Of a stretch of 64,000 bases of DNA, positions 1 through 64,000 are shown one piece after another. The position numbers were made by a program, and so were the translations under genes. Within the stretch, counting starts at the first letter, position 1. Each line of letters starts with the position of its first letter. The stretch is from the NCBI GenBank assembly GCA_958295945.1, contig OY282386.1:1-64000 (forward strand), written 5' to 3'. Source of the DNA: Candidatus Poribacteria bacterium. Lineage in GTDB: Bacteria; Poribacteria; WGA-4E; WGA-3G. The notes beneath the pieces are model-generated. The model was not told where the DNA came from, made no database searches, and was given only the letters and a program-made list of their open reading frames with translations.

Positions 1-402
1 CATCCCCGGTTTGACTGCCCATAACACATTGAAGGGACCAGTCAAGTTTATTGCAAGGATCTTATCCCAATGTTCAGGTGTAAGGTCATCAAACGTCATA
101 TCCCCGACATCACCAGCGTTATTCACTAATAGATCAATCGTTCCAAGTTCTTTGGTGACTGCTCCGACCATTTTGTTCACTGCTTCTCTGTCCGATATAT
201 CTGCTTGGAAAGGTAATGCTTTCTGATGATATTCACCGTTGATTTCAGCACAGACATCTTCCGCTTTAGCAGCTGATTGAGAATAATGCACAGCAACAGT
301 CGCACCCTCACTCGCAAGTTTCAATGCGGTAGCCTTACCTATACCGCGACTACCTCCCGTTACCAAAGCAATTCTTCCCTTAAACTTCCAGGACTTACGC
401 AT
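1..402 (-). pseudogene. SDR family oxidoreductase, N-terminal part, IS-interrupted
   Basis: The minus strand encodes the N-terminal half of a FabG-like short-chain dehydrogenase; the rest lies beyond the window edge. The Rossmann motif TGGSRGIG follows the start closely and LLVNNAG is present, so it is an NAD(P)-dependent oxidoreductase of unknown substrate. An IS element sits at its second codon. Removing the IS and one copy of the 5-bp target duplication rejoins the native ATG at 1483-1485, giving MKFKGRIALVTGG. As it stands, an ATG in the IS terminal repeat (400-402) is in frame and would give MRKSWKFKGRIALV, so weak expression from the IS edge is possible. No Shine-Dalgarno is visible before that ATG. 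The family call is firm; calling it inactive is inference. Confidence 0.8.
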
Positions 403-1478
403 TTTTATAAAATGGTGTATACTATTCTATTATGACTACATGGACACAATCTAAAAAGAAGGTAAACCTATTTTCCGATTATTGTCAATTTTTGTTATCA
501 AGTTTTACGAACTGGACGCAAACGTACTTTGGTGATCAGTCTGAGAAATGGAGCCATGATCAACTCAATCGTTTTTTGAGAAATGAGAACATTCCATCAA
601 GCGAACTCTGGCAGTCTGTCCAGGATGACATTGAGTTTGATGATCAAGGGCACATTGCTTTTGATGATGTTGTGCTACCTAAACCGCATGCGAAAAAGAT
701 TGAAGCTCTCCGTCCTCAGTGGAGTGGTAGCGACAAAAAAGTCGTTGATGGCATCGGTATTGTAACGTGTCTCTATGTCAACCCAAAGACGCAAGAGTAT
801 TGGATCATTGATTATCGCATTTACGACAAAGACCATGATGGAAAAACCAAAATAGACCATTTATTAGACATGCTGCAAAACGCGGTCTTCAAAAAACAAC
901 TCCCGTTTCGGACGGTGCTAATGGATAGTTGGTATGCATCCATGCAAGTCATGAAAGCGATTGAAAAACTTTCTAAGATTTATTATGTGCCACTGAAACG
1001 CAATCGTCTTGTAAACGATACGGACGGCGTTGAACCACACCAACAAGTCCAAAAGTTATCTTGGACACAGACAGAAACGCAACACGGAAAGCACGTGCAC
1101 ATCAAGAAGTTTCCAAAAGGGCATCAAGTGAAGTTGTTCCGGTTAGTCTCCTCTAACGGACGCACGGAATATATTGCGACAAACGATTTATCTCAATCGG
1201 ATGCGGATGCGACACGCCAAGAATGTCGCGTGCGTTGGAAGATTGAACAACTTCATCGTGAGATCAAACAAGTCACCGGTATTGGTAAATGTCAATGCCG
1301 CAAGTTGCGTGCCCAAAGAAATCATATTGCTTGTTGTTTTCAAGTATGGGTCTGTTTGAAACGTGTTGCGCGCAAACATGGTAAAACAATTTATGAACTA
1401 AAACAAAGTTTATTGGATGATTATATGCGATTTCAACTCTCTAATCCTTCAATAATTTTTAAAAATGCGTAAGTTCTG
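389..1478 (+). mobile_element. complete insertion sequence, IS4/IS701-like
   Basis: The element is 1090 bp. Its 19-bp terminal inverted repeats differ at one base: CAGGACTTACGCATTTTTA on the left, and the reverse complement of the right end starts CAGAACTTACGC. It is flanked by a 5-bp direct repeat ACTTC at 384-388 and 1479-1483, taken as the target-site duplication. It contains a single full-length transposase. Intact ends, an intact gene and a perfect duplication point to a recent insertion. The family label rests on the transposase type only. Confidence 0.92.
432..1472 (+). CDS. DDE transposase, IS4/IS701-like
   Basis: This 346-residue protein is intact. It carries the blocks of the DDE superfamily common in cyanobacterial elements: FDD near residue 77 as a likely first Asp, VLMDSWYA near 162 as the second, and RWKIEQLHREIKQVTG near 270 with the catalytic Glu, followed by CQCRK..RNHI. 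It would catalyse cut-and-paste transposition of the surrounding 1090-bp element. The gene begins 43 bp inside the left terminal repeat and its stop lies in the right repeat, which is typical of a compact IS. Assignment between the IS4 and IS701 groups is uncertain. Confidence 0.93.
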   Translation: MTTWTQSKKKVNLFSDYCQFLLSSFTNWTQTYFGDQSEKWSHDQLNRFLRNENIPSSELWQSVQDDIEFDDQGHIAFDDVVLPKPHAKKIEALRPQWSGSDKKVVDGIGIVTCLYVNPKTQEYWIIDYRIYDKDHDGKTKIDHLLDMLQNAVFKKQLPFRTVLMDSWYASMQVMKAIEKLSKIYYVPLKRNRLVNDTDGVEPHQQVQKLSWTQTETQHGKHVHIKKFPKGHQVKLFRLVSSNGRTEYIATNDLSQSDADATRQECRVRWKIEQLHREIKQVTGIGKCQCRKLRAQRNHIACCFQVWVCLKRVARKHGKTIYELKQSLLDDYMRFQLSNPSIIFKNA

Positions 1479-1482
1479 ACTT

Positions 1483-1498
1483 CATTAAATCTTCTCCT
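1483..1498 (-). other. stranded native start codon and RBS of the interrupted SDR gene
   Basis: On the minus strand AGGAG (1494-1498) lies 8 nt before ATG (1483-1485). This is the original ribosome binding site and start codon of the dehydrogenase now cut off by the IS. The reading frame resumes exactly at 387 once the IS and one ACTTC copy are removed. Confidence 0.8.
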
Positions 1499-1567
1499 AT
1501 GTTCCATACCTTATCATATACCAATTCTAAGGATAATCAGACTCACATACTATACGGTTTCTCAAGA

Positions 1568-2359
1568 TTATTCGTTTTCTGGGATGCTTTCGTCTACATC
1601 AGGTGTAACAGGATCGTCAATTCCAAGCATTCTATACCAAGATTGAAAATCAAGTTCCTCTTGTCCCCACTGAAAATGGTCGCCAGACGAGTACGGAACT
1701 GCATGGCGAGTTTCAAAAAGTTTTTCCGTAACTGAAATTCTTTCTCCGTTGATGTGAAGATAGACATCAACTACCGTTCGTTTAGGGTATGAGCCGAAGT
1801 CTGGGTTGCGAATTTCCATTGTGAGCGGAAAATCGTCAATCTCGGATTGTTCAACGAGACTTCTGAGAAAATCTCTTGCATCAAATCCACGCTCCTTTGC
1901 ACGATCGCGTTCTTCTTCGGGATAATTACTCGACCTTCTGACTTCTGCCGCATCCGCTCCTTGAATACGGATATTCGTAAGGATATAGATACCATCTTCA
2001 CGTTTTTGCAGTCCGGGCCAAGCATCAAGATCGGCAGGCATCGGTCCGGATTCATACTCGTGAAATAGGATCAGCACCCTATTGATTGTATCAGCGTCGT
2101 AGACATCGTCAATGTGTGCGATGCTTCCATAATAAACAGGTTCACCTTCTTCGTATTCAATTTTTGAGAAAGTCTTACAGGTGAAATAGATTGCAGTTTC
2201 ATCTTCAGTGAGTGTGCATTGATTATTGTTGTAGTAGACATTTCTACCAAGAACGGTTGCATCGTCACAACTGATAAGTGGCACTACACTGAGAATCGTG
2301 ATGATTAACATCAGACAATGACTTAACTGGTTTCTTTCATTTAAATATCTATATTTCAT
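1568..2359 (-). CDS. putative lipoprotein of unknown function
   Basis: I do not recognise a domain. The preferred start (MKYRYLNE) gives about 263 residues with a hydrophobic N-terminus ending in a lipobox, VPLISC, so it is predicted to be exported, lipidated and membrane-anchored. The mature part is acidic and polar, with regularly alternating hydrophobic residues that suggest a beta-rich fold, and it ends in an Asp/Glu-rich tail. An upstream in-frame ATG at 2419 would add 20 residues before the signal peptide and is less likely. The start overlaps the end of the decayed aldo/keto reductase by about 11 bases, so the two were probably once one transcript. Confidence 0.7.
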   Translation of the reverse strand: MKYRYLNERNQLSHCLMLIITILSVVPLISCDDATVLGRNVYYNNNQCTLTEDETAIYFTCKTFSKIEYEEGEPVYYGSIAHIDDVYDADTINRVLILFHEYESGPMPADLDAWPGLQKREDGIYILTNIRIQGADAAEVRRSSNYPEEERDRAKERGFDARDFLRSLVEQSEIDDFPLTMEIRNPDFGSYPKRTVVDVYLHINGERISVTEKLFETRHAVPYSSGDHFQWGQEELDFQSWYRMLGIDDPVTPDVDESIPENE

Positions 2360-3316
2360 CTGTAAACCTGTTGTTATATTCTTCCCACACCTCATCTGCA
2401 ATAAGTGTTGTAGCAGCAACGAAATTTTGCTCTACTTCTGTGGTATTTTTAGATCCTGATAAGTTAGTCGCAATCAAGGGTTGACGGAGACAAAATTGGA
2501 TGGCAAGGTTTAGCATGCTTAAATTGTTGTCAATTGCCCATTGCCAAATTTTATGTGCTATCTCTCCTTCAGGAGGTCTTTCGTTAACATCTGGTTCAAG
2601 ATCAGACAACAAACCCGCTGCAATAGGACTACCGTTAATGACACCGATGTCATTTTCATTCGCAAATGATAGTAACCAGCCATCTGCAGTTTGACTCAGA
2701 AGTGTGTAATCCAGATATGTCCAGGATTACATCTACGATACCTGTTTCTATGGCGATCTTATGAAATTCGTGTTCCCTCACACCGAGACCGATAAATTTC
2801 ACTAAACCCTCTTCTTGCATCCTTTGCAATGTCTCCAACGCGCCATCTTTGGCAATAACTGGGTCCATACTTGAAGGGTCATGCACTAAACAAACATCAA
2901 GATAGTCGCTGCTTTTCAGTGGACAGATAGAACGTGTTAGAAAAGTCATGCACTAAACAAACATCAAGATAGTCTGTACCTAACAGCCTGAGACTATTTT
3001 CAACACTGCGACGTGTGCCAGAAGCACTATAATCTCCTCTCCATTTTGGGTGCGTTCCAGTTTTCGTAGCGAGATATATTTTTTCACGCCACCCATCAGC
3101 AAGTGCAAGACCGACCCGTCTTTCGCTTTCTCCATACAGCGGGGAAGTATCAAGATAATTTATCCCTAATGTGATTGCACGGTGGACTGCTTCAATTGCT
3201 TCATCGTCAGTAACATGATCACTACCAATACGCGCACCACCCAGACTAAGACTTGTGACCAGTAACTCGGTTCGTCCTAATCTACGTTTTAGCAACTGAT
3301 TAGTTTGTGCTGACAT
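2349..3316 (-). pseudogene. aldo/keto reductase, decayed by two lesions
   Basis: Three pieces in different frames line up as one aldo/keto reductase of the aldose/L-fucose dehydrogenase type: LGRTELLVTSLSLGGARIG at the N-terminus, the catalytic-region NYLDTSPLYGESERRVG, then LRLLGTDYLDVCLVHD and a C-terminal third with FANENDIGVINGSPIAAGLL. Lesion 1 is a 67-bp insertion that duplicates 30 bp (2878-2907 and 2945-2974) and shifts the frame at LVHD. Lesion 2 is one extra base in the CC at 2721-2722; deleting it restores ILTYLDYTLLSQTADGWLL. It sits among the cupin and sugar-isomerase genes and was probably part of the same carbohydrate-use operon. Sequencing error could explain the single base but not the 67-bp insertion. 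Confidence 0.85.
2878..2974. repeat. 30-bp direct duplication with 37-bp spacer inside the aldo/keto reductase
   Basis: The 30 bases at 2878-2907 recur at 2945-2974. The unit offset of 67 bp is not divisible by three, so this breaks the reading frame of the reductase. The 37-bp filler at 2908-2944 does not resemble the rest of the gene. Confidence 0.9.
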
Positions 3317-3319
3317 TCT

Positions 3320-3679
3320 TCACCTATGTAGATGACCTCTGCGTGCATCGGGATGAATCACACTCACCCACTGCACACCTTTGACAACATCATCCGGAAT
3401 ATGTCCGTGCTCAACGCCTTTCGGTGTGATAACTAAATCCCCTGGACCAATGCGGTAAGATTCGGATTGTCCATCAGCGGTGCGTAGAGTCACAATCGTC
3501 GTGCCTTCAGTAAAGAACCAATATTCATCAAAATCGTGATAATGAAGTTCAGTTGGACGATCCTTAGATACAGTAAATGCTCCGATGGTTGTCATATCTG
3601 GCGTATCAAGCACGTTTCCCAATGTCCTACTGACCCGTTCCCCTTCACCGAGGTGGATAATGCAGAGATTGGTCTCCAT
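3320..3679 (-). CDS. cupin domain protein
   Basis: This small cupin has 119 residues. The metal-binding motif 1 is ELHYHDFDEYWFFTEG (HxH-type with a downstream Glu) and motif 2 is GDLVITPKGVEHGHI, near residues 45-65 and 80-92. Such single-domain cupins bind a divalent metal and act as isomerases, dioxygenases or sugar-binding sensors; the exact reaction cannot be told. Its start overlaps the stop of the upstream sugar-isomerase gene (TAATG), implying translational coupling and a shared role in sugar metabolism. The decayed aldo/keto reductase lies just downstream on the same strand. Confidence 0.85.
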   Translation of the reverse strand: METNLCIIHLGEGERVSRTLGNVLDTPDMTTIGAFTVSKDRPTELHYHDFDEYWFFTEGTTIVTLRTADGQSESYRIGPGDLVITPKGVEHGHIPDDVVKGVQWVSVIHPDARRGHLHR

Positions 3680-4440
3680 TAGATGACTCCAATGTCTTTC
3701 AGGTGCTGCAGTGAATCTGCTACTCGTGCTTTGACACCTGCTTCATCAAGGTTTTCACCTTCAATCCCTTCCAATTCCATTGTGAAAGGACCGTAGAAAC
3801 CGGTTTCGTTTAATGTCTGGAAAACGGCTTTATAATCTACAACACCTTCACCGAGGGTGGGGAAATTCCAAGTCCGATAACCACCATTTGTATCCTTGAG
3901 ATGAACTGCACCAACGTAATCCACGATCTTTTTTACTTCTGTGACAGCATCAACATCATGGTTATAATAGTAGACATTACCAGTGTCAAAATTGATGCGG
4001 ATATTCGGATGATTAACACCCTTCATCGTTTCAAGAGCGATGTCCCCGTTGTGTGCCATATCTGGATGTGTTTCTAAACACACCTTTACACCCAATGGTT
4101 CAGCATTCTCACCGATTGCGCGTAGACGGTCATATACCTCGTTTTTATCTGTTTCGCCAGCGTGCACGCTAACAAAAATGACTTTGACATCCATCTCGTT
4201 TGCGATGTTTAAAGTTGTTTGGAAATCTTCAACGACTGTATCAGATTGCACATCACACCTTCCGAGTAGACTGGTCGCTGTTAGTCCGTGTGATTTTAAT
4301 TTTGATTGTAGCGCGTCAACACTATCAGCAGATGGCACACCGATCTCAACATTAGTCAAACCTATTTCTGCTAAGTGTGCATAAGCATTCGCACCAAACT
4401 GTCGATAACTACCTAAGTTACATGCAACTATATTTTCCAT
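3679..4440 (-). CDS. sugar phosphate isomerase/epimerase (AP endonuclease 2 fold)
   Basis: This 253-residue TIM-barrel protein belongs to the xylose isomerase-like family. Visible landmarks are VCLETHPDMAHNGD (metal-ligand Glu near 140), NIRINFDTGNVYYYNHD with FDTGN, VGAVHLKDTNGG (His-Lys-Asp near 195) and a C-terminal MELEG with the last metal-binding Glu. The expected role is divalent-metal-dependent isomerisation or epimerisation of a sugar or inositol derivative in the cytoplasm. It is followed with a 1-base overlap by a cupin, a pairing usual in sugar catabolism loci. The start at 4440 has AGGAG 8 nt upstream. Confidence 0.88.
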   Translation of the reverse strand: MENIVACNLGSYRQFGANAYAHLAEIGLTNVEIGVPSADSVDALQSKLKSHGLTATSLLGRCDVQSDTVVEDFQTTLNIANEMDVKVIFVSVHAGETDKNEVYDRLRAIGENAEPLGVKVCLETHPDMAHNGDIALETMKGVNHPNIRINFDTGNVYYYNHDVDAVTEVKKIVDYVGAVHLKDTNGGYRTWNFPTLGEGVVDYKAVFQTLNETGFYGPFTMELEGIEGENLDEAGVKARVADSLQHLKDIGVI

Positions 4441-4473
4441 ATTGATCTCCTATATGATAAATGTAAATTTTGA

Positions 4474-5475
4474 TTATGGGATTTTACGTAGAACTGTATT
4501 GCTCAATGATATTTCAAGTGCAAAAAGAAGTGCCGCTGGAATAAGAAAGTACACCGCCATTTCTTGCCGCTCAGTATAGCGGACAACTTTGAACTTTGTC
4601 TTTTCAAGTTTATCAATCTCTGTATAGACATGTTTCAATGAATGCAGATCTTTCGCTCGGAAATACCTGCCACTAGTGGTGTTAGCAATCTCTTGAAGCG
4701 TATCTTCATCAAGATAGGTAATAAAATCGGTATAACGTTTCCCAAATGTAGTATCTGGATATGGAATGCGTGTTCCTCCCTCTTTGCCCATACCAATGGT
4801 ATAAACCCGTATACCTAAGGATTCCGCCAATGCGGCGGCTGTTTCTGGGTCAATTGTTCCTTCATTATTTTCACCATCTGTTAAGAGAATGACTATGTTG
4901 GTCTTTGAATCTGATGTTCGAAATCGATGCGTAGTCGTTGCAATGACATCACCGATGGCAGTACCATCTTTTAGTTGATCTCCCATCTCAACTTCTACAC
5001 CATCAAGTATTTCCGTTAAGAAAGAATAATCCAAAGTAAGCGGACACAGTGTGTAACTTTCCCCAGAAAAAACGACCAATCCTATACGATCACTGGCGCG
5101 AAACCTAAGAAAATCGCGTATAACCGATTTCGCCGTTTGAAGACGGTTCGTTTCATTGAAATCCTCTGCACGCATGCTGTCAGATACATCAAGTGCTAAG
5201 AAGATATTAATTCCTTCAACGAAACGTCGTTCTTGACTTTGGAGAAATTGTGGACGTGCAAGGACAGTAATAAGTAATACTATGACAATGTACCTTATTA
5301 CTTTTGTTAATGGTAGTAGTTTGACAGCGAGGGTTCGTGGTATTTGGCGGACACCCTCAAATTCTGTGAAACGAATTGTAGCAGTTGATGCTCGTTTCTG
5401 TTGCCACCAAAGAAAGAGAACCAACAACGGCAATAATAGTAGCAAGCTTAGAAAAATGGGAGATTCAAGAACCAT
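4474..5475 (-). CDS. BatA-like von Willebrand factor A domain membrane protein
   Basis: This 333-residue protein has two N-terminal membrane segments (about residues 5-22 and 57-77), a VWA domain from about 85 to 285, and a C-terminal membrane helix near 305-325. The MIDAS metal site is intact: DVSDS, the Thr of DGTAIGD and the Asp of LLTDGENNEG. The architecture is that of BatA/aerotolerance-type proteins, which work with MoxR ATPases at the membrane; no MoxR or DUF58 gene is present here. It lies 2 bp downstream of a signal-peptide and multi-helix membrane protein on the same strand, so the two are cotranscribed. Confidence 0.87.
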   Translation of the reverse strand: MVLESPIFLSLLLLLPLLVLFLWWQQKRASTATIRFTEFEGVRQIPRTLAVKLLPLTKVIRYIVIVLLITVLARPQFLQSQERRFVEGINIFLALDVSDSMRAEDFNETNRLQTAKSVIRDFLRFRASDRIGLVVFSGESYTLCPLTLDYSFLTEILDGVEVEMGDQLKDGTAIGDVIATTTHRFRTSDSKTNIVILLTDGENNEGTIDPETAAALAESLGIRVYTIGMGKEGGTRIPYPDTTFGKRYTDFITYLDEDTLQEIANTTSGRYFRAKDLHSLKHVYTEIDKLEKTKFKVVRYTERQEMAVYFLIPAALLFALEISLSNTVLRKIP

Positions 5476-5477
5476 TT

Positions 5478-6647
5478 TTACCGCACTCTTTCAGCCCAAT
5501 TTATTTTGGTTTGATTTTGGTACATTTCATTTAAAGCTGATAATATACAGATTCCAATTCCGACACCATTAAAAATTAGGAACGCAACCCAATCAACATG
5601 CGGGATCTCGGTTGCCATAAAGTAAGGGATAAATCCGAATACCACAGCAAGTGGTTTTAATCTACCGGCGAGAAGGGTACTTCCCAGTGTAAGAAAGATC
5701 GCTGTTTTGCCACATAACGCTAACGGTACCAAAAGACATATACATAACAACAGGAACGGATATCCAACTATAGAGAGTATGAGAACAACTGCAACTGCTG
5801 GAATGACAATAAACATGAGGATACTAAATAGAATGCTCCCGATCGGTTTCTCAGTTAACATTGAACTGACAGCATTTATCGGTCTTGAAAATATCACAGC
5901 AATAAGTAGATACGTAATCAATAAGATTACGAACTTTTGAATGGTCAACCGAAAATTTCTTTCCTTTTTAATATCCCAAATGGTATGCGGATGCATCAAC
6001 AAATTTGCAACAGCGGGTGCCATTTGCCATTGATTGCTGATCCTTACATTTTGGACAGATTCAAGGTTTCCATCAACCGTCCCACCGATCACTTTGAGCA
6101 AACCATTTACTTGTGCCCCCTGTGTTAGTTCAACATTTCCACCGATTACTAGGACGTTGCCTGTTACAGTTCCTTGTATGGTTGCATCTCCAGCGATCAG
6201 CACAAGTGTTGTCAAGGTTTCATCCGGTTCTAACAAGAAATCATTAACGATTTTAAACATTCTTCGTCTTCCATGCCACTTCGGTGGAGTAGATACAGGT
6301 TCTTCAATCGGACTTTCGACTTCTGACTCCTTTGGAACAAGTGGGGGATCCGTCATATAGTTTTCAACGGCGGGTTCTTCAGGAGTAGTAGGTGAAGATT
6401 CATCTTCAGTTTCCTTTTCCTGATCTGCTTGTGTAGTCGTAGGTGGTTCTTGGCTAATAGATGGTTGTTCCTGTGTAGAGGGTGTAACAGGTTCCGTCTC
6501 CTGATTCTCCTCCTCCGCTACACGTGTCCCCTCTTCTGATGATGGGGTAGATGGATCAGTTTGTTGTTCCGTGTCTTGTCCATACAACGGATTAATTACA
6601 CAAGTTAGCATAACAAAAAATATAATTACTAAATGTTTCATTTTCAT
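5478..6647 (-). CDS. multi-helix membrane protein with bactofilin-like repeat segment
   Basis: This 389-residue protein has a signal peptide (MKMKHLVIIFFVMLTC), then about 95 residues rich in Thr, Ser, Pro, Glu and Gln (a flexible stalk). A short run follows with the pattern of polymer-forming/bactofilin repeats (LVLIAGDATIQGTVTGNVL and VIGGNVELTQG). The C-terminal half has about four to five transmembrane helices. No enzyme motif is visible. It precedes the VWA gene by 2 bp, so a shared envelope role is likely. The exact family is not recognised. Confidence 0.75.
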   Translation of the reverse strand: MKMKHLVIIFFVMLTCVINPLYGQDTEQQTDPSTPSSEEGTRVAEEENQETEPVTPSTQEQPSISQEPPTTTQADQEKETEDESSPTTPEEPAVENYMTDPPLVPKESEVESPIEEPVSTPPKWHGRRRMFKIVNDFLLEPDETLTTLVLIAGDATIQGTVTGNVLVIGGNVELTQGAQVNGLLKVIGGTVDGNLESVQNVRISNQWQMAPAVANLLMHPHTIWDIKKERNFRLTIQKFVILLITYLLIAVIFSRPINAVSSMLTEKPIGSILFSILMFIVIPAVAVVLILSIVGYPFLLLCICLLVPLALCGKTAIFLTLGSTLLAGRLKPLAVVFGFIPYFMATEIPHVDWVAFLIFNGVGIGICILSALNEMYQNQTKINWAERVR

Positions 6648-7170
6648 TTTTGGTTAAAATTGTATGAGAAGTATCCCTCAGATTTGATAAAATATAATTC
6701 TGTATTATAGACACAAAAGGTCATTGATGTCAACTTTTTTTTACAGCGACCAAGGTTATTTAGTTAATGTTTTGCATGTTATCCATCACAAATGTTAAAT
6801 TCCTTCATTTCTTCTTGTCTGAACAAGGATTTGTGTGATTTTAGGATGACCAGGATAATTGGTTTGTATGTCAAAGTGCGATTGATAAGATATGTATTCT
6901 TGATAGTTGCTTTTTTGGTAAGAAAGAAATTGGGGTTGGGAACCCACTAACAAAATAGAATCTCGGTGTTATGTTCTCAAATTGACTTCCATTGTGAAAA
7001 ACGAGATATGTCCATTTACAAAAGAGAAATAATTCTGTAATTATGGCAGAATAAACACATTTATGTTGTTGACGAAAATGTGCAGTTATGGTAACTTAAC
7101 ACTAGGTCTAATGACAAACATAAAATTATGCTGCCATTCTCACATGGTAGACAAGGAGGCAATTATATCC
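6648..7170. other. intergenic region between divergent genes
   Basis: These 523 AT-rich bases separate the membrane protein (minus) from the lipoprotein at 7171 (plus). I see no RNA gene, strong hairpin or repeat. TATTAT-type boxes occur at several places, but none has a convincing -35 partner. An upstream in-frame ATG at 7063 has no ribosome binding site. Confidence 0.5.
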
Positions 7171-8301
7171 ATGAAATGGTTTTTTAAGCAAACAAAATCT
7201 TGTCAGAATTTAGGGAGGGAGTCATGTGTAAGTAAGCGGTTTGAGAGGTTGCCACAAACATTTTTACTGCTAAATATAGGGATATTCTTTTTGTTAGGAT
7301 TTACCATATTAGGATGCGGCGGTCAGTCCTTACAAAGTATGTCTCCGATTCAGCCGGTCCAAAATATAGTAGATGTGCAAATGGAAAAAGAAAAGAACCC
7401 GAATTCAGACGTGGTCGTTCCTGCAATTCCTGCCGCAAACTTGGCACAACCGATTATTGATAAACATGGACTACAAACAGTCGGTTTTCGTTTAGTTAAG
7501 GTTCCTGACGCTAATGCAAAAGCATTAACTTATGTTTTCGCATCTCCAGAATATGCGTTTTCTCCTGATGTTTGGAACCAATTTTTGACAGAGTGGATTG
7601 AAGTTGAACCACAAATAGAATTACCTACTGAGAACGAAAATAGGAAAGTTGTTGATGTCCTTTTCCTCTCAGACTTTCCAGAGGAATTTGATATTCAGTC
7701 AAGACAACCTTTCCTCACAAAAATACTGGACGGAATTACCGTCTCAATCTGTTATTGGCGTAGAACCGATCTGGATCGAAAATATAATCGCGGAAACGCC
7801 TATTCTCCCTTTTATGAGACTGAAGCACTCCGACAAGGTGATAAAACTGATGTGTTTTACGTTAAAATTACGAACAATCGGAATGAATATATTCTTTTTG
7901 ATGTAAAAAAATGTGAGGTTTCTGATCAAGGTGAAAACTATTATCCCGGTCTTGATTTTGATGATTTAGAGGAGCGTTTTGTCTATATGTCACGTGCGTC
8001 TGGCCTCTCTGTAAAACACGGTTTGGAGAAAGCACGGCAAATTCTAATTGAAAAACGCATGCCAATAGTAGAAAAACAGGTCGGTTTTCACCGTGTCGGT
8101 GTTAAGCCTGGAGAGAGTGTGGAAGGCTTCATTCCTTTCAGGCAAGTTAAACTCAATGCAACTGACTTGTTAGTAATTCTACGCATTGAAAAATCTCCTC
8201 CGCCAGGTGGAGCACAACGTTATCAAACGTTAGAATTCAACTTTCCGTTCACACATAGCAGAAGTATCCGGACTGCTCAACCTTCACCCCAACGCTACTA
8301 A
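7171..8301 (+). CDS. putative lipoprotein of unknown function
   Basis: The start at 7171 is chosen because AAGGAGG (7153-7159) precedes it and the product MKWFFKQTK then leads into a long signal segment (TFLLLNIGIFFLLGFTILGC) with a lipobox LGC. The mature protein of about 325 residues has an acidic linker and a beta-rich body; I recognise no domain or catalytic motif. A predicted membrane-anchored periplasmic protein is all that can be said. A strong terminator follows directly. The alternative ATG at 7063 would put 36 unlikely residues before the signal peptide. Confidence 0.75.
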   Translation: MKWFFKQTKSCQNLGRESCVSKRFERLPQTFLLLNIGIFFLLGFTILGCGGQSLQSMSPIQPVQNIVDVQMEKEKNPNSDVVVPAIPAANLAQPIIDKHGLQTVGFRLVKVPDANAKALTYVFASPEYAFSPDVWNQFLTEWIEVEPQIELPTENENRKVVDVLFLSDFPEEFDIQSRQPFLTKILDGITVSICYWRRTDLDRKYNRGNAYSPFYETEALRQGDKTDVFYVKITNNRNEYILFDVKKCEVSDQGENYYPGLDFDDLEERFVYMSRASGLSVKHGLEKARQILIEKRMPIVEKQVGFHRVGVKPGESVEGFIPFRQVKLNATDLLVILRIEKSPPPGGAQRYQTLEFNFPFTHSRSIRTAQPSPQRY

Positions 8302-8324
8302 AATAGCATTAGTTATCTATACAT

Positions 8325-8366
8325 AAAAAGAAGTTCAATATGATAAAACTTTGAACTTCTTTTTTT
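8325..8366. terminator. rho-independent terminator after the 7171 lipoprotein gene
   Basis: A 14-bp perfect stem (AAAAAGAAGTTCAA at 8325-8338 and its complement at 8351-8364) has a 12-base loop and ends in a T run. The A-rich 5' arm means it could work in both directions. Confidence 0.88.
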
Positions 8367-8421
8367 GATGAGGAACTAAGTTGGACACAGAACCACCATA
8401 GTGTGTTTGTTCCGTTGGCGT

Positions 8422-8687
8422 ATTATCACCTAAGTTGCTACCTATTATTTGTAGACAGCATCATGAAGATTAAGAAATAAATAAGGTAATTTGAATCCAA
8501 AGTTCAGCGCGCTTACAAAGCGCGCCTACAAGTTTTGGGTGATCACGATTACTCGTTTAATAAGTTAATCTTCATCTAACCCCGCTGGATTACGAAATCA
8601 TCAAAATAATGAATTCAGATGTCAATTATGGATAATCGGGGTTACAAACCCTTCCAACTAATGACAAGTGGCAACTTAGGTTATAAT
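8422..8687. repeat. candidate MITE with 20-bp imperfect terminal inverted repeats
   Basis: ATTATCACCTAAGTTGCTAC at 8422-8441 matches the reverse complement of 8668-8687 at 18 of 20 positions. The 266-bp interior has no gene. It holds a nested inverted repeat (ATGAAGATTAA near 8463 and its complement near 8566) and a GCGCGC hairpin at 8507-8525 followed by CTAC. This fills most of the 424-bp gap between 8301 and 8725. No target duplication is obvious, so this is only a candidate. Confidence 0.5.
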
Positions 8688-8724
8688 ATGTAACAGTTGG
8701 CATTTCTGTCATAGATATTGCAGA

Positions 8725-10707
8725 TTATGCAACAATATCACACGGTGGGAGTGATGCCAAAAAAAGTTTGCCGTAACTACGTGTTATGATACGTGAATCC
8801 AATATCACAACAATACCGTTATCAGTTTGTGTTCGGATAAGTCTTCCGAACCCCTGTTTGAGACGTAGTATAGCTTCAGGTAAACTGAACTCATAGAATT
8901 CATTTCCGCCCTGTTCTTTAATCTGTTTAACCCGTGCTTCCATGATCGGATGCGTAGGCACTTCAAAAGGTAGTTTTGTGATAACGACATTACTTAATGC
9001 TTCACCACGGACATCAACCCCTTCCCAGAAACTGGAAGTGCCGAATAAAACTGAATCTGTATCCTCACGGAACGCTTTTAGCATATCTGTGCGCGATAGT
9101 TCACCACCCTGTTTATATACTTCAATACCAATTTCTGTCAGGAAAGGTTCAACTTCCTCATAGACTTCATCCATCATCTTGTAACTGGTAAACAGGACAA
9201 AAGCTTTACCGTGCGTCAATTTGAGATAGTGTTTGATTTCACGGATGGCAGCAGTGACAAACTCATCACTTCTCGGATCTGGCATAGACTGTGGAATATG
9301 TATCTTTACTTGTTCCTTGAAGTTAAATGGAGATTGGACTAACAGTTCCCGACAATCATCTATACCGATACGATTTTTGAAATAATCAAAATTATTAGAT
9401 GTTGAAAGAGTAGCACTTGTCATTACAACACTATCTTTTGTATCAAATAGGTTATCCTTCAACATCTGGCTAATATTCACAGGTGTGGCATTCAAAAGGA
9501 TACGCGGGTTTCGTCCCCTTGTGGAAGTTTCTACCCAGTATATATATTCAGGATCGGGTTGGTGTACCATCAAGTCTAATACTTCTCTGAGTCGTCTGCA
9601 CTGGTTGTAGTAAGAAGATAATTCCACCTCATCATCATCAGTTTCAGCATTATCACGTAGTTGTTTAAGTGTTTTTTCAATTTTCAACATTGGTGCATCT
9701 AATATATTCCCCGTTTCAAATACCTCAGAAACATTATTTCCATCAATTCGCTTAGTTGTGGTATAACCGTCTTCATTTGCGAAGTAATCTGCAACAGCAC
9801 GAAAAAATAGGTTTGCCTGTTCACGAGTTTCATCAACGCCCTTCACTAGATCTGACGAGTCAAATCGCGTAGCAGTACCACTTTCTTTTCCATCGGTATG
9901 AAGTGAGTCCAGAAGCCATTTGACTTGTGAGTTGCTGATTTTTAGACTTGTATGATTGGTAGCAGTGGATTCCAAATGGTGCGCTTCATCAATAACAAGG
10001 TAGTCATAATCGGGGAGAATACCAACAGAAGGATCAAGTTGACGGAGTGCCATATCGCTGAACAGGAGGTGGTGATTGACGATGAGTAGGTCTGCATTAT
10101 GCATCTCGTTGCGTGCATTGAAGTAGAAACAGACATCGTAGGTAGGACATTTACGTCCAAGACAGTTATCTCGGTCAGAAGCCATCTTGTCCCATACCAG
10201 AGATGTAGGTTGAATCGATAGGTCTGCGCGACTTCCATCCTCTGTTGTTTCTACCCACTCGACTACCTGCTTAACCTGATCTACCTCTTCTAAAGTGTCA
10301 AACAATCCGCGTTCGTAGGTTAGCAAATTATTCAATCTACGACGTGATAGATAGTTTCGCCGTCCTTTCGCAAGGACTGCCTTGAAATCACGTGGTAGCA
10401 CATCATGCAGAAACGGAATGTCCTTAGTTACCAACTGTTCCTGCAAACTGATAGTGTTGGTTGAAATGACAACAGTCTGATTTGTCTTGACAGAGAGCGA
10501 GACAGCGGGTATTAGATATGCAAAACTTTTACCGACTCCAGTTCCTGCTTCAACAATCAGATGTTCAGAGGCAGCGAATGCGCGGGCAACAGCGTTCGCC
10601 ATGAGGAGTTGTTCTTCACGATACTCATAACCCGATAGATGTTCTGAAATGATACCACCCGGACTAAAAATATCTTTCAGCGTGAGAGTTTTCGGTTTTT
10701 GTGCCAT
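8725..10707 (-). CDS. DinG/YoaA-type ATP-dependent DNA helicase (XPD family)
   Basis: This 660-residue SF2 helicase has Walker A GTGVGKS (residues 55-61), the DEAH box VIDEAHH (about 238-244), TSATL (motif III-like) and QGFGRLIRT (motif VI). It would unwind DNA 5'-3' in repair or at stalled forks and R-loops. An iron-sulfur insert is visible as C182, C187 and C193, but the position expected to hold the first cluster cysteine in the NYLC block reads NYLS (Ser121). The cluster may therefore be altered, or a noncanonical ligand used. The length fits a DinG without the N-terminal exonuclease. It is the first gene of a minus-strand group, separated by 50 bp from an upstream protease gene. Confidence 0.92.
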   Translation of the reverse strand: MAQKPKTLTLKDIFSPGGIISEHLSGYEYREEQLLMANAVARAFAASEHLIVEAGTGVGKSFAYLIPAVSLSVKTNQTVVISTNTISLQEQLVTKDIPFLHDVLPRDFKAVLAKGRRNYLSRRRLNNLLTYERGLFDTLEEVDQVKQVVEWVETTEDGSRADLSIQPTSLVWDKMASDRDNCLGRKCPTYDVCFYFNARNEMHNADLLIVNHHLLFSDMALRQLDPSVGILPDYDYLVIDEAHHLESTATNHTSLKISNSQVKWLLDSLHTDGKESGTATRFDSSDLVKGVDETREQANLFFRAVADYFANEDGYTTTKRIDGNNVSEVFETGNILDAPMLKIEKTLKQLRDNAETDDDEVELSSYYNQCRRLREVLDLMVHQPDPEYIYWVETSTRGRNPRILLNATPVNISQMLKDNLFDTKDSVVMTSATLSTSNNFDYFKNRIGIDDCRELLVQSPFNFKEQVKIHIPQSMPDPRSDEFVTAAIREIKHYLKLTHGKAFVLFTSYKMMDEVYEEVEPFLTEIGIEVYKQGGELSRTDMLKAFREDTDSVLFGTSSFWEGVDVRGEALSNVVITKLPFEVPTHPIMEARVKQIKEQGGNEFYEFSLPEAILRLKQGFGRLIRTQTDNGIVVILDSRIITRSYGKLFLASLPPCDIVA

Positions 10708-10756
10708 GTGCCTTATTTACAACGTTATCTGAAAAATGGTAATAATGTTTAGAACC

Positions 10757-12088
10757 TTATTTTTGTAAATGAACTGTTAGTTTTTCTTCGCCGTGGCTGC
10801 TTTTTATGTCAAACATCAGTTCTTTAAGTTCTTTATGCCTTTGGAGTAATGCCTCAAGCGTTTGCACATCAGATACTTGTTCACCATTGATTGCAGTGAT
10901 AAGTGCACCGCGTGGGATCTTTGCATAGAACCCAGGAGCATCTACCTTAACTCTTTTAACAATTACACCACGATCTTCATCAGTGAGATATGTATATCTC
11001 TGTGCATCACCTTTTTCTAGCTGCCGCACCGCTAACCCAAGCGTATTCCAAGAAACAGAATTATCTTCATACGGCAATCCTACCATTTCTGGTGGAATTT
11101 CAACAATTGTTGCCCTGAGTGTTCTTTTCTGACCACGCCGTATCACTTTGATTACAGATTCTTTACCGACAGTAGAGTCGGCAATGAGCATTTGAAATTG
11201 AAGTTTGTTTTTGACCTTTTTTCCATTGTATTCATAGATGATATCACGCCATTGTAAACCTGCTTTGTCAGCAGGTGTTCCCAATTGCACTCTTTCCACA
11301 CTAATACCCTGTGCCACCTCCAGTATACTAATTCCAAGATAACCGCGAATGATTTTTCCATTTGCAATAAGTTGGTCACCAATGGCACTGGCAAGGTTGC
11401 TGGGTATAGCAAAACCTGCACCTGCCCTCACAGGTAATGGAGTATCTTCTACCTTTCGAATTAGAGCGTTAATACCAATGACTTCTCCATAGATATTTAA
11501 GAGAGGTCCTCCGCTGCTGCCGGTATTAATCCAAGCATCAGTTTGGATGAAGTTTTGGTAGCGGATGATAGGCATTCCTCCAAAGATATCACGACTTTTT
11601 CCGCTAACAATACCTGTTGTTACTGTATAGTCAAGTCGAAAAGGGTTACCAATAGCGATAGCAAATTGCCCAACACGAACTTTCTCGGAATCAGCCAATG
11701 CCAAAGTAGGGAATTTTTTCTCACTGTCAACCTTCAGGATTGCGACATCTGTGATTATATCTGTTCCAACTAATTTCGCATCAATTATGCTGCCATCTAA
11801 CAACTTGACTTCATAACGTTGTCCTCCGTGAACGATGTGGTCATTTGTTATAATATAACCGTCTTCACGAAAAAAGAAGCCGGAACCTAATCTATTTAAA
11901 TCCCTATTTGAATGTCTAACAAAAATCCCAACAATCGCAGGTTTACTTTTGGCAGCGATATCAATAAATGCATCCTCAATTGTGCTTAGAAGTTCTATAC
12001 TGGTGGGTTGTTTGGCTTGGAACGCACACGATGAGAGAATAGTAATAAGAATGAAAAGGATACATATCAAATAACTCTGTTTTCGCAT
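10757..12088 (-). CDS. HtrA/DegP-like serine protease lipoprotein, copy 1
   Basis: The start at 12088 has AGAGGAT upstream and gives a signal peptide with lipobox ILSSC, so the 443-residue product should be a periplasmic lipoprotein. The S1C protease domain has the catalytic triad: His in TNDHIVHGG, Asp in TDVAILKVD and Ser in NTGSSGGPL. Two C-terminal PDZ-like segments follow (GYLGISI to VIRRGQ, and GVIVKRVKVDAPGFYAKI). It would degrade or chaperone misfolded envelope proteins. The next gene upstream (12220-13548) is a paralogue of equal length and layout, so this is a tandem duplication. Confidence 0.9.
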   Translation of the reverse strand: MRKQSYLICILFILITILSSCAFQAKQPTSIELLSTIEDAFIDIAAKSKPAIVGIFVRHSNRDLNRLGSGFFFREDGYIITNDHIVHGGQRYEVKLLDGSIIDAKLVGTDIITDVAILKVDSEKKFPTLALADSEKVRVGQFAIAIGNPFRLDYTVTTGIVSGKSRDIFGGMPIIRYQNFIQTDAWINTGSSGGPLLNIYGEVIGINALIRKVEDTPLPVRAGAGFAIPSNLASAIGDQLIANGKIIRGYLGISILEVAQGISVERVQLGTPADKAGLQWRDIIYEYNGKKVKNKLQFQMLIADSTVGKESVIKVIRRGQKRTLRATIVEIPPEMVGLPYEDNSVSWNTLGLAVRQLEKGDAQRYTYLTDEDRGVIVKRVKVDAPGFYAKIPRGALITAINGEQVSDVQTLEALLQRHKELKELMFDIKSSHGEEKLTVHLQK

Positions 12089-12219
12089 AGATAATCCTCT
12101 TTTAGTTATTTCAGATAGTTGGGTATATGTTATTGTTCCAACATATTTCAACGTAACTATATTGCGTGAATTGGGAGGAATGGTGTCCTTCACTCCATTA
12201 CCTACCAATTCTCTTTGAC

Positions 12220-13548
12220 TTATTTGATCAGACTTACTTTTTCTGAACCTTGGATACTTTTTATATCAAGAATAAATTCCGATAGGTCTGAATTATTTTC
12301 AAGGTAAGTTTCAAGGTTTTTGCCGTCCTTAATTTCCTGTCCATTGATAGCGATGATGAGTGTACCCCGTGAAATTTTGGCTTTGGAGCCGGGTGAATTC
12401 CTCTTAACCTTTTCAACCATCAGACCGCGGTCTTCAGAATTTAAATATGCGTATCTCTGGTAATTGTTGTTCTCTAACATTCGCACGGCTACCCCGAGTG
12501 TTTTCCAAGAAACAGACTCAGTATTAACAGAACGTCCTACTAATGCAAGTGGCATCTCATCTATAGTTAAATCGAGTGTTATTTCCTGATCTTGACGTAG
12601 CACCTTAATTGGATATTGTTGTCCGATCTGACATTCCATAATTAGCAATTCAAAATCTGAGACACTAGGGACCGATTCCCCATCAAATTCAACGATAATA
12701 TCATTTCGTTTTAGACCACACTGTGATGCAGATGTGTTCTGTTTTACACTTTCTATCCTAATACCTTGTGCAACACTTCGCATATCAGCGTTGAAGTGTC
12801 CACGTATAATTCTGCCATGAGCAATGAGTTGTTCGCTAATCTCTTTCGCAAGATCACAATTTACCGCCAGAGTTGATCCTTCACCCGGATTTAAGGCAGT
12901 GACACCGATGACTTCACCTTGTATATTTATTAAGGGGCCACCGCTGCTCCCAGGGTTAATCCAAGCATCAGTTTGGATGTAATTACGGTGGTATTGATAG
13001 AGCGTGTTCTTCTCGTGAAAACAACGGTTTTTCCCACCGACAATCCCAGCAGTCACTGTATACTTATATCCGATTGGGTCACCGATTGCAATCGCAAATT
13101 GTCCTACTCTAACCTTTGATGAATCCGCCATTTTGAGAACAGAATACTCTTGCTGTCCATTTATTTTTATTACAGCTATATCAGTATTTCGATCGCCTCC
13201 AACCATTCTTGCATCATGTGTGCTGCCATTGGACAAACTAACAGTGATCTTTTCCGCTCCACGCACCACATGTTCGTTGGTTAGAATATAACCGTCATCC
13301 CGGATAAGAAAGCCAGAACCTCCTCCTGATGTTTTGACAGGCTTGTTATCTTTTAACTCTTTTTTTGTAACTGATATACTGACAATAGCTGGCTTACTTT
13401 GCTCAACGATATTAGTAATGGTATTTTCAAAAGAACTTAATATGTCAATATCAGTGTTTTGTTGTACTTGAAGGGTGGGTGAAGCACATGAATTCATCAT
13501 TACTACGAAAACGAGGAAAAGAGTGGTAAGTTTTGTTTTACTTTGCAT
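12220..13548 (-). CDS. HtrA/DegP-like serine protease lipoprotein, copy 2
   Basis: The start at 13548 has GAAGG upstream and yields a lipoprotein signal ending MNSC. The 442-residue product carries the triad His in TNEHVVRG, Asp in NTDIAVIKI and Ser in NPGSSGGPL, then two PDZ-like regions (GHFNADMRSVAQGI and GLMVEKVKRNSPGSKAKI). It aligns throughout with its downstream neighbour but has diverged, especially in the N-terminal linker and PDZ loops, so the pair may differ in substrate. A longer reading from 13683 would put 45 unlikely residues before the signal peptide. Confidence 0.9.
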   Translation of the reverse strand: MQSKTKLTTLFLVFVVMMNSCASPTLQVQQNTDIDILSSFENTITNIVEQSKPAIVSISVTKKELKDNKPVKTSGGGSGFLIRDDGYILTNEHVVRGAEKITVSLSNGSTHDARMVGGDRNTDIAVIKINGQQEYSVLKMADSSKVRVGQFAIAIGDPIGYKYTVTAGIVGGKNRCFHEKNTLYQYHRNYIQTDAWINPGSSGGPLINIQGEVIGVTALNPGEGSTLAVNCDLAKEISEQLIAHGRIIRGHFNADMRSVAQGIRIESVKQNTSASQCGLKRNDIIVEFDGESVPSVSDFELLIMECQIGQQYPIKVLRQDQEITLDLTIDEMPLALVGRSVNTESVSWKTLGVAVRMLENNNYQRYAYLNSEDRGLMVEKVKRNSPGSKAKISRGTLIIAINGQEIKDGKNLETYLENNSDLSEFILDIKSIQGSEKVSLIK

Positions 13549-13699
13549 TTGAAAACCTTCTAATGTATTTTTTAATTTTGAAATGTGTTTTATGTAATAG
13601 TTACTATACTTTGGACAATTTTCATACGTGAGTTTAGGACAAGAAATTTGTTGGACGACATCTGTTACCCAATTCTGACACAATACCCAAACGCTCTTT

Positions 13700-13848
13700 G
13701 CTCCAGCGGAGCAATATGTTTATAGCCACAGTATGGAACAACCTCCCCGCTCCAGCGGAGCGGTATGTATGAATTAACACATAGCACTCCGCTGGAGTGC
13801 GAGAATATGCCATAACGTTTCTATAAACATAGCACTCCGCTGGAGTGC
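13700..13848. repeat. cluster of four CTCCAGCGGAG palindromes
   Basis: GCTCCAGCGGAGC occurs at 13700-13712 and 13749-13761. The inverted, longer form GCACTCCGCTGGAGTGC occurs at 13784-13800 and 13832-13848. Similarity extends past the palindrome: the first copy continues ATATGTTTATAG, and the fourth, read in reverse, continues TATGTTTATAG. The copies are therefore units of one repeat in opposite orientations and can pair into large hairpins. A related CTCCAGTGGAG lies at 58981. They fill the 575-bp gap between the second HtrA-like gene and the Rpn-like gene; the rest of that gap shows nothing clear. Confidence 0.8.
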
Positions 13849-14123
13849 AGCATTTTTCGTGGGGTTCCCCCGATATGGGAAACTCGCTGAAAATTGTTTC
13901 TCCGTTGAAGACTCAACTTCCGCTGAACAAAAACTGTCCAAACTATAGTAATAGTTAACACACTAAATAAATGTTTAGTTCCGATCAATGTGTGTAAGTA
14001 TAATGTTGTTCTACTCAATGCCTCCTATAATACTCTTGGTGACATGGATTTTACATATCCAGAACCTATAAAACTTGAAACGATACCAGAAAAACGATAG
14101 ATAACAGAGACGAAATTATGTTA

Positions 14124-15032
14124 TTAGTCAAGCATTAGTTTGAAGGCATCAAGACTTTGCACCTGTGCAGCAGCGAGATGTAACTGTTCAAGTTGCTGTA
14201 AATCGGTAATGCGTTGTAGGACAGGGATAAGGCCATTAACAGCGTCTGCTGCAAATTTGTCTTTCAGTAATGCTAAGGTGTTTTTAATTGTAGTTTCTCT
14301 TGTGCCTTGTTCAAGACCTTGTGCAACCCCTTGTTCAAGACCTTGTGCAATGAATTCATCGCGTAGCAGTTGATAATATTTAGATTCTTGCATGAGTTCC
14401 TCCGAAATAATTCGTTTGAATAGTTGTACGTCATGGACAATACTGCCAAAAAGAGAGATAGCACAGAGTAAATCACCCCGTGCCTGCTGATCAACAGGTG
14501 TAGCATACACAGTATTGACACATTCTTGTACCCATTGTGATATTTCCATTCCTGCGGGAGGTTTCATCAGTGGAGTAAATGGTAGAAGACCGGGTGCCTG
14601 CATCTCTAATACCGCTTGTCCATCTATGTCAATCAATCGTATCACCTTATATCGTAAAGTGTATTCGTAACCATGTGAACTATATTGATATAAACCCGTG
14701 TCATTTCTCCCCGCATTCGGATGAAAATAGATTACATTGGAATAGACAGGTATTTGATGTTTTCCGATGAGGTGTCCTTGATATGTTGCGTTTCGTGCCC
14801 ACATCGGTGTATGTGTACTATCGCGAAGCTGCAACTCAATGTGCAGGATTACTTCACTATTGTTGACGCGCATACGTTTTACGCTGTCGGTTCGTTGCCC
14901 TATAACTATTTGCTGTTCTGTGTCAATATTATCTATTACTTCAACGTCACTTATGCCAAGTACAAACTGTGAGATTTCGGTAGCATAATCTGAAAAAAGA
15001 TATTTCGTTATTTTATCATATTCTTGCGCCAT
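14124..15032 (-). CDS. Rpn/YhgA-like PD-(D/E)XK nuclease (transposase_31 family)
   Basis: This 302-residue protein resembles the Rpn recombination-promoting nuclease family. The nuclease core is in the first 90 residues: KYLFSDY at the N-terminus, RTDSVKRM with the acidic metal ligand, then ILHIELQLR with the ExQ form of the motif. The C-terminus has a short repeat of QGLEQG and a helical tail, as in many family members. Family proteins cut DNA in vitro and raise RecA-independent recombination. It lies beside a cluster of palindromic repeats, which may be incidental. Confidence 0.85.
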   Translation of the reverse strand: MAQEYDKITKYLFSDYATEISQFVLGISDVEVIDNIDTEQQIVIGQRTDSVKRMRVNNSEVILHIELQLRDSTHTPMWARNATYQGHLIGKHQIPVYSNVIYFHPNAGRNDTGLYQYSSHGYEYTLRYKVIRLIDIDGQAVLEMQAPGLLPFTPLMKPPAGMEISQWVQECVNTVYATPVDQQARGDLLCAISLFGSIVHDVQLFKRIISEELMQESKYYQLLRDEFIAQGLEQGVAQGLEQGTRETTIKNTLALLKDKFAADAVNGLIPVLQRITDLQQLEQLHLAAAQVQSLDAFKLMLD

Positions 15033-15117
15033 AAAAGAATTATATCTTTTTCACCTCTAATTGTCAAGGTGAAACAGATAGATGAGCAAATTCAATGGCT
15101 CTGGAAATAAAAACTTC

Positions 15118-15163
15118 TTGACGTAAATCTGACAATTCTATATAATTTAGCCATGTCTAAATT
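15118..15163 (+). promoter_or_regulatory. upstream copy of the tro promoter and DtxR/MntR-type operator
   Basis: -35 TTGACG is at 15118-15123 and -10 TATAAT at 15141-15146 with a 17-bp spacer. The palindrome AATTTAGCCATGTCTAAATT at 15144-15163 overlaps the -10 box; 9 of its 10 base-pair positions are symmetric. Its TTTAG-N6-CTAAA form matches sites of the DtxR/MntR/TroR/SirR group. Bound repressor would block RNA polymerase. Confidence 0.82.
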
Positions 15164-15261
15164 AATTTGTTGATAGAATTAACATTTCTGATGTATATCA
15201 ACTAAACTTGGGTGGGTTAGACCTACCATACACCTTCAATGGCTATGAAAATAAAAACTTC

Positions 15262-15307
15262 TTGACGTAAATCTGACAATTCTATATAATTTAGCCATGC
15301 CTAAATT
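15262..15307 (+). promoter_or_regulatory. downstream copy of the tro promoter and DtxR/MntR-type operator
   Basis: This is the second unit of the duplication: TTGACG at 15262-15267, TATAAT at 15285-15290, and the palindrome AATTTAGCCATGCCTAAATT at 15288-15307. It is the copy nearer the repressor gene, leaving a leader of about 125 nt. Confidence 0.83.
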
Positions 15308-15428
15308 AATTTGTTGATAGAATTAACATTTCTGATGTATATCAACTAAACTTGGGTGGGTTAGACCTACCATACACCGCACGATAAGGTTACACGTTTA
15401 ATGTGTTTCTTGCGGATAGGAAAGACAA

Positions 15429-16100
15429 ATGCTTACACAGGCGGCTGAGGACTACCTCAAGTCAATCTATAAGTTACAAGAAAAAGGTGGTAAAGTTTCA
15501 ACTGGTAATTTAGCAGAATACCTTGATGTTAAACCTTCCTCTGCAACAGGAATGATCAAAAAACTCAAGACGATGAAACTCGTAAGTCATGAAAGGTATC
15601 AAGGTGTTACACTCACAGATGCGGGTAAAACAATTGCCCTTGAAATCATTCGGCATCATCGTTTGTTGGAACTATATCTTTTCAAGGCACTTGGTGTGCC
15701 GTGGGATGGCGTTCACGAAGAAGCAGAGAAATTAGAGCACGTAATATCAGAAGACATGGAAGCACGGATGGATGCATTTCTCGGATATCCAACTGAAGAT
15801 CCACACGGTTCCCCTATACCTGATAAAAATGGCGTTGTATTGAAAGCACCTTCTGTTCAGATGACCGACTTAAACAATGGTCAATCTTGTGTAGTAGCTG
15901 AAGTGAGTGATGATGATTCTGCGTTGCTGCGTCATCTTGGCAGTTTTAGTCTTTATCCCGGTACAGCGTTCCGGGTAATTGAAGTTGCCCCATTTGAAGG
16001 TCCTTTCACTATTGATATTGCTGGACAGCAAGTGGTAATTGGACGTGAGGTTGCAAAACATATATTCGTCAATAATATAGAAGAAACAGATAATGTATAG
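15429..16100 (+). CDS. troR: Mn-type metal-dependent transcriptional repressor (MntR/TroR, DtxR family)
   Basis: This 223-residue protein has a winged-helix domain (1-65), a metal-binding/dimerisation domain (66-140) and a C-terminal SH3-like FeoA-type domain (about 150-215). The metal-site residues follow MntR rather than DtxR: Asp8 replaces Met10, and E100-x2-E103-H104 puts Glu where DtxR has Cys102; His77 is also kept. That points to Mn(II) sensing. It heads an operon for metal efflux and uptake and has matching palindromes in its own promoter, so autoregulation of the whole operon is likely. The start has GGATAGGA upstream. The metal assignment is inference from residues. Confidence 0.9.
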   Translation: MLTQAAEDYLKSIYKLQEKGGKVSTGNLAEYLDVKPSSATGMIKKLKTMKLVSHERYQGVTLTDAGKTIALEIIRHHRLLELYLFKALGVPWDGVHEEAEKLEHVISEDMEARMDAFLGYPTEDPHGSPIPDKNGVVLKAPSVQMTDLNNGQSCVVAEVSDDDSALLRHLGSFSLYPGTAFRVIEVAPFEGPFTIDIAGQQVVIGREVAKHIFVNNIEETDNV

Positions 16101-16120
16101 GCGCGCTTTGAAGGCGCGCA
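16101..16120. repeat. GCGCGC hairpin between the repressor and exporter genes
   Basis: GGCGCGC, a TTTGAA loop, then GGCGCGC gives a 6-bp all-GC hairpin just after the repressor stop. It resembles the hairpin at 8507-8525 and may stabilise or attenuate the tro transcript. There is no T run, so it is not a terminator. Confidence 0.6.
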
Positions 16121-16142
16121 TATTACCGATGAGGGAATCCAA

Positions 16143-17276
16143 ATGGAAAAACAAAAAGACATTAAACCAGATGACAAAACGACTAAAACGTGGAAACACC
16201 ATCTACAAGATGAATTGGATGCTAGTTTCCTCTACAGTGAATTAGCAATCTTAGAATCGGACCCTGATCGGAAAGATATATTACTTGAACTTGCTGAAGT
16301 GGAAAGTCGCCATGTAGCGCGTTGGGAGGAGATTTTATCATCTTATGATGTAGAGATCAAAAAGCAACGTCCAACATTCAAGGCGAAATTCTGGGCATGG
16401 TATGCGCAGAAGTTCGGGAGCACATTCCCACTTGCGCGAATGCTTGACGAAGAAGCGAGTGAAGTAAAAGAATACCTTACGCTGCATAAAAACAGCACTC
16501 TAGAAGATGCTAAAGAAACTGCACTTCTGCTTGCTAAAGAATCCGCAATGCATACAGAAAGCCTTCAGGAACTCACTGGTTCAAGTGATGAACCATGGCA
16601 TAAAACTGAATCAGGAGGCATGCTTGGAAATATAGTTTACGGTTTTAACGATGGATTAACTGCCAACTTCGGTTTAGTTGCTGGAGTAATCGCCGCCACA
16701 GATAGTCCCGTAACTATTATGGTCACCGGCATTGTTGGTACAGTCGCAGATTCACTCTCAATGGGAGCTTCAGGCTACCTCGCAGCAAAGAGTGAACAAG
16801 AGGTGTATGAACACGAAATTGAAATTGAAAAAGATGAAATCCGATTTATGCCTGACATTGAGGAGGATGAACTCACACTAATTTATGCTTCTCGTGGAGT
16901 ACCAAAGGAACATGCACGACTCCTTGCACAAGAAGTAATGAGTGATCCAGAAAGGGCATTAGAGGAAAAAATTCAATCCGAACTTAAGATTGGTGAAATG
17001 CATACAACTCCATTTAAAGAAGGATGGATCACTGGACTGGCAACTGCTGTTGGTGCCTTTATTCCTGTTGCACCTTTTCTGTTTACTTCAGGTCTTGCAG
17101 CGATATGGATCTCTTTTACACTGGCAATGTTTTCGCACTTTGCAGTCGGTGCCGCGCGGAGTCTATTCACCGGACGTGGTTTATTTCGAAGTGGAATTGA
17201 TATGTTTGTTGTCGGTCTCGGTGTGGCAGGTGTTGGCTATCTTGTAGGAAAAGTTTTAGAACAATTTATCTTTTGA
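16143..17276 (+). CDS. MbfA-like ferritin-domain VIT1/CCC1 metal exporter
   Basis: This 377-residue protein joins a ferritin/rubrerythrin-like N-terminal domain (about 18-145) to a VIT1/CCC1 membrane domain (about 158-377). The diiron ligand pattern is visible: Glu24, Glu54 with His57, acidic residues near 103, and Glu133 with His137. The membrane half has GFNDGLTANFGLVAG, the conserved DSLSMGASGYLA block and three C-terminal helices. The closest known layout is MbfA of rhizobia, an Fe/Mn exporter. Placing an exporter in the same operon as an uptake system and its repressor is unusual, because the two normally respond oppositely to metal. Fe or Mn as substrate is inferred. Confidence 0.88.
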   Translation: MEKQKDIKPDDKTTKTWKHHLQDELDASFLYSELAILESDPDRKDILLELAEVESRHVARWEEILSSYDVEIKKQRPTFKAKFWAWYAQKFGSTFPLARMLDEEASEVKEYLTLHKNSTLEDAKETALLLAKESAMHTESLQELTGSSDEPWHKTESGGMLGNIVYGFNDGLTANFGLVAGVIAATDSPVTIMVTGIVGTVADSLSMGASGYLAAKSEQEVYEHEIEIEKDEIRFMPDIEEDELTLIYASRGVPKEHARLLAQEVMSDPERALEEKIQSELKIGEMHTTPFKEGWITGLATAVGAFIPVAPFLFTSGLAAIWISFTLAMFSHFAVGAARSLFTGRGLFRSGIDMFVVGLGVAGVGYLVGKVLEQFIF

Positions 17277-17287
17277 AATCTGAAATT

Positions 17288-18241
17288 ATGCAAAGATTAT
17301 TTCTTATATCTATTACAATTTTTGTTTTGGCGATTCTCGGTTGTGATAAAAAAACTTCGGATACAGCAGCGAACAAGAATGTTCGTATCGTTGCTACGAT
17401 TGGAATGATTACCGATGTCGTCAAAAATGTTGGTGGTGAACATGTAGAGGTAATCGGGATGATGGGCCCCGGTGTGGACCCGCACCTTTATAAACCGACT
17501 GCTAAGGATATTAAACACTTGAATTCCGCACAAATCATCTTTTATAACGGATTACATCTTGAGGCTAATAAATTAGGAGACGTTCTTGCCAAGATGTCAG
17601 GTGATACCAAATCCGTTGCTGTAACAGATGGAATAGATAAAACATATCTTCTATCACCCACAGAATTTGATGGAAATTATGATCCACACTTATGGTTTGA
17701 TGTAACCCTATGGATGAAAGCAACCGAAAAGGTACGGGACACTCTAATTGAAGTCGATATAAATAATGAGGTTACATATCAAAACAATGCGGAACATTAT
17801 CTCACACAACTCATCGAACTACATAAATATGTCCAGACACAAGCAGAACGTGTACCACCTGAACAACGCGTGCTCGTTACAGCACACGACGCTTTCAACT
17901 ACTTTGGAAAAGCGTATGGGTTTGAAGTGCGCGGGTTGCAAGGAATTAGCACTGTTTCAGAGGCTGCCATCTCCGATGTTCAGGAATTAGCCTCCTTTAT
18001 TGCAGAACGACAGATTCCTGCAATTTTTGTAGAATCGTCTGTGCCAGCACGCAGTCTTGAGGCAGTGAAAGCCGCAGTGAAATCAAAGGGATTTGATGTG
18101 CAGATTGGTGGCGAACTCTTTTCTGACGCAATGGGAGATGAGGGTACATCTGAAGGCACTTATATCGGGATGGTGAAACATAATATTGATACCATTGTAA
18201 AGGCATTGATCGGAGAAACTACTCATTCAGAGGATGAATAA
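17288..18241 (+). CDS. troA: TroA-type metal ABC transporter substrate-binding lipoprotein
   Basis: With the ATG at 17288 the protein has 317 residues and a lipoprotein signal ending AILGC. A TTG at 17273, overlapping the upstream TGA, is the alternative start. The four ligands expected for TroA are at nearly identical positions: His66 (DPHLYKP), His134 (DPHLWFD), His200 (TAHDAF) and Asp280 (ELFSDAMG). The His at position 200, and no His-rich loop, fit TroA (Zn/Mn) rather than PsaA or Znu[12 protein letters not shown] is also a TroA block. It captures metal for the transporter encoded next. Confidence 0.92.
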
Positions 18242-18986
18242 ATTGAAAGCATCTCACGCAAAAGCCATAGAAGTAACTGACCTCACTGTCGCATATCAGG
18301 AGACACCTGTCTTGTGGGATATAGACCTTGATGTGCCACCGGGAGTGCTATTGGCGATAGTTGGTCCGAATGGTGCAGGAAAAACGACGCTGATTAAGGC
18401 AATTTTAGGGTTAGTGCGTCCTGCTGCGGGTAATGTTCTAATTTATAATAAGCCTTACGAGGCGCAACGGAGAATTGTTGGTTATGTGCCACAACGTGGA
18501 AGTGTTGACTGGGATTTTCCAACAAATGTGCTTGATGTTGTAATGATGGGTAGATATGGATCACTCGGTTGGATAAGGCGACCTGGAAAGCGGGACCGTG
18601 CCCTTGCAATGCAAGCTCTTGAAAAAGTTGGTATGGAGAACTATACAACCCGACAGATAAGTCAACTTTCTGGTGGACAACAGCAGCGCGTTTTCCTTGC
18701 TCGTGCTCTCGTTCAAGATGCAACAATATATTTAATGGACGAACCTTTTCAGGGTGTAGATGCCACGACTGAACGTGCAATCGTCACTTTACTTCAGGAA
18801 CTTCGTGAAAACGGTAAAACTGTGGTCGTCGTGCATCATGACTTGCAGACAGTTACTGACTACTTTGATTGGGTGACACTACTGAATATCCGTCGAATCG
18901 CAAGTGGACCTGTTGAGGATACGTTCACATCAGATAACTTACGTGAGACATACGGTGGACGGATAGCATTCATCAAGAATCGATAA
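18234..18986 (+). CDS. troB: metal ABC transporter ATP-binding protein
   Basis: This 250-residue ABC ATPase has Walker [10 protein letters not shown] (about 44-52), Q-loop VGYVPQRG, signature LSGGQQQR, Walker B IYLMDEPF and the H-loop His in VVHHD. The [20 protein letters not shown] block is typical of the Mn/Zn TroB/MntB/PsaB group. It overlaps the binding-protein gene by 8 bp, so the two are translationally coupled. Confidence 0.95.
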
Positions 18987-19028
18987 AAGATGTAGGTACA
19001 CTTCATAACGTCTACCATCCTGACTATC

Positions 19029-19943
19029 ATGCAATATTTATCCTTTCTAATACAAAATTATTACACACTTATAATAGTTGCAATTGGTGCTGCTTTACTT
19101 GGTGCGGTTAGCGGTGCACTCGGAACTTATGCCGTTTTAAGACGACAAAGCCTTCTTGGTGATGCAATCTCACATGCCGCATTACCGGGGATTGCGTTTG
19201 CATTTATACTGACAGGAAGTAAAACTTCGCTAATCCTGATACTTGGTGCTGCTATCGCTGGTTGGATTGGCACTTTGATTATTTTAAGTATAGTCCGATT
19301 GACACGCATCAAATATGATAGTGCACTTGCCCTTGTTTTATCCACATTTTTTGGCTTCGGTTTGGTTTTGCTAACATTTATCCAACGTTCTGGCAATGCA
19401 AATCAGGCAGGCTTAGATACGTTCATCTTCGGACAAGCAGCAACTCTATTGAAACGGGATGTCCTGACTATCGGTATCCTCGGTGGTGTTGCACTCATAA
19501 TCGTTCTAATCCTATGGAAAGAGTTGAAGTTGCTTGTTTTTGATGAAGGTTTTGCCGCTTCCATCGGGTTTCCTACACGCACACTTGATATATTGTTGAC
19601 AAGTCTACTTGTTATTGCTATTGTGCTCGGTCTACAAGCAGTTGGTGCTGTTCTTATGAGTGCAATGATAGTGGCACCAGCTGTCGCGGCAAGGCAGTGG
19701 ACAAATAGACTTAACTTGATGGTGATTCTTGCAGCAGGATTCGGGGCATTTGCTGGTGTGAGTGGAACGATAATTAGTAGTAGTGCAACACGTATACCTA
19801 CTGGACCTATGATTATCCTCTGTGCGACATTTTGTGTTGGAATTTCAATTGCTTTTGCACCAAAACGCGGATTAATCTGGGATGGAATCAGGCAACGTCG
19901 CAATAAACGCAACCTGAAGTTACCGACAGGCAAATTGATTTAG
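19029..19943 (+). CDS. troC: metal ABC transporter permease, first copy
   Basis: This 304-residue integral membrane protein of the ABC-3 family has about eight to nine helices. The conserved LGDAISHAALPGIA loop follows the second helix, and QAVGAVLMSAMIVAPAVAARQWT is the late conserved block. It pairs with the next gene to form the membrane channel, as TroC with TroD or MntC with MntD. No C-terminal extension is present, unlike its partner. Confidence 0.93.
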   Translation: MQYLSFLIQNYYTLIIVAIGAALLGAVSGALGTYAVLRRQSLLGDAISHAALPGIAFAFILTGSKTSLILILGAAIAGWIGTLIILSIVRLTRIKYDSALALVLSTFFGFGLVLLTFIQRSGNANQAGLDTFIFGQAATLLKRDVLTIGILGGVALIIVLILWKELKLLVFDEGFAASIGFPTRTLDILLTSLLVIAIVLGLQAVGAVLMSAMIVAPAVAARQWTNRLNLMVILAAGFGAFAGVSGTIISSSATRIPTGPMIILCATFCVGISIAFAPKRGLIWDGIRQRRNKRNLKLPTGKLI

Positions 19944-19969
19944 CAACCACAAAAGAAAACCGATTAAAA

Positions 19970-21088
19970 ATGATTCAAGAATATTATGACATCATATTTA
20001 CTACACTGATCGCAATTGTCACTGCCTCTGCGTGTGCATTACCTGGCGTATTCCTTGTGCTACGTCGTATGACGTTAATGAGCGATGCAATAAGCCACGC
20101 TATCCTTCCAGGTATCGTTCTCGCCTTTTTTCTCACTCACAATGTTTCATCACCTTTGTTGATTCTTGCTGCCGCGGGAACCGGTGTGCTAACCGTCGTC
20201 TTCGTTGAATTATTACAGAAAACAAAACTTGTGAAAGAGGATGCCGCGATCGGGTTAACTTTTCCAGCTTTGTTCAGCATTGGTGTAATTCTGATTGCAC
20301 GGTTCGCAAGTAATGTGCATTTGGATACAGATGCTGTCCTTCTCGGTGAAATCGGCTATGCAACCCTTAATCACTTAGAGATTTTCGGATATAAACTGGG
20401 GCCCGTATCGCTATATGTTATGGGTGGTATGTTGGTGTTGAATCTTGCCTTTATTCTGACATTCTATAAGGAATTGAAGTTAGCAACATTTGATGTCAGT
20501 TTAGCAGCGACCTTAGGTTTTGCGCCAACACTGATCCATTATGGATTGATGACGTTAGTGTCTATGACAACAGTGGGAGCGTTTGATGCTGTCGGTTCTA
20601 TTTTAGTTGTCGCACTAATTGCCGGTCCACCTGTTACTGCATATTTGATGACAGATAGCCTCACACGGATGCTCATCTATAGTGTTGTGATTGGGTGTGT
20701 GAACGCAGTAGTCGGCTATTGGCTCGCTTATATAACCAACGTCTCAATTGCGGGTGCGATCGCGTCTGTTACATTGCTTGTTTTTGCCCTTATCTTTATG
20801 ATTGTCCCAAATCGCGGTCTCATTGCAATTGCCCGTAGACACATCAGACAAAAGTGGGAGTTTGCACAAACAATGCTGGTCATTCACCTCTCTAATCACG
20901 AAGGACTTCCCGAAGCACAAACTGAATCTGAGATTGCACACCTACACGAACATCTACGGTGGGAACCGACATTCGCCTCACGCGTTGTAAAATACGCGTT
21001 AAACAACCGGTATGTTTCGCAAGAAGCTGCACAACTGATGTTAACGGATCGAGGTCGCGCAATAGCACAGAAAGCACTTGTGCAATAG
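19970..21088 (+). CDS. troD: metal ABC transporter permease with C-terminal winged-helix extension
   Basis: The 372-residue product has an ABC-3 permease domain (residues 1 to about 285; MSDAISHAILPGIVLAF and FDAVGSILVVALIAGPPVTAY). A cytoplasmic extension of about 85 residues follows and ends LTDRGRAIAQKALVQ, a phrase typical of DtxR-family winged helices. Such an extension is absent from the sister permease. It might sense metal or bind DNA or regulators; that is inference. This is the last gene of the tro-like operon. Confidence 0.9.
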   Translation: MIQEYYDIIFTTLIAIVTASACALPGVFLVLRRMTLMSDAISHAILPGIVLAFFLTHNVSSPLLILAAAGTGVLTVVFVELLQKTKLVKEDAAIGLTFPALFSIGVILIARFASNVHLDTDAVLLGEIGYATLNHLEIFGYKLGPVSLYVMGGMLVLNLAFILTFYKELKLATFDVSLAATLGFAPTLIHYGLMTLVSMTTVGAFDAVGSILVVALIAGPPVTAYLMTDSLTRMLIYSVVIGCVNAVVGYWLAYITNVSIAGAIASVTLLVFALIFMIVPNRGLIAIARRHIRQKWEFAQTMLVIHLSNHEGLPEAQTESEIAHLHEHLRWEPTFASRVVKYALNNRYVSQEAAQLMLTDRGRAIAQKALVQ

Positions 21089-21176
21089 CATTGTTGCAGA
21101 TGCTATGTTCAATCATCTTGACATCACTACTTGCCTGCGTTATAATGAAATTATCAATACACAAACGGAGAAAAAC

Positions 21177-21767
21177 ATGACAATCAGTGCAGTACAAACA
21201 TACCTAAGTCCAGAAGAATACATAACTTTAGAACGTAAAGCGATTCCTACCTATGACACTGTCAGAAGTGAATATGTCAATGGAGCAATTATCACTATGT
21301 CCGGTGCAAGCTTTTCACATAATCTAATTACTAATAATTTCTCCAGTGAACTACATACTCGCTTAAAAGGAACAGGATGTGCGGTTTTCACCAACGATAT
21401 GCGTATTAGTATACCAACAACAAATTCCTATTTTTATCCTGATGTCGGTGTAGTTTGTGATGAACCCCGATTTGAAGACGACGTTTTTGACACACTCCTA
21501 AACCCAATCGTTCTTGTAGAAGTGCTCTCACCAAGTACCGAAGCTTATGATAGAGGAGAGAAACTTTCACACTACCAACAACTTGAATCCTTAAAAGAAT
21601 ACATCCTGGTATCACAAGACAGAGTAAGTGTTGAAAGGTATCTCCGTAAACAAGATGAGTGGGGTTATACTTCCTTTCGTGAACTTGATGATATTCTTCC
21701 GATTGCTTCTATTCAGTGTGAAATACCACTGCAGGAAATATATGAGCGTGTACCATTCCCTGAATAG
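21177..21767 (+). CDS. Uma2 family endonuclease-like protein, copy 1
   Basis: The start at 21177 has CGGAG upstream and a 196-residue product. This is the DUF820/Uma2 family with a PD-(D/E)XK fold: YFYPDVGVVCDEP carries the Asp, and [21 protein letters not shown] the ExxS variant with downstream Lys. These proteins are abundant in cyanobacteria and sponge symbionts; their DNA target is unknown. The next gene is a near-copy, including the leader. At nucleotide level the first 120 bp and the last 300 bp are almost identical but the middle differs. Confidence 0.88.
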   Translation: MTISAVQTYLSPEEYITLERKAIPTYDTVRSEYVNGAIITMSGASFSHNLITNNFSSELHTRLKGTGCAVFTNDMRISIPTTNSYFYPDVGVVCDEPRFEDDVFDTLLNPIVLVEVLSPSTEAYDRGEKLSHYQQLESLKEYILVSQDRVSVERYLRKQDEWGYTSFRELDDILPIASIQCEIPLQEIYERVPFPE

Positions 21768-21805
21768 TTACTAATGAAATTATCAATATACAAACGGAGA
21801 AAAAC

Positions 21806-22408
21806 ATGGCAATAAGTGCAGTACAAACATACCTAAGTCCAGAAGAATACATAACTTTAGAACGTAAAGCGATTCCTACCTATGACACTGTCAGAAGTGA
21901 ATACGTCAGAGGGAAAATTATCGCTATGTCTGGCGCAAGTCGCGCGCATAATATCATATCATTTAACATCTCTGGTGAACTCCGCAATCGATTAAAAGGC
22001 AGTGGATGCGAAGCTTATGCGAACGAAATGCGTGTTAGTACACCTAGTACTTCATCCTATTTCTATCCAGATATCGTTGTCGTTTGTGATGAACCTCGAT
22101 TTGAAGACGATGTTTTTGACACACTTCTAAACCCAATCGTTCTTGTAGAAGTGCTGTCACCAAGTACCGAAGCTTATGATAGAGGAGAAAAACTTTCACA
22201 CTACCAACAACTTGAATCCTTAAAAGAATACATCCTTGTATCACAAGACAGAGTAAGTGTTGAAAGGTATCTCCGTAAACAAGATGAGTGGGGTTATACT
22301 TCCTTTCGCGAACTTGATGATGTTCTTCCAATTGATTCTATTCAGTGTGAATTACCACTGCAGGAAATTTATGAGCGCGTCACATTTCCTAAAGAGAAAA
22401 AGGACTAA
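21806..22408 (+). CDS. Uma2 family endonuclease-like protein, copy 2
   Basis: This 200-residue paralogue of the preceding gene has the same start context (ATCAATATACAAACGGAG before ATG). The catalytic-fold residues [13 protein letters not shown] and [14 protein letters not shown] are kept. The middle third is diverged from copy 1 while both ends are nearly identical, so this is a tandem duplication with partial gene conversion. It ends 2 bp before the thioredoxin-domain gene. Confidence 0.88.
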
Positions 22409-22410
22409 TA

Positions 22411-24792
22411 ATGAAAAACATGATACGAAACATAATCCTATGCCTAATTATGCTCAGTCTCACCTTGGTAGGGAGTGCGGATGACAGTGCCCTCAAAAAT
22501 TCGGATGGAACATGGAAGTGGACAAATCGTCTGGTAAATGAAAGGAGTCCCTATCTACTTCTTCACGCACACAACCCAGTGGAATGGTATCCATGGGGTG
22601 ATGAAGCGTTGGAACGCGCAAAGAAAGAAAACAAACTAATCTTTCTATCTGTTGGTTATTCCACCTGCTACTGGTGCCATGTGATGGAACGAGAGGTATT
22701 TTCTAATCCAGATATTGCTAAACACATGAACAAGGACTTTATCAATATCAAAATTGATAGGGAAGAACGACCAGACCTTGACGAAATCTATATGACAGCA
22801 ACACAGATATTGATGCAACGCGGTGGATGGCCAAACTCTGTCTTCCTAACACCTGATTTGAAACCTTTCTTTGCTGGCACGTATTTTCCACCTAAGGATA
22901 TGCCGAATAGACCTGGATTTCCTACGATATTGGAAGCAGTGCAGGACGCTTGGATAACACGAGAGGAAGAGGTGATTGACACTGCAAACGAAATTACAAG
23001 AATCATTGAAGCCGTAACAAGCAAAGCGTTCACTGCTCTCAACGCAAACGAACTCAAACCTTCTGCTATCACTGCTGCTGTGGAACACTTGAAGAAGACT
23101 TATGACCACCTTAACGGTGGATTTGATGCTGCACCGAAGTTTCCAAGTCCTGCGAATTTGGAGTTTTTGTTGAGAGAATATGAAAGGCAATCGGAATTAA
23201 AAACCCCACCCACCGATAATGAATTGCTATTGAAGATGGTAACACATACCTTGGATATGATGGCTTACGGTGGCATGTATGACCAAATAGGTGGTGGATT
23301 TCATAGATATTCTGTTGATGAAAAATGGCTTGTCCCTCACTTTGAAAAGATGCTTTATGACAACGCACAATTGGCAAGAATATATCTGCAAGCATATCAG
23401 TCGACCGAAAAACCACAGTATCGACGGGTGGCAGAGGAAATATTCAGTTTTGTTGCTCGCGAAATGACATCTCAAGACGGAGGATTCTATGCGGCATTAG
23501 ACGCAGAAACAGACGCAGAAGAGGGAAAATACTATGTTTGGACTAAAGACGAAGTAGAGAACGTCATACCGAAAAATGATCTCAAAAAGTTCACCTCTAT
23601 TTACGGTGTGGATGAGGGGGCTAACTTTGAAGGGAAAAGTGTCCTATATGTTCCCAAGGGGGAAAAATCGGAAGCATCGTTAAAATCATTGCAATCTGCG
23701 CGAGATACACTCTTGGCAGCCAGATCTGAACGTGAATATCCATTGCTTGATACAAAGGTAATCGTAAGTTGGAACGGTTTGATGATAGACGCACTTGCCT
23801 TTGGTTATGAAGTGTTAGGTGATGAAAAGTATCTCACTGCTGCAACAGCAGCAACAGAATTTATTTTGGACAACATGACAAAACCTAACGGTGAATTATG
23901 GCATACTTATACCGTGGACGTTGCAAGTTACGATGCCTATTTGGATGATTACGCCTTTTTAGTGCGAGGTTTGATAGGTTTGGCAAAGGCAACTGGAGAT
24001 GACCGTTGGCTACAAACTGCGAAAACACTTACCGACAAGATGATTGCACTCTTTTGGGACAACCAGAATGGTGGTTTCTTTTACACAAAGGCAGATGCAA
24101 AGCAACTGATTGTTCGCACCAAAAAACCGCATGATTCGGCTATTCCATCGGGTAATGCCGTAGCAGTTAATAATCTCATAATACTTGATGCAATTTATAG
24201 CGACTATGTTGAAAAGACGCTGCGCAGCTTCGCAAGATCTATGAATGAATCCCCATCGTCCTTCATGCACATGCTCTATGCACTCAACGGTTACTTTCAC
24301 TCAGATGACATATCAAATGAAAAAGAATCTACCTCTGAAGTTTCAGTCCTACCGCAAACACCGCTCGGAGAATTTGGACTTAGCGATTCTAATCAATCCC
24401 TTGTAACCGCAACGGCTAAGATAAAAACACCTGCTAAAGGCAACCATATTGAAGTTGAGGTGCAAGTGAAAATAGCAAAAGGTTGGCATATCAATGCAAA
24501 TCCCGCCGGTCAAGATAATCTGATTCCAACAACAATAACTGTTGCCGAAGATGCACTAGTTAAAATATCTCAAGTGCAATATCCTGAAGGCAAATCAGTC
24601 GTTTTTGAGTTCAGTCCTGAAGCCGTTAACGTCTATGAAGGGACGTTTACGATCCCCTTACAATTAACGCAGAAACCGAATACCGTTATTAAGAAAACCG
24701 TTCCAATTATGCTAAAACTTGACTACCAACCTTGTAATGAAACAGAGTGTTCGTTCCCGCAGACGTTAGATGTCCCGTTGGAGTTGCAGTAG
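22411..24792 (+). CDS. YyaL/SSP411-type thioredoxin-domain protein fused to a DsbD-N-like domain
   Basis: The 793-residue protein has a signal peptide ([14 protein letters not shown]), the DUF255 thioredoxin domain (about 35-190) with active-site C86-Y-W-C89, and an alpha/alpha toroid domain to about residue 640 as in YyaL/SSP411. A C-terminal immunoglobulin-like segment of about 130 residues resembles the N-terminal domain of DsbD, with CNETECSFP holding two cysteines. The export signal plus the DsbD-like domain suggest a periplasmic thiol-disulfide role, unlike cytoplasmic YyaL. It converges on the DegT gene with 17 bp between stops. Confidence 0.87.
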
Positions 24793-24809
24793 ATATATCA
24801 ATTTATAGG

Positions 24810-26000
24810 TTACAACTCATCTACGTGTTTCCGAATCTTTTGGAATGCATCTAAAATCAGTTGCATATCGTCTGTGTCGCCTAAGAACATGGCATGCCCA
24901 AAACTGCATACTTCTTCCTGATATACACGTTCTGCCTCCGGACAGTGAACTTTGCTGTAATCAATTGCTTGGTCACCGAGGTATTCTCGTGGTAATCCAA
25001 GTCGGTCAAATAAATCAGCATCAGCAAAAGGACCTTCATTATATATGGGTTGTCCGTGTGCACCGACACCGCACGACACACCTTCCGCACTGAGTGCTTC
25101 CATAAATCTTCCGCGTGAAATGCCACCGAATTCATCGGATACGAAACGAAAATCCCAATAGTAGAAACACCATCGGGTGACGCGTTCATCGCGCGATATC
25201 GGATGGATTCCTTCTATTTGTTCCATGCCATTCACAAGATACGCCATATTTCGTTCGCGCGTCTCTACCTGTTCATCCAACCGTTCCAGTTGTGATAATA
25301 GAAGTGCAGCTTGCATGTTGGTCATACGCATGTTTAGATTAGCGACTTGACCAGCTCTGTTTGCCAGATCTTCGTCATTTGTCAGCACCATTCCGCCTTC
25401 ACCGCACGTTAACGTTTTCCCAATCTGAAAACTGAACGTGCCGAGATGTCCAATTGAACCGACACCTTTGCCACGCCATTGCGAACCGTGTGCATGTGCA
25501 CAATCCTCAATCACTTTAAGATTGTGTTTTTCAGCAATCTCCATAATAGCATCCATATCGGCAGGGTAACCACCGTTATGTACTGGAATGACTGCGCGTG
25601 TTCGCGGGGTAATCGCCGCTTCAATTGCATCGGGTGCGATGTTGTAGGTGAGTGGGTCTATGTCAACGATAACTGGCACCGCATTGACGCAAACAGCGGA
25701 TGTTCCCGTCGCTACGAATGTGAGTGCAGGAACGATGACTTCATCACCAGCAGTTATGCCAGCAGCCTTTAACGCACACTGTAACGCCACAGTACCATTT
25801 GCAAGCGGAATACCGTATTTTGCATCGTGATATGCGGCAAATTTTTCAGCGACTTCATCAACTTTTTCGCGCCTGTTCCAAGCACCGCTGCGTATAACTT
25901 CTAACAGTGCGTTCTCTTCTGTTTCATCATGAATGGGCCAACCTTTGCCTAATCCATGTTTGACAACGGGCTCACCACCGTTTATTGCTAACTTTGCCAT
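24810..26000 (-). CDS. DegT/DnrJ/EryC1/StrS aminotransferase
   Basis: Start MAKLAINGG at 26000 has GGAGGA upstream; the ATG at 26015 lies inside that ribosome site. The 396-residue PLP enzyme has the cofactor Lys195 in SFQIGKTLTCGEGG and the ring-binding Asp166 in VIEDCAHAHG. Family enzymes transaminate keto-sugars or are sugar dehydratases. The N-terminus and length resemble the family found with Gfo/Idh and PhyH genes in sponge-associated genomes. No nucleotide-sugar genes are close, so the substrate is unknown. Confidence 0.92.
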   Translation of the reverse strand: MAKLAINGGEPVVKHGLGKGWPIHDETEENALLEVIRSGAWNRREKVDEVAEKFAAYHDAKYGIPLANGTVALQCALKAAGITAGDEVIVPALTFVATGTSAVCVNAVPVIVDIDPLTYNIAPDAIEAAITPRTRAVIPVHNGGYPADMDAIMEIAEKHNLKVIEDCAHAHGSQWRGKGVGSIGHLGTFSFQIGKTLTCGEGGMVLTNDEDLANRAGQVANLNMRMTNMQAALLLSQLERLDEQVETRERNMAYLVNGMEQIEGIHPISRDERVTRWCFYYWDFRFVSDEFGGISRGRFMEALSAEGVSCGVGAHGQPIYNEGPFADADLFDRLGLPREYLGDQAIDYSKVHCPEAERVYQEEVCSFGHAMFLGDTDDMQLILDAFQKIRKHVDEL

Positions 26001-26035
26001 GTTTTCTTCCTCCATTCGTTTTTACACTGTGATTA

Positions 26036-27430
26036 TCAATTGCCTTCAATAATTTGCAAGTGTGGTATCTGTGCGCGGAGTTTGCGAATTGCTGTCTTAT
26101 TCTGAATTGGGTTCTCCTGTATAACTAACCATTTGAGATTCTTCAAGTTTTCAAGATGGCTTATGTTCGTAATTTCGTTTTTCGCAACGGATAACATATC
26201 AAGGTTTGTTAGAGCATTGAGTGGTGATATATCGCTTATTTGATTATCATCAAGCATCAGAGACTGAAGTTCAGACAATTCAGCAAGTGGTGAAATATCG
26301 CTTATTTGATTATCTCTAAGGTTTAAAAACTGAAGTTCATCTAAAACAACAAGTGGTGAAATATCGCTAATGTCATTACTGTTGAGATACAACATACTGA
26401 GTTGTTTTAGTTCACTTAGTTGATGGATGTCACTGATATGGCAGTCTGGAAGTGATAGGAAGTCTAACTGCTTTAATTTAGCAAGAAATGTTAAGTCTTT
26501 GATTGGTATGCCGCCGAGTCCTAAGAATTTCAAATTGTTCATTTCTGTAATCGGTGTGAAGTCTGTAGTTTGACATTTATATAATGAGAAAGCTGTGAGT
26601 TCTGTCATTTTAGTGAAAGGTGTGATATCCGATATGTGACAATTTTGAAGTGACAACCGCGTGAGTTGTGTCATCTCAGTTAATGGGTCAAAGTCTACAA
26701 TTTGACTACCATCAAGTGTTAAGTTTGTAAGTTGCGTCATTTCGGCAATCGACTTTATGTCTGTGATTAGGCATTTATAGAGCGTCAAATCTACCAGTTG
26801 CGTCAGTTTAGTAATCGGTGTAATCTCCGTAATTTGACTACCATCAAGTGTTAAGTCTGTAAGTTGCGTCAATTTAGTGATTAGTGTAATGTCGCTTATT
26901 TCGTTTAGTTCAAGATTGAGATCGGTAAGTTGAGGCAATTCCGCAAGCACACCAAAGAGGTGATTTGGATTGTTGATATGATGCTTTTTAAGTTCTAACT
27001 CTGTGAGTTGCTTTAACTTTCTCAGGAAGGTAATATCATCAATGTTGTTGTTAGAAAGGTGTAACCTCTCTAATCCAGTCAATTTTGCAAGTGGTCTGAT
27101 ATTTCGGATTTTATTGTTACCAAGAGATAAGGAGGTAAGTTGTTTTAGTTTTGATAGGGGAGTGATGTTTCTAATTTCGTTCATATCAAGCAATAAGTAC
27201 TTTAAATTTGCTGCTTTTTCCAAACCATTTAGTGTTTTTATTTTTCTGCCCATGGCATAAAGCATCTCTAACTCTTTCAGATCTTCTTCTGAAATAGGAT
27301 CGTTGGGTGCTAATTTTAGTTCAGCCCGTATTGAAGCAGCTAAGTTCTTATCGGGTATAATCTCTTGCTTGAAAAGCGAGCAACTGAGAAAAACTGAAAG
27401 TAGTACAAAAATTAGGTAAATTTGTTTCAT
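26036..27430 (-). CDS. SDS22-type leucine-rich repeat lipoprotein, 464 residues
   Basis: A lipoprotein signal (lipobox LSCS) is followed by a helical cap with the phrase PDKNLAASIRAELKLAPNDPI and about 16 LRRs of 22 residues with consensus LTxLxLxxNxIxDITPL. The curved solenoid is a protein-binding surface of internalin/SDS22 type, predicted outside the inner membrane. It is the last of three tandem paralogues on this strand with gaps of 12 and 27 bp, so they are cotranscribed. Partners are unknown. Confidence 0.9.
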   Translation of the reverse strand: MKQIYLIFVLLSVFLSCSLFKQEIIPDKNLAASIRAELKLAPNDPISEEDLKELEMLYAMGRKIKTLNGLEKAANLKYLLLDMNEIRNITPLSKLKQLTSLSLGNNKIRNIRPLAKLTGLERLHLSNNNIDDITFLRKLKQLTELELKKHHINNPNHLFGVLAELPQLTDLNLELNEISDITLITKLTQLTDLTLDGSQITEITPITKLTQLVDLTLYKCLITDIKSIAEMTQLTNLTLDGSQIVDFDPLTEMTQLTRLSLQNCHISDITPFTKMTELTAFSLYKCQTTDFTPITEMNNLKFLGLGGIPIKDLTFLAKLKQLDFLSLPDCHISDIHQLSELKQLSMLYLNSNDISDISPLVVLDELQFLNLRDNQISDISPLAELSELQSLMLDDNQISDISPLNALTNLDMLSVAKNEITNISHLENLKNLKWLVIQENPIQNKTAIRKLRAQIPHLQIIEGN

Positions 27431-27442
27431 GATGTTTTTTAC

Positions 27443-29239
27443 TTATTTACGAATTTCAGCCATGACTTCTAAATTCGGATTATGTTCACGCAGACGTTGA
27501 ATTGGTGTCATATCCTGAATTGGGTTGTCATAGATTTGTATATGGTATAAACGTTTAAAGTTCTCAACGGTGCTTATGTCCTTAATTTTATTATCTCCAA
27601 AAGATAAAGATCCTAGATTTGTCAATCCTACTAACGGTGCAATATCTATGATTTGATTTCTGTTAAGTGTTAGACGTGATAGTTGTATTAATTGCTTGAG
27701 GGGTTGCAGGTCATCAATTTTGTTATCGTTTAATTCTAAACGAGTAAGTGCTGTTAATCCTGCAAGTGGTGTGATGTCAGTGATTTGATTTTTGTCTAAT
27801 AATAATTCTGTTAGTTGTGTTAATTCCTTCAACGGTTGAATGTCATTAATTCTGTTATCATACAGATCTAAACGGGTAAGTTCTGTTAGTTCAGCAAGCG
27901 GCGAAATGTCAGTGATTTGATTATCGAGAAGGGATAAAATCTCTAATTTTGTTAATCCAATAAGCGGAGTAATATTGGTAATTCGGTTGCCACCAAGTGT
28001 TAAATACCATAGTCTCTTCATTCCAATAAGCGGTTCTATGTCCGAAATTTGGTTGCTCCATATATTCAGAATATCAAGATTTAACAGTTCACTAAGTGGT
28101 GTAAGATCAGTTATGTGATTTGCCCCAAGCGAAAGACTATTGAGACTTTTTAACTCAGCAAGTGGAGAGATGTCACTTATATTATTGATTGATAAATATA
28201 ATTCATAGAGATTTGTCATTTTAGATAGCGGTGAAAGATCGCTTATTTCATTGCTATCAAGTTTTAATTGTACAAGCTGCGTCATTTCTTTGAGAGGACC
28301 AATATCTCTAATCTGATTCTCTCCAAGATCTAAATTCGTAAGTTTTGGGAGTTTCTTAAGAGTCGTAAGGAGAGAGGGAAGGTCTCTGATATTGTTCTGC
28401 TCAAGGCTCAGCATTCCTAAATTCGTTAATTCTGTGAGAGGTGTAGTATCTCTAATCTGATTATCTCCGAGGTCTAACCGTGTAAGTTCTTTTAATTCTG
28501 TGAGTGGTGTGATGTCGGTAATTTTATTACTTAGGAGTGATAAATTCGTGAGTTGTTTCAACTCAGAGAGTGGCGTGATGTTGATGATATTGTCATTATA
28601 ACTCAACCGCAAATCTGTAAGTTGTGTCAAATCTGAAAGCGGTGTAAGATCTGTTATTTTGTTATTACTTAAGTCTAAATCTGTAAGTTGTGTCAAATTT
28701 GCGAGCGGAGCGATATCAGTAATTTCATTCATAGACAGATGCAAACGATTGAGATTCTCTAATTCTGATAACGGTGTCAAGTCGTTAACTCGGGTATTAT
28801 GTAAGTCTAAATCGACAAGTTGTATCAATTCACTAATTTGAGTTAGGTCATTAAACCGATTATAACCTAACGATAGTTTTGTAAGTTGTTTTAGGTTAGA
28901 AAGTGGTGTTAGGTCTTTAATCTGATTGCGATCTAGGTCTAACACCTGAAGTTGTGTTAATCCTACAAGCGGTGTGATGTCAACTATTTGATTTGCGGGG
29001 ATCTGCAAACTCGTTAAACCTGTCATTTTTTCTATTCCTGTTAGATCGGTTATTTTTACTCTTGAGAATCCGAAGTGTTTTATTGAAATCAGATCCTTTT
29101 CACGGATGGGGGCATTTTCTTCCAAATTGAGTTTCATTCGTATCGTTGCAGCTAAGTTTGGGTCGGGGATTTCCACGGGTTCAGATGAACAGCTGACGAA
29201 TACGATGAGAAGCAAAAGAATTATGAAAGTATGTTTCAT
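27443..29239 (-). CDS. SDS22-type leucine-rich repeat lipoprotein, 598 residues
   Basis: This is the middle member of the tandem. The N-terminus has a lipobox (VSCS), the cap phrase PDPNLAATIRMKLNLEENAPI and then about 23 repeats of 22 residues; long runs of near-identical codons at the repeat ends favour expansion by slippage or recombination. Extra residues at NNIRDLPSLLTTLKKLPKL interrupt the 22-residue register once. The last repeats end in a capping segment NPIQDMTPIQRLREHNPNL, shared with both neighbours. Confidence 0.9.
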   Translation of the reverse strand: MKHTFIILLLLIVFVSCSSEPVEIPDPNLAATIRMKLNLEENAPIREKDLISIKHFGFSRVKITDLTGIEKMTGLTSLQIPANQIVDITPLVGLTQLQVLDLDRNQIKDLTPLSNLKQLTKLSLGYNRFNDLTQISELIQLVDLDLHNTRVNDLTPLSELENLNRLHLSMNEITDIAPLANLTQLTDLDLSNNKITDLTPLSDLTQLTDLRLSYNDNIINITPLSELKQLTNLSLLSNKITDITPLTELKELTRLDLGDNQIRDTTPLTELTNLGMLSLEQNNIRDLPSLLTTLKKLPKLTNLDLGENQIRDIGPLKEMTQLVQLKLDSNEISDLSPLSKMTNLYELYLSINNISDISPLAELKSLNSLSLGANHITDLTPLSELLNLDILNIWSNQISDIEPLIGMKRLWYLTLGGNRITNITPLIGLTKLEILSLLDNQITDISPLAELTELTRLDLYDNRINDIQPLKELTQLTELLLDKNQITDITPLAGLTALTRLELNDNKIDDLQPLKQLIQLSRLTLNRNQIIDIAPLVGLTNLGSLSFGDNKIKDISTVENFKRLYHIQIYDNPIQDMTPIQRLREHNPNLEVMAEIRK

Positions 29240-29266
29240 AGTGATCTGTTCCTTTCAATGAAATGT

Positions 29267-31864
29267 TTACGGATCAACTTTGATGTCAACGGATAAATCC
29301 GGTAACTCCTTGCGCAGCCTGCGAATTGGCGAAAGATTCTGAATTGGATTGTCCTTAATATGCAGAACTCTTAACTGCTTAAAGTTTTCAACGGTGCTGA
29401 TGTCTCGGATTTGGTTGTTTGCCATATATAACAATTCTAGTTTTGTCATTCCAGCGAGGGGAGTTATGTCTCGGATTTGATTCTTACCAAGTGATAAGCT
29501 TGTGAGTTGTGTAATCTTTGTCAGTAGAGATACATCCTGTATTTGATTATCGTTTAACTCTAAATTGGTTAGATACCTCATTTTAGGTAATACTGTGCCA
29601 AGTTGTGTAATACTCTTAATTTGATTACTTGATAAAGATAGACGTTCCAGTTTGGTCAATCTGCTAAGAGGTGTTAGCTCATCTACTAACCGTCCATTTG
29701 ATAATGATAGACTTCTCAATCGTGATAATTGTCCAAGTGCTGTCAGATCCTCAATCGGACACTCACGAATTGATAAATCCGTAAGATGCTTCAACTCTGA
29801 TAGTGAAGTGATATCCCTAACTTGTGCCTCGCTAATATATAATGAATTCAGATGTATCAATTCTCCAAGGGGTGTGATGTCGCCAATCTGATTATTAAAC
29901 AGTGATAAACTCGTCAGGTGTTTTAAATCACCGAGAGGAGTTATGTCGCTAATTGGATTATCTTTGATACGAAGGGATTCCAACAATTTCAACTTTGAAA
30001 GAGGTGTAAGGTCACTAATTTTATTCTGTTCAATGGTTAAGTTCCTTAGGTATTTCAATTCTGAGAGAGGGGTTAAATCACTAATATGGTTTTCTGCAAT
30101 AAATAACTCCATTAAACTCTTTATACTTGCGAGTGGGGTTATGTCTGAAAGAGTTCCACGACTAAGTGCTAAGGTATTAAGTTGGGGCAACTCTTTTAGC
30201 GGTGTAATGTCGTTGATATCGTTATGGATGCTTTCATCAAAAACGTGAACTTCCCTGAAACGCAAACTTGCTAAGTTCTTCAACCCGGCAAGTGGACTGA
30301 TGTCCCGTATCTGATTAGCACCGAGTGATAATATTCTCAGATTTATTAGACCCGCAAGTGGGGTTAGATCGCTAATTTGGTTTCCTGCCAGAAATAAGAA
30401 TTTCAACTGTGTTAGACCTGCAAGTGGGGTTAGATCGCTAATTTCTCCGTTAGACAAATATAGAGATTCAAGTTTGGTCAATTCTTTAATTGGAGAAATA
30501 TCTTTGATCTGATGCTCAACGAAAGCTAACTGCACTAAATTAGTTGCCTTTTCCAATCCTGTTAGATCGGTTACATCTGTTACGTACTCTAGAACTCCTA
30601 ACGAGTTGAGTTTCTCTTGCGTAATAGGGTCTGTTGGACTTAAACCGAGTGCCTTACGCACTGCAGCGGCTAAGTTCGGATCTGCCATTATTACATGATG
30701 TGAGGTAGGAGATGGTTCTTGGATGGGTTTTTCTTCCAAAGACGAACTTGTCTGTTTATCACTGAACTTTTGTCTCTGAGTCTGTTCGATAGATTCAACA
30801 AGTGTCATATCATAAACTGGATTACCTCCTACTTCTAAGTCCCTCAACTGGGGTAAGTCATTTAAAGGTGTTATATCTGTGATTTCGTTATCTCTTAATT
30901 GCAATCGTGTCAGATTAGTCAATCTTTTAAGAGGGGTTACGTCTTTGATGTAATTGTCATTTAAGTGTAGATACTTTAGTTCTGACAAGGCACTAATGGG
31001 AGTGAGGTCACTAATCTCATTTTGGTTAAGGCTTAAGTTTGTTAGGTCAGATTTATCAGCAAGCGGAGTGAGATCATTTATTTCATTGCTGGTCAGGTGC
31101 AATTCCCTTAATTTTGATAAATTAGTGAGAGGAGAAATATCTTTGATTTCGTTATAGTCCAGATGTAATTCGGAGAGTTGCGTCTGGTTCGTAAGAGGCA
31201 TAATGTCAGTAATTTCATTGTTGGATAGAAGTAAGTTCTTCAGATTTGTCTTGTTTTCAAGTCCAGATAGGTCCGAAATTTTGTTATACCTTAAACGTAA
31301 CGTCATGAGTTGGGTCAAATCATAAAGTGGTGCAGTATCAGTAATTTCGTTGTTCTCAAGAAATAACGTCCTCATATTAATCAGATGAGCAAGCGGTGTG
31401 ATATCAGTAATACGATTCATGTTAAGATCTAATAAATTTAGCTTTTTTAGGTTGCTCAGAAATGAAATATCCCTTATGTTGTTATTACTAAGTCTTAATT
31501 TCTCAAGTTTCTTGAATTTTGAGATAGTAGAAAAATCAGTAATTGGATTGGATGAAAGATCTATGGAATCCAATTTGTTTAATTTTTCAAGTGGTGTGAG
31601 ATCCAAAATTTGATGTCCACTCAGATACAAAAGTGTCAATCCTTTTGCTTTTTCTAAACCTTTTAGGTCTTTTATCTTTTTCCCTGAAACTATCAGAATT
31701 GTAAGTTCTTTTAGTTGATTATCCATAATAGGTTCATCAGGGGATAAACTTAATTCTTCGCGTACAGCAGCGGCTAAATTCGGGTCGGGGAACTCCACGG
31801 GTTCTGGTGGGGAACAACTCGCAAATACGATGAGAAGTACAAGAATCGGGAATATATGTTTCAT
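29267..31864 (-). CDS. SDS22-type leucine-rich repeat lipoprotein with two cap-LRR units, 865 residues
   Basis: This is the first and largest of the tandem. A lipobox (FASCS) is followed by a cap (PDPNLAAAVREELSLSPDEPI), LRRs to about residue 365, then a polar linker. A second complete cap at residue 393 (ADPNLAAAVRKALGLSPTDPI) and about 19 more LRRs follow. The repeat of the cap shows the gene arose by fusion of two ancestral LRR genes; the second unit even keeps a Met where the cap begins. It should form two rigid arcs joined by a hinge. Ligands are unknown. Confidence 0.9.
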   Translation of the reverse strand: MKHIFPILVLLIVFASCSPPEPVEFPDPNLAAAVREELSLSPDEPIMDNQLKELTILIVSGKKIKDLKGLEKAKGLTLLYLSGHQILDLTPLEKLNKLDSIDLSSNPITDFSTISKFKKLEKLRLSNNNIRDISFLSNLKKLNLLDLNMNRITDITPLAHLINMRTLFLENNEITDTAPLYDLTQLMTLRLRYNKISDLSGLENKTNLKNLLLSNNEITDIMPLTNQTQLSELHLDYNEIKDISPLTNLSKLRELHLTSNEINDLTPLADKSDLTNLSLNQNEISDLTPISALSELKYLHLNDNYIKDVTPLKRLTNLTRLQLRDNEITDITPLNDLPQLRDLEVGGNPVYDMTLVESIEQTQRQKFSDKQTSSSLEEKPIQEPSPTSHHVIMADPNLAAAVRKALGLSPTDPITQEKLNSLGVLEYVTDVTDLTGLEKATNLVQLAFVEHQIKDISPIKELTKLESLYLSNGEISDLTPLAGLTQLKFLFLAGNQISDLTPLAGLINLRILSLGANQIRDISPLAGLKNLASLRFREVHVFDESIHNDINDITPLKELPQLNTLALSRGTLSDITPLASIKSLMELFIAENHISDLTPLSELKYLRNLTIEQNKISDLTPLSKLKLLESLRIKDNPISDITPLGDLKHLTSLSLFNNQIGDITPLGELIHLNSLYISEAQVRDITSLSELKHLTDLSIRECPIEDLTALGQLSRLRSLSLSNGRLVDELTPLSRLTKLERLSLSSNQIKSITQLGTVLPKMRYLTNLELNDNQIQDVSLLTKITQLTSLSLGKNQIRDITPLAGMTKLELLYMANNQIRDISTVENFKQLRVLHIKDNPIQNLSPIRRLRKELPDLSVDIKVDP

Positions 31865-31943
31865 GGGAATTATTGCTCCATCAAATTAGACTAATTGTAT
31901 TATAGCAGCATATAGATTTGTAAACTATACAATATGAATGTCA

Positions 31944-32072
31944 GGGTGTGTAAAGATTTTAGCACTAACTTCTCACCAACCATTGTAGGGCGGGGTCTCT
32001 GCGCCCCGCCATGTTTCATCGCCACCATTTGCGAGGCACGGAGTCCTCGTGCTACAATGGAGAACCGCGATA
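31944..32072. repeat. GTGTGTAAAG-type MITE, partial copy A
   Basis: It begins with the terminal repeat GGGTGTGTAAAG (31944-31955) and shares the following TTTTAGCACTAACTTCTCACC with the copy at 37718. A GC-rich palindrome of the form TGTAGGGCGGGG..CCCCGCC follows at 31984-32010. The right terminal repeat is missing, so the copy is truncated. It lies just upstream of the promoter of the MNT-HEPN gene. Confidence 0.75.
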
Positions 32073-32093
32073 ACCACCTCTCGCATTCCCGTA

Positions 32094-32123
32094 TTGACAT
32101 CTGTTATGCTTCCATGCTATACT
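32094..32123 (+). promoter_or_regulatory. sigma70-type promoter for the MNT-HEPN gene
   Basis: TTGACA at 32094-32099 and TATACT at 32118-32123 are separated by 18 bp and end 20 bp before the start codon; AAGGAG follows at 32131-32136. Confidence 0.75.
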
Positions 32124-32143
32124 TGCCAATAAGGAGAAAGGTC

Positions 32144-32896
32144 ATGATTACGCAAGATGACATTCAAGCAACCTGTGACGATATAGTTCGTGAATTCTCA
32201 CCGCTTCAAGTTATTCTATTTGGTTCCCACGCCTACGGCACGCCAAAAGAAGACTCAGATGTTGATTTGTTGGTTGTGATGGATATCTCAGAATCGGAGA
32301 CAACCAAGCAAGCTGCAGAGATATGGCAACGTATCCCACGTCGCTTTAGCATGGATTTGCTCGTGCGGACACCAGATGAGATCGCTTATAGAATCTCACA
32401 CAACGATTGGTTTCTTCGTGAGATCACAGAAAGAGGTAAAGTGCTTTATGGAAATATTAGCTTTGTCAGCAAATCTTTCAAAAAGAAAGAGGAGGGTATG
32501 AATCCATTAACACTTGAGTGGGGGCAGAAAGCCGAAAGAGATTATAATGCCATAGGATTGCATCAACAGGCATCATCACCAGATTATGATCATATCTGTT
32601 TCCACGCACAACAGTGTATAGAGAAGTATTTAAAGGCATGGTTACAAGAGACAAACATTCCGTTACCAAGATCACATGATTTGTTAGCATTATTAGGTCT
32701 GATTCTTCCTACTATTCCAGATTGGAATATTTGGCAAACAGATTTTTCTACTATTGCTCCTTATGCTGTGGAATTTCGTTATCCCGGTAAATCTGCTACT
32801 TCGGGAAATGCTGAACATGCAGTAAAAACTTGTAACATAGTTCGTCAAGAAGTGAGAGAAGCATTGAAACTACCACCAAATCAAACAGAAGGATAG
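32144..32896 (+). CDS. fused MNT nucleotidyltransferase-HEPN domain protein
   Basis: The start at 32144 has AAGGAG upstream. The 250-residue protein joins a minimal nucleotidyltransferase (1 to about 105; GSHAYGTPKEDSDVDLLVV with GS and DVD metal residues) to a HEPN domain (about 119-245; FHAQQCIEKYLKAWL and the PRSHD motif). In most genomes these are two adjacent genes forming the MntA-HepT toxin-antitoxin system, where MNT adds AMP to the HEPN RNase. An internal ATG at 32498 with GAGGAGGG just upstream marks the domain border, so a free HEPN protein might also be made. The next gene (PhyH) follows after 8 bp. Confidence 0.88.
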   Translation: MITQDDIQATCDDIVREFSPLQVILFGSHAYGTPKEDSDVDLLVVMDISESETTKQAAEIWQRIPRRFSMDLLVRTPDEIAYRISHNDWFLREITERGKVLYGNISFVSKSFKKKEEGMNPLTLEWGQKAERDYNAIGLHQQASSPDYDHICFHAQQCIEKYLKAWLQETNIPLPRSHDLLALLGLILPTIPDWNIWQTDFSTIAPYAVEFRYPGKSATSGNAEHAVKTCNIVRQEVREALKLPPNQTEG

Positions 32897-32904
32897 GTCT
32901 GACC

Positions 32905-33720
32905 GTGAGTCCAGGAACAACAATCAACATTCCTAAGTTAGAAATATCAGCACAGGAACGTGCTGATAACAAACCTACAGCAGAGAGCATAGATGCTGCT
33001 GCACGCCTTTTACGTGAGACAGGATTAGTTGTGATTGAAAGTGTTCTTCCTCATGAGTGGATAGAAACGGTCAACACCGCGATGCAAGCAGTGCTTGATA
33101 TGGGACAGGAAGTCCACAACGACACACACCCGATGTTTGAGATGCCGTTCATGAACCCGCTGATAATTGACAATCCTTATGCAATGCCGATAATGAAAGC
33201 GGTCATGGGAGAGAAGATATTTGCATATTTGCCCTACGGATGCAATTCAACTGCCCCGGGTTCTGATATACAATGGATACATAGAGATTCCGGTCAACTC
33301 TTTCCTGAGTTACCGTTTGCACTGCCAGTCTCATCAATAGTCGTTAACATTCCATTGGTTGATTTTACGGTGGAAAACGGCGCAACGGAAGTGTGGCCCG
33401 GATCACATCTCATCATTGATGACGAAGCAGTTCGCAATTCACCCTACAACGTATGTGAAGAAGAACGGGCTGCCCAACTCCCTTCCTTTCAGTTGGTCAT
33501 GCCAGCAGGTTCCATAGTAGTTCGAGATATGCGGTGTTGGCATCGCGCAATGCCGAACCGCACACAAACGCGCCGACACATGCTCGCGTTGGTCTATTTT
33601 CGCAGATTTCACCATGCACCTGATGCACCGAATATATTCAACGCACGTGTGCCAGAAGAAATATGGACAAACCTATCCGAAGACGCACAAGAAGTATATC
33701 GTTTTCAGACACATGATTAG
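32905..33720 (+). CDS. phytanoyl-CoA dioxygenase (PhyH) family oxygenase, 1
   Basis: This 271-residue protein starts with GTG at 32905 after AAGGATAGG. The 2-oxoglutarate/Fe(II) site is visible as HRD in QWIHRDSG and a distal His in MRCWHRAMPN, with the co-substrate-binding RRHM. Members hydroxylate small molecules; the substrate is not known, and PhyH genes are strikingly abundant in Poribacteria. It is followed after 9 bp by a propeller-type protein, suggesting a joint catabolic unit. Confidence 0.9.
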   Translation: MSPGTTINIPKLEISAQERADNKPTAESIDAAARLLRETGLVVIESVLPHEWIETVNTAMQAVLDMGQEVHNDTHPMFEMPFMNPLIIDNPYAMPIMKAVMGEKIFAYLPYGCNSTAPGSDIQWIHRDSGQLFPELPFALPVSSIVVNIPLVDFTVENGATEVWPGSHLIIDDEAVRNSPYNVCEEERAAQLPSFQLVMPAGSIVVRDMRCWHRAMPNRTQTRRHMLALVYFRRFHHAPDAPNIFNARVPEEIWTNLSEDAQEVYRFQTHD

Positions 33721-33729
33721 GAGACATAT

Positions 33730-34626
33730 ATGAAACGGACACTACTAATTCATCCAGATATGTCCGACATTGAGAGAGAACACGGTTTCTCAAATATCAA
33801 CGGGCCATCGCTAATTCGCGTGCCAGATTGGGTTGAAAACTCTTTGGGTAAATACTACCTCTATTTCGCACACCATCGCGGTTCCTATATCCGTTTAGCT
33901 TACGCTGATGAGATTGAGGGACCTTATACCGTTCATCGTACCGGTACATTGCATCGTGATAAAACCGTTTTTAAGGGCTGCGACCACATCGCATCGCCTG
34001 ATGTACACATTGACGAAGAAGACAAACGTATCATCATGTATTTTCACGGTAATTATCGTGGTGGACAGGCAACCTGTTGGGCAACATCTGAAAATGGCAT
34101 TGATTTCACTGCAACAGAGACATTAGAAAAACAGCAAGGACCTTATTTTAAAGTGTTTTGGTGGAATGGTTTGCCTTATGCAACAAATCACAACATGCTG
34201 AACCGTGGCAAAACAGCGGAATGGACGACTGTATTTGAAAGAAGAAACGCGCCCCTCTTTCCCGGTCAACAGGGTAAAGGTAGAGATGGCACACCGCGCC
34301 ACACCGCAAACCATCTTGTTGGAGATACGTTGACGGTCTATTATTCACTATATGGGGACACACCAGAAAGGATATTGAAAAGCACGGTGCAACTGACAGA
34401 AGATTGGAACGAGTGGCACGCCTCCCCATCAATGGAGGTTATCGCGCCAAAGTACGATTATGAAGGAGTGAATATACCGATTGTTCCATCAACAAACGGT
34501 CTTGACCGAGAGATGGTCCATCAACTTCGCGACCCAGATATCTATTGTGAGGGTGAAGATACATGGCTGCTCTATTCTGTGGCGGGTGAACAAGGAATTG
34601 GGATTACAAAACTTCCATCTGAATAA
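33730..34626 (+). CDS. five-bladed beta-propeller protein, GH43-like
   Basis: This 298-residue protein has the repeated blade signature of glycosyl hydrolase clan F/GH43-type propellers: YYLYFAHHRGSYIRLAYADEIEGPY, HIASPDVHIDEEDKRIIMYFHG, and LRDPDIYCEGEDTWLLYSVAG. Asp residues in the SPDV and RDPD blades are in the positions used for acid/base catalysis or substrate orientation, but activity is not certain. No signal peptide is seen, so it is cytoplasmic. It is likely coupled to the PhyH gene 9 bp upstream. Confidence 0.8.
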   Translation: MKRTLLIHPDMSDIEREHGFSNINGPSLIRVPDWVENSLGKYYLYFAHHRGSYIRLAYADEIEGPYTVHRTGTLHRDKTVFKGCDHIASPDVHIDEEDKRIIMYFHGNYRGGQATCWATSENGIDFTATETLEKQQGPYFKVFWWNGLPYATNHNMLNRGKTAEWTTVFERRNAPLFPGQQGKGRDGTPRHTANHLVGDTLTVYYSLYGDTPERILKSTVQLTEDWNEWHASPSMEVIAPKYDYEGVNIPIVPSTNGLDREMVHQLRDPDIYCEGEDTWLLYSVAGEQGIGITKLPSE

Positions 34627-34630
34627 GACG

Positions 34631-35203
34631 TTATTCTAATTCAACAAATCTATAGATCAATCGCAGAGGAAGTTCAGCATCAACAGATACAAGAGGCAGT
34701 ACATCCTCACGTATAGTCAATTCATTAGATTGCCACAAGTTAACTTGGCGAAAATAGTGTTCAACCCGAATCTGATCTTGTGAAATTAGAATGTATTCTT
34801 GTAAAGATTTCAGTTGTTGATAGCGGGTAAATTTTACACCTCTATCGTACTTTTCAGTTGATGGTGAAAGCACTTCTACCACGACTATAGGATTAAGTAG
34901 TGTGTCAAATTCGCTGTCTTCAAAGCGGGGTTTTTCACAAACAACAGAAACATCTGGATAGAAATAGGAGTCTCCTGCATTTATTCCAACGCGCATATCA
35001 CTGCCGTAGACCCTACAACCTCGATCAGCTAATTGGTTATACAGACCGTTTACAGTATTCACTGTAATTAGATTATGTTCATTACTCGCACCGGACATTG
35101 CAACAATATCGCCGCTTAAGTATTCGCTTTTAAGAGTTGCCTTCCGTTCAGCAACAATGTATTCTTTCGGTGTTAGTAAAGTTTGTGCAGCAAGTGATGA
35201 CAT
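34631..35203 (-). CDS. Uma2 family endonuclease-like protein, copy 3
   Basis: This 190-residue member has the same fold residues as the pair at 21.2 kb: YFYPDVSVVCEKP and [21 protein letters not shown]. It is more diverged than those two from each other and so is an older paralogue. It converges on the propeller gene with a 4-bp gap between stops. Target and role are unknown. Confidence 0.87.
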   Translation of the reverse strand: MSSLAAQTLLTPKEYIVAERKATLKSEYLSGDIVAMSGASNEHNLITVNTVNGLYNQLADRGCRVYGSDMRVGINAGDSYFYPDVSVVCEKPRFEDSEFDTLLNPIVVVEVLSPSTEKYDRGVKFTRYQQLKSLQEYILISQDQIRVEHYFRQVNLWQSNELTIREDVLPLVSVDAELPLRLIYRFVELE

Positions 35204-35332
35204 GAGTACTTCCTATGTTATGTGAATATATATATTCTGAATGTTTGTTATGTTTGCAAAAAACCAATTCTGGAATTTATTAATTGAAGAATATCATAAT
35301 TTTTAATGGATTTCAACACAGTTTCTAATATA

Positions 35333-36487
35333 CTATTCACTTGACAAGGCACGCAACCGATTGACTGTCTTTACAACTTCATCAGCAACGATATCAACTT
35401 CATCCATTGTATTGAAACGTCCTAAACCGAAACGAACAGCAGTAACTGCCAATTCATTCGGAACACCCATGGCAACTAACACGTGTGATGCAGTTACGGA
35501 TCCGGAATCGCATGCTGAACCTGTGGATACAGCAACACACTTAAGTCCTGCCAAGAGGGCATGACTTTGCACACCAGCAAAACATAGGTTTAGGTTGCCT
35601 AACAAACGATTTTCAGGATGACCGTTGAGATGGATATCTGCCAACTGAGATGCTAATCTTTGGTGAAGGGCATCCCGCAATGGTCCAACCGACTTTTCTT
35701 CAGTTTTCAGTTCCATTGCAGCTTGACATGCATCACACGCTGCACCCAAACCAACTATCCCCGCAACATTGAGTGTTCCCGGTCGGATACCTGCCTCCTG
35801 ACCTCCACCATAGAAAAGCGGATCCAAACGTGTCCCTTCACGAACATAAAGGGCGCCGATGCCTTTAGGACCATAAATCTTATGTGCAGTGATGGATGCC
35901 ATATCAAGACCCAACACATCCATATTTGACTCAAGCTTACCGATACCTTGCACCGCATCTGAGTGAAATACCACACCGTGCTTTGCAGCAATATCAGCAA
36001 TGTCTCGAATTGGGCTGATTGTTCCTACTTCATTGTTGGCATACATGAAACTCATCAGAATTGTTGTCGGTGTGATAGCAGCTGCCACGTCATCAGGATT
36101 GACTATACCGTATCTGTCAACAGGTAGATATGTGGTCTCAAAACCTTCCTTATCCAAGGCATGACAGGTATCAAGGACAGCATGATGCTCTGCCGTGCTT
36201 GTGATGATGTGATTTCCTTTATCTTTATAGGTATAAGCAGCACCTCTAATCGCAAGATTGTCTGATTCAGTCGCGCCACTTGTAAACACTATTTCTTCTG
36301 GTGAACAACCCAGCAGCTTTGCAACTTGATGACGTGCCTTATCCACCGCATCTTTAGCAGCACCACCGAATGGATGTGTACTGGCAGCATTGCCGAAGTG
36401 TGTTGTTAAAAAGGGCAGCATCGCATCAAACACTTCAGGGGCAATTGGTGTTGTCGCATGGTTATCCAGGTAGATTATGTCATTCAT
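35333..36487 (-). CDS. cysteine desulfurase, NifS/IscS family
   Basis: The start MNDIIYLDNHATT at 36487 has AGGAAC upstream. The 384-residue PLP enzyme takes sulfur from cysteine to make a protein persulfide. Key residues are His101 in the STAEHHAV block, cofactor Lys203 in TAHKIYGPKG, and the persulfide Cys326 in STGSACDSG, close to the IscS loop SSGSAC. The long catalytic loop fits the class I type. It stands alone here, with no IscU or SufU scaffold; it might supply sulfur for the MoaD-like and ThiO pathways or Fe-S clusters. In-frame ATG 36532 is less likely. Confidence 0.93.
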   Translation of the reverse strand: MNDIIYLDNHATTPIAPEVFDAMLPFLTTHFGNAASTHPFGGAAKDAVDKARHQVAKLLGCSPEEIVFTSGATESDNLAIRGAAYTYKDKGNHIITSTAEHHAVLDTCHALDKEGFETTYLPVDRYGIVNPDDVAAAITPTTILMSFMYANNEVGTISPIRDIADIAAKHGVVFHSDAVQGIGKLESNMDVLGLDMASITAHKIYGPKGIGALYVREGTRLDPLFYGGGQEAGIRPGTLNVAGIVGLGAACDACQAAMELKTEEKSVGPLRDALHQRLASQLADIHLNGHPENRLLGNLNLCFAGVQSHALLAGLKCVAVSTGSACDSGSVTASHVLVAMGVPNELAVTAVRFGLGRFNTMDEVDIVADEVVKTVNRLRALSSE

Positions 36488-36562
36488 ACGGAATGTTCCT
36501 TTATTAAAAGGCACACAGTCAATCCTTGTCAAATACTACATAACTAAGTATATCTATAATGT

Positions 36563-37600
36563 CTATAGTCGTTCTCTAAACATATCCATCATTCCATCAG
36601 GAGGATCGAACGGTAATTCAATGACTGTGTTACTTATGCCGCTATAGTAGATGCCAAGAAGCAAATTGAATTCCGCAAGGGATTGAGATAAGTTTGTAGG
36701 ATGAACCTTACTTTCATCGTCTAACCAATCAAATACTGCTTCAGTCAAATTTGTTTGAGCAACAGCATTTTGGTCGCCGTAACTGAGGTCGCCACCTTCA
36801 TAACCGCCTTCAGGTGTGTACCGCTCCCAACTATCAAACCGCCAGTGGACAAACCCTTTTTCACCATAGACGCAGACCCGTTTATGACGGCTGCTACCTG
36901 TACCCGGTAATACGCGTGGTGCCATCTCTTGACCAAAGGCAACAGAAGCCTGCACACCGTTTTCATAAGTGACTCTGGCGACTGCGTTTCCTGGTGAAGG
37001 TTGTGCACTATCCAAACTACCCGCCCCAGCGATTTGTCCCATCACCTTGACCGGTTGAGAATTATCAATATAGGAGGAGACTAACTGAAGGACGTGTGGT
37101 GCTTGGTCAACTGGCACGTTGCGTGCACTTGCATCAATGAACTTGATCGCGCCGATTTTACCTTCTGAAACATCACGTTTCAACTCAAGATTTTTGGGAT
37201 GGAAGTTCAGTTGTGTGTTGATACAGATCTTTGTCTCGGTACGTTTAGAGAGTTCATAGATTTGCCGCCAGTCTTCGCTTTCAACAGCAATCGGTTTTTC
37301 TATGATAACCGCAGACACACCGTGTTCTGAAGCCTGATTCAGCAGCGGATACCGAATCCGTTCATTGCTACCACGCAAGACAGGGGCAGTCACAATGTGT
37401 AAGAGATCCGGTTTCTCTTTAGACAACATTTCATCAAGATCTGTGTAACGGGAATCGATATTGAATTCCTCACCGAAACCTGCCAGCAAGTCTTCCTTCA
37501 TATCACAAATAGCAGCAAGTTTTCCACCTTTGACATTACCATAAGCACGGGCATGAGCACGAGCACGACCACGACACCCAAGAATCGCACATTTATACAT
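36563..37600 (-). CDS. Gfo/Idh/MocA family oxidoreductase
   Basis: The start at 37600 follows GGAGAATAGG. The 345-residue enzyme has an N-terminal Rossmann fold (ILGCRGRARAHARAY, a GxGxxA-like variant, then AAICD) and the conserved IIEKPIAV block whose Lys binds substrate. The C-terminal half has the alpha/beta dimer domain. It would oxidise or reduce a sugar or inositol derivative with NAD(P). The first glycine motif is atypical (GCRGRAR), common in the subgroup seen in Planctomycetes. Substrate unknown. Confidence 0.9.
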   Translation of the reverse strand: MYKCAILGCRGRARAHARAYGNVKGGKLAAICDMKEDLLAGFGEEFNIDSRYTDLDEMLSKEKPDLLHIVTAPVLRGSNERIRYPLLNQASEHGVSAVIIEKPIAVESEDWRQIYELSKRTETKICINTQLNFHPKNLELKRDVSEGKIGAIKFIDASARNVPVDQAPHVLQLVSSYIDNSQPVKVMGQIAGAGSLDSAQPSPGNAVARVTYENGVQASVAFGQEMAPRVLPGTGSSRHKRVCVYGEKGFVHWRFDSWERYTPEGGYEGGDLSYGDQNAVAQTNLTEAVFDWLDDESKVHPTNLSQSLAEFNLLLGIYYSGISNTVIELPFDPPDGMMDMFRERL

Positions 37601-37717
37601 CCTATTCTCCTTCAACGACATTGTTTATTTATCTGTATGTATGATGAAATTAACGTATAACATACTTCCGACATTATATGTAGATTGCACATTAAAAGCA
37701 AATTATATCCATGAAAC

Positions 37718-37891
37718 GGGTGTGTAAAGGTTTTAGCACTAACTTCTCACCAACCTTGTAGGGGCGGGACTCTGTGCCCGCCCGTTGCCTTACAGGACAA
37801 GGAATGGCGGGGAATAGAGACCCCGCTCTACAATAGGTAACAGGTTTTTCACTTGAATTGACGTCTACGATGCCAAAAACTTTACACACCC
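37718..37891. repeat. GTGTGTAAAG-type MITE, complete copy B
   Basis: Perfect 12-bp terminal inverted repeats GGGTGTGTAAAG (37718-37729) and CTTTACACACCC (37880-37891) enclose 174 bp. Inside is a GC-rich palindrome preceded by TTGTAG and a mirrored one followed by CTACAA. Similarity to copies A, C and D includes TTTTAGCACTAACTTC and the TTTTTCACTTGAATTGA block. Confidence 0.88.
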
Positions 37892-37978
37892 TTAATCTGG
37901 ATAATGTCATCTCTTGTAAATTTTGCCTAATTTTGATAATCTATTATTAAACAGAACAATGAACTATGGAGAATGTTA

Positions 37979-38815
37979 ATGTTTACTATTCAGTCCACTT
38001 TAACCGAGGAGGAAAAGTGGTCCTTTGATTTACACGGATTCCTCGTTTTGCAGAACGTACTTCTAAAAGATGAGATAGATGAGATGTTAGCTGTACTGCA
38101 GCATTGGCTAACAATAGATGAATCAGACATCCCACGACCATTACACCGTGGCAGGCAAGAACCGTGTAAGACACATATAAACCATATACAATATGGACAT
38201 CGTCTGTTTCAAGACCTTGCCATGAACCCACATATTATACGAGTTGTAGCAGGATTAATGATGAACGCGCCGCGTCTCTTTCACAACAATTTTACGATGA
38301 TGACAAAGCACGATTATCCACAACACTTTCATCGTGATGATAGTGGGTTTAAGTTTCCACCGGATTTCAGTAATCCACATAACGATTATCAAGCAGGTGG
38401 AGGACATATCTATTCCAACCATATTGCAACTTGGGTGGCATTGGTAGATGTGCCACAAGGAACAGGATTTTGCCTTGTCCCTGGTAGTCATAAATCCCAA
38501 TTTCAAACGCCAGAACATCTACCGGTTAAACACGATCCACCCACCTCAATCACGTTACCGATGCAGGCGGGTGATGTTGCTATCTTTTCAACGAACCTGC
38601 TCCATGATGCAAGCCCGTGGACAGAGGATTATCCACGTATGAACATATTTCAACGGTATCAATTGAGTGTGTATTTCAATGAAGGTGGCAAAGGGGGGTA
38701 TCCCTATGATGAATATCGTGATCAGATTTGTGAGGAACAGTATGAACTGGAATCGTTTTCTAAAGAACTGAAGGCGGTTGTTAAACGCATTTTACCAAAT
38801 GGAGGTGATGAATGA
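37979..38815 (+). CDS. phytanoyl-CoA dioxygenase (PhyH) family oxygenase, 2
   Basis: The start at 37979 has TGGAG at a better distance than the ATG at 37973. The 278-residue protein has the Fe(II) residues HRDD in HFHRDDSGF and a distal His in LLHDASPWT. The basic residue expected to bind 2-oxoglutarate is in the PRMNIFQRYQ block. Its stop overlaps the start of the following short-chain dehydrogenase by 4 bp (ATGA), so the two enzymes are coupled and probably hydroxylate and then oxidise the same compound. Confidence 0.9.
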   Translation: MFTIQSTLTEEEKWSFDLHGFLVLQNVLLKDEIDEMLAVLQHWLTIDESDIPRPLHRGRQEPCKTHINHIQYGHRLFQDLAMNPHIIRVVAGLMMNAPRLFHNNFTMMTKHDYPQHFHRDDSGFKFPPDFSNPHNDYQAGGGHIYSNHIATWVALVDVPQGTGFCLVPGSHKSQFQTPEHLPVKHDPPTSITLPMQAGDVAIFSTNLLHDASPWTEDYPRMNIFQRYQLSVYFNEGGKGGYPYDEYRDQICEEQYELESFSKELKAVVKRILPNGGDE

Positions 38816-39573
38816 AACTAAAGGATCAGGTATGTATTATCACAGGGGGTGGTAGTGGCATTGGTCGTGATGCAACCATCAAAATGGTACAGGAAGGTGC
38901 TAAGGTTGTGATTATTGGGAGAACAGAATCTAAGTTGGATGCTGTCAAAACAGAAGTAGAAGCAGCAGGTGGAACAGTGGTAAGTTGGACGCTTGATGTG
39001 TCTGACTACGATGCTGTTCAACAGATGGCAAACGATGTGCTTGACAACTTTGGAAAGATTGATATTCTTGTGAACAATGCTGGACACAGTTCACACAATC
39101 GCAGACTTCTCAATACGACACCTGAGGAAGTGCGTTCAGTCGTTGATTCAAACCTAATCGGCACGTTTTTCTGCACACAAGCGGTTGTGTCTGCAATGCT
39201 GAAAGCAAAATCGGGAACAATTATCAATATATCTTCGCTTGCGGCAGTCACTCCAGGGCCTTTTAGTGGCTTCGCTTACGGCGCGGCAAAAGCAGGAGTA
39301 ATCAATTTTACTGAATTTCTCAACAATGATTTGAGGAATACAGGCATTAGGGCAAGTGTGATAATTCCTGGAGAGGTAGCAACACCTATTCTGGATAACA
39401 GACCAATTCCACCTGATGATGACGCACGCACAATGATGGTAGATGTTGCAGAAACATCAGAGGCAATAATGCTCATTGCAACCTTACCGCCACGTAGTAA
39501 CATACCGGAATTGGTTATCCGTCCGACAATGCATCGGGATATGGCGGGGGAAGTCGTTGAATTAGATGACTGA
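38812..39573 (+). CDS. short-chain dehydrogenase/reductase (SDR)
   Basis: This 253-residue classical SDR has TGGGSGIG (about 11-18), NNAG, the catalytic Ser in NISSLAA and YGAAKAG with the Tyr-Lys pair. It is an NAD(P)-dependent alcohol oxidoreductase of unknown substrate. It overlaps the PhyH gene by 4 bp, which suggests sequential action. It converges on the DUF3179 gene with 4 bp between. Confidence 0.94.
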   Translation: MKLKDQVCIITGGGSGIGRDATIKMVQEGAKVVIIGRTESKLDAVKTEVEAAGGTVVSWTLDVSDYDAVQQMANDVLDNFGKIDILVNNAGHSSHNRRLLNTTPEEVRSVVDSNLIGTFFCTQAVVSAMLKAKSGTIINISSLAAVTPGPFSGFAYGAAKAGVINFTEFLNNDLRNTGIRASVIIPGEVATPILDNRPIPPDDDARTMMVDVAETSEAIMLIATLPPRSNIPELVIRPTMHRDMAGEVVELDD

Positions 39574-39577
39574 TAGA

Positions 39578-40726
39578 TTACGGTTTGTATATGGTTGTTT
39601 CAGGATAGAAACGTGCCCAAGCAAACCAGTAAATATTGACCGAGGATAACCGTTGTAAACGTTTCCCTTTGTGTTTGCCTGATGTCGCTTTACCTGTAAT
39701 GAGATTCCATTCTGTGTCGGAATTATCTTTAGCGAAATGACCATCCGTGGATGTAAAAAGTCCCACTTTATTGTCTACTATACGTCTAAAAACAGCAGTT
39801 GCAAACGACTTTTTGTCATGAAAGATTAACAAAGGCACACCGTTAACTGTATCGTTGAGGATAGCGGTTTTTGCAAATTGTGTAAGCGGATAGGCTCTAT
39901 ACTGTGTGTTATAATGGGCAACTGCACCATCAGCACCATCTTGTCCATCAGCACCTGCCTCTCCATCTAATCTGTCCTCACCATATTTTCTTTGTACTTG
40001 GACTCCGATCACAAGGGATTTATTAGGTAGTCTTTTATCGGTGTATTTCATGCCACTTACACCAGTGTCCCGGCTGGCGTGATACCTTTGATATGTATCA
40101 TGACTCAAACTTTCAACCATACTTCCCCTGAACGGAACTGAAAGGACTTTCGTGTTGGGGTAATTTGTCATCCACTTATTCCACTCAATTTGTGGCATAG
40201 AAGCGAGAGGTTTCAATTGTTTACCTTTCAAAGGTCCTTGAATGGCTTTTCCAGTAATGTGTGACCAAAGGGAACGCGTTTGATGGTCGTACATTAACAG
40301 TGAATCTCTCCACAATTTACCACTGACACCAAAGGTATAGGTTTCTTCTTCCAGTTCCCGGCTATACACGATAGCCGTATTGCAGAGTGGTCACCATGTA
40401 GTAGCGATTTTCTCTCCACCGACAACATCGTTGACAATTTCATGTCCGTTCAACAGATAGATTGAGTAGGCATGACTTTCATCGTTGAATGTTACACCGA
40501 TGACCGGTGCATCCATGTCTAATTTTGCTTTGGCAGCTGGCACGAATTGGGGTTTTGTAATAGCGGGAATTGCATCAAAATCCAATAGGGTTTTGATGGG
40601 ATCGTTGTCATAGTCTGCTGCTGTTGCACAAAGGGTGGCGGAGAGTAATAGTGTGAGAATGGCAATATAAAAATAGAATTTGAGAGAATTAAATGTGTTT
40701 TTTCTTGGGGTTATATACTTTGGCAC
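39578..40726 (-). CDS. DUF3179 selenoprotein, in-frame TGA at codon 112
   Basis: The reading frame from 40726 to 39578 is open for 382 residues except for one TGA at 40391-40393 (codon 112). Before it is a signal peptide (FYFYIAILTLLLSATLCATA) and GHEIVNDVVGGEKIATTW; after it come PLCNTAIVYSRE, FGVSGKLWRDSLLMYD and SLWSHITGKA, all DUF3179 blocks. DUF3179 homologues carry a CPLC motif here, so TGA stands for selenocysteine in U-P-L-C. A 7-bp hairpin lies 13 nt downstream at the position expected for a bacterial SECIS. TGA is a real stop elsewhere in this window. A redox role is inferred. The alternative is a nonsense pseudogene. A Gly-Ala-Asp-rich insert lies near residue 260. Confidence 0.8.
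40359..40377 (-). promoter_or_regulatory. predicted bacterial SECIS hairpin of the DUF3179 gene
   Basis: On the minus strand CGGCTAT, loop CGTGT, ATAGCCG gives a perfect 7-bp stem and 5-nt loop. There are 13 nt between the TGA and the stem and 20 nt to the loop. This fits the bacterial SECIS rule (loop 16-37 nt from UGA, a G in the first two loop bases, upper stem of 4-16 bp). It would recruit SelB. Confidence 0.75.
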
Positions 40727-40755
40727 TACTATTCCTCCTCAGATTAAAAATAACA

Positions 40756-41643
40756 TTATTCATTAATGCTGTTTTCATGGGCATGATCAAGAGCAAGATT
40801 AAGTTCTTGCAATTTCACAGCCACATTGCTTATCATACCCTGTGGATCGGACTTATTCCATTTCATATATTTCAAAAGACTATCAAGACAAATTCCGGTG
40901 ATCGGACATGCGACTCTCGGGTCCGGTTCGGTAAAAAATAAATCAGGCGTGTAGTATTGGTCTCTGTCTTGTTTAAGATGATAATATGCAATATCAAACC
41001 AATCACCGTGAACATGATGGCTTGCAATTCCGAATCCGTAGGAATACATAGAATCAAGGTCAAATACATTCATAATATCTCGAAAATTCTTACCGTCAAC
41101 ATTCCAAATAGCATTATTGAACAACTCTTTTTGGTTGATGTCATCCCTTCTAAGCCAGGATATAATACTGCTTCTCATTTTTTCTTCAATCGGAATTAAT
41201 GGTCTTTGTTTAGCATTATTTTCCAAGTCCTGAAGCATTTCTTTTTCAGGTTTGTAGGAAGCTAAAATAAAACTTTGAAAGGATTTCTTTTGGGATTTTG
41301 ATGTAATGAGGTACTCCATTCTTATTGCAGTCTCAAATATAAGGCGAAAAAAAATATGGGCTAATTCTTGATGGTGACTACAAATATGCATGAGAACCCC
41401 TTCGTATAGTTTTGTGATCCGAACCATGTGTCCTACAATTATCGCCTCGTTTTTGGCATACCCTTTGCTAGCTGTTTCTGCATCTGGTGCCGATGCTGCT
41501 CCCGTTTTGAGCAGGTACAAGCATCGGTTCATAATTTCAACAGCGAATTTCATAAATTCTGTATTGGTATCAAAATCTGGTGGCGGTGAATTGAAATCGA
41601 CCCACTCTTCAATTCTTTTTAGATTTTGAACAATTTCATTCAT
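40756..41643 (-). CDS. DUF5677-like helical protein
   Basis: Start MNEIVQNLKR at 41643 follows GGAGG. The 295-residue protein is all-alpha and resembles the DUF5677 family, with YEGVLMHICSHHQELAHIFFRLIFETAIRMEYL in the centre and a conserved SHHVHGDWFDI block near residue 225. No catalytic motif is certain. Family members occur singly near defence or mobile genes; function is unknown. The previous gene start is 30 bp downstream of its stop on the same strand. Confidence 0.7.
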   Translation of the reverse strand: MNEIVQNLKRIEEWVDFNSPPPDFDTNTEFMKFAVEIMNRCLYLLKTGAASAPDAETASKGYAKNEAIIVGHMVRITKLYEGVLMHICSHHQELAHIFFRLIFETAIRMEYLITSKSQKKSFQSFILASYKPEKEMLQDLENNAKQRPLIPIEEKMRSSIISWLRRDDINQKELFNNAIWNVDGKNFRDIMNVFDLDSMYSYGFGIASHHVHGDWFDIAYYHLKQDRDQYYTPDLFFTEPDPRVACPITGICLDSLLKYMKWNKSDPQGMISNVAVKLQELNLALDHAHENSINE

Positions 41644-41789
41644 ATTACTTACCCTCCATTCTCCAAGTAGATTCGTTGGCAACGTATTTATCTAATTTAT
41701 CCATTAATTGTCAACTATTTTACAGCAACGCTTGGATTGCTACATGACATTCGTAAAGAGATGATAGCGTAACATTACCTTGTGCGTCC

Positions 41790-42095
41790 TTATTCACTAA
41801 TAGGGATTGGTGGGTTGTGACTTGGTTCGTGGTGAAGGACCATTAATTGTGGTGCTCGAAACCCAAGGGATTGGTATGTACGTCCATCTCGGTCACTGAA
41901 TTCAACTTCATAGGCATCACCGTTTGAAAGTATCTCAACTACCGTGCCAACTTGACCTCGCCACAGATTATGTTCAGGAAGATCATGTGTGAGAGCGACA
42001 ACATCAAAAAGTTCAATTTTCTTAATATCCCCTTGTTTAATAAAATAATCAGGTAAGTTCCCTAAATTGGTAGTACCAAAAAAGTTTGATTTCAT
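41790..42095 (-). CDS. DUF4926 small protein
   Basis: This 101-residue protein ends with the DUF4926 core LFDVVALTHDLPEHNLWRGQVGTVVEIL, a compact beta barrel (SH3-like). A leading 25-residue extension is not typical. The gene is 15 bp downstream of a DUF6883 protein gene and both are on the minus strand, so the two are a pair. In other genomes DUF4926 and DUF6883 genes neighbour each other; a toxin-antitoxin role is possible but not proven. A second DUF4926 gene is at 50399. Confidence 0.8.
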   Translation of the reverse strand: MKSNFFGTTNLGNLPDYFIKQGDIKKIELFDVVALTHDLPEHNLWRGQVGTVVEILSNGDAYEVEFSDRDGRTYQSLGFRAPQLMVLHHEPSHNPPIPISE

Positions 42096-42110
42096 AGTGT
42101 TCTCCTAAAT

Positions 42111-42443
42111 CTATAATGGATACGTAGTTATCAGTCTTGGCACATCTGATCCTGGGTCAATAATCCACACACTTCGAATTAAAGTTTGTCTTTCCTTCCA
42201 AACAAACAAGAAATCAACGATGTAACGTTGCCCATAAATATCTCGCTGTCCAACTTGTGCATCATCTGTCTTGACTGCTTGCAACAATGCCTCGCGTAAC
42301 TCTTCTGCATTTTTCACAGTAATTCCAAGTGCCCCGAAAAATAGACGTGCTTTATGTTTACCATCTTCATGAACAGAATTGAGACAGTATTCCCGCAGCT
42401 TGCGAATGTCCACAATAGCGTTTTCTGCATTCGGTATTTTCAT
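42111..42443 (-). CDS. DUF6883-like small protein
   Basis: This 110-residue protein has KIPNAENAIVDIRKLREYCLN, then GKHKARLFFGALGI and GQRYIVDFLFVWKERQTLIRSVWII. The family resembles small toxin-like or nuclease-like proteins found in cyanobacterial accessory regions; I assign only the family. It is followed after 15 bp by a DUF4926 gene, a likely functional partner. Confidence 0.7.
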   Translation of the reverse strand: MKIPNAENAIVDIRKLREYCLNSVHEDGKHKARLFFGALGITVKNAEELREALLQAVKTDDAQVGQRDIYGQRYIVDFLFVWKERQTLIRSVWIIDPGSDVPRLITTYPL

Positions 42444-43118
42444 GAACTGTGTTATACCGTAACCTTCAATCTCACATGGACATAATAATATTCAGTGTTG
42501 ACCTTGCTTCGGAAAACCATTACTAAACAACATATTGATTATAAGCCAATTTAATTGCTATTTTACCATATTTTCAGATAGTCGTCAAGACTCTATTTAC
42601 CATTAACGTAAAAAAAATAATGGAACCACCCTACACTCCGCACTTCTGATTTGCGTTTTTCGATAATAATTTGACAAACCCGTGTGGGGCCTATATTTAG
42701 CAAACAATTTCAATTTAAAATCATGAAATAACAAGTTGGGTTTTGTCTCAAAATATAAAACTCAAAATCTCCATTATTATGTGCGAATCCTTGTGTGATA
42801 CGGGTTTACCCTAATATTACGACTTGTGCCAGTTAACTATTTGTTTTCAAAGTTTTCACATATATTAGATTTCTAGGACACACATATCGTCCCTAATGAA
42901 GATTAAGAGGGTGTCATCATGTGTGAAATCACGATAATACTTTCTGCTTGTGTGAAGAAATATTTGGTGGTATAATACTTTTAGTGTTGCAAAGCAGTAT
43001 TTAACACTCTTCCTGTCAATCAATTGTCTTTAGACAAAGGGGATATAATGCGTTTCCAGAGAGGTATTTCTACCTTTTCAACAGATCTAAGTTTAGACAA
43101 ACATTTTAGAGGGTAGAA
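42444..43118. other. 675-bp intergenic region upstream of thiO
   Basis: No gene or RNA is recognised. A possible promoter is TTGTGT-N17-TATAAT near 42950-42978, and a second TATAAT lies at 43043-43048 after the palindrome TTGTCTTTAGACAA. There is no thiamine (TPP) riboswitch signature ahead of thiO. A weak 8-bp inverted repeat (AAACCCGT near 42681, ACGGGTTT near 42799) might be a relic. The rest is featureless AT-rich sequence. Confidence 0.5.
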
Positions 43119-44249
43119 ATGAAAAATAAAAAGATTATCATCATTGGTGGCGGTGTGATTGGACTTGGTATCGGGTGGCAGCTGGCGAAAGCCGGTGCTG
43201 CTGTCACCATTCATGAGCGCGGACAAGTCGGACGCGGGGCATCTTGGGCAGCCGGTGGTATGCTCGGGCCAATTGCTGAAGCACATATAGACGAACTCGA
43301 CCTGCTCAAACTGAGCAATCAGAGTTTAGCACGTTACCCAGAATGGGTCGATGAGTTAGAATCAGAAGCAGAAATGTCTATCGGTTACCGAGCAGAAGGC
43401 ACGCTCATTATAGGAATTGAACCTGATGATACCTATCAACTCCGGCATGCTTATACCTTATATCAAGACTTAGGGCTGAATGTAGAGTGGTTGAGCGGAC
43501 AAGCAGCGCGTGAAATTGAAGGGGCACTTTCACCTTATGTGACTGCAGCTATTCGTTGTGAAACTGACCATCAGGTTGATAACCGGCTGATGGTCCAGGC
43601 ACTCCTGCATGCCTATCAGTTGCGCGGCGGCATGTTGCATCAACATAGCAGTGTTGAAAGAATTGTCATAGAAAACGGTACTGCAACGGGTGTCCAAACA
43701 GCAGACGGTTTTCAAGGCGCAGATGTGTGTATTCTCGCCGCAGGATGCTGGTCTGCGCAGATCAGCGGGTTACCGGAGACTATGATACCTCCCGTCCGTC
43801 CTGTGAAGGGACAGATGTTGGCGTTACAAATGCGGGAGGGCATTATGATCAGTAACGTCATCCGTACTGTCAAAGCAAGGTACCCGATGCCTGTATATTT
43901 AGTGCCGAGGACCGATGGTCGACTTGTCATCGGTGCAACAACTGAGGAACTGGGGTTTGACACGGATCTCATCGTTGGTGGTATATATGAACTCCTGCAC
44001 GGGGCGTTTGAAGCTGTGCCTGCCATTTATAAACTGCCACTTATCGAAACTTGGACAGGTTTACGGCCTGGTAGTAGTGACAATGCTCCCATACTCGGTA
44101 AAACACCTATTGAGAATCTAATATACGCGACAGGACACTATCGCAACGGTATCTTACTCACACCCATCACAGCTTACGAGATCTCCACACTGGTTCGGAC
44201 AGGTGAGGTCTCAGAGATAATCGCCCCGTTTCATTTGGACAGATTTTAA
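43119..44249 (+). CDS. thiO: glycine oxidase ThiO
   Basis: The 376-residue FAD enzyme has the dinucleotide-binding IIGGGVIGLGIGW (4-17), the conserved GRGASWAAGGML block and the C-terminal GLRPGSSDNAPILG and ATGHYRNGILLTP blocks of ThiO. It oxidises glycine to the imine used for the thiazole of thiamine. No other thi genes are adjacent. GAGGGTA precedes the start. It could equally be a related D-amino acid or sarcosine oxidase, but the ATGHYRNGILL ending is typical of ThiO. Confidence 0.9.
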   Translation: MKNKKIIIIGGGVIGLGIGWQLAKAGAAVTIHERGQVGRGASWAAGGMLGPIAEAHIDELDLLKLSNQSLARYPEWVDELESEAEMSIGYRAEGTLIIGIEPDDTYQLRHAYTLYQDLGLNVEWLSGQAAREIEGALSPYVTAAIRCETDHQVDNRLMVQALLHAYQLRGGMLHQHSSVERIVIENGTATGVQTADGFQGADVCILAAGCWSAQISGLPETMIPPVRPVKGQMLALQMREGIMISNVIRTVKARYPMPVYLVPRTDGRLVIGATTEELGFDTDLIVGGIYELLHGAFEAVPAIYKLPLIETWTGLRPGSSDNAPILGKTPIENLIYATGHYRNGILLTPITAYEISTLVRTGEVSEIIAPFHLDRF

Positions 44250-44320
44250 GGAAGTCTTTAGTCCCTGATAAAGATTCATTTATTAAACGTGTAATATTAA
44301 TCACCTCCAAACCTCATAGT

Positions 44321-44380
44321 CGTGCTTTATAAGCACGGCTACGAATGGAAGAGCGCGCAATGAATTGCGCGACTACGAAC
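44321..44380. repeat. two hairpins each followed by CTACGAA
   Basis: CGTGCTTTATAAGCACG at 44321-44337 is followed by CTAC at 44339-44342. GCGCGCAATGAATTGCGCG at 44353-44371 is followed by CTAC at 44373-44376. The stems are unrelated, but the tail (CTACGAA) is the same, as with hairpins at 8507, 49990 and others. This is the reverse-strand form of GTAG-tagged REP elements. Confidence 0.7.
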
Positions 44381-44471
44381 CAGTGTCAGAACCAGGATTC
44401 GCATCAATTGAAAATTTTTAAAACTAAATAACCTTGACAGATTTGTCTCCTGAATTAACCTAACGCATTAA

Positions 44472-44759
44472 TTATCCTATCGAAAAATGTATTTTCTTTC
44501 CGACTACTTCTGCATATTTTCTCAAAGTTGAAAGCGTAACATTCTCAGCATGGTTTTCTATTCTTGAAATAGCAGATTTCTTGGTATTCAACTTTAGTGC
44601 CATATCTTCTTGGGTTAATCCAGCTTCTTCCCGAGCTTGTCGGAGAACAACACCGAGTTTGAATTCTAAGTACCCTTTTTCGTAATTTTCTACAAACTCA
44701 GGATATCGCGTTTTTGGATTGTCGGAGTTAAAAGACGCGAAAACCGGACGATTCAGCAC
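44472..44759 (-). CDS. XRE/HigA-like helix-turn-helix regulator, truncated N-terminus
   Basis: The HTH is clear: [55 protein letters not shown]. This resembles HigA-type antitoxins. The N-terminus runs back into the methyltransferase remnant in another frame; a GTG at 44759 is the only reasonable start and no Shine-Dalgarno is seen. An ATG at 44891 would give a longer protein overlapping the remnant. No HigB-like toxin gene is adjacent, so it may be an orphan left by rearrangement. Confidence 0.7.
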
Positions 44760-45065
44760 TTTTTTGGCAGACGCGACGAATCCCTTCTTTACCGACTTCA
44801 GCAATAGTATCAAATCCGGCCTTGCGTGCTGCTGAATTTTCAGGTGTGGGTTCGGGCAGCTGTACCATGATATATGGTCGGTTTCCATCATCTTCTTGAT
44901 TGAGTTCCATAACTGCTTGTGCAGTTGTGCAAGAACCCGCGAAAAAATCTAAAATTAAATCATTAACGTCTGTTGCTATTTGCAGAAAGAGTATAATAAG
45001 TTTCACTGGCTTTGGATAATCAAAGACTGAAAGATCTAATCTTTTCAAGTCTTCCCCACCGTCCA
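44728..45065 (-). pseudogene. type III DNA methyltransferase (Mod) C-terminal remnant
   Basis: About 110 residues match the C-terminal part of a type III Mod subunit: [37 protein letters not shown] with the FxGxG-type SAM-binding motif DFFAGS, then YIMVQLPEP. The upstream side stops at the MITE at 45066, which has replaced or cut off the rest, including the NPPY-type motif. It overlaps the regulator at 44472 in another frame. No Res subunit is nearby. This is a remnant of a restriction-modification system. Confidence 0.85.
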
Positions 45066-45066
45066 G

Positions 45067-45252
45067 GTGTGTAAAGTTTTTGCACAGATACGACTTTCTG
45101 TTATTGTCCTGCGGGGTCTCCGTGCCCCGCGATTGTTGGTAGATTGAAAGATGGCGGGGCACGGAGACCCGGGGAATGCCATAAGCACATTGGTCCCGTT
45201 GATTTGGCACTACAATGGTTCATGAGGGACTTGTGCAAACACTTTACACACA
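45067..45252. repeat. GTGTGTAAAG-type MITE, copy C
   Basis: GGTGTGTAAAG (45066-45076) and CTTTACACAC (45242-45251) bound about 186 bp. The interior has the GC-rich arms GCGGGGTCTCCGTGCCCCGC and the mirrored GGCGGGGCACGGAGACC with CACTACAAT near the right end. Its left end abuts the Mod remnant, so it interrupts that gene. Confidence 0.8.
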
Positions 45253-45426
45253 CTTTGCCATTAACATAAAGCAATTATGAAACCACCGATAGTATTGCCT
45301 AATATTCACACGATTCTGATGCACACAAACAGTCGGTGCTATCAAAATAATCTCTTATACTCTCACCACAAAGTTGGCATCCTTGGAATCACCGCTAAGC
45401 GCATCATAATAGTTGCGGTTTAGTAA

Positions 45427-45711
45427 TTATTTTCTGTGACGTTTTCCTTTTATCTGAGCCAAAGCCATAAGGGCTTCAATCCGTTTCAAGTTACGAATTT
45501 CCAATTGGTGCAACAACGTTTGATATTCGGTTAGTTCATCATCGCTCAAAGTTTCATTCTTACACATGTGCAACAGATGTTGATAACGTGCTTGATCTTC
45601 TTCCGGTAATTGTGAATTTTCTTCAATGATCTCTAACAAGGAGGTTTCCTGATCAGTGTTCTGGGCAGGGGTCCATTCTCTGTTATGATTTTGTGATTTT
45701 GTCCGTCTCAT
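45427..45711 (-). CDS. small charged helical protein of unknown function
   Basis: The 94-residue protein has an acidic/polar N-terminus, then two predicted helices (LLEIIEENSQLPEEDQARYQHLL and LSDDELTEYQTLLHQLEIRNLKRIEAL) and a basic tail KGKRHRK. Short proteins of this pattern are common in cyanobacteria and sponge symbionts, often near Uma2 genes. No domain is assigned. Upstream is a 430-bp region with the promoter of the molybdenum hydroxylase operon on the other strand. Confidence 0.65.
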   Translation of the reverse strand: MRRTKSQNHNREWTPAQNTDQETSLLEIIEENSQLPEEDQARYQHLLHMCKNETLSDDELTEYQTLLHQLEIRNLKRIEALMALAQIKGKRHRK

Positions 45712-46062
45712 TTGCTTCCATCCTTTGCTGACAGTCCGTGAGAAATTTAGACTGTAGATGTCTGTGTACGGATATCAACGTATATTTTGACACACCTTTC
45801 TCGTTTAAGTATAGTAAAGCGTTCTACTAGATCATTGTCAAATTGAGAGTAAGGTGTATTCGTGTTTACGCCACTAAACGTTAATTGTGTTATAAGAGTT
45901 TACATTACCATACGGTAATAATGAGATAATTTGTAGTAGATATAAAACCCACTTAAAATCAGACACAAACCATAAAACATGAGTTACTTCTATTGAAATT
46001 ATACTGCAGGAAAGTAAGGGAGAACCAAACTCAGAATGGTCTGCTGGTTTCTAACAAAAAAC

Positions 46063-46090
46063 TTGCACATTTTCACGTATATGATATAAT
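46063..46090 (+). promoter_or_regulatory. sigma70-type promoter of the molybdenum hydroxylase operon
   Basis: TTGCAC at 46063-46068 and TATAAT at 46085-46090 are 16 bp apart and lie 53 bp before the ATG at 46143. AAAGGAG (46126-46132) is the ribosome site. The remaining 45712-46062 shows nothing clear. Confidence 0.75.
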
Positions 46091-46142
46091 CTAATTAAAA
46101 TGACATTTTATCCAAAATTATACCGAAAGGAGATTGTTGTCC

Positions 46143-47021
46143 ATGCAAGCTTATGAATATATTGATGCTAAAACTGTATCTGAAACCGTAGCATTGCTTG
46201 ATGAAAAAGGGGACAAAGCCCGATTACTCGCTGGTGGCACAGATATTATCGTGCAAGCACGAGAGGGTAGAAGAACACTTGATTGGATGATAGATATTAA
46301 ATCCATTCCTGAAGTCAATGAGTTAGCCTATGACTCGGACACCGGACTCACACTCGGTGCAGCGGTTCCGTGTTATCAGATTTATGCTGCTGATGCTATT
46401 TGCGAAACCTATCCCGGTTTAGTAGACGCAACTAAAATCATCGGTGGGACTGCAATACAAGGACGCGCTGCGGTTGGCGGTAACCTTTGCAATGCCTCTC
46501 CTGCTGCTGATTGTATTCCGCCACTAATTGTGCTAAATGCCACCTGTATTATTGCCGGACCAAACGGTGAACGTGAAATTTCAGTAGAAGATTTCTGCAC
46601 AGGTCCCGGGCAGACAGTTCTTGCAAAAGGTGAGATGCTTGTCTCCATAAAGATACCCGCACCACAGAAAAATTCAAGTTCTTATTATCTTAGATTTATA
46701 CCACGAAATGAAATGGACATTGCAGTTGTTGGGGCAGGGGCATCTGTAGTTTTAGATGATGCGAAACAACGTATCGTCTCCGCACGAATCGCCCTCGGTG
46801 CTGTTGCGCCTACTCCCCTATTTGCTGAAGAGGCAAGCGCGTTACTTGCCGGTAAAGAAATTTCTGATGCTGTTATTGACGAAGCAGCACAAGCAGCACA
46901 AGTGATCGCACGTCCAATTAGCGATATGCGCGGAACTGCTGAACAACGAACACACCTCGTTGGAGTACTAACTCGACGCGCACTTAACGGAGCATTACAA
47001 AGAGTCAGAGACGCAGCATAA
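46143..47021 (+). CDS. xanthine dehydrogenase-type FAD-binding subunit
   Basis: The 292-residue medium subunit has the FAD-binding blocks LLAGGTDIIVQAREG and IGGTAIQGRAAVGGNLCNASPAAD. It passes electrons from the iron-sulfur subunit to FAD. ATG 46143 is preferred over TTG 46134, which lies within 2 bp of the ribosome site AAAGGAG. The order FAD, [2Fe-2S], Mo subunit is the usual order of such operons. Xanthine dehydrogenase, aldehyde oxidase and CO dehydrogenase use the same subunit type. Confidence 0.92.
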   Translation: MQAYEYIDAKTVSETVALLDEKGDKARLLAGGTDIIVQAREGRRTLDWMIDIKSIPEVNELAYDSDTGLTLGAAVPCYQIYAADAICETYPGLVDATKIIGGTAIQGRAAVGGNLCNASPAADCIPPLIVLNATCIIAGPNGEREISVEDFCTGPGQTVLAKGEMLVSIKIPAPQKNSSSYYLRFIPRNEMDIAVVGAGASVVLDDAKQRIVSARIALGAVAPTPLFAEEASALLAGKEISDAVIDEAAQAAQVIARPISDMRGTAEQRTHLVGVLTRRALNGALQRVRDAA

Positions 47022-47081
47022 TTCTTAGCAAAATTATAACGGACAATATATAGTCTCTAAAAGTAAAAGGAAACCGATACT

Positions 47082-47552
47082 ATGGTCAGAAAATCGCACA
47101 TTCAAACCACAATCAATGATGAAGCGGTGGAATTTCTCTGTGAACCACGACAGAGTTTATTGGAAGTGCTCAGAGATGAACTCCACCTCACAGGCGCAAA
47201 AGAGGGATGTAACAACGGTAATTGTGGTGCATGCAGTGTCATACTTGACGGCAGACTCGTCAATTCATGCCTGGTTTTAGGCGTTGAGACTGAAGGTAAA
47301 TCTGTTGAAACCATAGAAGGTCTTGCAGAACCAGACAAATTGCATCCGATCCAAGATGCCTTTCTTGAAAACGCCGCACTTCAATGTGGTATATGCACTC
47401 CCGGATTTATCATGAGTGCAAAAGCATTATTAGACAATAACCCAAACCCAACGGAACATGAAATCCGATACTGGTTAGCAGGGAATTTGTGCCGCTGCAC
47501 CGGTTACGATAAGATCGTTCGTGCTGTGCTTGATGCAGCCGCAGCTACATAG
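47082..47552 (+). CDS. xanthine dehydrogenase-type [2Fe-2S] subunit
   Basis: The 156-residue small subunit has two clusters' worth of cysteines: KEGCNNGNCGACSVILDG with the plant-type motif, then LQCGICTPG and LCRCTGYDKIV for the second cluster. It transfers electrons from molybdenum to FAD. AAAGG (47067-47071) precedes the ATG, and 12 bp separate its stop from the large subunit. Confidence 0.94.
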   Translation: MVRKSHIQTTINDEAVEFLCEPRQSLLEVLRDELHLTGAKEGCNNGNCGACSVILDGRLVNSCLVLGVETEGKSVETIEGLAEPDKLHPIQDAFLENAALQCGICTPGFIMSAKALLDNNPNPTEHEIRYWLAGNLCRCTGYDKIVRAVLDAAAAT

Positions 47553-47564
47553 AAGGAGTGTCTT

Positions 47565-49820
47565 ATGTCTGAAAAGAAAGAATACAAAGTTATTGGAACG
47601 CGTCCTATCCGCCATGATGGCGTAGATAAAGTCACAGGAAGGGCAATATATGGGGCAGATTTTCAGATCACAGGACTCTTGCACGGGAGGGTGCTTAGGA
47701 GTCCACATGCCCATGCACGAATCGTATCAATTGACACCAGTCGCGCTGAAGCACATCCTGGTGTTAAAGGTGTTGTGACTGCCCAAGACCTGCCCGCAGC
47801 AGAAGACAAAATGGCAGACCTTGGGGAAGGTCCGGTTAATCTCAAATATCTCTGCGACAACATTTTGGCAAGTGATAAAGCATTATATAAGGGACACGCC
47901 ATCGCAGCAGTTGCAGCTACCAACCCGCATATCGCAGAAGAAGCTTGCGAACTGATAGATGTTGAATATGAGGTGCTTCCACCTGTTTTAGAGGTGCGAC
48001 AAGCGATGGAACCTGATGCACCTATCCTACATGAACACTTAACAACATCGTCTCTGGGGGACACAGAAGATAAACCGACCAATATAGCCAGTCACCTACA
48101 ACACAAAAAAGGTGACATAGAAAAAGGATTTGCCGATGCAGAAGTTGTGATTGAAAGAGACTTTGTTACAGGCACCGTCCATCAAGGTTATATAGAACCC
48201 CACAACGCTACTGCACATTACAATCAAGATGGACAGTTGACAGTGTGGTGTAGCACACAGGGGGCATTCACTGTTCGTGAACAACTCGCTGAAATCCTTC
48301 AGTATCCGGTTTCTAAAATCAAAGTTGTCCCATTAGAAATTGGTGGTGGATTTGGTGGAAAGATTAACGTATACATTAAACCTGTTGCAGCACTCCTTGC
48401 GAAGAAAACAGGCAAACCTGTCAAAGTCTTGATGAACCGCGCGGATGTGTTTGAAGGGACAGGTCCAACCCCCGCATCTTACATCACAATTAAAATTGGT
48501 GCTAAAAAAGACGGTAAAATAACTGCAGCACAAACCTCCCTTGCCTTTGAAGCAGGGGCATATCCCGGTTCACCGGTCGGTGCAGGTGCAATGTGTGTCT
48601 TTGCTCCCTACAACATTGAAAATGTCCTCATTGATGGTTACGACGTTGTCCTGAATAAACCAAAGTCTGCTCCTTATCGTGCACCAGGGGCAACCAATGC
48701 AGCCTTCGGAACAGAGACCGTCGTAGATGAACTCGCGGAGACATTGAATATAGACCCACTTGAAATTCGTCTTATGAATGGTGCTAAAGAAGGTGATCGT
48801 CGTCCTGACGGTCCCGTTTATCCACGCATCGGTTTTATTGAAACACTTGAAGCAGCAAAGGAACATCCCCATTACACTTCCTCAAATGGAAAAAAATACC
48901 ATGGACGTGGAATCGCTTCCGGTTTCTGGTTTAACATCGGTCTGGAATCCAGTGTTACAATTAATGTCAATCCTGATGGCACGGTTAACCTCGTTGAAGG
49001 GTCTACGGATATTGGTGGCACGCGTGCATCCATTGCAATGCAAGCCGCGGAAGTACTCGGCATCCCCGCTGAATCAGTCAATCCAGCTGTGGTTGATACC
49101 AATTCCATCGGCTACACTGCAGTCACAGGTGGCAGTCGAACAACTTATGCGACCGGTTATGCTGCGTATGAAGCGGCACAAGATGTTGTGAAACAGATGA
49201 AAGTACGGGCTGCTAAACTCTGGGAAGTTGATGAAGACAATGTGCAGTTTGCTGATGGTGAGTTCTCAAGTATCAACGGCAAAGAGGAACAGATGAGTTT
49301 CCGAGACCTATCGGGTAAACTTAGTCAAACTGGTGGTCCTGTGGTCGGCAGAGCTACAATGGATCCCGCTGGTGCTGGTGGAGCATTCGCAACACATGTT
49401 GTTGATGTGGAAGTGGACGTAGAAACCGGTAAGGTTGAAATCCTACGTTACACTGCAACGCAGGATGCAGGAAAAGCCATTCACCCCAGCTATGTTGAAG
49501 GACAAATCCAGGGAGGAGTCGTTCAAGGTATCGGTTGGGCATTGAATGAGGAGTACATTTACAATGACGAAGGCGAAATGACAAACGCAAGCTTCCTTGA
49601 TTACCGTATGCCGACCTGTTTAGACTTACCGATGATTGATACGGTTATCGTAGAAGTGCCGAATCCAGGACACCCGTATGGTGTACGAGGAGTTGGTGAA
49701 GTACCGATTGTTCCGCCACCCGCTGCGATTGCCAATGCTATTTACGACGCTATCGGTATCCGTATGACTGAACTGCCGATGTCTCCTGACCGCCTCTTGA
49801 AAGCATTAGGTAAAATCTAA
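47565..49820 (+). CDS. xanthine dehydrogenase-type molybdopterin-binding large subunit
   Basis: The 751-residue molybdenum subunit has EIGGGFGGK, the active-site loop SAPYRAPGATNAAFG and the C-terminal GVRGVGEVPIVPPPAAIANA with the catalytic Glu. The cysteine loop of CO dehydrogenase (VAYRCSFR) is missing, so this is a xanthine/aldehyde oxidase-type hydroxylase. Substrates may be purines, aldehydes or N-heterocycles. GGAGTG precedes the start. A MoaD-like gene follows 250 bp downstream and may help build the cofactor. Confidence 0.93.
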   Translation: MSEKKEYKVIGTRPIRHDGVDKVTGRAIYGADFQITGLLHGRVLRSPHAHARIVSIDTSRAEAHPGVKGVVTAQDLPAAEDKMADLGEGPVNLKYLCDNILASDKALYKGHAIAAVAATNPHIAEEACELIDVEYEVLPPVLEVRQAMEPDAPILHEHLTTSSLGDTEDKPTNIASHLQHKKGDIEKGFADAEVVIERDFVTGTVHQGYIEPHNATAHYNQDGQLTVWCSTQGAFTVREQLAEILQYPVSKIKVVPLEIGGGFGGKINVYIKPVAALLAKKTGKPVKVLMNRADVFEGTGPTPASYITIKIGAKKDGKITAAQTSLAFEAGAYPGSPVGAGAMCVFAPYNIENVLIDGYDVVLNKPKSAPYRAPGATNAAFGTETVVDELAETLNIDPLEIRLMNGAKEGDRRPDGPVYPRIGFIETLEAAKEHPHYTSSNGKKYHGRGIASGFWFNIGLESSVTINVNPDGTVNLVEGSTDIGGTRASIAMQAAEVLGIPAESVNPAVVDTNSIGYTAVTGGSRTTYATGYAAYEAAQDVVKQMKVRAAKLWEVDEDNVQFADGEFSSINGKEEQMSFRDLSGKLSQTGGPVVGRATMDPAGAGGAFATHVVDVEVDVETGKVEILRYTATQDAGKAIHPSYVEGQIQGGVVQGIGWALNEEYIYNDEGEMTNASFLDYRMPTCLDLPMIDTVIVEVPNPGHPYGVRGVGEVPIVPPPAAIANAIYDAIGIRMTELPMSPDRLLKALGKI

Positions 49821-49850
49821 GCCATATCGGTAGTTGATGCGTAGGGGTTG

Positions 49851-49958
49851 GGTTTCCCAACCCGCTTGTAGAGGTCGGGTTTCCCAACCCGCTTGTAGAG
49901 GTCGGGTTTCCCAACCCGCTTGTAGAGGTCGGGCTTCCCAACCCGCTTGTTTTGTCCG
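49851..49958. repeat. 27-bp tandem repeat, four copies
   Basis: GGGTTTCCCAACCC plus CGCTTGTAGAGGTC recurs at 49851, 49878, 49905 and 49932 with an exact 27-bp period. Each unit contains the GGGTT/AACCC palindrome and GTAG. It is 30 bp after the molybdenum subunit gene and precedes two more hairpins. It is a tandem array of GTAG-tagged palindromes, not a CRISPR, because there are no unique spacers. Confidence 0.9.
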
Positions 49959-49971
49959 TTTCTGTCCATCG

Positions 49972-50047
49972 GGCGTGGAGACCACGCCCCTACGAATACA
50001 CAACTTGAACGTCAAATTTCATTAGGCGTGGTTTCAAACCGCGCCTA
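49972..50047. repeat. two further GC-rich hairpins between the Mo subunit and MoaD genes
   Basis: GGGCGTGG/CCACGCCC (49972-49990) is followed by CTACGAA. TAGGCGTGG/CCGCGCCTA (50024-50047) precedes the MoaD start. They resemble the other tagged hairpins and could end or attenuate the operon transcript. Confidence 0.65.
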
Positions 50048-50066
50048 TCTAATAGGAATTACCACA

Positions 50067-50360
50067 ATGCCAACCATCGCCATTCCCTCCCTCATACGTA
50101 ACCTTACTGATGGTGAAGAGAGTGTCACAGTTGAAGGTACTACAATCCGTGAGGTAATAAACAACCTGGAGAACCAATACCCAGGCACAAAAGCAAAACT
50201 TTGTGATGGTGACCGTATCCATCCCAGTATCGGTGTCTATATCAACGGAGTGCTCACCAGAGTCGCCATGCACGATCGCCTTGACGCAGACGCAGAACTC
50301 CACTTTCTTCCTGCTATCAGTGGTGGTGTTTCATCAGATCTGTATCCAGATGAATTATAA
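50067..50360 (+). CDS. MoaD/ThiS-like sulfur carrier with a C-terminal tail after GG
   Basis: The 97-residue ubiquitin-like protein has HPSIGVYINGVLT and LDADAELHFLPAISGG, the MoaD end. Normally the Gly-Gly is the C-terminus; here it is followed by VSSDLYPDEL, 10 residues that would have to be removed before thiocarboxylation, as in carriers processed by JAMM-type peptidases. It lies after the molybdenum hydroxylase genes and may serve the molybdopterin cofactor. Fragments of its tail recur at 51050, 58100 and 59075. Confidence 0.88.
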   Translation: MPTIAIPSLIRNLTDGEESVTVEGTTIREVINNLENQYPGTKAKLCDGDRIHPSIGVYINGVLTRVAMHDRLDADAELHFLPAISGGVSSDLYPDEL

Positions 50361-50398
50361 GAAGTGAGGAACGGTCGTGCGTTTGTCATTGTAGAAAA

Positions 50399-50614
50399 TT
50401 AAGCTGATTTTCGTTCCTCAAAAAGTTCATGCCGCAGCAGCATGAGTTGCGATGCTGGCAACGTCTCTAATGCATACGTTTGACCTTTAAGATCGCAAAA
50501 CTCAACCTCAAATACCGTCGGTTCATATACCTCAACAATAGTACCAACTTGCCCACGGTATAACTTGAGTGTTGGCATGTCTTCTATGAGTGCAACCGTA
50601 TCAAATAGTTTCAT
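50399..50614 (-). CDS. DUF4926 small protein, copy 2
   Basis: This 71-residue protein is almost only the DUF4926 core: LFDTVALIEDMPTLKLYRGQVGTIVEVY. It starts after AGGAGT at good spacing. Its promoter is a near-copy of that of the PD-(D/E)XK gene at 57587. It is not accompanied by DUF6883, unlike the copy at 41790. Function unknown. Confidence 0.82.
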   Translation of the reverse strand: MKLFDTVALIEDMPTLKLYRGQVGTIVEVYEPTVFEVEFCDLKGQTYALETLPASQLMLLRHELFEERKSA

Positions 50615-50661
50615 TGGGTACTCCTTTAGTCAAGGATATAGCAAGTTACAAATCAATGTTA

Positions 50662-50690
50662 AGTATACCTTATTCTAAACTTATATGCAA
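50662..50690 (-). promoter_or_regulatory. sigma70-type promoter of DUF4926 (left repeat copy)
   Basis: On the minus strand TTGCAT (50685-50690) and TATACT (50662-50667) with a 17-bp spacer. AAGGAGT follows at 50624-50633. The same promoter occurs at 57655-57683 before the PD-(D/E)XK gene. Confidence 0.78.
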
Positions 50691-50719
50691 ATCACACTTC
50701 GCTTTTTATCCTAAAATTA

Positions 50720-50821
50720 TACCATTTCAAATAATAACTAATCATTACCAAAACAAGTTTTCGTAGTCGGGCAATTCATTGCGTCTCTTATATTCTTTAC
50801 TTAAGTCTGTTAGAAATGGTA
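50720..50821. repeat. TACCATTTC-type MITE
   Basis: TACCATTTCAA at 50720 and TTAGAAATGGTA ending at 50821 form terminal inverted repeats of a 102-bp element. Flanks read TTA..TAA. Within it is TCGTAGTCGGGCAATTCATTGCG, a degenerate GTAG-type hairpin. Its right end also survives at 57965-57978. Confidence 0.7.
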
Positions 50822-50840
50822 TAATTTCATTATAGTGTTT

Positions 50841-51132
50841 GAGAAACATTTAGAGGTTATCAATACACACCGTCAAAATGCCTTATACCAAATTAACCCA
50901 ATTTGTCCCGCGAGGTCTCCGTGCCTCGCAATGCTGGCTTTATCAAAAAAATAATCACGTTAATTTGGTATTATAGATTTTTGATACCTTTGTTGCGGCA
51001 GCAGAGGGAAACCGAGAAGCACGTGATCAAGTATTAGTTGACGCAGACGCAGAACTCCACTTCCTACTTGCCATTAGCGGCGGCGTTTCATCAGATACTG
51101 AAGAACCTGTAAAAAGATTATACCATTTCTAA
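50841..51132 (+). pseudogene. chimeric relic: coiled-coil protein tail joined to MoaD tail, copy 1
   Basis: The plus strand reads EKHLEVINTHRQNAL, is interrupted by an 85-bp MITE, then FDTFVAAAEGNREARDQVL, as in residues about 390-430 of the coiled-coil membrane protein at 54451. It then changes to VDADAELHFLLAISGGVSSDTEEP, the MoaD end. The join uses the shared bases TTGACGCAGACGCAGAAC. It has no start or promoter and is a relic or an ORF tail captured by recombination. The copy at 57995 has the same join. Confidence 0.8.
50886..50970. repeat. 85-bp MITE with 12-bp inverted repeats and TTA target duplication
   Basis: TACCAAATTAAC starts at 50886 and GTTAATTTGGTA ends at 50970. TTA flanks both sides (50883-50885 and 50971-50973), interrupting a relic whose uninterrupted paralogue reads CTTAGAGA. 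The interior holds GCGAGGTCTCCGTGCCTCGC. Confidence 0.88.
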
Positions 51133-51232
51133 TAGAAAACACCGCATTTTTGTAGCATAAACTGCCAGTTTGTGCTGTCCTTCAAGACATTCTTAACAAA
51201 TGTTAATGGGGCAAACATTTATAGAAATGGTA
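51121..51232. repeat. TACCATTTCTA-type MITE, complete copy
   Basis: TACCATTTCTA at 51121-51131 and TAGAAATGGTA at 51222-51232 are perfect 11-bp inverted repeats. Inside is a hairpin preceded by TTGTAG (TTGTAGCATAAACTGCCAG.. near 51150). A left half of the same element is at 59129. Confidence 0.8.
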
Positions 51233-51304
51233 TAATCCTGAAAATTCCAAAACCTTGAGAATACCTATTTAAAGAACACATTTCAACATACAGACATAAT
51301 CAAT

Positions 51305-54300
51305 ATGAATTTTCAAAGACACTGCCATCAATACCTACAGAAAATCCATCAAACACAATCAGACCCAAATGCCACTCCCGAACTTTCTTTTCTCCCACAT
51401 CTCAAGACGTTTCTGGAAGATGTTACAGCAGACGCAGACTTTTTTGACAACCCCAACATAAGATTCACACTGGAACCGAGAACAATCAACCAGATCGGAC
51501 GACCCGACATCATCGCAACAGATGGATTGTTACCCATCGGCTATATTGAAGCGGAATCGTACAGCACAGACCTAAATAACCTAACAGGACACGCCGCACA
51601 ACAGAACCAACGTTTTAGAGAAAACCTTGATAATTTCATCCTTACCAACTTCACCGATTTTGAGTTGTGGATAGATGGACAATGCAACACAACAGCACAC
51701 ATTACAGACAACACCGATGATTTAGCGATATTATTAGAGCGATTCCTGAAGACATCTGTCCAAATCGGCACACCGGAAGCACTTGCAAAATATCTTGCAA
51801 GACGCACACGAGAACTCCAAACACAGATCGCAACGACACTCACCGATGAGGACAGTGAAACCTACAGAATGTTCAAAGCGTTCAAGGAAACGTTGCTCGC
51901 GACACTCACTCCTAACGATTTCTCGGATATGTATGCACAAACTCTCACGTATGGGTTATTCGCTGCACGCTGCACACTGCCGAATGCAACAAATTTTTCA
52001 CGTCACACCGCTGTCGGCGCACTGCCGAAATCAAACCCATTCCTCATAGAACTCTTTTATCATGTCGCCTCTCCACGACTTGAGGCGAATGTTACCTACA
52101 TTCTGGATGACATTGCAACGCTCCTCCAAAACGTTCCAACAGCCATGCTCCGTACAGCATTTACTGCCAGAAATCCTCTTGAAGACCCGGTTATCCATTT
52201 TTACGAGACGTTCCTAAAAGAATATAATCCGAAACTCCGCTTTGACCGCGGGGTTTTTTATACGCCGCCACAGGTTATCTCCTACATTGTTCGCTCAGTG
52301 GATTCCTTGCTCAAAACAGAACTCAATAAACCCGATGGACTTGCCGATGACGACACACTTATCCTCGATCCTGCCACAGGCACAGGTGGATTCCTGCTGT
52401 CCGTGCTTGACCACATCCGAGAACACGTTACAACCCATTATGGCACCGGGGATTGGAATCAGTATATCAACGCGCAACTCGTCAAACGGATATTTGGGTT
52501 TGAACTGCTTGTCGCGCCATATACGATTGCACATCTGAAGTTAAGCCTGTTTCTGCAAACACAAGGATGGCGCGCTGATGAACGACTCGGTATCTATCTT
52601 ACCAATGCTTTGGAACAACCGGACGAAATGCAGCCGCCCTTGCCGTTTGCTGCGTTTATCTCTGATGAAGCAAACGCTGCACTCTCAATAAAACGTGATG
52701 AACCTATTCTTGTTATCCTCGGCAATCCACCCTACCAGCGCAACTCTGCTAATCCGAGTCGTGTGGGCAGAAATTTAACTTTTATCGGTGAACTCATGGA
52801 AGATTACAAACAGATACACGGAAAACAACTAAACGAAGAAAATCAATCACTTCAGGCAGATTATGCAAAGTTTATTCGGTGGGCACATTGGCGAATTGAT
52901 AGAAACGGTGAGGGAATTCTTGGTTATATTGTCAACAACAGTTTTCTTGACGGTCCTGTCTTTCGCGGCATGCGAAAGAGTTTATTGGACAGTTTTAATA
53001 CTATCTACTTGTTTAATTTACACGGCAGTAACAGAAGAAAAGAAGCAACTCCGATCGGGCAGAGAAATGAAAACGTCTTTGACATTTTACAAGGAGTTTC
53101 CATCCTGTTGTGTATCAAACAACGCGATAATCCTGTTTCGGCAAAGGTCTATTACGCTGATATGTGGGGAAGTAGAGAAGAAAAATACAGTATTCTTTCG
53201 GCAACTGATGTCCAATCCACGGCGTGGTGTGAACTACAACCTACATCACCCTACTACCTTTTTGTGCCGCAAGAAACAGACTACAGTGCCGAATACGAAA
53301 GTGGTTGGAAAATTACTGACATCTTTCAAGCTGGTTCAACTGGAATTGTCACATCCCGGGATAAGTTAGCATTTCATGTTACAGAACAGGACTTACGCGA
53401 CACAGTTAACGATTTTGTGTCGTTAACTGAACCTGATGTAAGACAGAAATATAATCTAGAGGATAGTGGTGATTGGAGTGTCAAATCAGCCCAAGCAGAC
53501 CTTCGGAACCATCTCAATGCAGAACAGCACGTTTTACGCGTCTGTTATCGTCCCTTTGATACGCGTTGGACTTACTATACCGGTCAGTCGTCTGGTTTCC
53601 ACACACGACCGCGCAAGGAAGTTATGCAGCATCTGCAAAAGGAAAACCTTGGTATCTGTGTATGCCGCGTCGTCAAAAGCCCTATATGGCAAAACGCATT
53701 GATAAGCGATAAAATTACCGACAAGTCTTATATTTCAAACAGAACAAGCGAATCCGCCCACGTATTTCCGCTTTACTTGTATCCTGATTCAGAAGGACTA
53801 TTAGGCTCAACAGAACCTGAACTCAATTTCAAACCCGAATTTCTCACTGCCCTTTCAGAGACGTTGGAATTACCACAAACTGCACCGTTTCAACTCCCCG
53901 AAGGCATCACACCAGAGGAGATTTTCGCCTACATTTACGCAGTGTTGTATAGTGCCAAATATCGTCAACGTTACTATGAATTTCTTAAATACGATTTTCC
54001 GCGCATCCCTTTACTACAAGATATTGACGAATTCTGCTTACTTGCAGAGTATGGACAAGAATTAATTGATCTGCATCTCTTAAAGGATAGGAATATACCA
54101 CATCGCCATTTATTTGAGGGAGAAGGAGATGGCGTAGTCTCAAAACTTCGTTATGAAGATGGCAATGTCTGGATCAACAACACACAGTCCTTTACGAATG
54201 TCCCCCCAGAAGTATGGGAATATGAGATTGGAGCATATCAGGTTTGTCAGAAGTGGTTGAAGGATAGAAAAGGAGAGGCGTTAAGTCATGAGGAGATCCG

Positions 54301-54379
54301 TCTATATCCCTTGATTTTGGTTTCCATCACTGAAACACTACGGATGATGGAGGCAATTGATTGGGTGCTTGAGTTTTAG
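51305..54379 (+). CDS. type ISP-like N6-adenine DNA methyltransferase, nuclease motif altered
   Basis: The 1024-residue protein has SAM motif I DPATGTGGFLL (355), catalytic NPPY (474-477), a target-recognition C-terminal region and an N-terminal segment of nuclease type: GRPDII (66-70) followed by IEAE (81-84). In PD-(D/E)XK nucleases of this class the last residue is Lys (IEAK); here it is Glu, so DNA cutting may be lost, leaving a methyltransferase or a different activity. It is the first gene of the island. It resembles type ISP/IIG enzymes, but no helicase is present. A SAM-dependent adenine methylase is firm; the rest is inference. Confidence 0.88.
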   Translation: MNFQRHCHQYLQKIHQTQSDPNATPELSFLPHLKTFLEDVTADADFFDNPNIRFTLEPRTINQIGRPDIIATDGLLPIGYIEAESYSTDLNNLTGHAAQQNQRFRENLDNFILTNFTDFELWIDGQCNTTAHITDNTDDLAILLERFLKTSVQIGTPEALAKYLARRTRELQTQIATTLTDEDSETYRMFKAFKETLLATLTPNDFSDMYAQTLTYGLFAARCTLPNATNFSRHTAVGALPKSNPFLIELFYHVASPRLEANVTYILDDIATLLQNVPTAMLRTAFTARNPLEDPVIHFYETFLKEYNPKLRFDRGVFYTPPQVISYIVRSVDSLLKTELNKPDGLADDDTLILDPATGTGGFLLSVLDHIREHVTTHYGTGDWNQYINAQLVKRIFGFELLVAPYTIAHLKLSLFLQTQGWRADERLGIYLTNALEQPDEMQPPLPFAAFISDEANAALSIKRDEPILVILGNPPYQRNSANPSRVGRNLTFIGELMEDYKQIHGKQLNEENQSLQADYAKFIRWAHWRIDRNGEGILGYIVNNSFLDGPVFRGMRKSLLDSFNTIYLFNLHGSNRRKEATPIGQRNENVFDILQGVSILLCIKQRDNPVSAKVYYADMWGSREEKYSILSATDVQSTAWCELQPTSPYYLFVPQETDYSAEYESGWKITDIFQAGSTGIVTSRDKLAFHVTEQDLRDTVNDFVSLTEPDVRQKYNLEDSGDWSVKSAQADLRNHLNAEQHVLRVCYRPFDTRWTYYTGQSSGFHTRPRKEVMQHLQKENLGICVCRVVKSPIWQNALISDKITDKSYISNRTSESAHVFPLYLYPDSEGLLGSTEPELNFKPEFLTALSETLELPQTAPFQLPEGITPEEIFAYIYAVLYSAKYRQRYYEFLKYDFPRIPLLQDIDEFCLLAEYGQELIDLHLLKDRNIPHRHLFEGEGDGVVSKLRYEDGNVWINNTQSFTNVPPEVWEYEIGAYQVCQKWLKDRKGEALSHEEIRLYPLILVSITETLRMMEAIDWVLEF

Positions 54380-54450
54380 AAACCTATACTATACAAGTAT
54401 GTGATGTGCTAGTGTAATGAATTTGGGTAATCTACATTGTGGAGGTTATT

Positions 54451-55860
54451 ATGGCTGAAGGACAATTTTTATTTGATTTGGATTATACTGAATTTTACGA
54501 GGCTTGGTCACAGAAAGACATTTCTAAGTTACAGCAAAAATTTGATACAAGTCCAGTTAATCTTTCCCAAAGTCTGCTAATATCTGAAGAAAATGAAGGG
54601 CCTTATTGGCTGTTAGCAGATTTTGAGAATGAGAAATCTTACAATATTAGAAAGGAAAATGAAACAACGGTCGAAATATCAGAGGGTGTCGATATGGAAA
54701 AACGCTCTGATTTCTTAGGCGACGCTGGCACGATTGTTCCACGACTAAAAAGCGGTATAGGCACTCATATAGGAATTATTGATGCTTTAAAAAGATTAAA
54801 TTTTAACATAGATAACCTGGAAAACTTAAAACGTTCTAATTTATCTAACGAAAAACTTAGTTTTGAATCTGTATATCCAGAATTGGAAGTTGCCTATAAA
54901 ATGTTGGATGAAATTCTTGCATCTCCGCGCGATGTGCTTGTTAGTTTATCTTCTCGGGATGTTCAACAACTTAGGCATCACGTTCTCCAATCTTACAAAA
55001 TGACCGGAAAAATTGTGGATTTTGGCATAGGAGAAAGAGATAAAAATATAAGAAACCAACATGGTAATCTTTCACAAGAAATTCGTGAATTTTGTGAAGG
55101 AGTAAAAAACTCTTTGCTTCAGGTAACAGCTTATTTGTCGTCAAGGAGGGTAGAACAACTTGAGGACACTGTTAAAACAACTCTTACTTCTGCTAAGGAA
55201 AAGTTTAATAAAGCAATTGGTGAGGAAGTTGACAAACTGCAAAAGATTGGCGAGGGAATAAATGAGCAACAGACAGAAGTACTACAGAAATCAGAGGAAA
55301 AACTAAAGGAAATAGAGCAAACCCACCTTAAGTGGCAAAACCAATTGACAGAAGAACCTATTTCAAAATACAAGATGCTTTTTGAAAATCAAGCGAAAAA
55401 ACATGGAAGAATGGCATGGGTTTGGCTTATAGTTACAGGCGGGTTATCTCTCTTGTTCATGTATATTTTTGGAAAATTATTGGTGGATATAGGCTCTACG
55501 GTTAACCAAGTAAATCAGTTATCTACGATTCTGTCAAATCTTTTTTCAAAAGGTTTCTACCTTTCTTTAATTTTTCTAATTCTCAACCGTGTCATTAAAA
55601 ATTATGCTGCAGAGAAACATTTAGAGGTAATCAACACTCATCGCCAAAATGCCTTAGAGACTTTTGACACCTTTGTCGCGGCAGCAGAAGGAAACCGTGA
55701 CACACGCGATCAGGTATTATTGGCAGCAACGAAAACTATATTTGAAGCAAATCAAAGCGGTTATTTATCTGCTAAGTCCAGCGGTTCTGATAGCGCGAGT
55801 CCAGTACAACAAATTATTAAGGAAGTAATTCCTTCCAAATCATCTACGGATAGTAGTTAA
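54451..55860 (+). CDS. DUF6161-like coiled-coil membrane protein
   Basis: ATG 54451 is preceded by GGAGG at 54441-54445. The 469-residue protein has an N-terminal soluble domain, long helices with coiled-coil character (about 200-310; VDKLQKIGEGINEQQTEVLQ), two membrane helices (about 325-345 and 365-382) and a C-terminal KHLEVINTHRQNALETFDTFV stretch typical of DUF6161. Role unknown; the coiled-coil plus membrane plan fits an abortive-infection or sensor protein. Parts of its C-terminus recur as relics at 50841 and 57995. Confidence 0.78.
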   Translation: MAEGQFLFDLDYTEFYEAWSQKDISKLQQKFDTSPVNLSQSLLISEENEGPYWLLADFENEKSYNIRKENETTVEISEGVDMEKRSDFLGDAGTIVPRLKSGIGTHIGIIDALKRLNFNIDNLENLKRSNLSNEKLSFESVYPELEVAYKMLDEILASPRDVLVSLSSRDVQQLRHHVLQSYKMTGKIVDFGIGERDKNIRNQHGNLSQEIREFCEGVKNSLLQVTAYLSSRRVEQLEDTVKTTLTSAKEKFNKAIGEEVDKLQKIGEGINEQQTEVLQKSEEKLKEIEQTHLKWQNQLTEEPISKYKMLFENQAKKHGRMAWVWLIVTGGLSLLFMYIFGKLLVDIGSTVNQVNQLSTILSNLFSKGFYLSLIFLILNRVIKNYAAEKHLEVINTHRQNALETFDTFVAAAEGNRDTRDQVLLAATKTIFEANQSGYLSAKSSGSDSASPVQQIIKEVIPSKSSTDSS

Positions 55861-55879
55861 TTACTATAGGTTTCAAAAA

Positions 55880-56191
55880 CTAAGAGGTGCGTCGTTTTTG
55901 CTTTTTCTGCCATTCCCTCGCTTCTTCTCGCGTCGTGCGTCTCCCGACTTGATGAACATAAACATCTGGACCGTAATCCCGTTGAAGTTCCTTTTCACGT
56001 CGCTGTAAGTTATTCGTCCTTCCGCTGCGGATAATTTTGTCCCCTTGCTTTAGATGGTATTTATAGGTATCACGTTTGGGTTCTATCTGGACTCCTCTTG
56101 CCTCAAGAACTTCCTTGACTGCTCGTTTTATTTTTGACCTTGGGATTTGTCCTCGCTTAGGAGGATATTTGACAATTCTCTGTCTTGACAT
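55880..56191 (-). CDS. small GIY-YIG-like protein
   Basis: The 103-residue basic protein has YKYHLKQGDKIIRSGRTNNLQRREKELQRDYGPDVYVHQVGRRTTREEAREW, which follows the GIY-YIG nuclease layout (YxxxLK..G, then GRTNNLxRRExE and a late Glu). The first motif is diverged (Tyr-Lys-Tyr-His instead of GIY). It may be a nuclease or a relic of one. Its stop is 19 bp after the coiled-coil gene on the other strand. Confidence 0.7.
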   Translation of the reverse strand: MSRQRIVKYPPKRGQIPRSKIKRAVKEVLEARGVQIEPKRDTYKYHLKQGDKIIRSGRTNNLQRREKELQRDYGPDVYVHQVGRRTTREEAREWQKKQKRRTS

Positions 56192-56215
56192 TTTTAATCA
56201 CCTCCATAGAATAGG

Positions 56216-56848
56216 TTATAGTTTGCTATTTGATTGAAGATCTAACCACTCTGCTATAGCAAAAATATAATCATTGAAGTACTCCAGGTCTTCAACTTCT
56301 AAACGAAGTCCCTGAACGACCTGAGGTAAATCGTTCAAAAAACTTTGGTAACGTTTCCAAATAATTCCACCACCTGGAATGGTCTGTCGATCCGATACGG
56401 TGAGAAGCCAATTTCGAACAACCCGGACCACTTCCTCAGGATTATTGTTATGCACAAAAATATCTTGGCCTGCAATATCTGAAATAAACTTTTGATACCG
56501 ATACAGTTCTCTATCCATCACAAGGCATTTTTTTGTCTCCTGTTTTTCTACACCAAATCTCTTAGCACCTAGAAAAATCCCTAACTCTAAGGGCATATTA
56601 AATCGAGGTAGATGTGAAACTTCATCTAATTCTGTCCGCGATATATCATGGATTCCATAACGGCAATCCTCAATAATATTATAAATCTTATCAATCCGAA
56701 CTTGACTTGCGTCCCCTGCCTCAAGCGCACAACGGGCAACAAAACCGCAATCATGCACGGCAAATATCATCGCATCAAACAAAGGTTTGTAATCTGAGTC
56801 AAAAGGGCAATTTATAAAAACATTGTCATTATAATGGGTTGAATTCAT
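56216..56848 (-). CDS. TIR-like/nucleotide-binding protein of unknown function
   Basis: The 210-residue protein begins NVFINCPFDSDYKPLFDAMIF and has DCGFVARCALE, ECRYGIHDISRTELD-like and RFNMPLELGIFLGAK. The fold predicted from this pattern is a flavodoxin/TIR-like or deoxyribosyltransferase-like alpha/beta domain, in which ELG with Glu-Leu could supply the catalytic residue. Such proteins occur in defence islands. This assignment is tentative. It lies between the GIY-YIG-like and PD-(D/E)XK genes, all on the minus strand. Confidence 0.6.
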   Translation of the reverse strand: MNSTHYNDNVFINCPFDSDYKPLFDAMIFAVHDCGFVARCALEAGDASQVRIDKIYNIIEDCRYGIHDISRTELDEVSHLPRFNMPLELGIFLGAKRFGVEKQETKKCLVMDRELYRYQKFISDIAGQDIFVHNNNPEEVVRVVRNWLLTVSDRQTIPGGGIIWKRYQSFLNDLPQVVQGLRLEVEDLEYFNDYIFAIAEWLDLQSNSKL

Positions 56849-56969
56849 GAATTCCTACTCGTTTTACATAAGTAGAAGTTTTTTTGAAAACAATTTAGCA
56901 CATTCTTTGTAAAGTATACCATAAATTTTATGAATTTTCAATCTTTTGGAAAACCCAAAAATGCCCCTT

Positions 56970-57587
56970 TCAGTTCGTATCAGTTACGAATTTGAACACA
57001 GAATCAACTGCGCCGAAAAGCGTTGATAAATTAGCTAATGCAAAGTCTGTTTTGTTTTGGGTAAAGGTATCGCCGATAAGTCGTCCGAATTGCCATAATG
57101 TTCCATCGATGACAATACCGTACACGGGTAGGGATGCACCATCATTCACTTTTTCAGCATTTATTTTTTGTGCGGCGACTAACTCTGCCAGACATTGTCC
57201 CCATCCATGCTCAAAGTCGTTTTTCTTTGCCTCAACGAGCAGTATCAACGGGCTTCCAACAACGGTTTTGCCTAATTCAGATTTGGTAGAGATAAAATAG
57301 TCTGGTGTTCCGTTTAAGATGTCATCGTAAGTGATAGTTTGCTTTATCCAGAGCGCGTATTGATCGGCATAAGCTTTATAACTCTCCTTCAAAACAGGAA
57401 AGATAATCGTCTCACACCGTGATGCTTCAGACGCAAAAACGTTGATATGTTCTCGTGTAAATTCAAAGTCTCTCAAGAACTCCACCGAAGGGGTTACCGG
57501 TTCAGCTTCAACGAAATCATCTTCCGCATAAGTGACTCTGAACCTTTCTTGTACCTCAGAAATTGTTTTAAAATCGCTAAACGCCAT
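56970..57587 (-). CDS. PD-(D/E)XK nuclease-like protein
   Basis: The 205-residue protein has the nuclease signature GTPDYFISTKS and, after 15 residues, ILLVEAKKNDFEHGWGQCLAEL with ExK and a following Gln and Glu. This is a typical DUF4263-type or restriction-like fold, with the metal and catalytic Lys intact. No partner methylase is adjacent except the ISP-like gene 3 kb away in the same island. Its promoter is shared with DUF4926. Confidence 0.78.
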   Translation of the reverse strand: MAFSDFKTISEVQERFRVTYAEDDFVEAEPVTPSVEFLRDFEFTREHINVFASEASRCETIIFPVLKESYKAYADQYALWIKQTITYDDILNGTPDYFISTKSELGKTVVGSPLILLVEAKKNDFEHGWGQCLAELVAAQKINAEKVNDGASLPVYGIVIDGTLWQFGRLIGDTFTQNKTDFALANLSTLFGAVDSVFKFVTDTN

Positions 57588-57654
57588 GATATTACTTCTC
57601 TATTCATTAGTTATTCCTTTAGTCAAGGACATAGCAAGTTACAAATCAATGTTA

Positions 57655-57683
57655 AGTATACCTTATTCTAAACTTATATGCAA
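57655..57683 (-). promoter_or_regulatory. sigma70-type promoter of the PD-(D/E)XK gene (right repeat copy)
   Basis: On the minus strand TTGCAT (57678-57683) and TATACT (57655-57660) are 17 bp apart, the same as the copy before DUF4926. Confidence 0.77.
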
Positions 57684-57699
57684 ATCACACTTCGCTTTT

Positions 57700-57933
57700 G
57701 AGTGTGTAAAGATTTTGTCACTAACTTCTCACCATGAATTGTAGGGGCGGGTCTCTGTGCCCGCCCGTTGCTTTACAGGACAAGGAATGGCGGGGCACAG
57801 AGACACGGGGAATCCTGGCGAATACCAAACGCATATTCGTCTAACCGCATCCATACCGTTGATTTGGTCCTACAATAGATTATAGGTTTTTCACTTGAAT
57901 TGATGTCTACGGTGACAAGAACTTTACACACTC
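57700..57933. repeat. GTGTGTAAAG-type MITE, complete copy D
   Basis: Perfect 12-bp terminal inverted repeats GAGTGTGTAAAG (57700-57711) and CTTTACACACTC (57922-57933) enclose 234 bp. The interior is closest to copy B plus a stretch (CCGCATCCATACCGTTGATTTGG) also seen in copy C. Its insertion in the right direct repeat removed part of the TACCATTTC-type MITE. Confidence 0.88.
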
Positions 57934-57994
57934 TTGCGTCTCTAATATTCTTTACATGAGTCTGTTAGAAATGGTATAATTTCATTATAGTGTT

Positions 57995-58177
57995 GAGAAA
58001 TATTTAGAGGTAATCATTACTCAACGTCAAAATGCTTTAGAGAGCTTTGACATATTTGTTACTGCGCCAGAAGGAAACCGAGTAGTACGTGATCAAGTAT
58101 TAGTTGACTCAGACGCAGAACTCCTTTTCCTACCTGCCATTAGTGGTGGAGGACAAGGAACTTCCTACCAATTCTAA
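57995..58177 (+). pseudogene. chimeric relic: coiled-coil protein tail joined to MoaD tail, copy 2
   Basis: An uninterrupted 60-codon frame: EKYLEVIITQRQNALESFD, TFVTAPEGN-like residues, RDQVLVDSDAELLFLPAISGG then GQGTSYQF and stop. The join to the MoaD tail is at the same place as in the relic at 50841. It has no ATG. It ends 6 bp before the deacetylase start. Confidence 0.8.
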
Positions 58178-58183
58178 GGACCA

Positions 58184-58975
58184 ATGAAACAAATGCAAAA
58201 CCAAAAAATACCAGAAACTAAAGCACTGCGACCCATCCCCGATAGATTAGTTGTCCTCACCTTTGATGACGGCAACAAGTCAGATTATACTAATGTTGCT
58301 CCTCTGTTAAAACGATACGGTTTTGGAGCGACTTTTTTCATTACAGAAGGTCTCGGTTTTCTCAACAACAAAGATCACTATGTTACATGGGAAGAAATTC
58401 GTGAGTTACACAATGAAGGTTTTGAAATAGGTAACCACACCCGCCATCATAATAACATCAACACACTATCACAGGAAAAGTTTCTGGCAGAATTGATACA
58501 CATTGACAATCGGTGTGAGGCGTATGAAATCCCTATTCCTGAGACCTTTGCTTACCCTGGTGACAGTCGAGGGCCGGAAGCGATTGAAGTCCTGAAAGAA
58601 AAAGGCTATCCTTTCGCACGACGTGGTGTCGGTCCAGATTTTCCTTATGATTTGGAAGGTGGACGAGGTCCTGCTTACGATCCTGATGTTCATCATCCTT
58701 TGGTTATTCCTTCAACAGGTGTCCCTGGTCCAAACTATAAATTTGAGGATTTGGTCTGGGCGGTTGATCAAGCAAAGGATGGGAAAATCGCTGTCTTGAC
58801 ATTTCACGGTGTACCTGCTCTTGAACATCCGTGGGTTGACACCACACCTGAAGTGTTTGAGACCTACATGGATTATCTGCGTGACAGAAACTGTACCGTC
58901 ATTGCGTTGCGTGATCTGGCTCAATACGTTGATGCCTCAGAAACAACCGGAAAAAGCATAACATATTGGCCGTAA
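58184..58975 (+). CDS. polysaccharide deacetylase (NodB/CE4 family)
   Basis: The 263-residue protein has the NodB motifs: LTFDDGNKSDY (catalytic Asp and metal Asp), EIGNHTRHHNN (metal His pair) and FAYPGDSRGPEA. It removes N- or O-acyl groups from a polysaccharide or related compound. There is no signal peptide, so it acts in the cytoplasm or is exported in another way. AAGGA precedes the ATG. Confidence 0.9.
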   Translation: MKQMQNQKIPETKALRPIPDRLVVLTFDDGNKSDYTNVAPLLKRYGFGATFFITEGLGFLNNKDHYVTWEEIRELHNEGFEIGNHTRHHNNINTLSQEKFLAELIHIDNRCEAYEIPIPETFAYPGDSRGPEAIEVLKEKGYPFARRGVGPDFPYDLEGGRGPAYDPDVHHPLVIPSTGVPGPNYKFEDLVWAVDQAKDGKIAVLTFHGVPALEHPWVDTTPEVFETYMDYLRDRNCTVIALRDLAQYVDASETTGKSITYWP

Positions 58976-59325
58976 AAAGCTCCAGTGGAGTGAAGACGTA
59001 AGATAATCAAACCTATCCAGCATCGGTGTTTGCGTCAACAGTATTTTCATCAGAATGGACAGGCACGAAAGCGTTCACGTAGACGCAGAACTCTACAATT
59101 CCTCACTGCCATCAGCGGCGGTATATAATACCATTTCTGATATATAATGTCTCTCTTTTGTAGCACAAACTGTCAGTTTGTGCCGTATTCCGTTTCATTT
59201 AAACCCTACAAATTTTGGAACATTTTGGCGTATCAAGTGTGTATTTTTAAATACGGCACTTCGGGACGAATATCGCGCACCCAAATGTCCATCATAGAAT
59301 TAACCACTTTAAAAAAGGAGAGACA
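58976..59325. other. 350-bp intergenic mosaic of relics
   Basis: A CTCCAGTGGAG palindrome at 58981, a third MoaD-tail relic at 59072-59122 (TAGACGCAGAACTC..GCCATCAGCGGCGGT), then the left half of the TACCATTTCT-type MITE (59129 on) with its TTGTAG hairpin. AAAGGAG at 59313-59319 is the ribosome site of the next gene. Confidence 0.7.
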
Positions 59326-60054
59326 ATGTTCAAACAACTCGATCTCAAATTAATTGGCGGTATAGTAATTATCGCTGTTCTTCTCTTGGCAGGCATCCAT
59401 TTTTACTCAAAATGGGACTATAACCGTTTTGCTACTGAAATTGGAGAGGCACCCCAATCTATCACACCATCGGAACCTGACAAAATCACATCTTCCGAAC
59501 AGTCTAAGGAAACACAATCACCAAAATCAGCTAACGAAAATGTTAAGGTTAAATCAAAATCTGTAGATGAGTTAACTAATACTGCAAAGGAAAAACCAGA
59601 AACATCTGAACCGACATCCGAATTTGACCCGACACAACTAATGTCTACATTTGGTATACCTGAAGAAGTTAAATCACTTCTTGATGAGGACGTTGAAGAG
59701 GCAGATTTCGAAAAGGCACAGGCTTATCTCGCTGAGAAATACGGTCAATCTCCCGAAGTTGACGCAATAATGGATAGACTGAAGCAGATGTCCGGTGGCC
59801 CTGTGAAACTTGACGATCTGACTGCGCTTTTTGAGGACTGGATTGAGATTTTACCTGAGGAACAGCAAGAAAATCGCCGACAATTGATGGGTGTGCTTAC
59901 ACTACTCAATCAAAAGGCTCAGGAAGGTATTGTTCCAGTGAATGTTGTCGTTGGCTCGGATTTAGATTTAGATCCGTCTCTACTTGAAGGAGAAAATGTC
60001 CAGACCTTTCGCCTCGAAACTACTGAAACAGAGATAATAGAAATAGACGATTAA
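59326..60054 (+). CDS. membrane-anchored acidic protein of unknown function
   Basis: The 242-residue protein has one N-terminal membrane helix (LIGGIVIIAVLLLAGIHFY), then a Ser/Thr/Pro/Glu/Lys-rich low-complexity stalk to about residue 98. A helical acidic domain follows, with FGIPEEVKSLLDEDVEEADFEKAQAYLAEKYG. No known domain is seen. The strong GGAG ribosome site and a terminator close to its stop mark it as a single-gene unit. Confidence 0.72.
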   Translation: MFKQLDLKLIGGIVIIAVLLLAGIHFYSKWDYNRFATEIGEAPQSITPSEPDKITSSEQSKETQSPKSANENVKVKSKSVDELTNTAKEKPETSEPTSEFDPTQLMSTFGIPEEVKSLLDEDVEEADFEKAQAYLAEKYGQSPEVDAIMDRLKQMSGGPVKLDDLTALFEDWIEILPEEQQENRRQLMGVLTLLNQKAQEGIVPVNVVVGSDLDLDPSLLEGENVQTFRLETTETEIIEIDD

Positions 60055-60136
60055 TGATAAGCGTTAGAAATCCACAAACACCAACATGTAGTCACCTATA
60101 CTGCTTACAAAACGATAAAAAGGCTAAAATTCCTGC

Positions 60137-60171
60137 AAAAAGCATAATTTTTACAAGAATCATGCTTTTTT
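60137..60171. terminator. hairpin with T run after the 59326 gene
   Basis: AAAAAGCAT (60137-60145) pairs with ATGCTTTTT (60162-60170) over a 16-nt loop and runs into T. It separates the previous gene from the rRNA promoter. Confidence 0.72.
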
Positions 60172-60183
60172 CCATATTTTAAT

Positions 60184-60212
60184 TTGACAAACGAATTTTA
60201 AGTGGGTATAAT
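60184..60212 (+). promoter_or_regulatory. consensus sigma70 promoter of the 16S rRNA gene
   Basis: TTGACA (60184-60189), a 17-bp spacer and TATAAT (60207-60212): exact consensus at both boxes. This marks a strongly expressed rRNA gene. A boxA-like GTTCTTTGAAAG lies at 60247-60258. Confidence 0.92.
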
Positions 60213-60251
60213 ATATCTACCTTTCAACAACTTGGAAGGTGAAGTAGTTCT

Positions 60252-60282
60252 TTGAAAGTTAAATAGTGAACGTGACGTGCCT
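60252..60282 (+). other. 5' arm of the 16S rRNA processing stem
   Basis: TTGAAAGTTAAATAG (60252-60266) is an exact reverse complement of 61966-61980. GTGACGTGCCT (60272-60282) pairs with 61949-61959 at 10 of 11 positions, counting G-U pairs. The arms enclose the 16S rRNA and would form the RNase III substrate. It overlaps the boxA-like element. Confidence 0.85.
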
Positions 60283-60333
60283 ATTAATAGCTTGTGAGTA
60301 CGCTTCAATTATTTGATGATGTACTTCAAAACT

Positions 60334-61892
<1,559 letters not shown>

Positions 61893-61948
61893 CAATTAAC
61901 AAGGATATTCTCACACGATCTCCTTGTTCAAACGCTCTGAATCTTACA

Positions 61949-61980
61949 AGGCATATTACGACTTCCTATTTAACTTTCAA
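61949..61980 (+). other. 3' arm of the 16S rRNA processing stem
   Basis: CTATTTAACTTTCAA (61966-61980) pairs perfectly with 60252-60266, and AGGCATATTAC (61949-61959) with 60272-60282. It lies between the 16S 3' end and tRNA-Ile, so the tRNA is outside the stem. Confidence 0.85.
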
Positions 61981-62005
61981 TAACTCTTCTTTTACCTACT
62001 TTCAG

Positions 62006-62079
62006 GGGCTTATAGCTCAGAAGGTTAGAGCGCGCGCCTGATAAGCGCGAGGTCCCTGGTTCGATTCCAGGTAAGCCCA
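62006..62079 (+). tRNA. tRNA-Ile (GAT)
   Basis: GGGCTTA pairs with TAAGCCC for the acceptor stem, the D arm is AGCTCAGAAGGTTAGAGC, and the anticodon loop CTGATAA has GAT. The T arm is CCTGGTTCGATTCCAGG, and the discriminator base is A; no CCA is encoded. A tRNA-Ile in the 16S spacer is normal for an rRNA operon, but here no tRNA-Ala or 23S follows. Confidence 0.96.
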
Positions 62080-62304
62080 TTTCTGTTACCATACCAACCA
62101 ATCATTTTCATCAAAACAACATCCAATCCAAACTCATTAAAACACAGATTAAAGCGCAAAGTCTCTGTGTCTTCCAATACTTTATTATTTACAAAACGAT
62201 TTTCATATTTTTCTGTAACCTGATATACGTTTATTTCGTAATTTTGCCACCTGAATTGGTTTCTTATGTTTCGGTCTATTAGAGGACAGAGGAGAGTCTA
62301 ACCT

Positions 62305-62925
62305 ATGGCGCGCCAAGCGAAGAACAAACTATCTGCTACCGAAGACACTTACTTAGCCAAACAAGTTAAACAAGGGAATGAAGCAGCGTTTAGACAGTTA
62401 TTTGATAAACACTATGAGTGGGTCTATGGTAAAGCATATCGTATGCTAAAATACAACCATCAGGATGCAGAAGAGGTTAGTTTGGATGTATTTACTAAAG
62501 TCTGGGAAAAACTACAAGATAATAAATGGGACCCCAAGAAAGGAAGTTTTTGGGCTTGGTTAAATAAACTTGCTTCTAATACAATTGTTGATGCAATACG
62601 AAAAAGAGAACGGATTCGTGAATCGGTCCAAACCTATGAAGAACAGGATAACTTGCCGTTGAACCAGTACGAGGATGATGCCCCCGGTCCAGATAAACAT
62701 GTTATCAGGCAGGAAGCACAAGAAATATTAGAAAAGGCTCTTGAACAGGTCACAAGACCTAACCACCGTATTGCTTGGATATTACGACATATAGAAGGTT
62801 GTAACATCGCAGAGATTTCACGTATACTTAATACAAAAGAAGGTACTGTGAAAATCTGGATTCACAGATGCACAATAGAACTCAGACAGATAATGATCAA
62901 TAGAGGAATTACATGGATACAATAG
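62305..62925 (+). CDS. ECF-type RNA polymerase sigma factor
   Basis: The 206-residue protein has region 2 (FRQLFDKHYEWVYGKAYRMLKYNHQDAEEVSLDVFTKVWEKL, about 30-75) and region 4 (IAWILRHIEGCNIAEISRILNTKEGTVKIWIHRC, about 160-195) of ECF sigma factors. It has GAGGAGAG upstream. It is followed by WD40-repeat genes, and no anti-sigma factor is visible nearby. ECF factors linked to WD40 genes are common in Planctomycetes and Poribacteria. The regulon is unknown. Confidence 0.93.
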   Translation: MARQAKNKLSATEDTYLAKQVKQGNEAAFRQLFDKHYEWVYGKAYRMLKYNHQDAEEVSLDVFTKVWEKLQDNKWDPKKGSFWAWLNKLASNTIVDAIRKRERIRESVQTYEEQDNLPLNQYEDDAPGPDKHVIRQEAQEILEKALEQVTRPNHRIAWILRHIEGCNIAEISRILNTKEGTVKIWIHRCTIELRQIMINRGITWIQ

Positions 62926-62974
62926 TACTCTGTCCATTTTTATATTGCAGGTTAGGTAGAGCGAAGCGACATCC

Positions 62975-63250
62975 ATGGGCATCCAACCTCATGGGTGTAT
63001 TCGTCCGTGGGCATTAGCATTTTCTCCGTGTGGAAAGTACCTCGTCTCCGGTTCTTGGTGGGTAAAAGGATTGGAGAAAGTATCCATCCGTTTATGGGAG
63101 GTTGCGAGTGGTGAAAATATTGCTACCTTCTGGGGACACGTCACTGATGTCCAGGATCTTGCTTTTTCACCTGATGGTTCGCTTCTTGCAAGTGGTAGTT
63201 ATGATGGGACTATTCTTCTTTGGGACATGAAACCCTTTATTAACCCTTAA
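62975..63250 (+). CDS. short WD40-repeat protein or fragment
   Basis: Only two WD40 repeats are coded (AFSPCGKYLVSGSW..IRLWEVASG and AFSPDGSLLASGSYDGTILLWD), 91 residues in total. A propeller needs about seven, so this is probably the C-terminal remnant of a larger gene or a subunit needing a partner. The reading frame upstream is closed by TAG at 62957. No good ribosome site is seen before the ATG. Confidence 0.6.
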   Translation: MGIQPHGCIRPWALAFSPCGKYLVSGSWWVKGLEKVSIRLWEVASGENIATFWGHVTDVQDLAFSPDGSLLASGSYDGTILLWDMKPFINP

Positions 63251-63380
63251 ACATTCCTTATCAATTCATAATAGCATTGCACCTGTTGGATTACACAACT
63301 CTATCAGTCAATTTCGCATTACATATCGTAGTGCGAAGTTAGCAAGTCTTGCATCCCAAATACCAATAAAAGGAGAATTA

Positions 63381-64000
63381 ATGGAAACCACAAAAACACA
63401 GACAACCCCCTTTCACTTTGATGATAGCAAAGTATGTAATTGGAAACTTCCCGAAGGTGCAATCGCTCGATTGGGACGTGGAAGTGTACGTGATATGGAA
63501 TTTTCACCGGATGGACAGTACTTCGCTGTTGGAACAACAATTGGACTTTGGATGTATCAACTTTCAACACTTTCCCCAATCTCGCTCTGGGAAACTGATA
63601 GAGGTTCTATTGATGGTGTTACATTCTCACCTGATAGTCGATGGATTGCTTCAACTACACTTAACGAAGCACTCAGGGTGTGGGACATCCAGAACCAAAC
63701 TTGCCTTGCTGAGATGGAATTTAAGAAGAAACATGACCGTTTCGGAATTACCAAACCTGTTTTTTCTGCAGATGGAGAACGGCTCGTTGCATTTAAGGAG
63801 CACAATAAGGTTTATGTTTGGTGTCCTCGCACCGGTACGAAAATGAGAGAAATAGAAATCAAATTAAATGGAACAGAAAACGAATCAATTAATGGAATCT
63901 ATCCCACCTGTTTTTCTCCGGATATCAGTTTGTTGGCAGGTACGTGTTACGATCATAGAAACCGGACCGCTGAATTCATTGCACTGTGGGATGTGGAAAC
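63381..64000 (+). CDS. WD40-repeat protein, cut by the window edge
   Basis: The frame is open from ATG 63381 (AGGAG upstream at 63371-63375) to the window end, giving 206 residues so far. At least three to four blades with FSPDG and VWD/LWD ends are visible (EFSPDGQYFAVG, TFSPDSRWIAST, VFSADGERLVAF). It is a cytoplasmic beta-propeller scaffold. The rest of the gene lies outside the window. Confidence 0.85.
   Translation, partial: METTKTQTTPFHFDDSKVCNWKLPEGAIARLGRGSVRDMEFSPDGQYFAVGTTIGLWMYQLSTLSPISLWETDRGSIDGVTFSPDSRWIASTTLNEALRVWDIQNQTCLAEMEFKKKHDRFGITKPVFSADGERLVAFKEHNKVYVWCPRTGTKMREIEIKLNGTENESINGIYPTCFSPDISLLAGTCYDHRNRTAEFIALWDVE

Follow-up and report, generated by a model that had tools for sequence, protein, structure and literature searches.

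Our analysis indicates that the DUF3179 gene found in the window (the whole 64,000-nucleotide stretch of Candidatus Poribacteria DNA that was analyzed) is very probably an intact selenoprotein gene, with selenocysteine (Sec) inserted at an in-frame UGA and with a role for the product that depends on a UxxC pair. The first part of this statement, recoding of the UGA to Sec under a conserved SECIS hairpin, appears close to conclusive from comparison with relatives. An earlier, sequence-only reading of this DNA had proposed a selenoprotein with a Cys to Sec change in a CPLC motif and a bacterial SECIS, and our results support that proposal. It had named a genome devoid of selB/selC, random stops, or TAA or TAG, in homologues and a hairpin not conserved in relatives as grounds for rejection, and none of these was found.

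The TGA is the sole interruption of the 382-residue frame and lies in the context ATTW-U-PLCNTAIVY (Table 1). The match to Pfam family PF11376 (DUF3179) spans it, running from residue 51 to residue 377 (E 3.7e-75) and over profile positions 2-292 of 292, with 253.5 bits against a gathering cut-off of 27. Frame and family match together thus confirm that the two in-frame pieces noted previously belong to one DUF3179 gene split by a single TGA. When the window was scanned for TGA-split frames (60 or more codons to either side, no overlap with another long ORF), this gene was the only one with a demonstrated family match across the TGA. The host genome is represented by one contig of 5.34 Mb. Upstream of the gene lies a co-oriented DUF5677 gene, and downstream a convergent SDR gene; the SDR gene and a PhyH gene (window 37973-39573) both converge on DUF3179. 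A convergent SDR gene, on the opposite strand to DUF3179, is present at 38 of 41 relatives' loci, and the gene that follows it on its strand, at the position held by PhyH in the window, at 26 of the 41. Their recurrence is probably synteny. No co-directional operon partner of DUF3179 kept across relatives was found in the 3-kb flanks of these 41 loci.

Table 1. Features of the DUF3179 gene and its product, in window coordinates.
Feature	Position	Strand	Remarks
DUF3179 gene, probable selenoprotein	39578..40726	minus	382 aa when the TGA is counted as a residue; GTG start, TAA stop
Shine-Dalgarno AGGAGG	40734..40739	minus	from sequence; 7 nt ahead of the GTG start
GTG start codon	40726-40724	minus	DUF3179 gene
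Probable signal peptide, residues 1-36	40619..40726	minus	cleavage site between ATA and ADY; hydrophobic helix 11-34 in the model; by eye
Repeat 1, residues 74-178	40193..40507	minus	carries UPLC; homologous to repeat 2
UGA codon, predicted Sec	40391..40393	minus	residue 112, position 1 of UPLC; TGA in 55/55 distinct orthologues; every Cys form has Cys here
SECIS hairpin CGGCUAU-CGUGU-AUAGCCG	40359..40377	minus	synonymous conservation, compensatory pairs, absent from Cys forms
Collagen-like Gly-X-Y insert GEAGADGQDGADGAV	39920..39964	minus	between the repeats; variable length
Repeat 2, residues 268-372	39611..39925	minus	HDKK replaces UPLC; Rieske-like fold in the model
TAA stop codon	39580-39578	minus	DUF3179 gene

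DUF3179 was found in 75 of the 85 Poribacteria genomes. The sequence-only reading had suggested looking for the same TGA in other members of the phylum, and by count from the table of matches 69 of the 85 genomes have a DUF3179 copy with one in-frame stop. This stop is always TGA, and no TAA or TAG was found inside any listed match from the 85 genomes. In every copy read, the TGA falls at the U column. The copies read included 71 with UPLC (55 distinct), all with the TGA as the first position of the motif; a DUF3179 fragment in genome G024 also carries UPLC, and three copies of distant families have UHLC in its place. The diverged UHLC subfamily (L094, L095 and L096) has a compensated SECIS stem. 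Had only a single genome been available, a solitary in-frame stop of this kind could equally have come from a nonsense mutation or sequencing error, that is, a pseudogene or an assembly artefact. That explanation is refuted by conservation and its probability is practically nil, as 55 distinct orthologues share the identical TGA and have intact frames on both sides of it; their genomes were assembled independently, and some are single-contig.

The second line of evidence is the hairpin, which begins 13 nt past the UGA and has 7 bp and a loop of 5 nt whose second position is G, a geometry already described from the sequence alone and confirmed here. From the UGA to the start of its apical loop there are 20 nt, and its loop size, second-position G, 7 bp and 20-nt spacing satisfy the published bSECIS constraints (PMC13188914). 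The constraint test also gave a value of -10.5, with -7.9 for the hairpin alone. Folding energy was dropped as proof of a SECIS, because the fold of the 54-nt segment alone was inseparable from that of shuffled sequences (z -0.58). The 19-nt hairpin was attained by just 14 of 2000 synonymous recodings. Among the 55 distinct orthologues, codons +5 to +9 after the UGA had a synonymous entropy of 0.00-0.13 bits, compared with a mean of 1.33 bits (minimum 0.31) at 123 other conserved codons. The 20-nt spacing and an xGUxU loop are common to the UPLC and UHLC subfamilies, between which three of the five core stem pairs are changed on both sides; these compensatory changes occupied 8 cells (0/500 shuffles). 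All five core pairs are kept in 37 of 38 distinct TGA forms, whereas the Cys forms have at most three of the five, and none of 16 has the full core. In our judgment this comparison settles the matter, in that selection appears to maintain the hairpin in the Sec forms and the Cys forms do without it.

The machinery for Sec insertion is also present. The sequence-only reading had proposed a search for selA, selB, selC and selD, and all four were found in the host genome. The tRNA-Sec gene (selC) scores 78.1 bits and has the anticodon tca (UCA), selB adjoins it, and selD is of the Sec type, with an in-frame TGA in CAGUASK. At this selD locus (L051:1480-2529) the selenophosphate synthetase is thus itself a Sec form. 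Across the 85 Poribacteria genomes, SelB was found in 76 and tRNA-Sec in 73. SelB is present in 65 of the 69 genomes with a TGA-type DUF3179, and the four with no SelB match (G024, G033, G059 and G060) have a completeness of 73-83%. We noted a second selenoprotein candidate in the host genome about 1 kb from selB (L018:5681-7015, minus strand), a lipoprotein whose C-terminal part is AhpC/TSA-like and which has the context FYRGWW-U-PVC and its own strong hairpin. This protein is like DUF3179 in its UxxC motif (UPVC) and in a loop that starts 20 nt after the UGA. The two proteins are unrelated, however, with the L018 candidate being of a thioredoxin-fold family going by motif only.

These data also bear on whether UGA might have another meaning throughout the genome, such as Trp, or be leaky, with two products formed and Sec not inserted. 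The frame is open with the TGA read as any residue, and the UGA is followed by C, which is a leaky context. Against this, TGA terminates 5 of the 42 long ORFs in the window, where readthrough would run for 1 to 44 codons, every Cys form has Cys at the TGA column, the genome has the sel genes, and the hairpin covaries. We consider reassignment or leakiness extremely improbable. In Sec insertion, SelB charged with Sec-tRNA(Sec) would bind the hairpin and Sec would be put in at residue 112, with CPLC becoming UPLC; this reading is strongly supported by the comparison of homologues.

Cys-type DUF3179 proteins of Poribacteria (CPLC, CPEC and CSEC) have the same two-repeat architecture and share the invariant CxxC column with the Sec form, but have a Cys codon there and lack the SECIS hairpin. 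Their alignment bears out the earlier statement that the TGA stands in place of the first Cys of CPLC. A tree built from 28 Poribacteria sequences, which is unrooted and has some long end branches, places the Sec and Cys forms on opposite sides of one branch with support of 98/98. This is consistent with a single Sec/Cys change within the sampled sequences, and Sec-type DUF3179 is apparently a phylum-wide clade of single origin in Poribacteria.

The N terminus resembles a signal peptide when read by eye, ATA-AD at the putative cleavage site is largely kept among orthologues, and the protein is probably exported from the cytoplasm. Repeats 1 and 2 align with each other in HHalign (99.5%, E 1.4e-22), and judged from sequence the protein is a tandem duplication in which the motif is retained only by repeat 1; this repeat alone of the two homologous domains would keep the catalytic pair. 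The Gly-X-Y insert varies in length (it is longer in L058); the window protein has it, as do close relatives, whereas the other diverged members in the alignment lack it. Neither CxxC/UxxC position varies among diverse DUF3179 members (27 of 27), and E96, N99, D100 and W154 are likewise invariant. In most of these members the mature domain has no Cys/Sec besides this pair, and in the mature window protein the pair provides the only thiol/selenol.

No solved structure related by sequence was found in the PDB, and no NCBIfam model was found for the protein. The AlphaFold2 model of the full-length protein is of moderate quality (pLDDT 68.7, pTM 0.48) and has residues 113-116 in a beta-hairpin turn; repeat 1 modeled alone reached a pLDDT of 35. 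Repeat 2 of the model matched Rieske ferredoxins best in Foldseek (probability 1.00), with E values of at least 0.014, which are not significant. About 90 residues of it align with the Rieske ferredoxin fold (2qpz and 4nbb, among others) and with the cluster-free NirD (2jo6) at Z 7 to 8, including Z 8.3 and 3.0 A over 92 residues for 2qpz (VIA). Unlike Rieske ferredoxins, DUF3179 lacks the CxH and CxxH cluster ligands, its only conserved Cys being in UxxC/CxxC, and has no profile similarity to them. Assignment to the Rieske family failed when profiles were compared with those of Rieske domains from the host genome, and also in Pfam, which gave no Rieske match to either repeat. We took the resemblance as a lead only, because Z of ~8 can arise by common arrangement, the profiles fail and the ligands are absent; it is suggestive only of a Rieske fold devoid of cluster ligands in the modeled repeat 2. 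By sequence register, the UPLC site would take the place of a hairpin turn and not of the cluster loops. A tentative and rather doubtful extension is that DUF3179 is an exported enzyme, used across the whole of Poribacteria, of tandem, ligand-free Rieske-fold domains with its CxxC/UxxC redox pair in a beta-hairpin turn of the first only. If true, this would be a Sec redox scaffold unlike the thioredoxin fold.

The sequence-only reading had held that Sec implies a redox or metal role. The redox part is reasonable in view of the invariant motif pair, and the function that we somewhat favor is that of an exported selenenylsulfide/dithiol oxidoreductase, in which Sec112 and Cys115, not far along the chain from E96, N99 and D100 (all invariant), would cycle between selenol/thiol and selenenylsulfide outside the cytoplasm. 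In a metal-binding role, Sec would still be inserted, and the UxxC turn would form a zinc- or rubredoxin-knuckle-like, mercury or copper site and not a redox catalyst. The CPLCG of the Cys forms does look like a metal knuckle, the pair lies in a beta-hairpin turn of the model, CPxC hairpin turns are also found in metal sites, and the acidic residues E96 and D100, both invariant, lie close by along the chain. Most of the mature proteins, however, have only two Cys/Sec, with no second conserved Cys pair, and there is no invariant His, as H95 is R in the UHLC forms. To our knowledge, Sec in place of a structural metal ligand would also be unusual. We therefore consider a metal site unlikely, while still giving it some weight.

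The novelty of a Sec-containing DUF3179, which the sequence-only reading had left unchecked, was not borne out, as DUF3179 with UxxC/T is already tabulated as a Sec-containing family in two reviews of prokaryotic selenoproteins (PMC9312934, PMC13188914). In their tables, these reviews credit it to Zhang & Gladyshev 2007 and a symbiont of Olavius algarvensis. As far as the tables describe it, the 2007 form is of the same Pfam family (PF11376) with Sec in UxxC, and comes from a deltaproteobacterial symbiont, whereas the form described here is a phylum-wide Poribacteria clade that includes a UHLC subfamily. The window gene therefore represents a new, well-supported lineage of a known family, and not a new family. 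No mention of selenoproteins together with Poribacteria was found in the literature searched. What is new here is the phylum-wide Sec clade of apparently single origin, the UHLC subfamily and the protein anatomy.

These findings affect how the gene is read in Poribacteria, a sponge-associated phylum. In most Poribacteria, annotation that takes UGA as a stop would split it in two or label it a pseudogene; on our evidence it is one intact selenoprotein gene. For DUF3179, a family whose function is not known, Sec112 and Cys115 can now be named as the residue pair of interest. The Sec form is seemingly fixed over most of one phylum and not sporadic.
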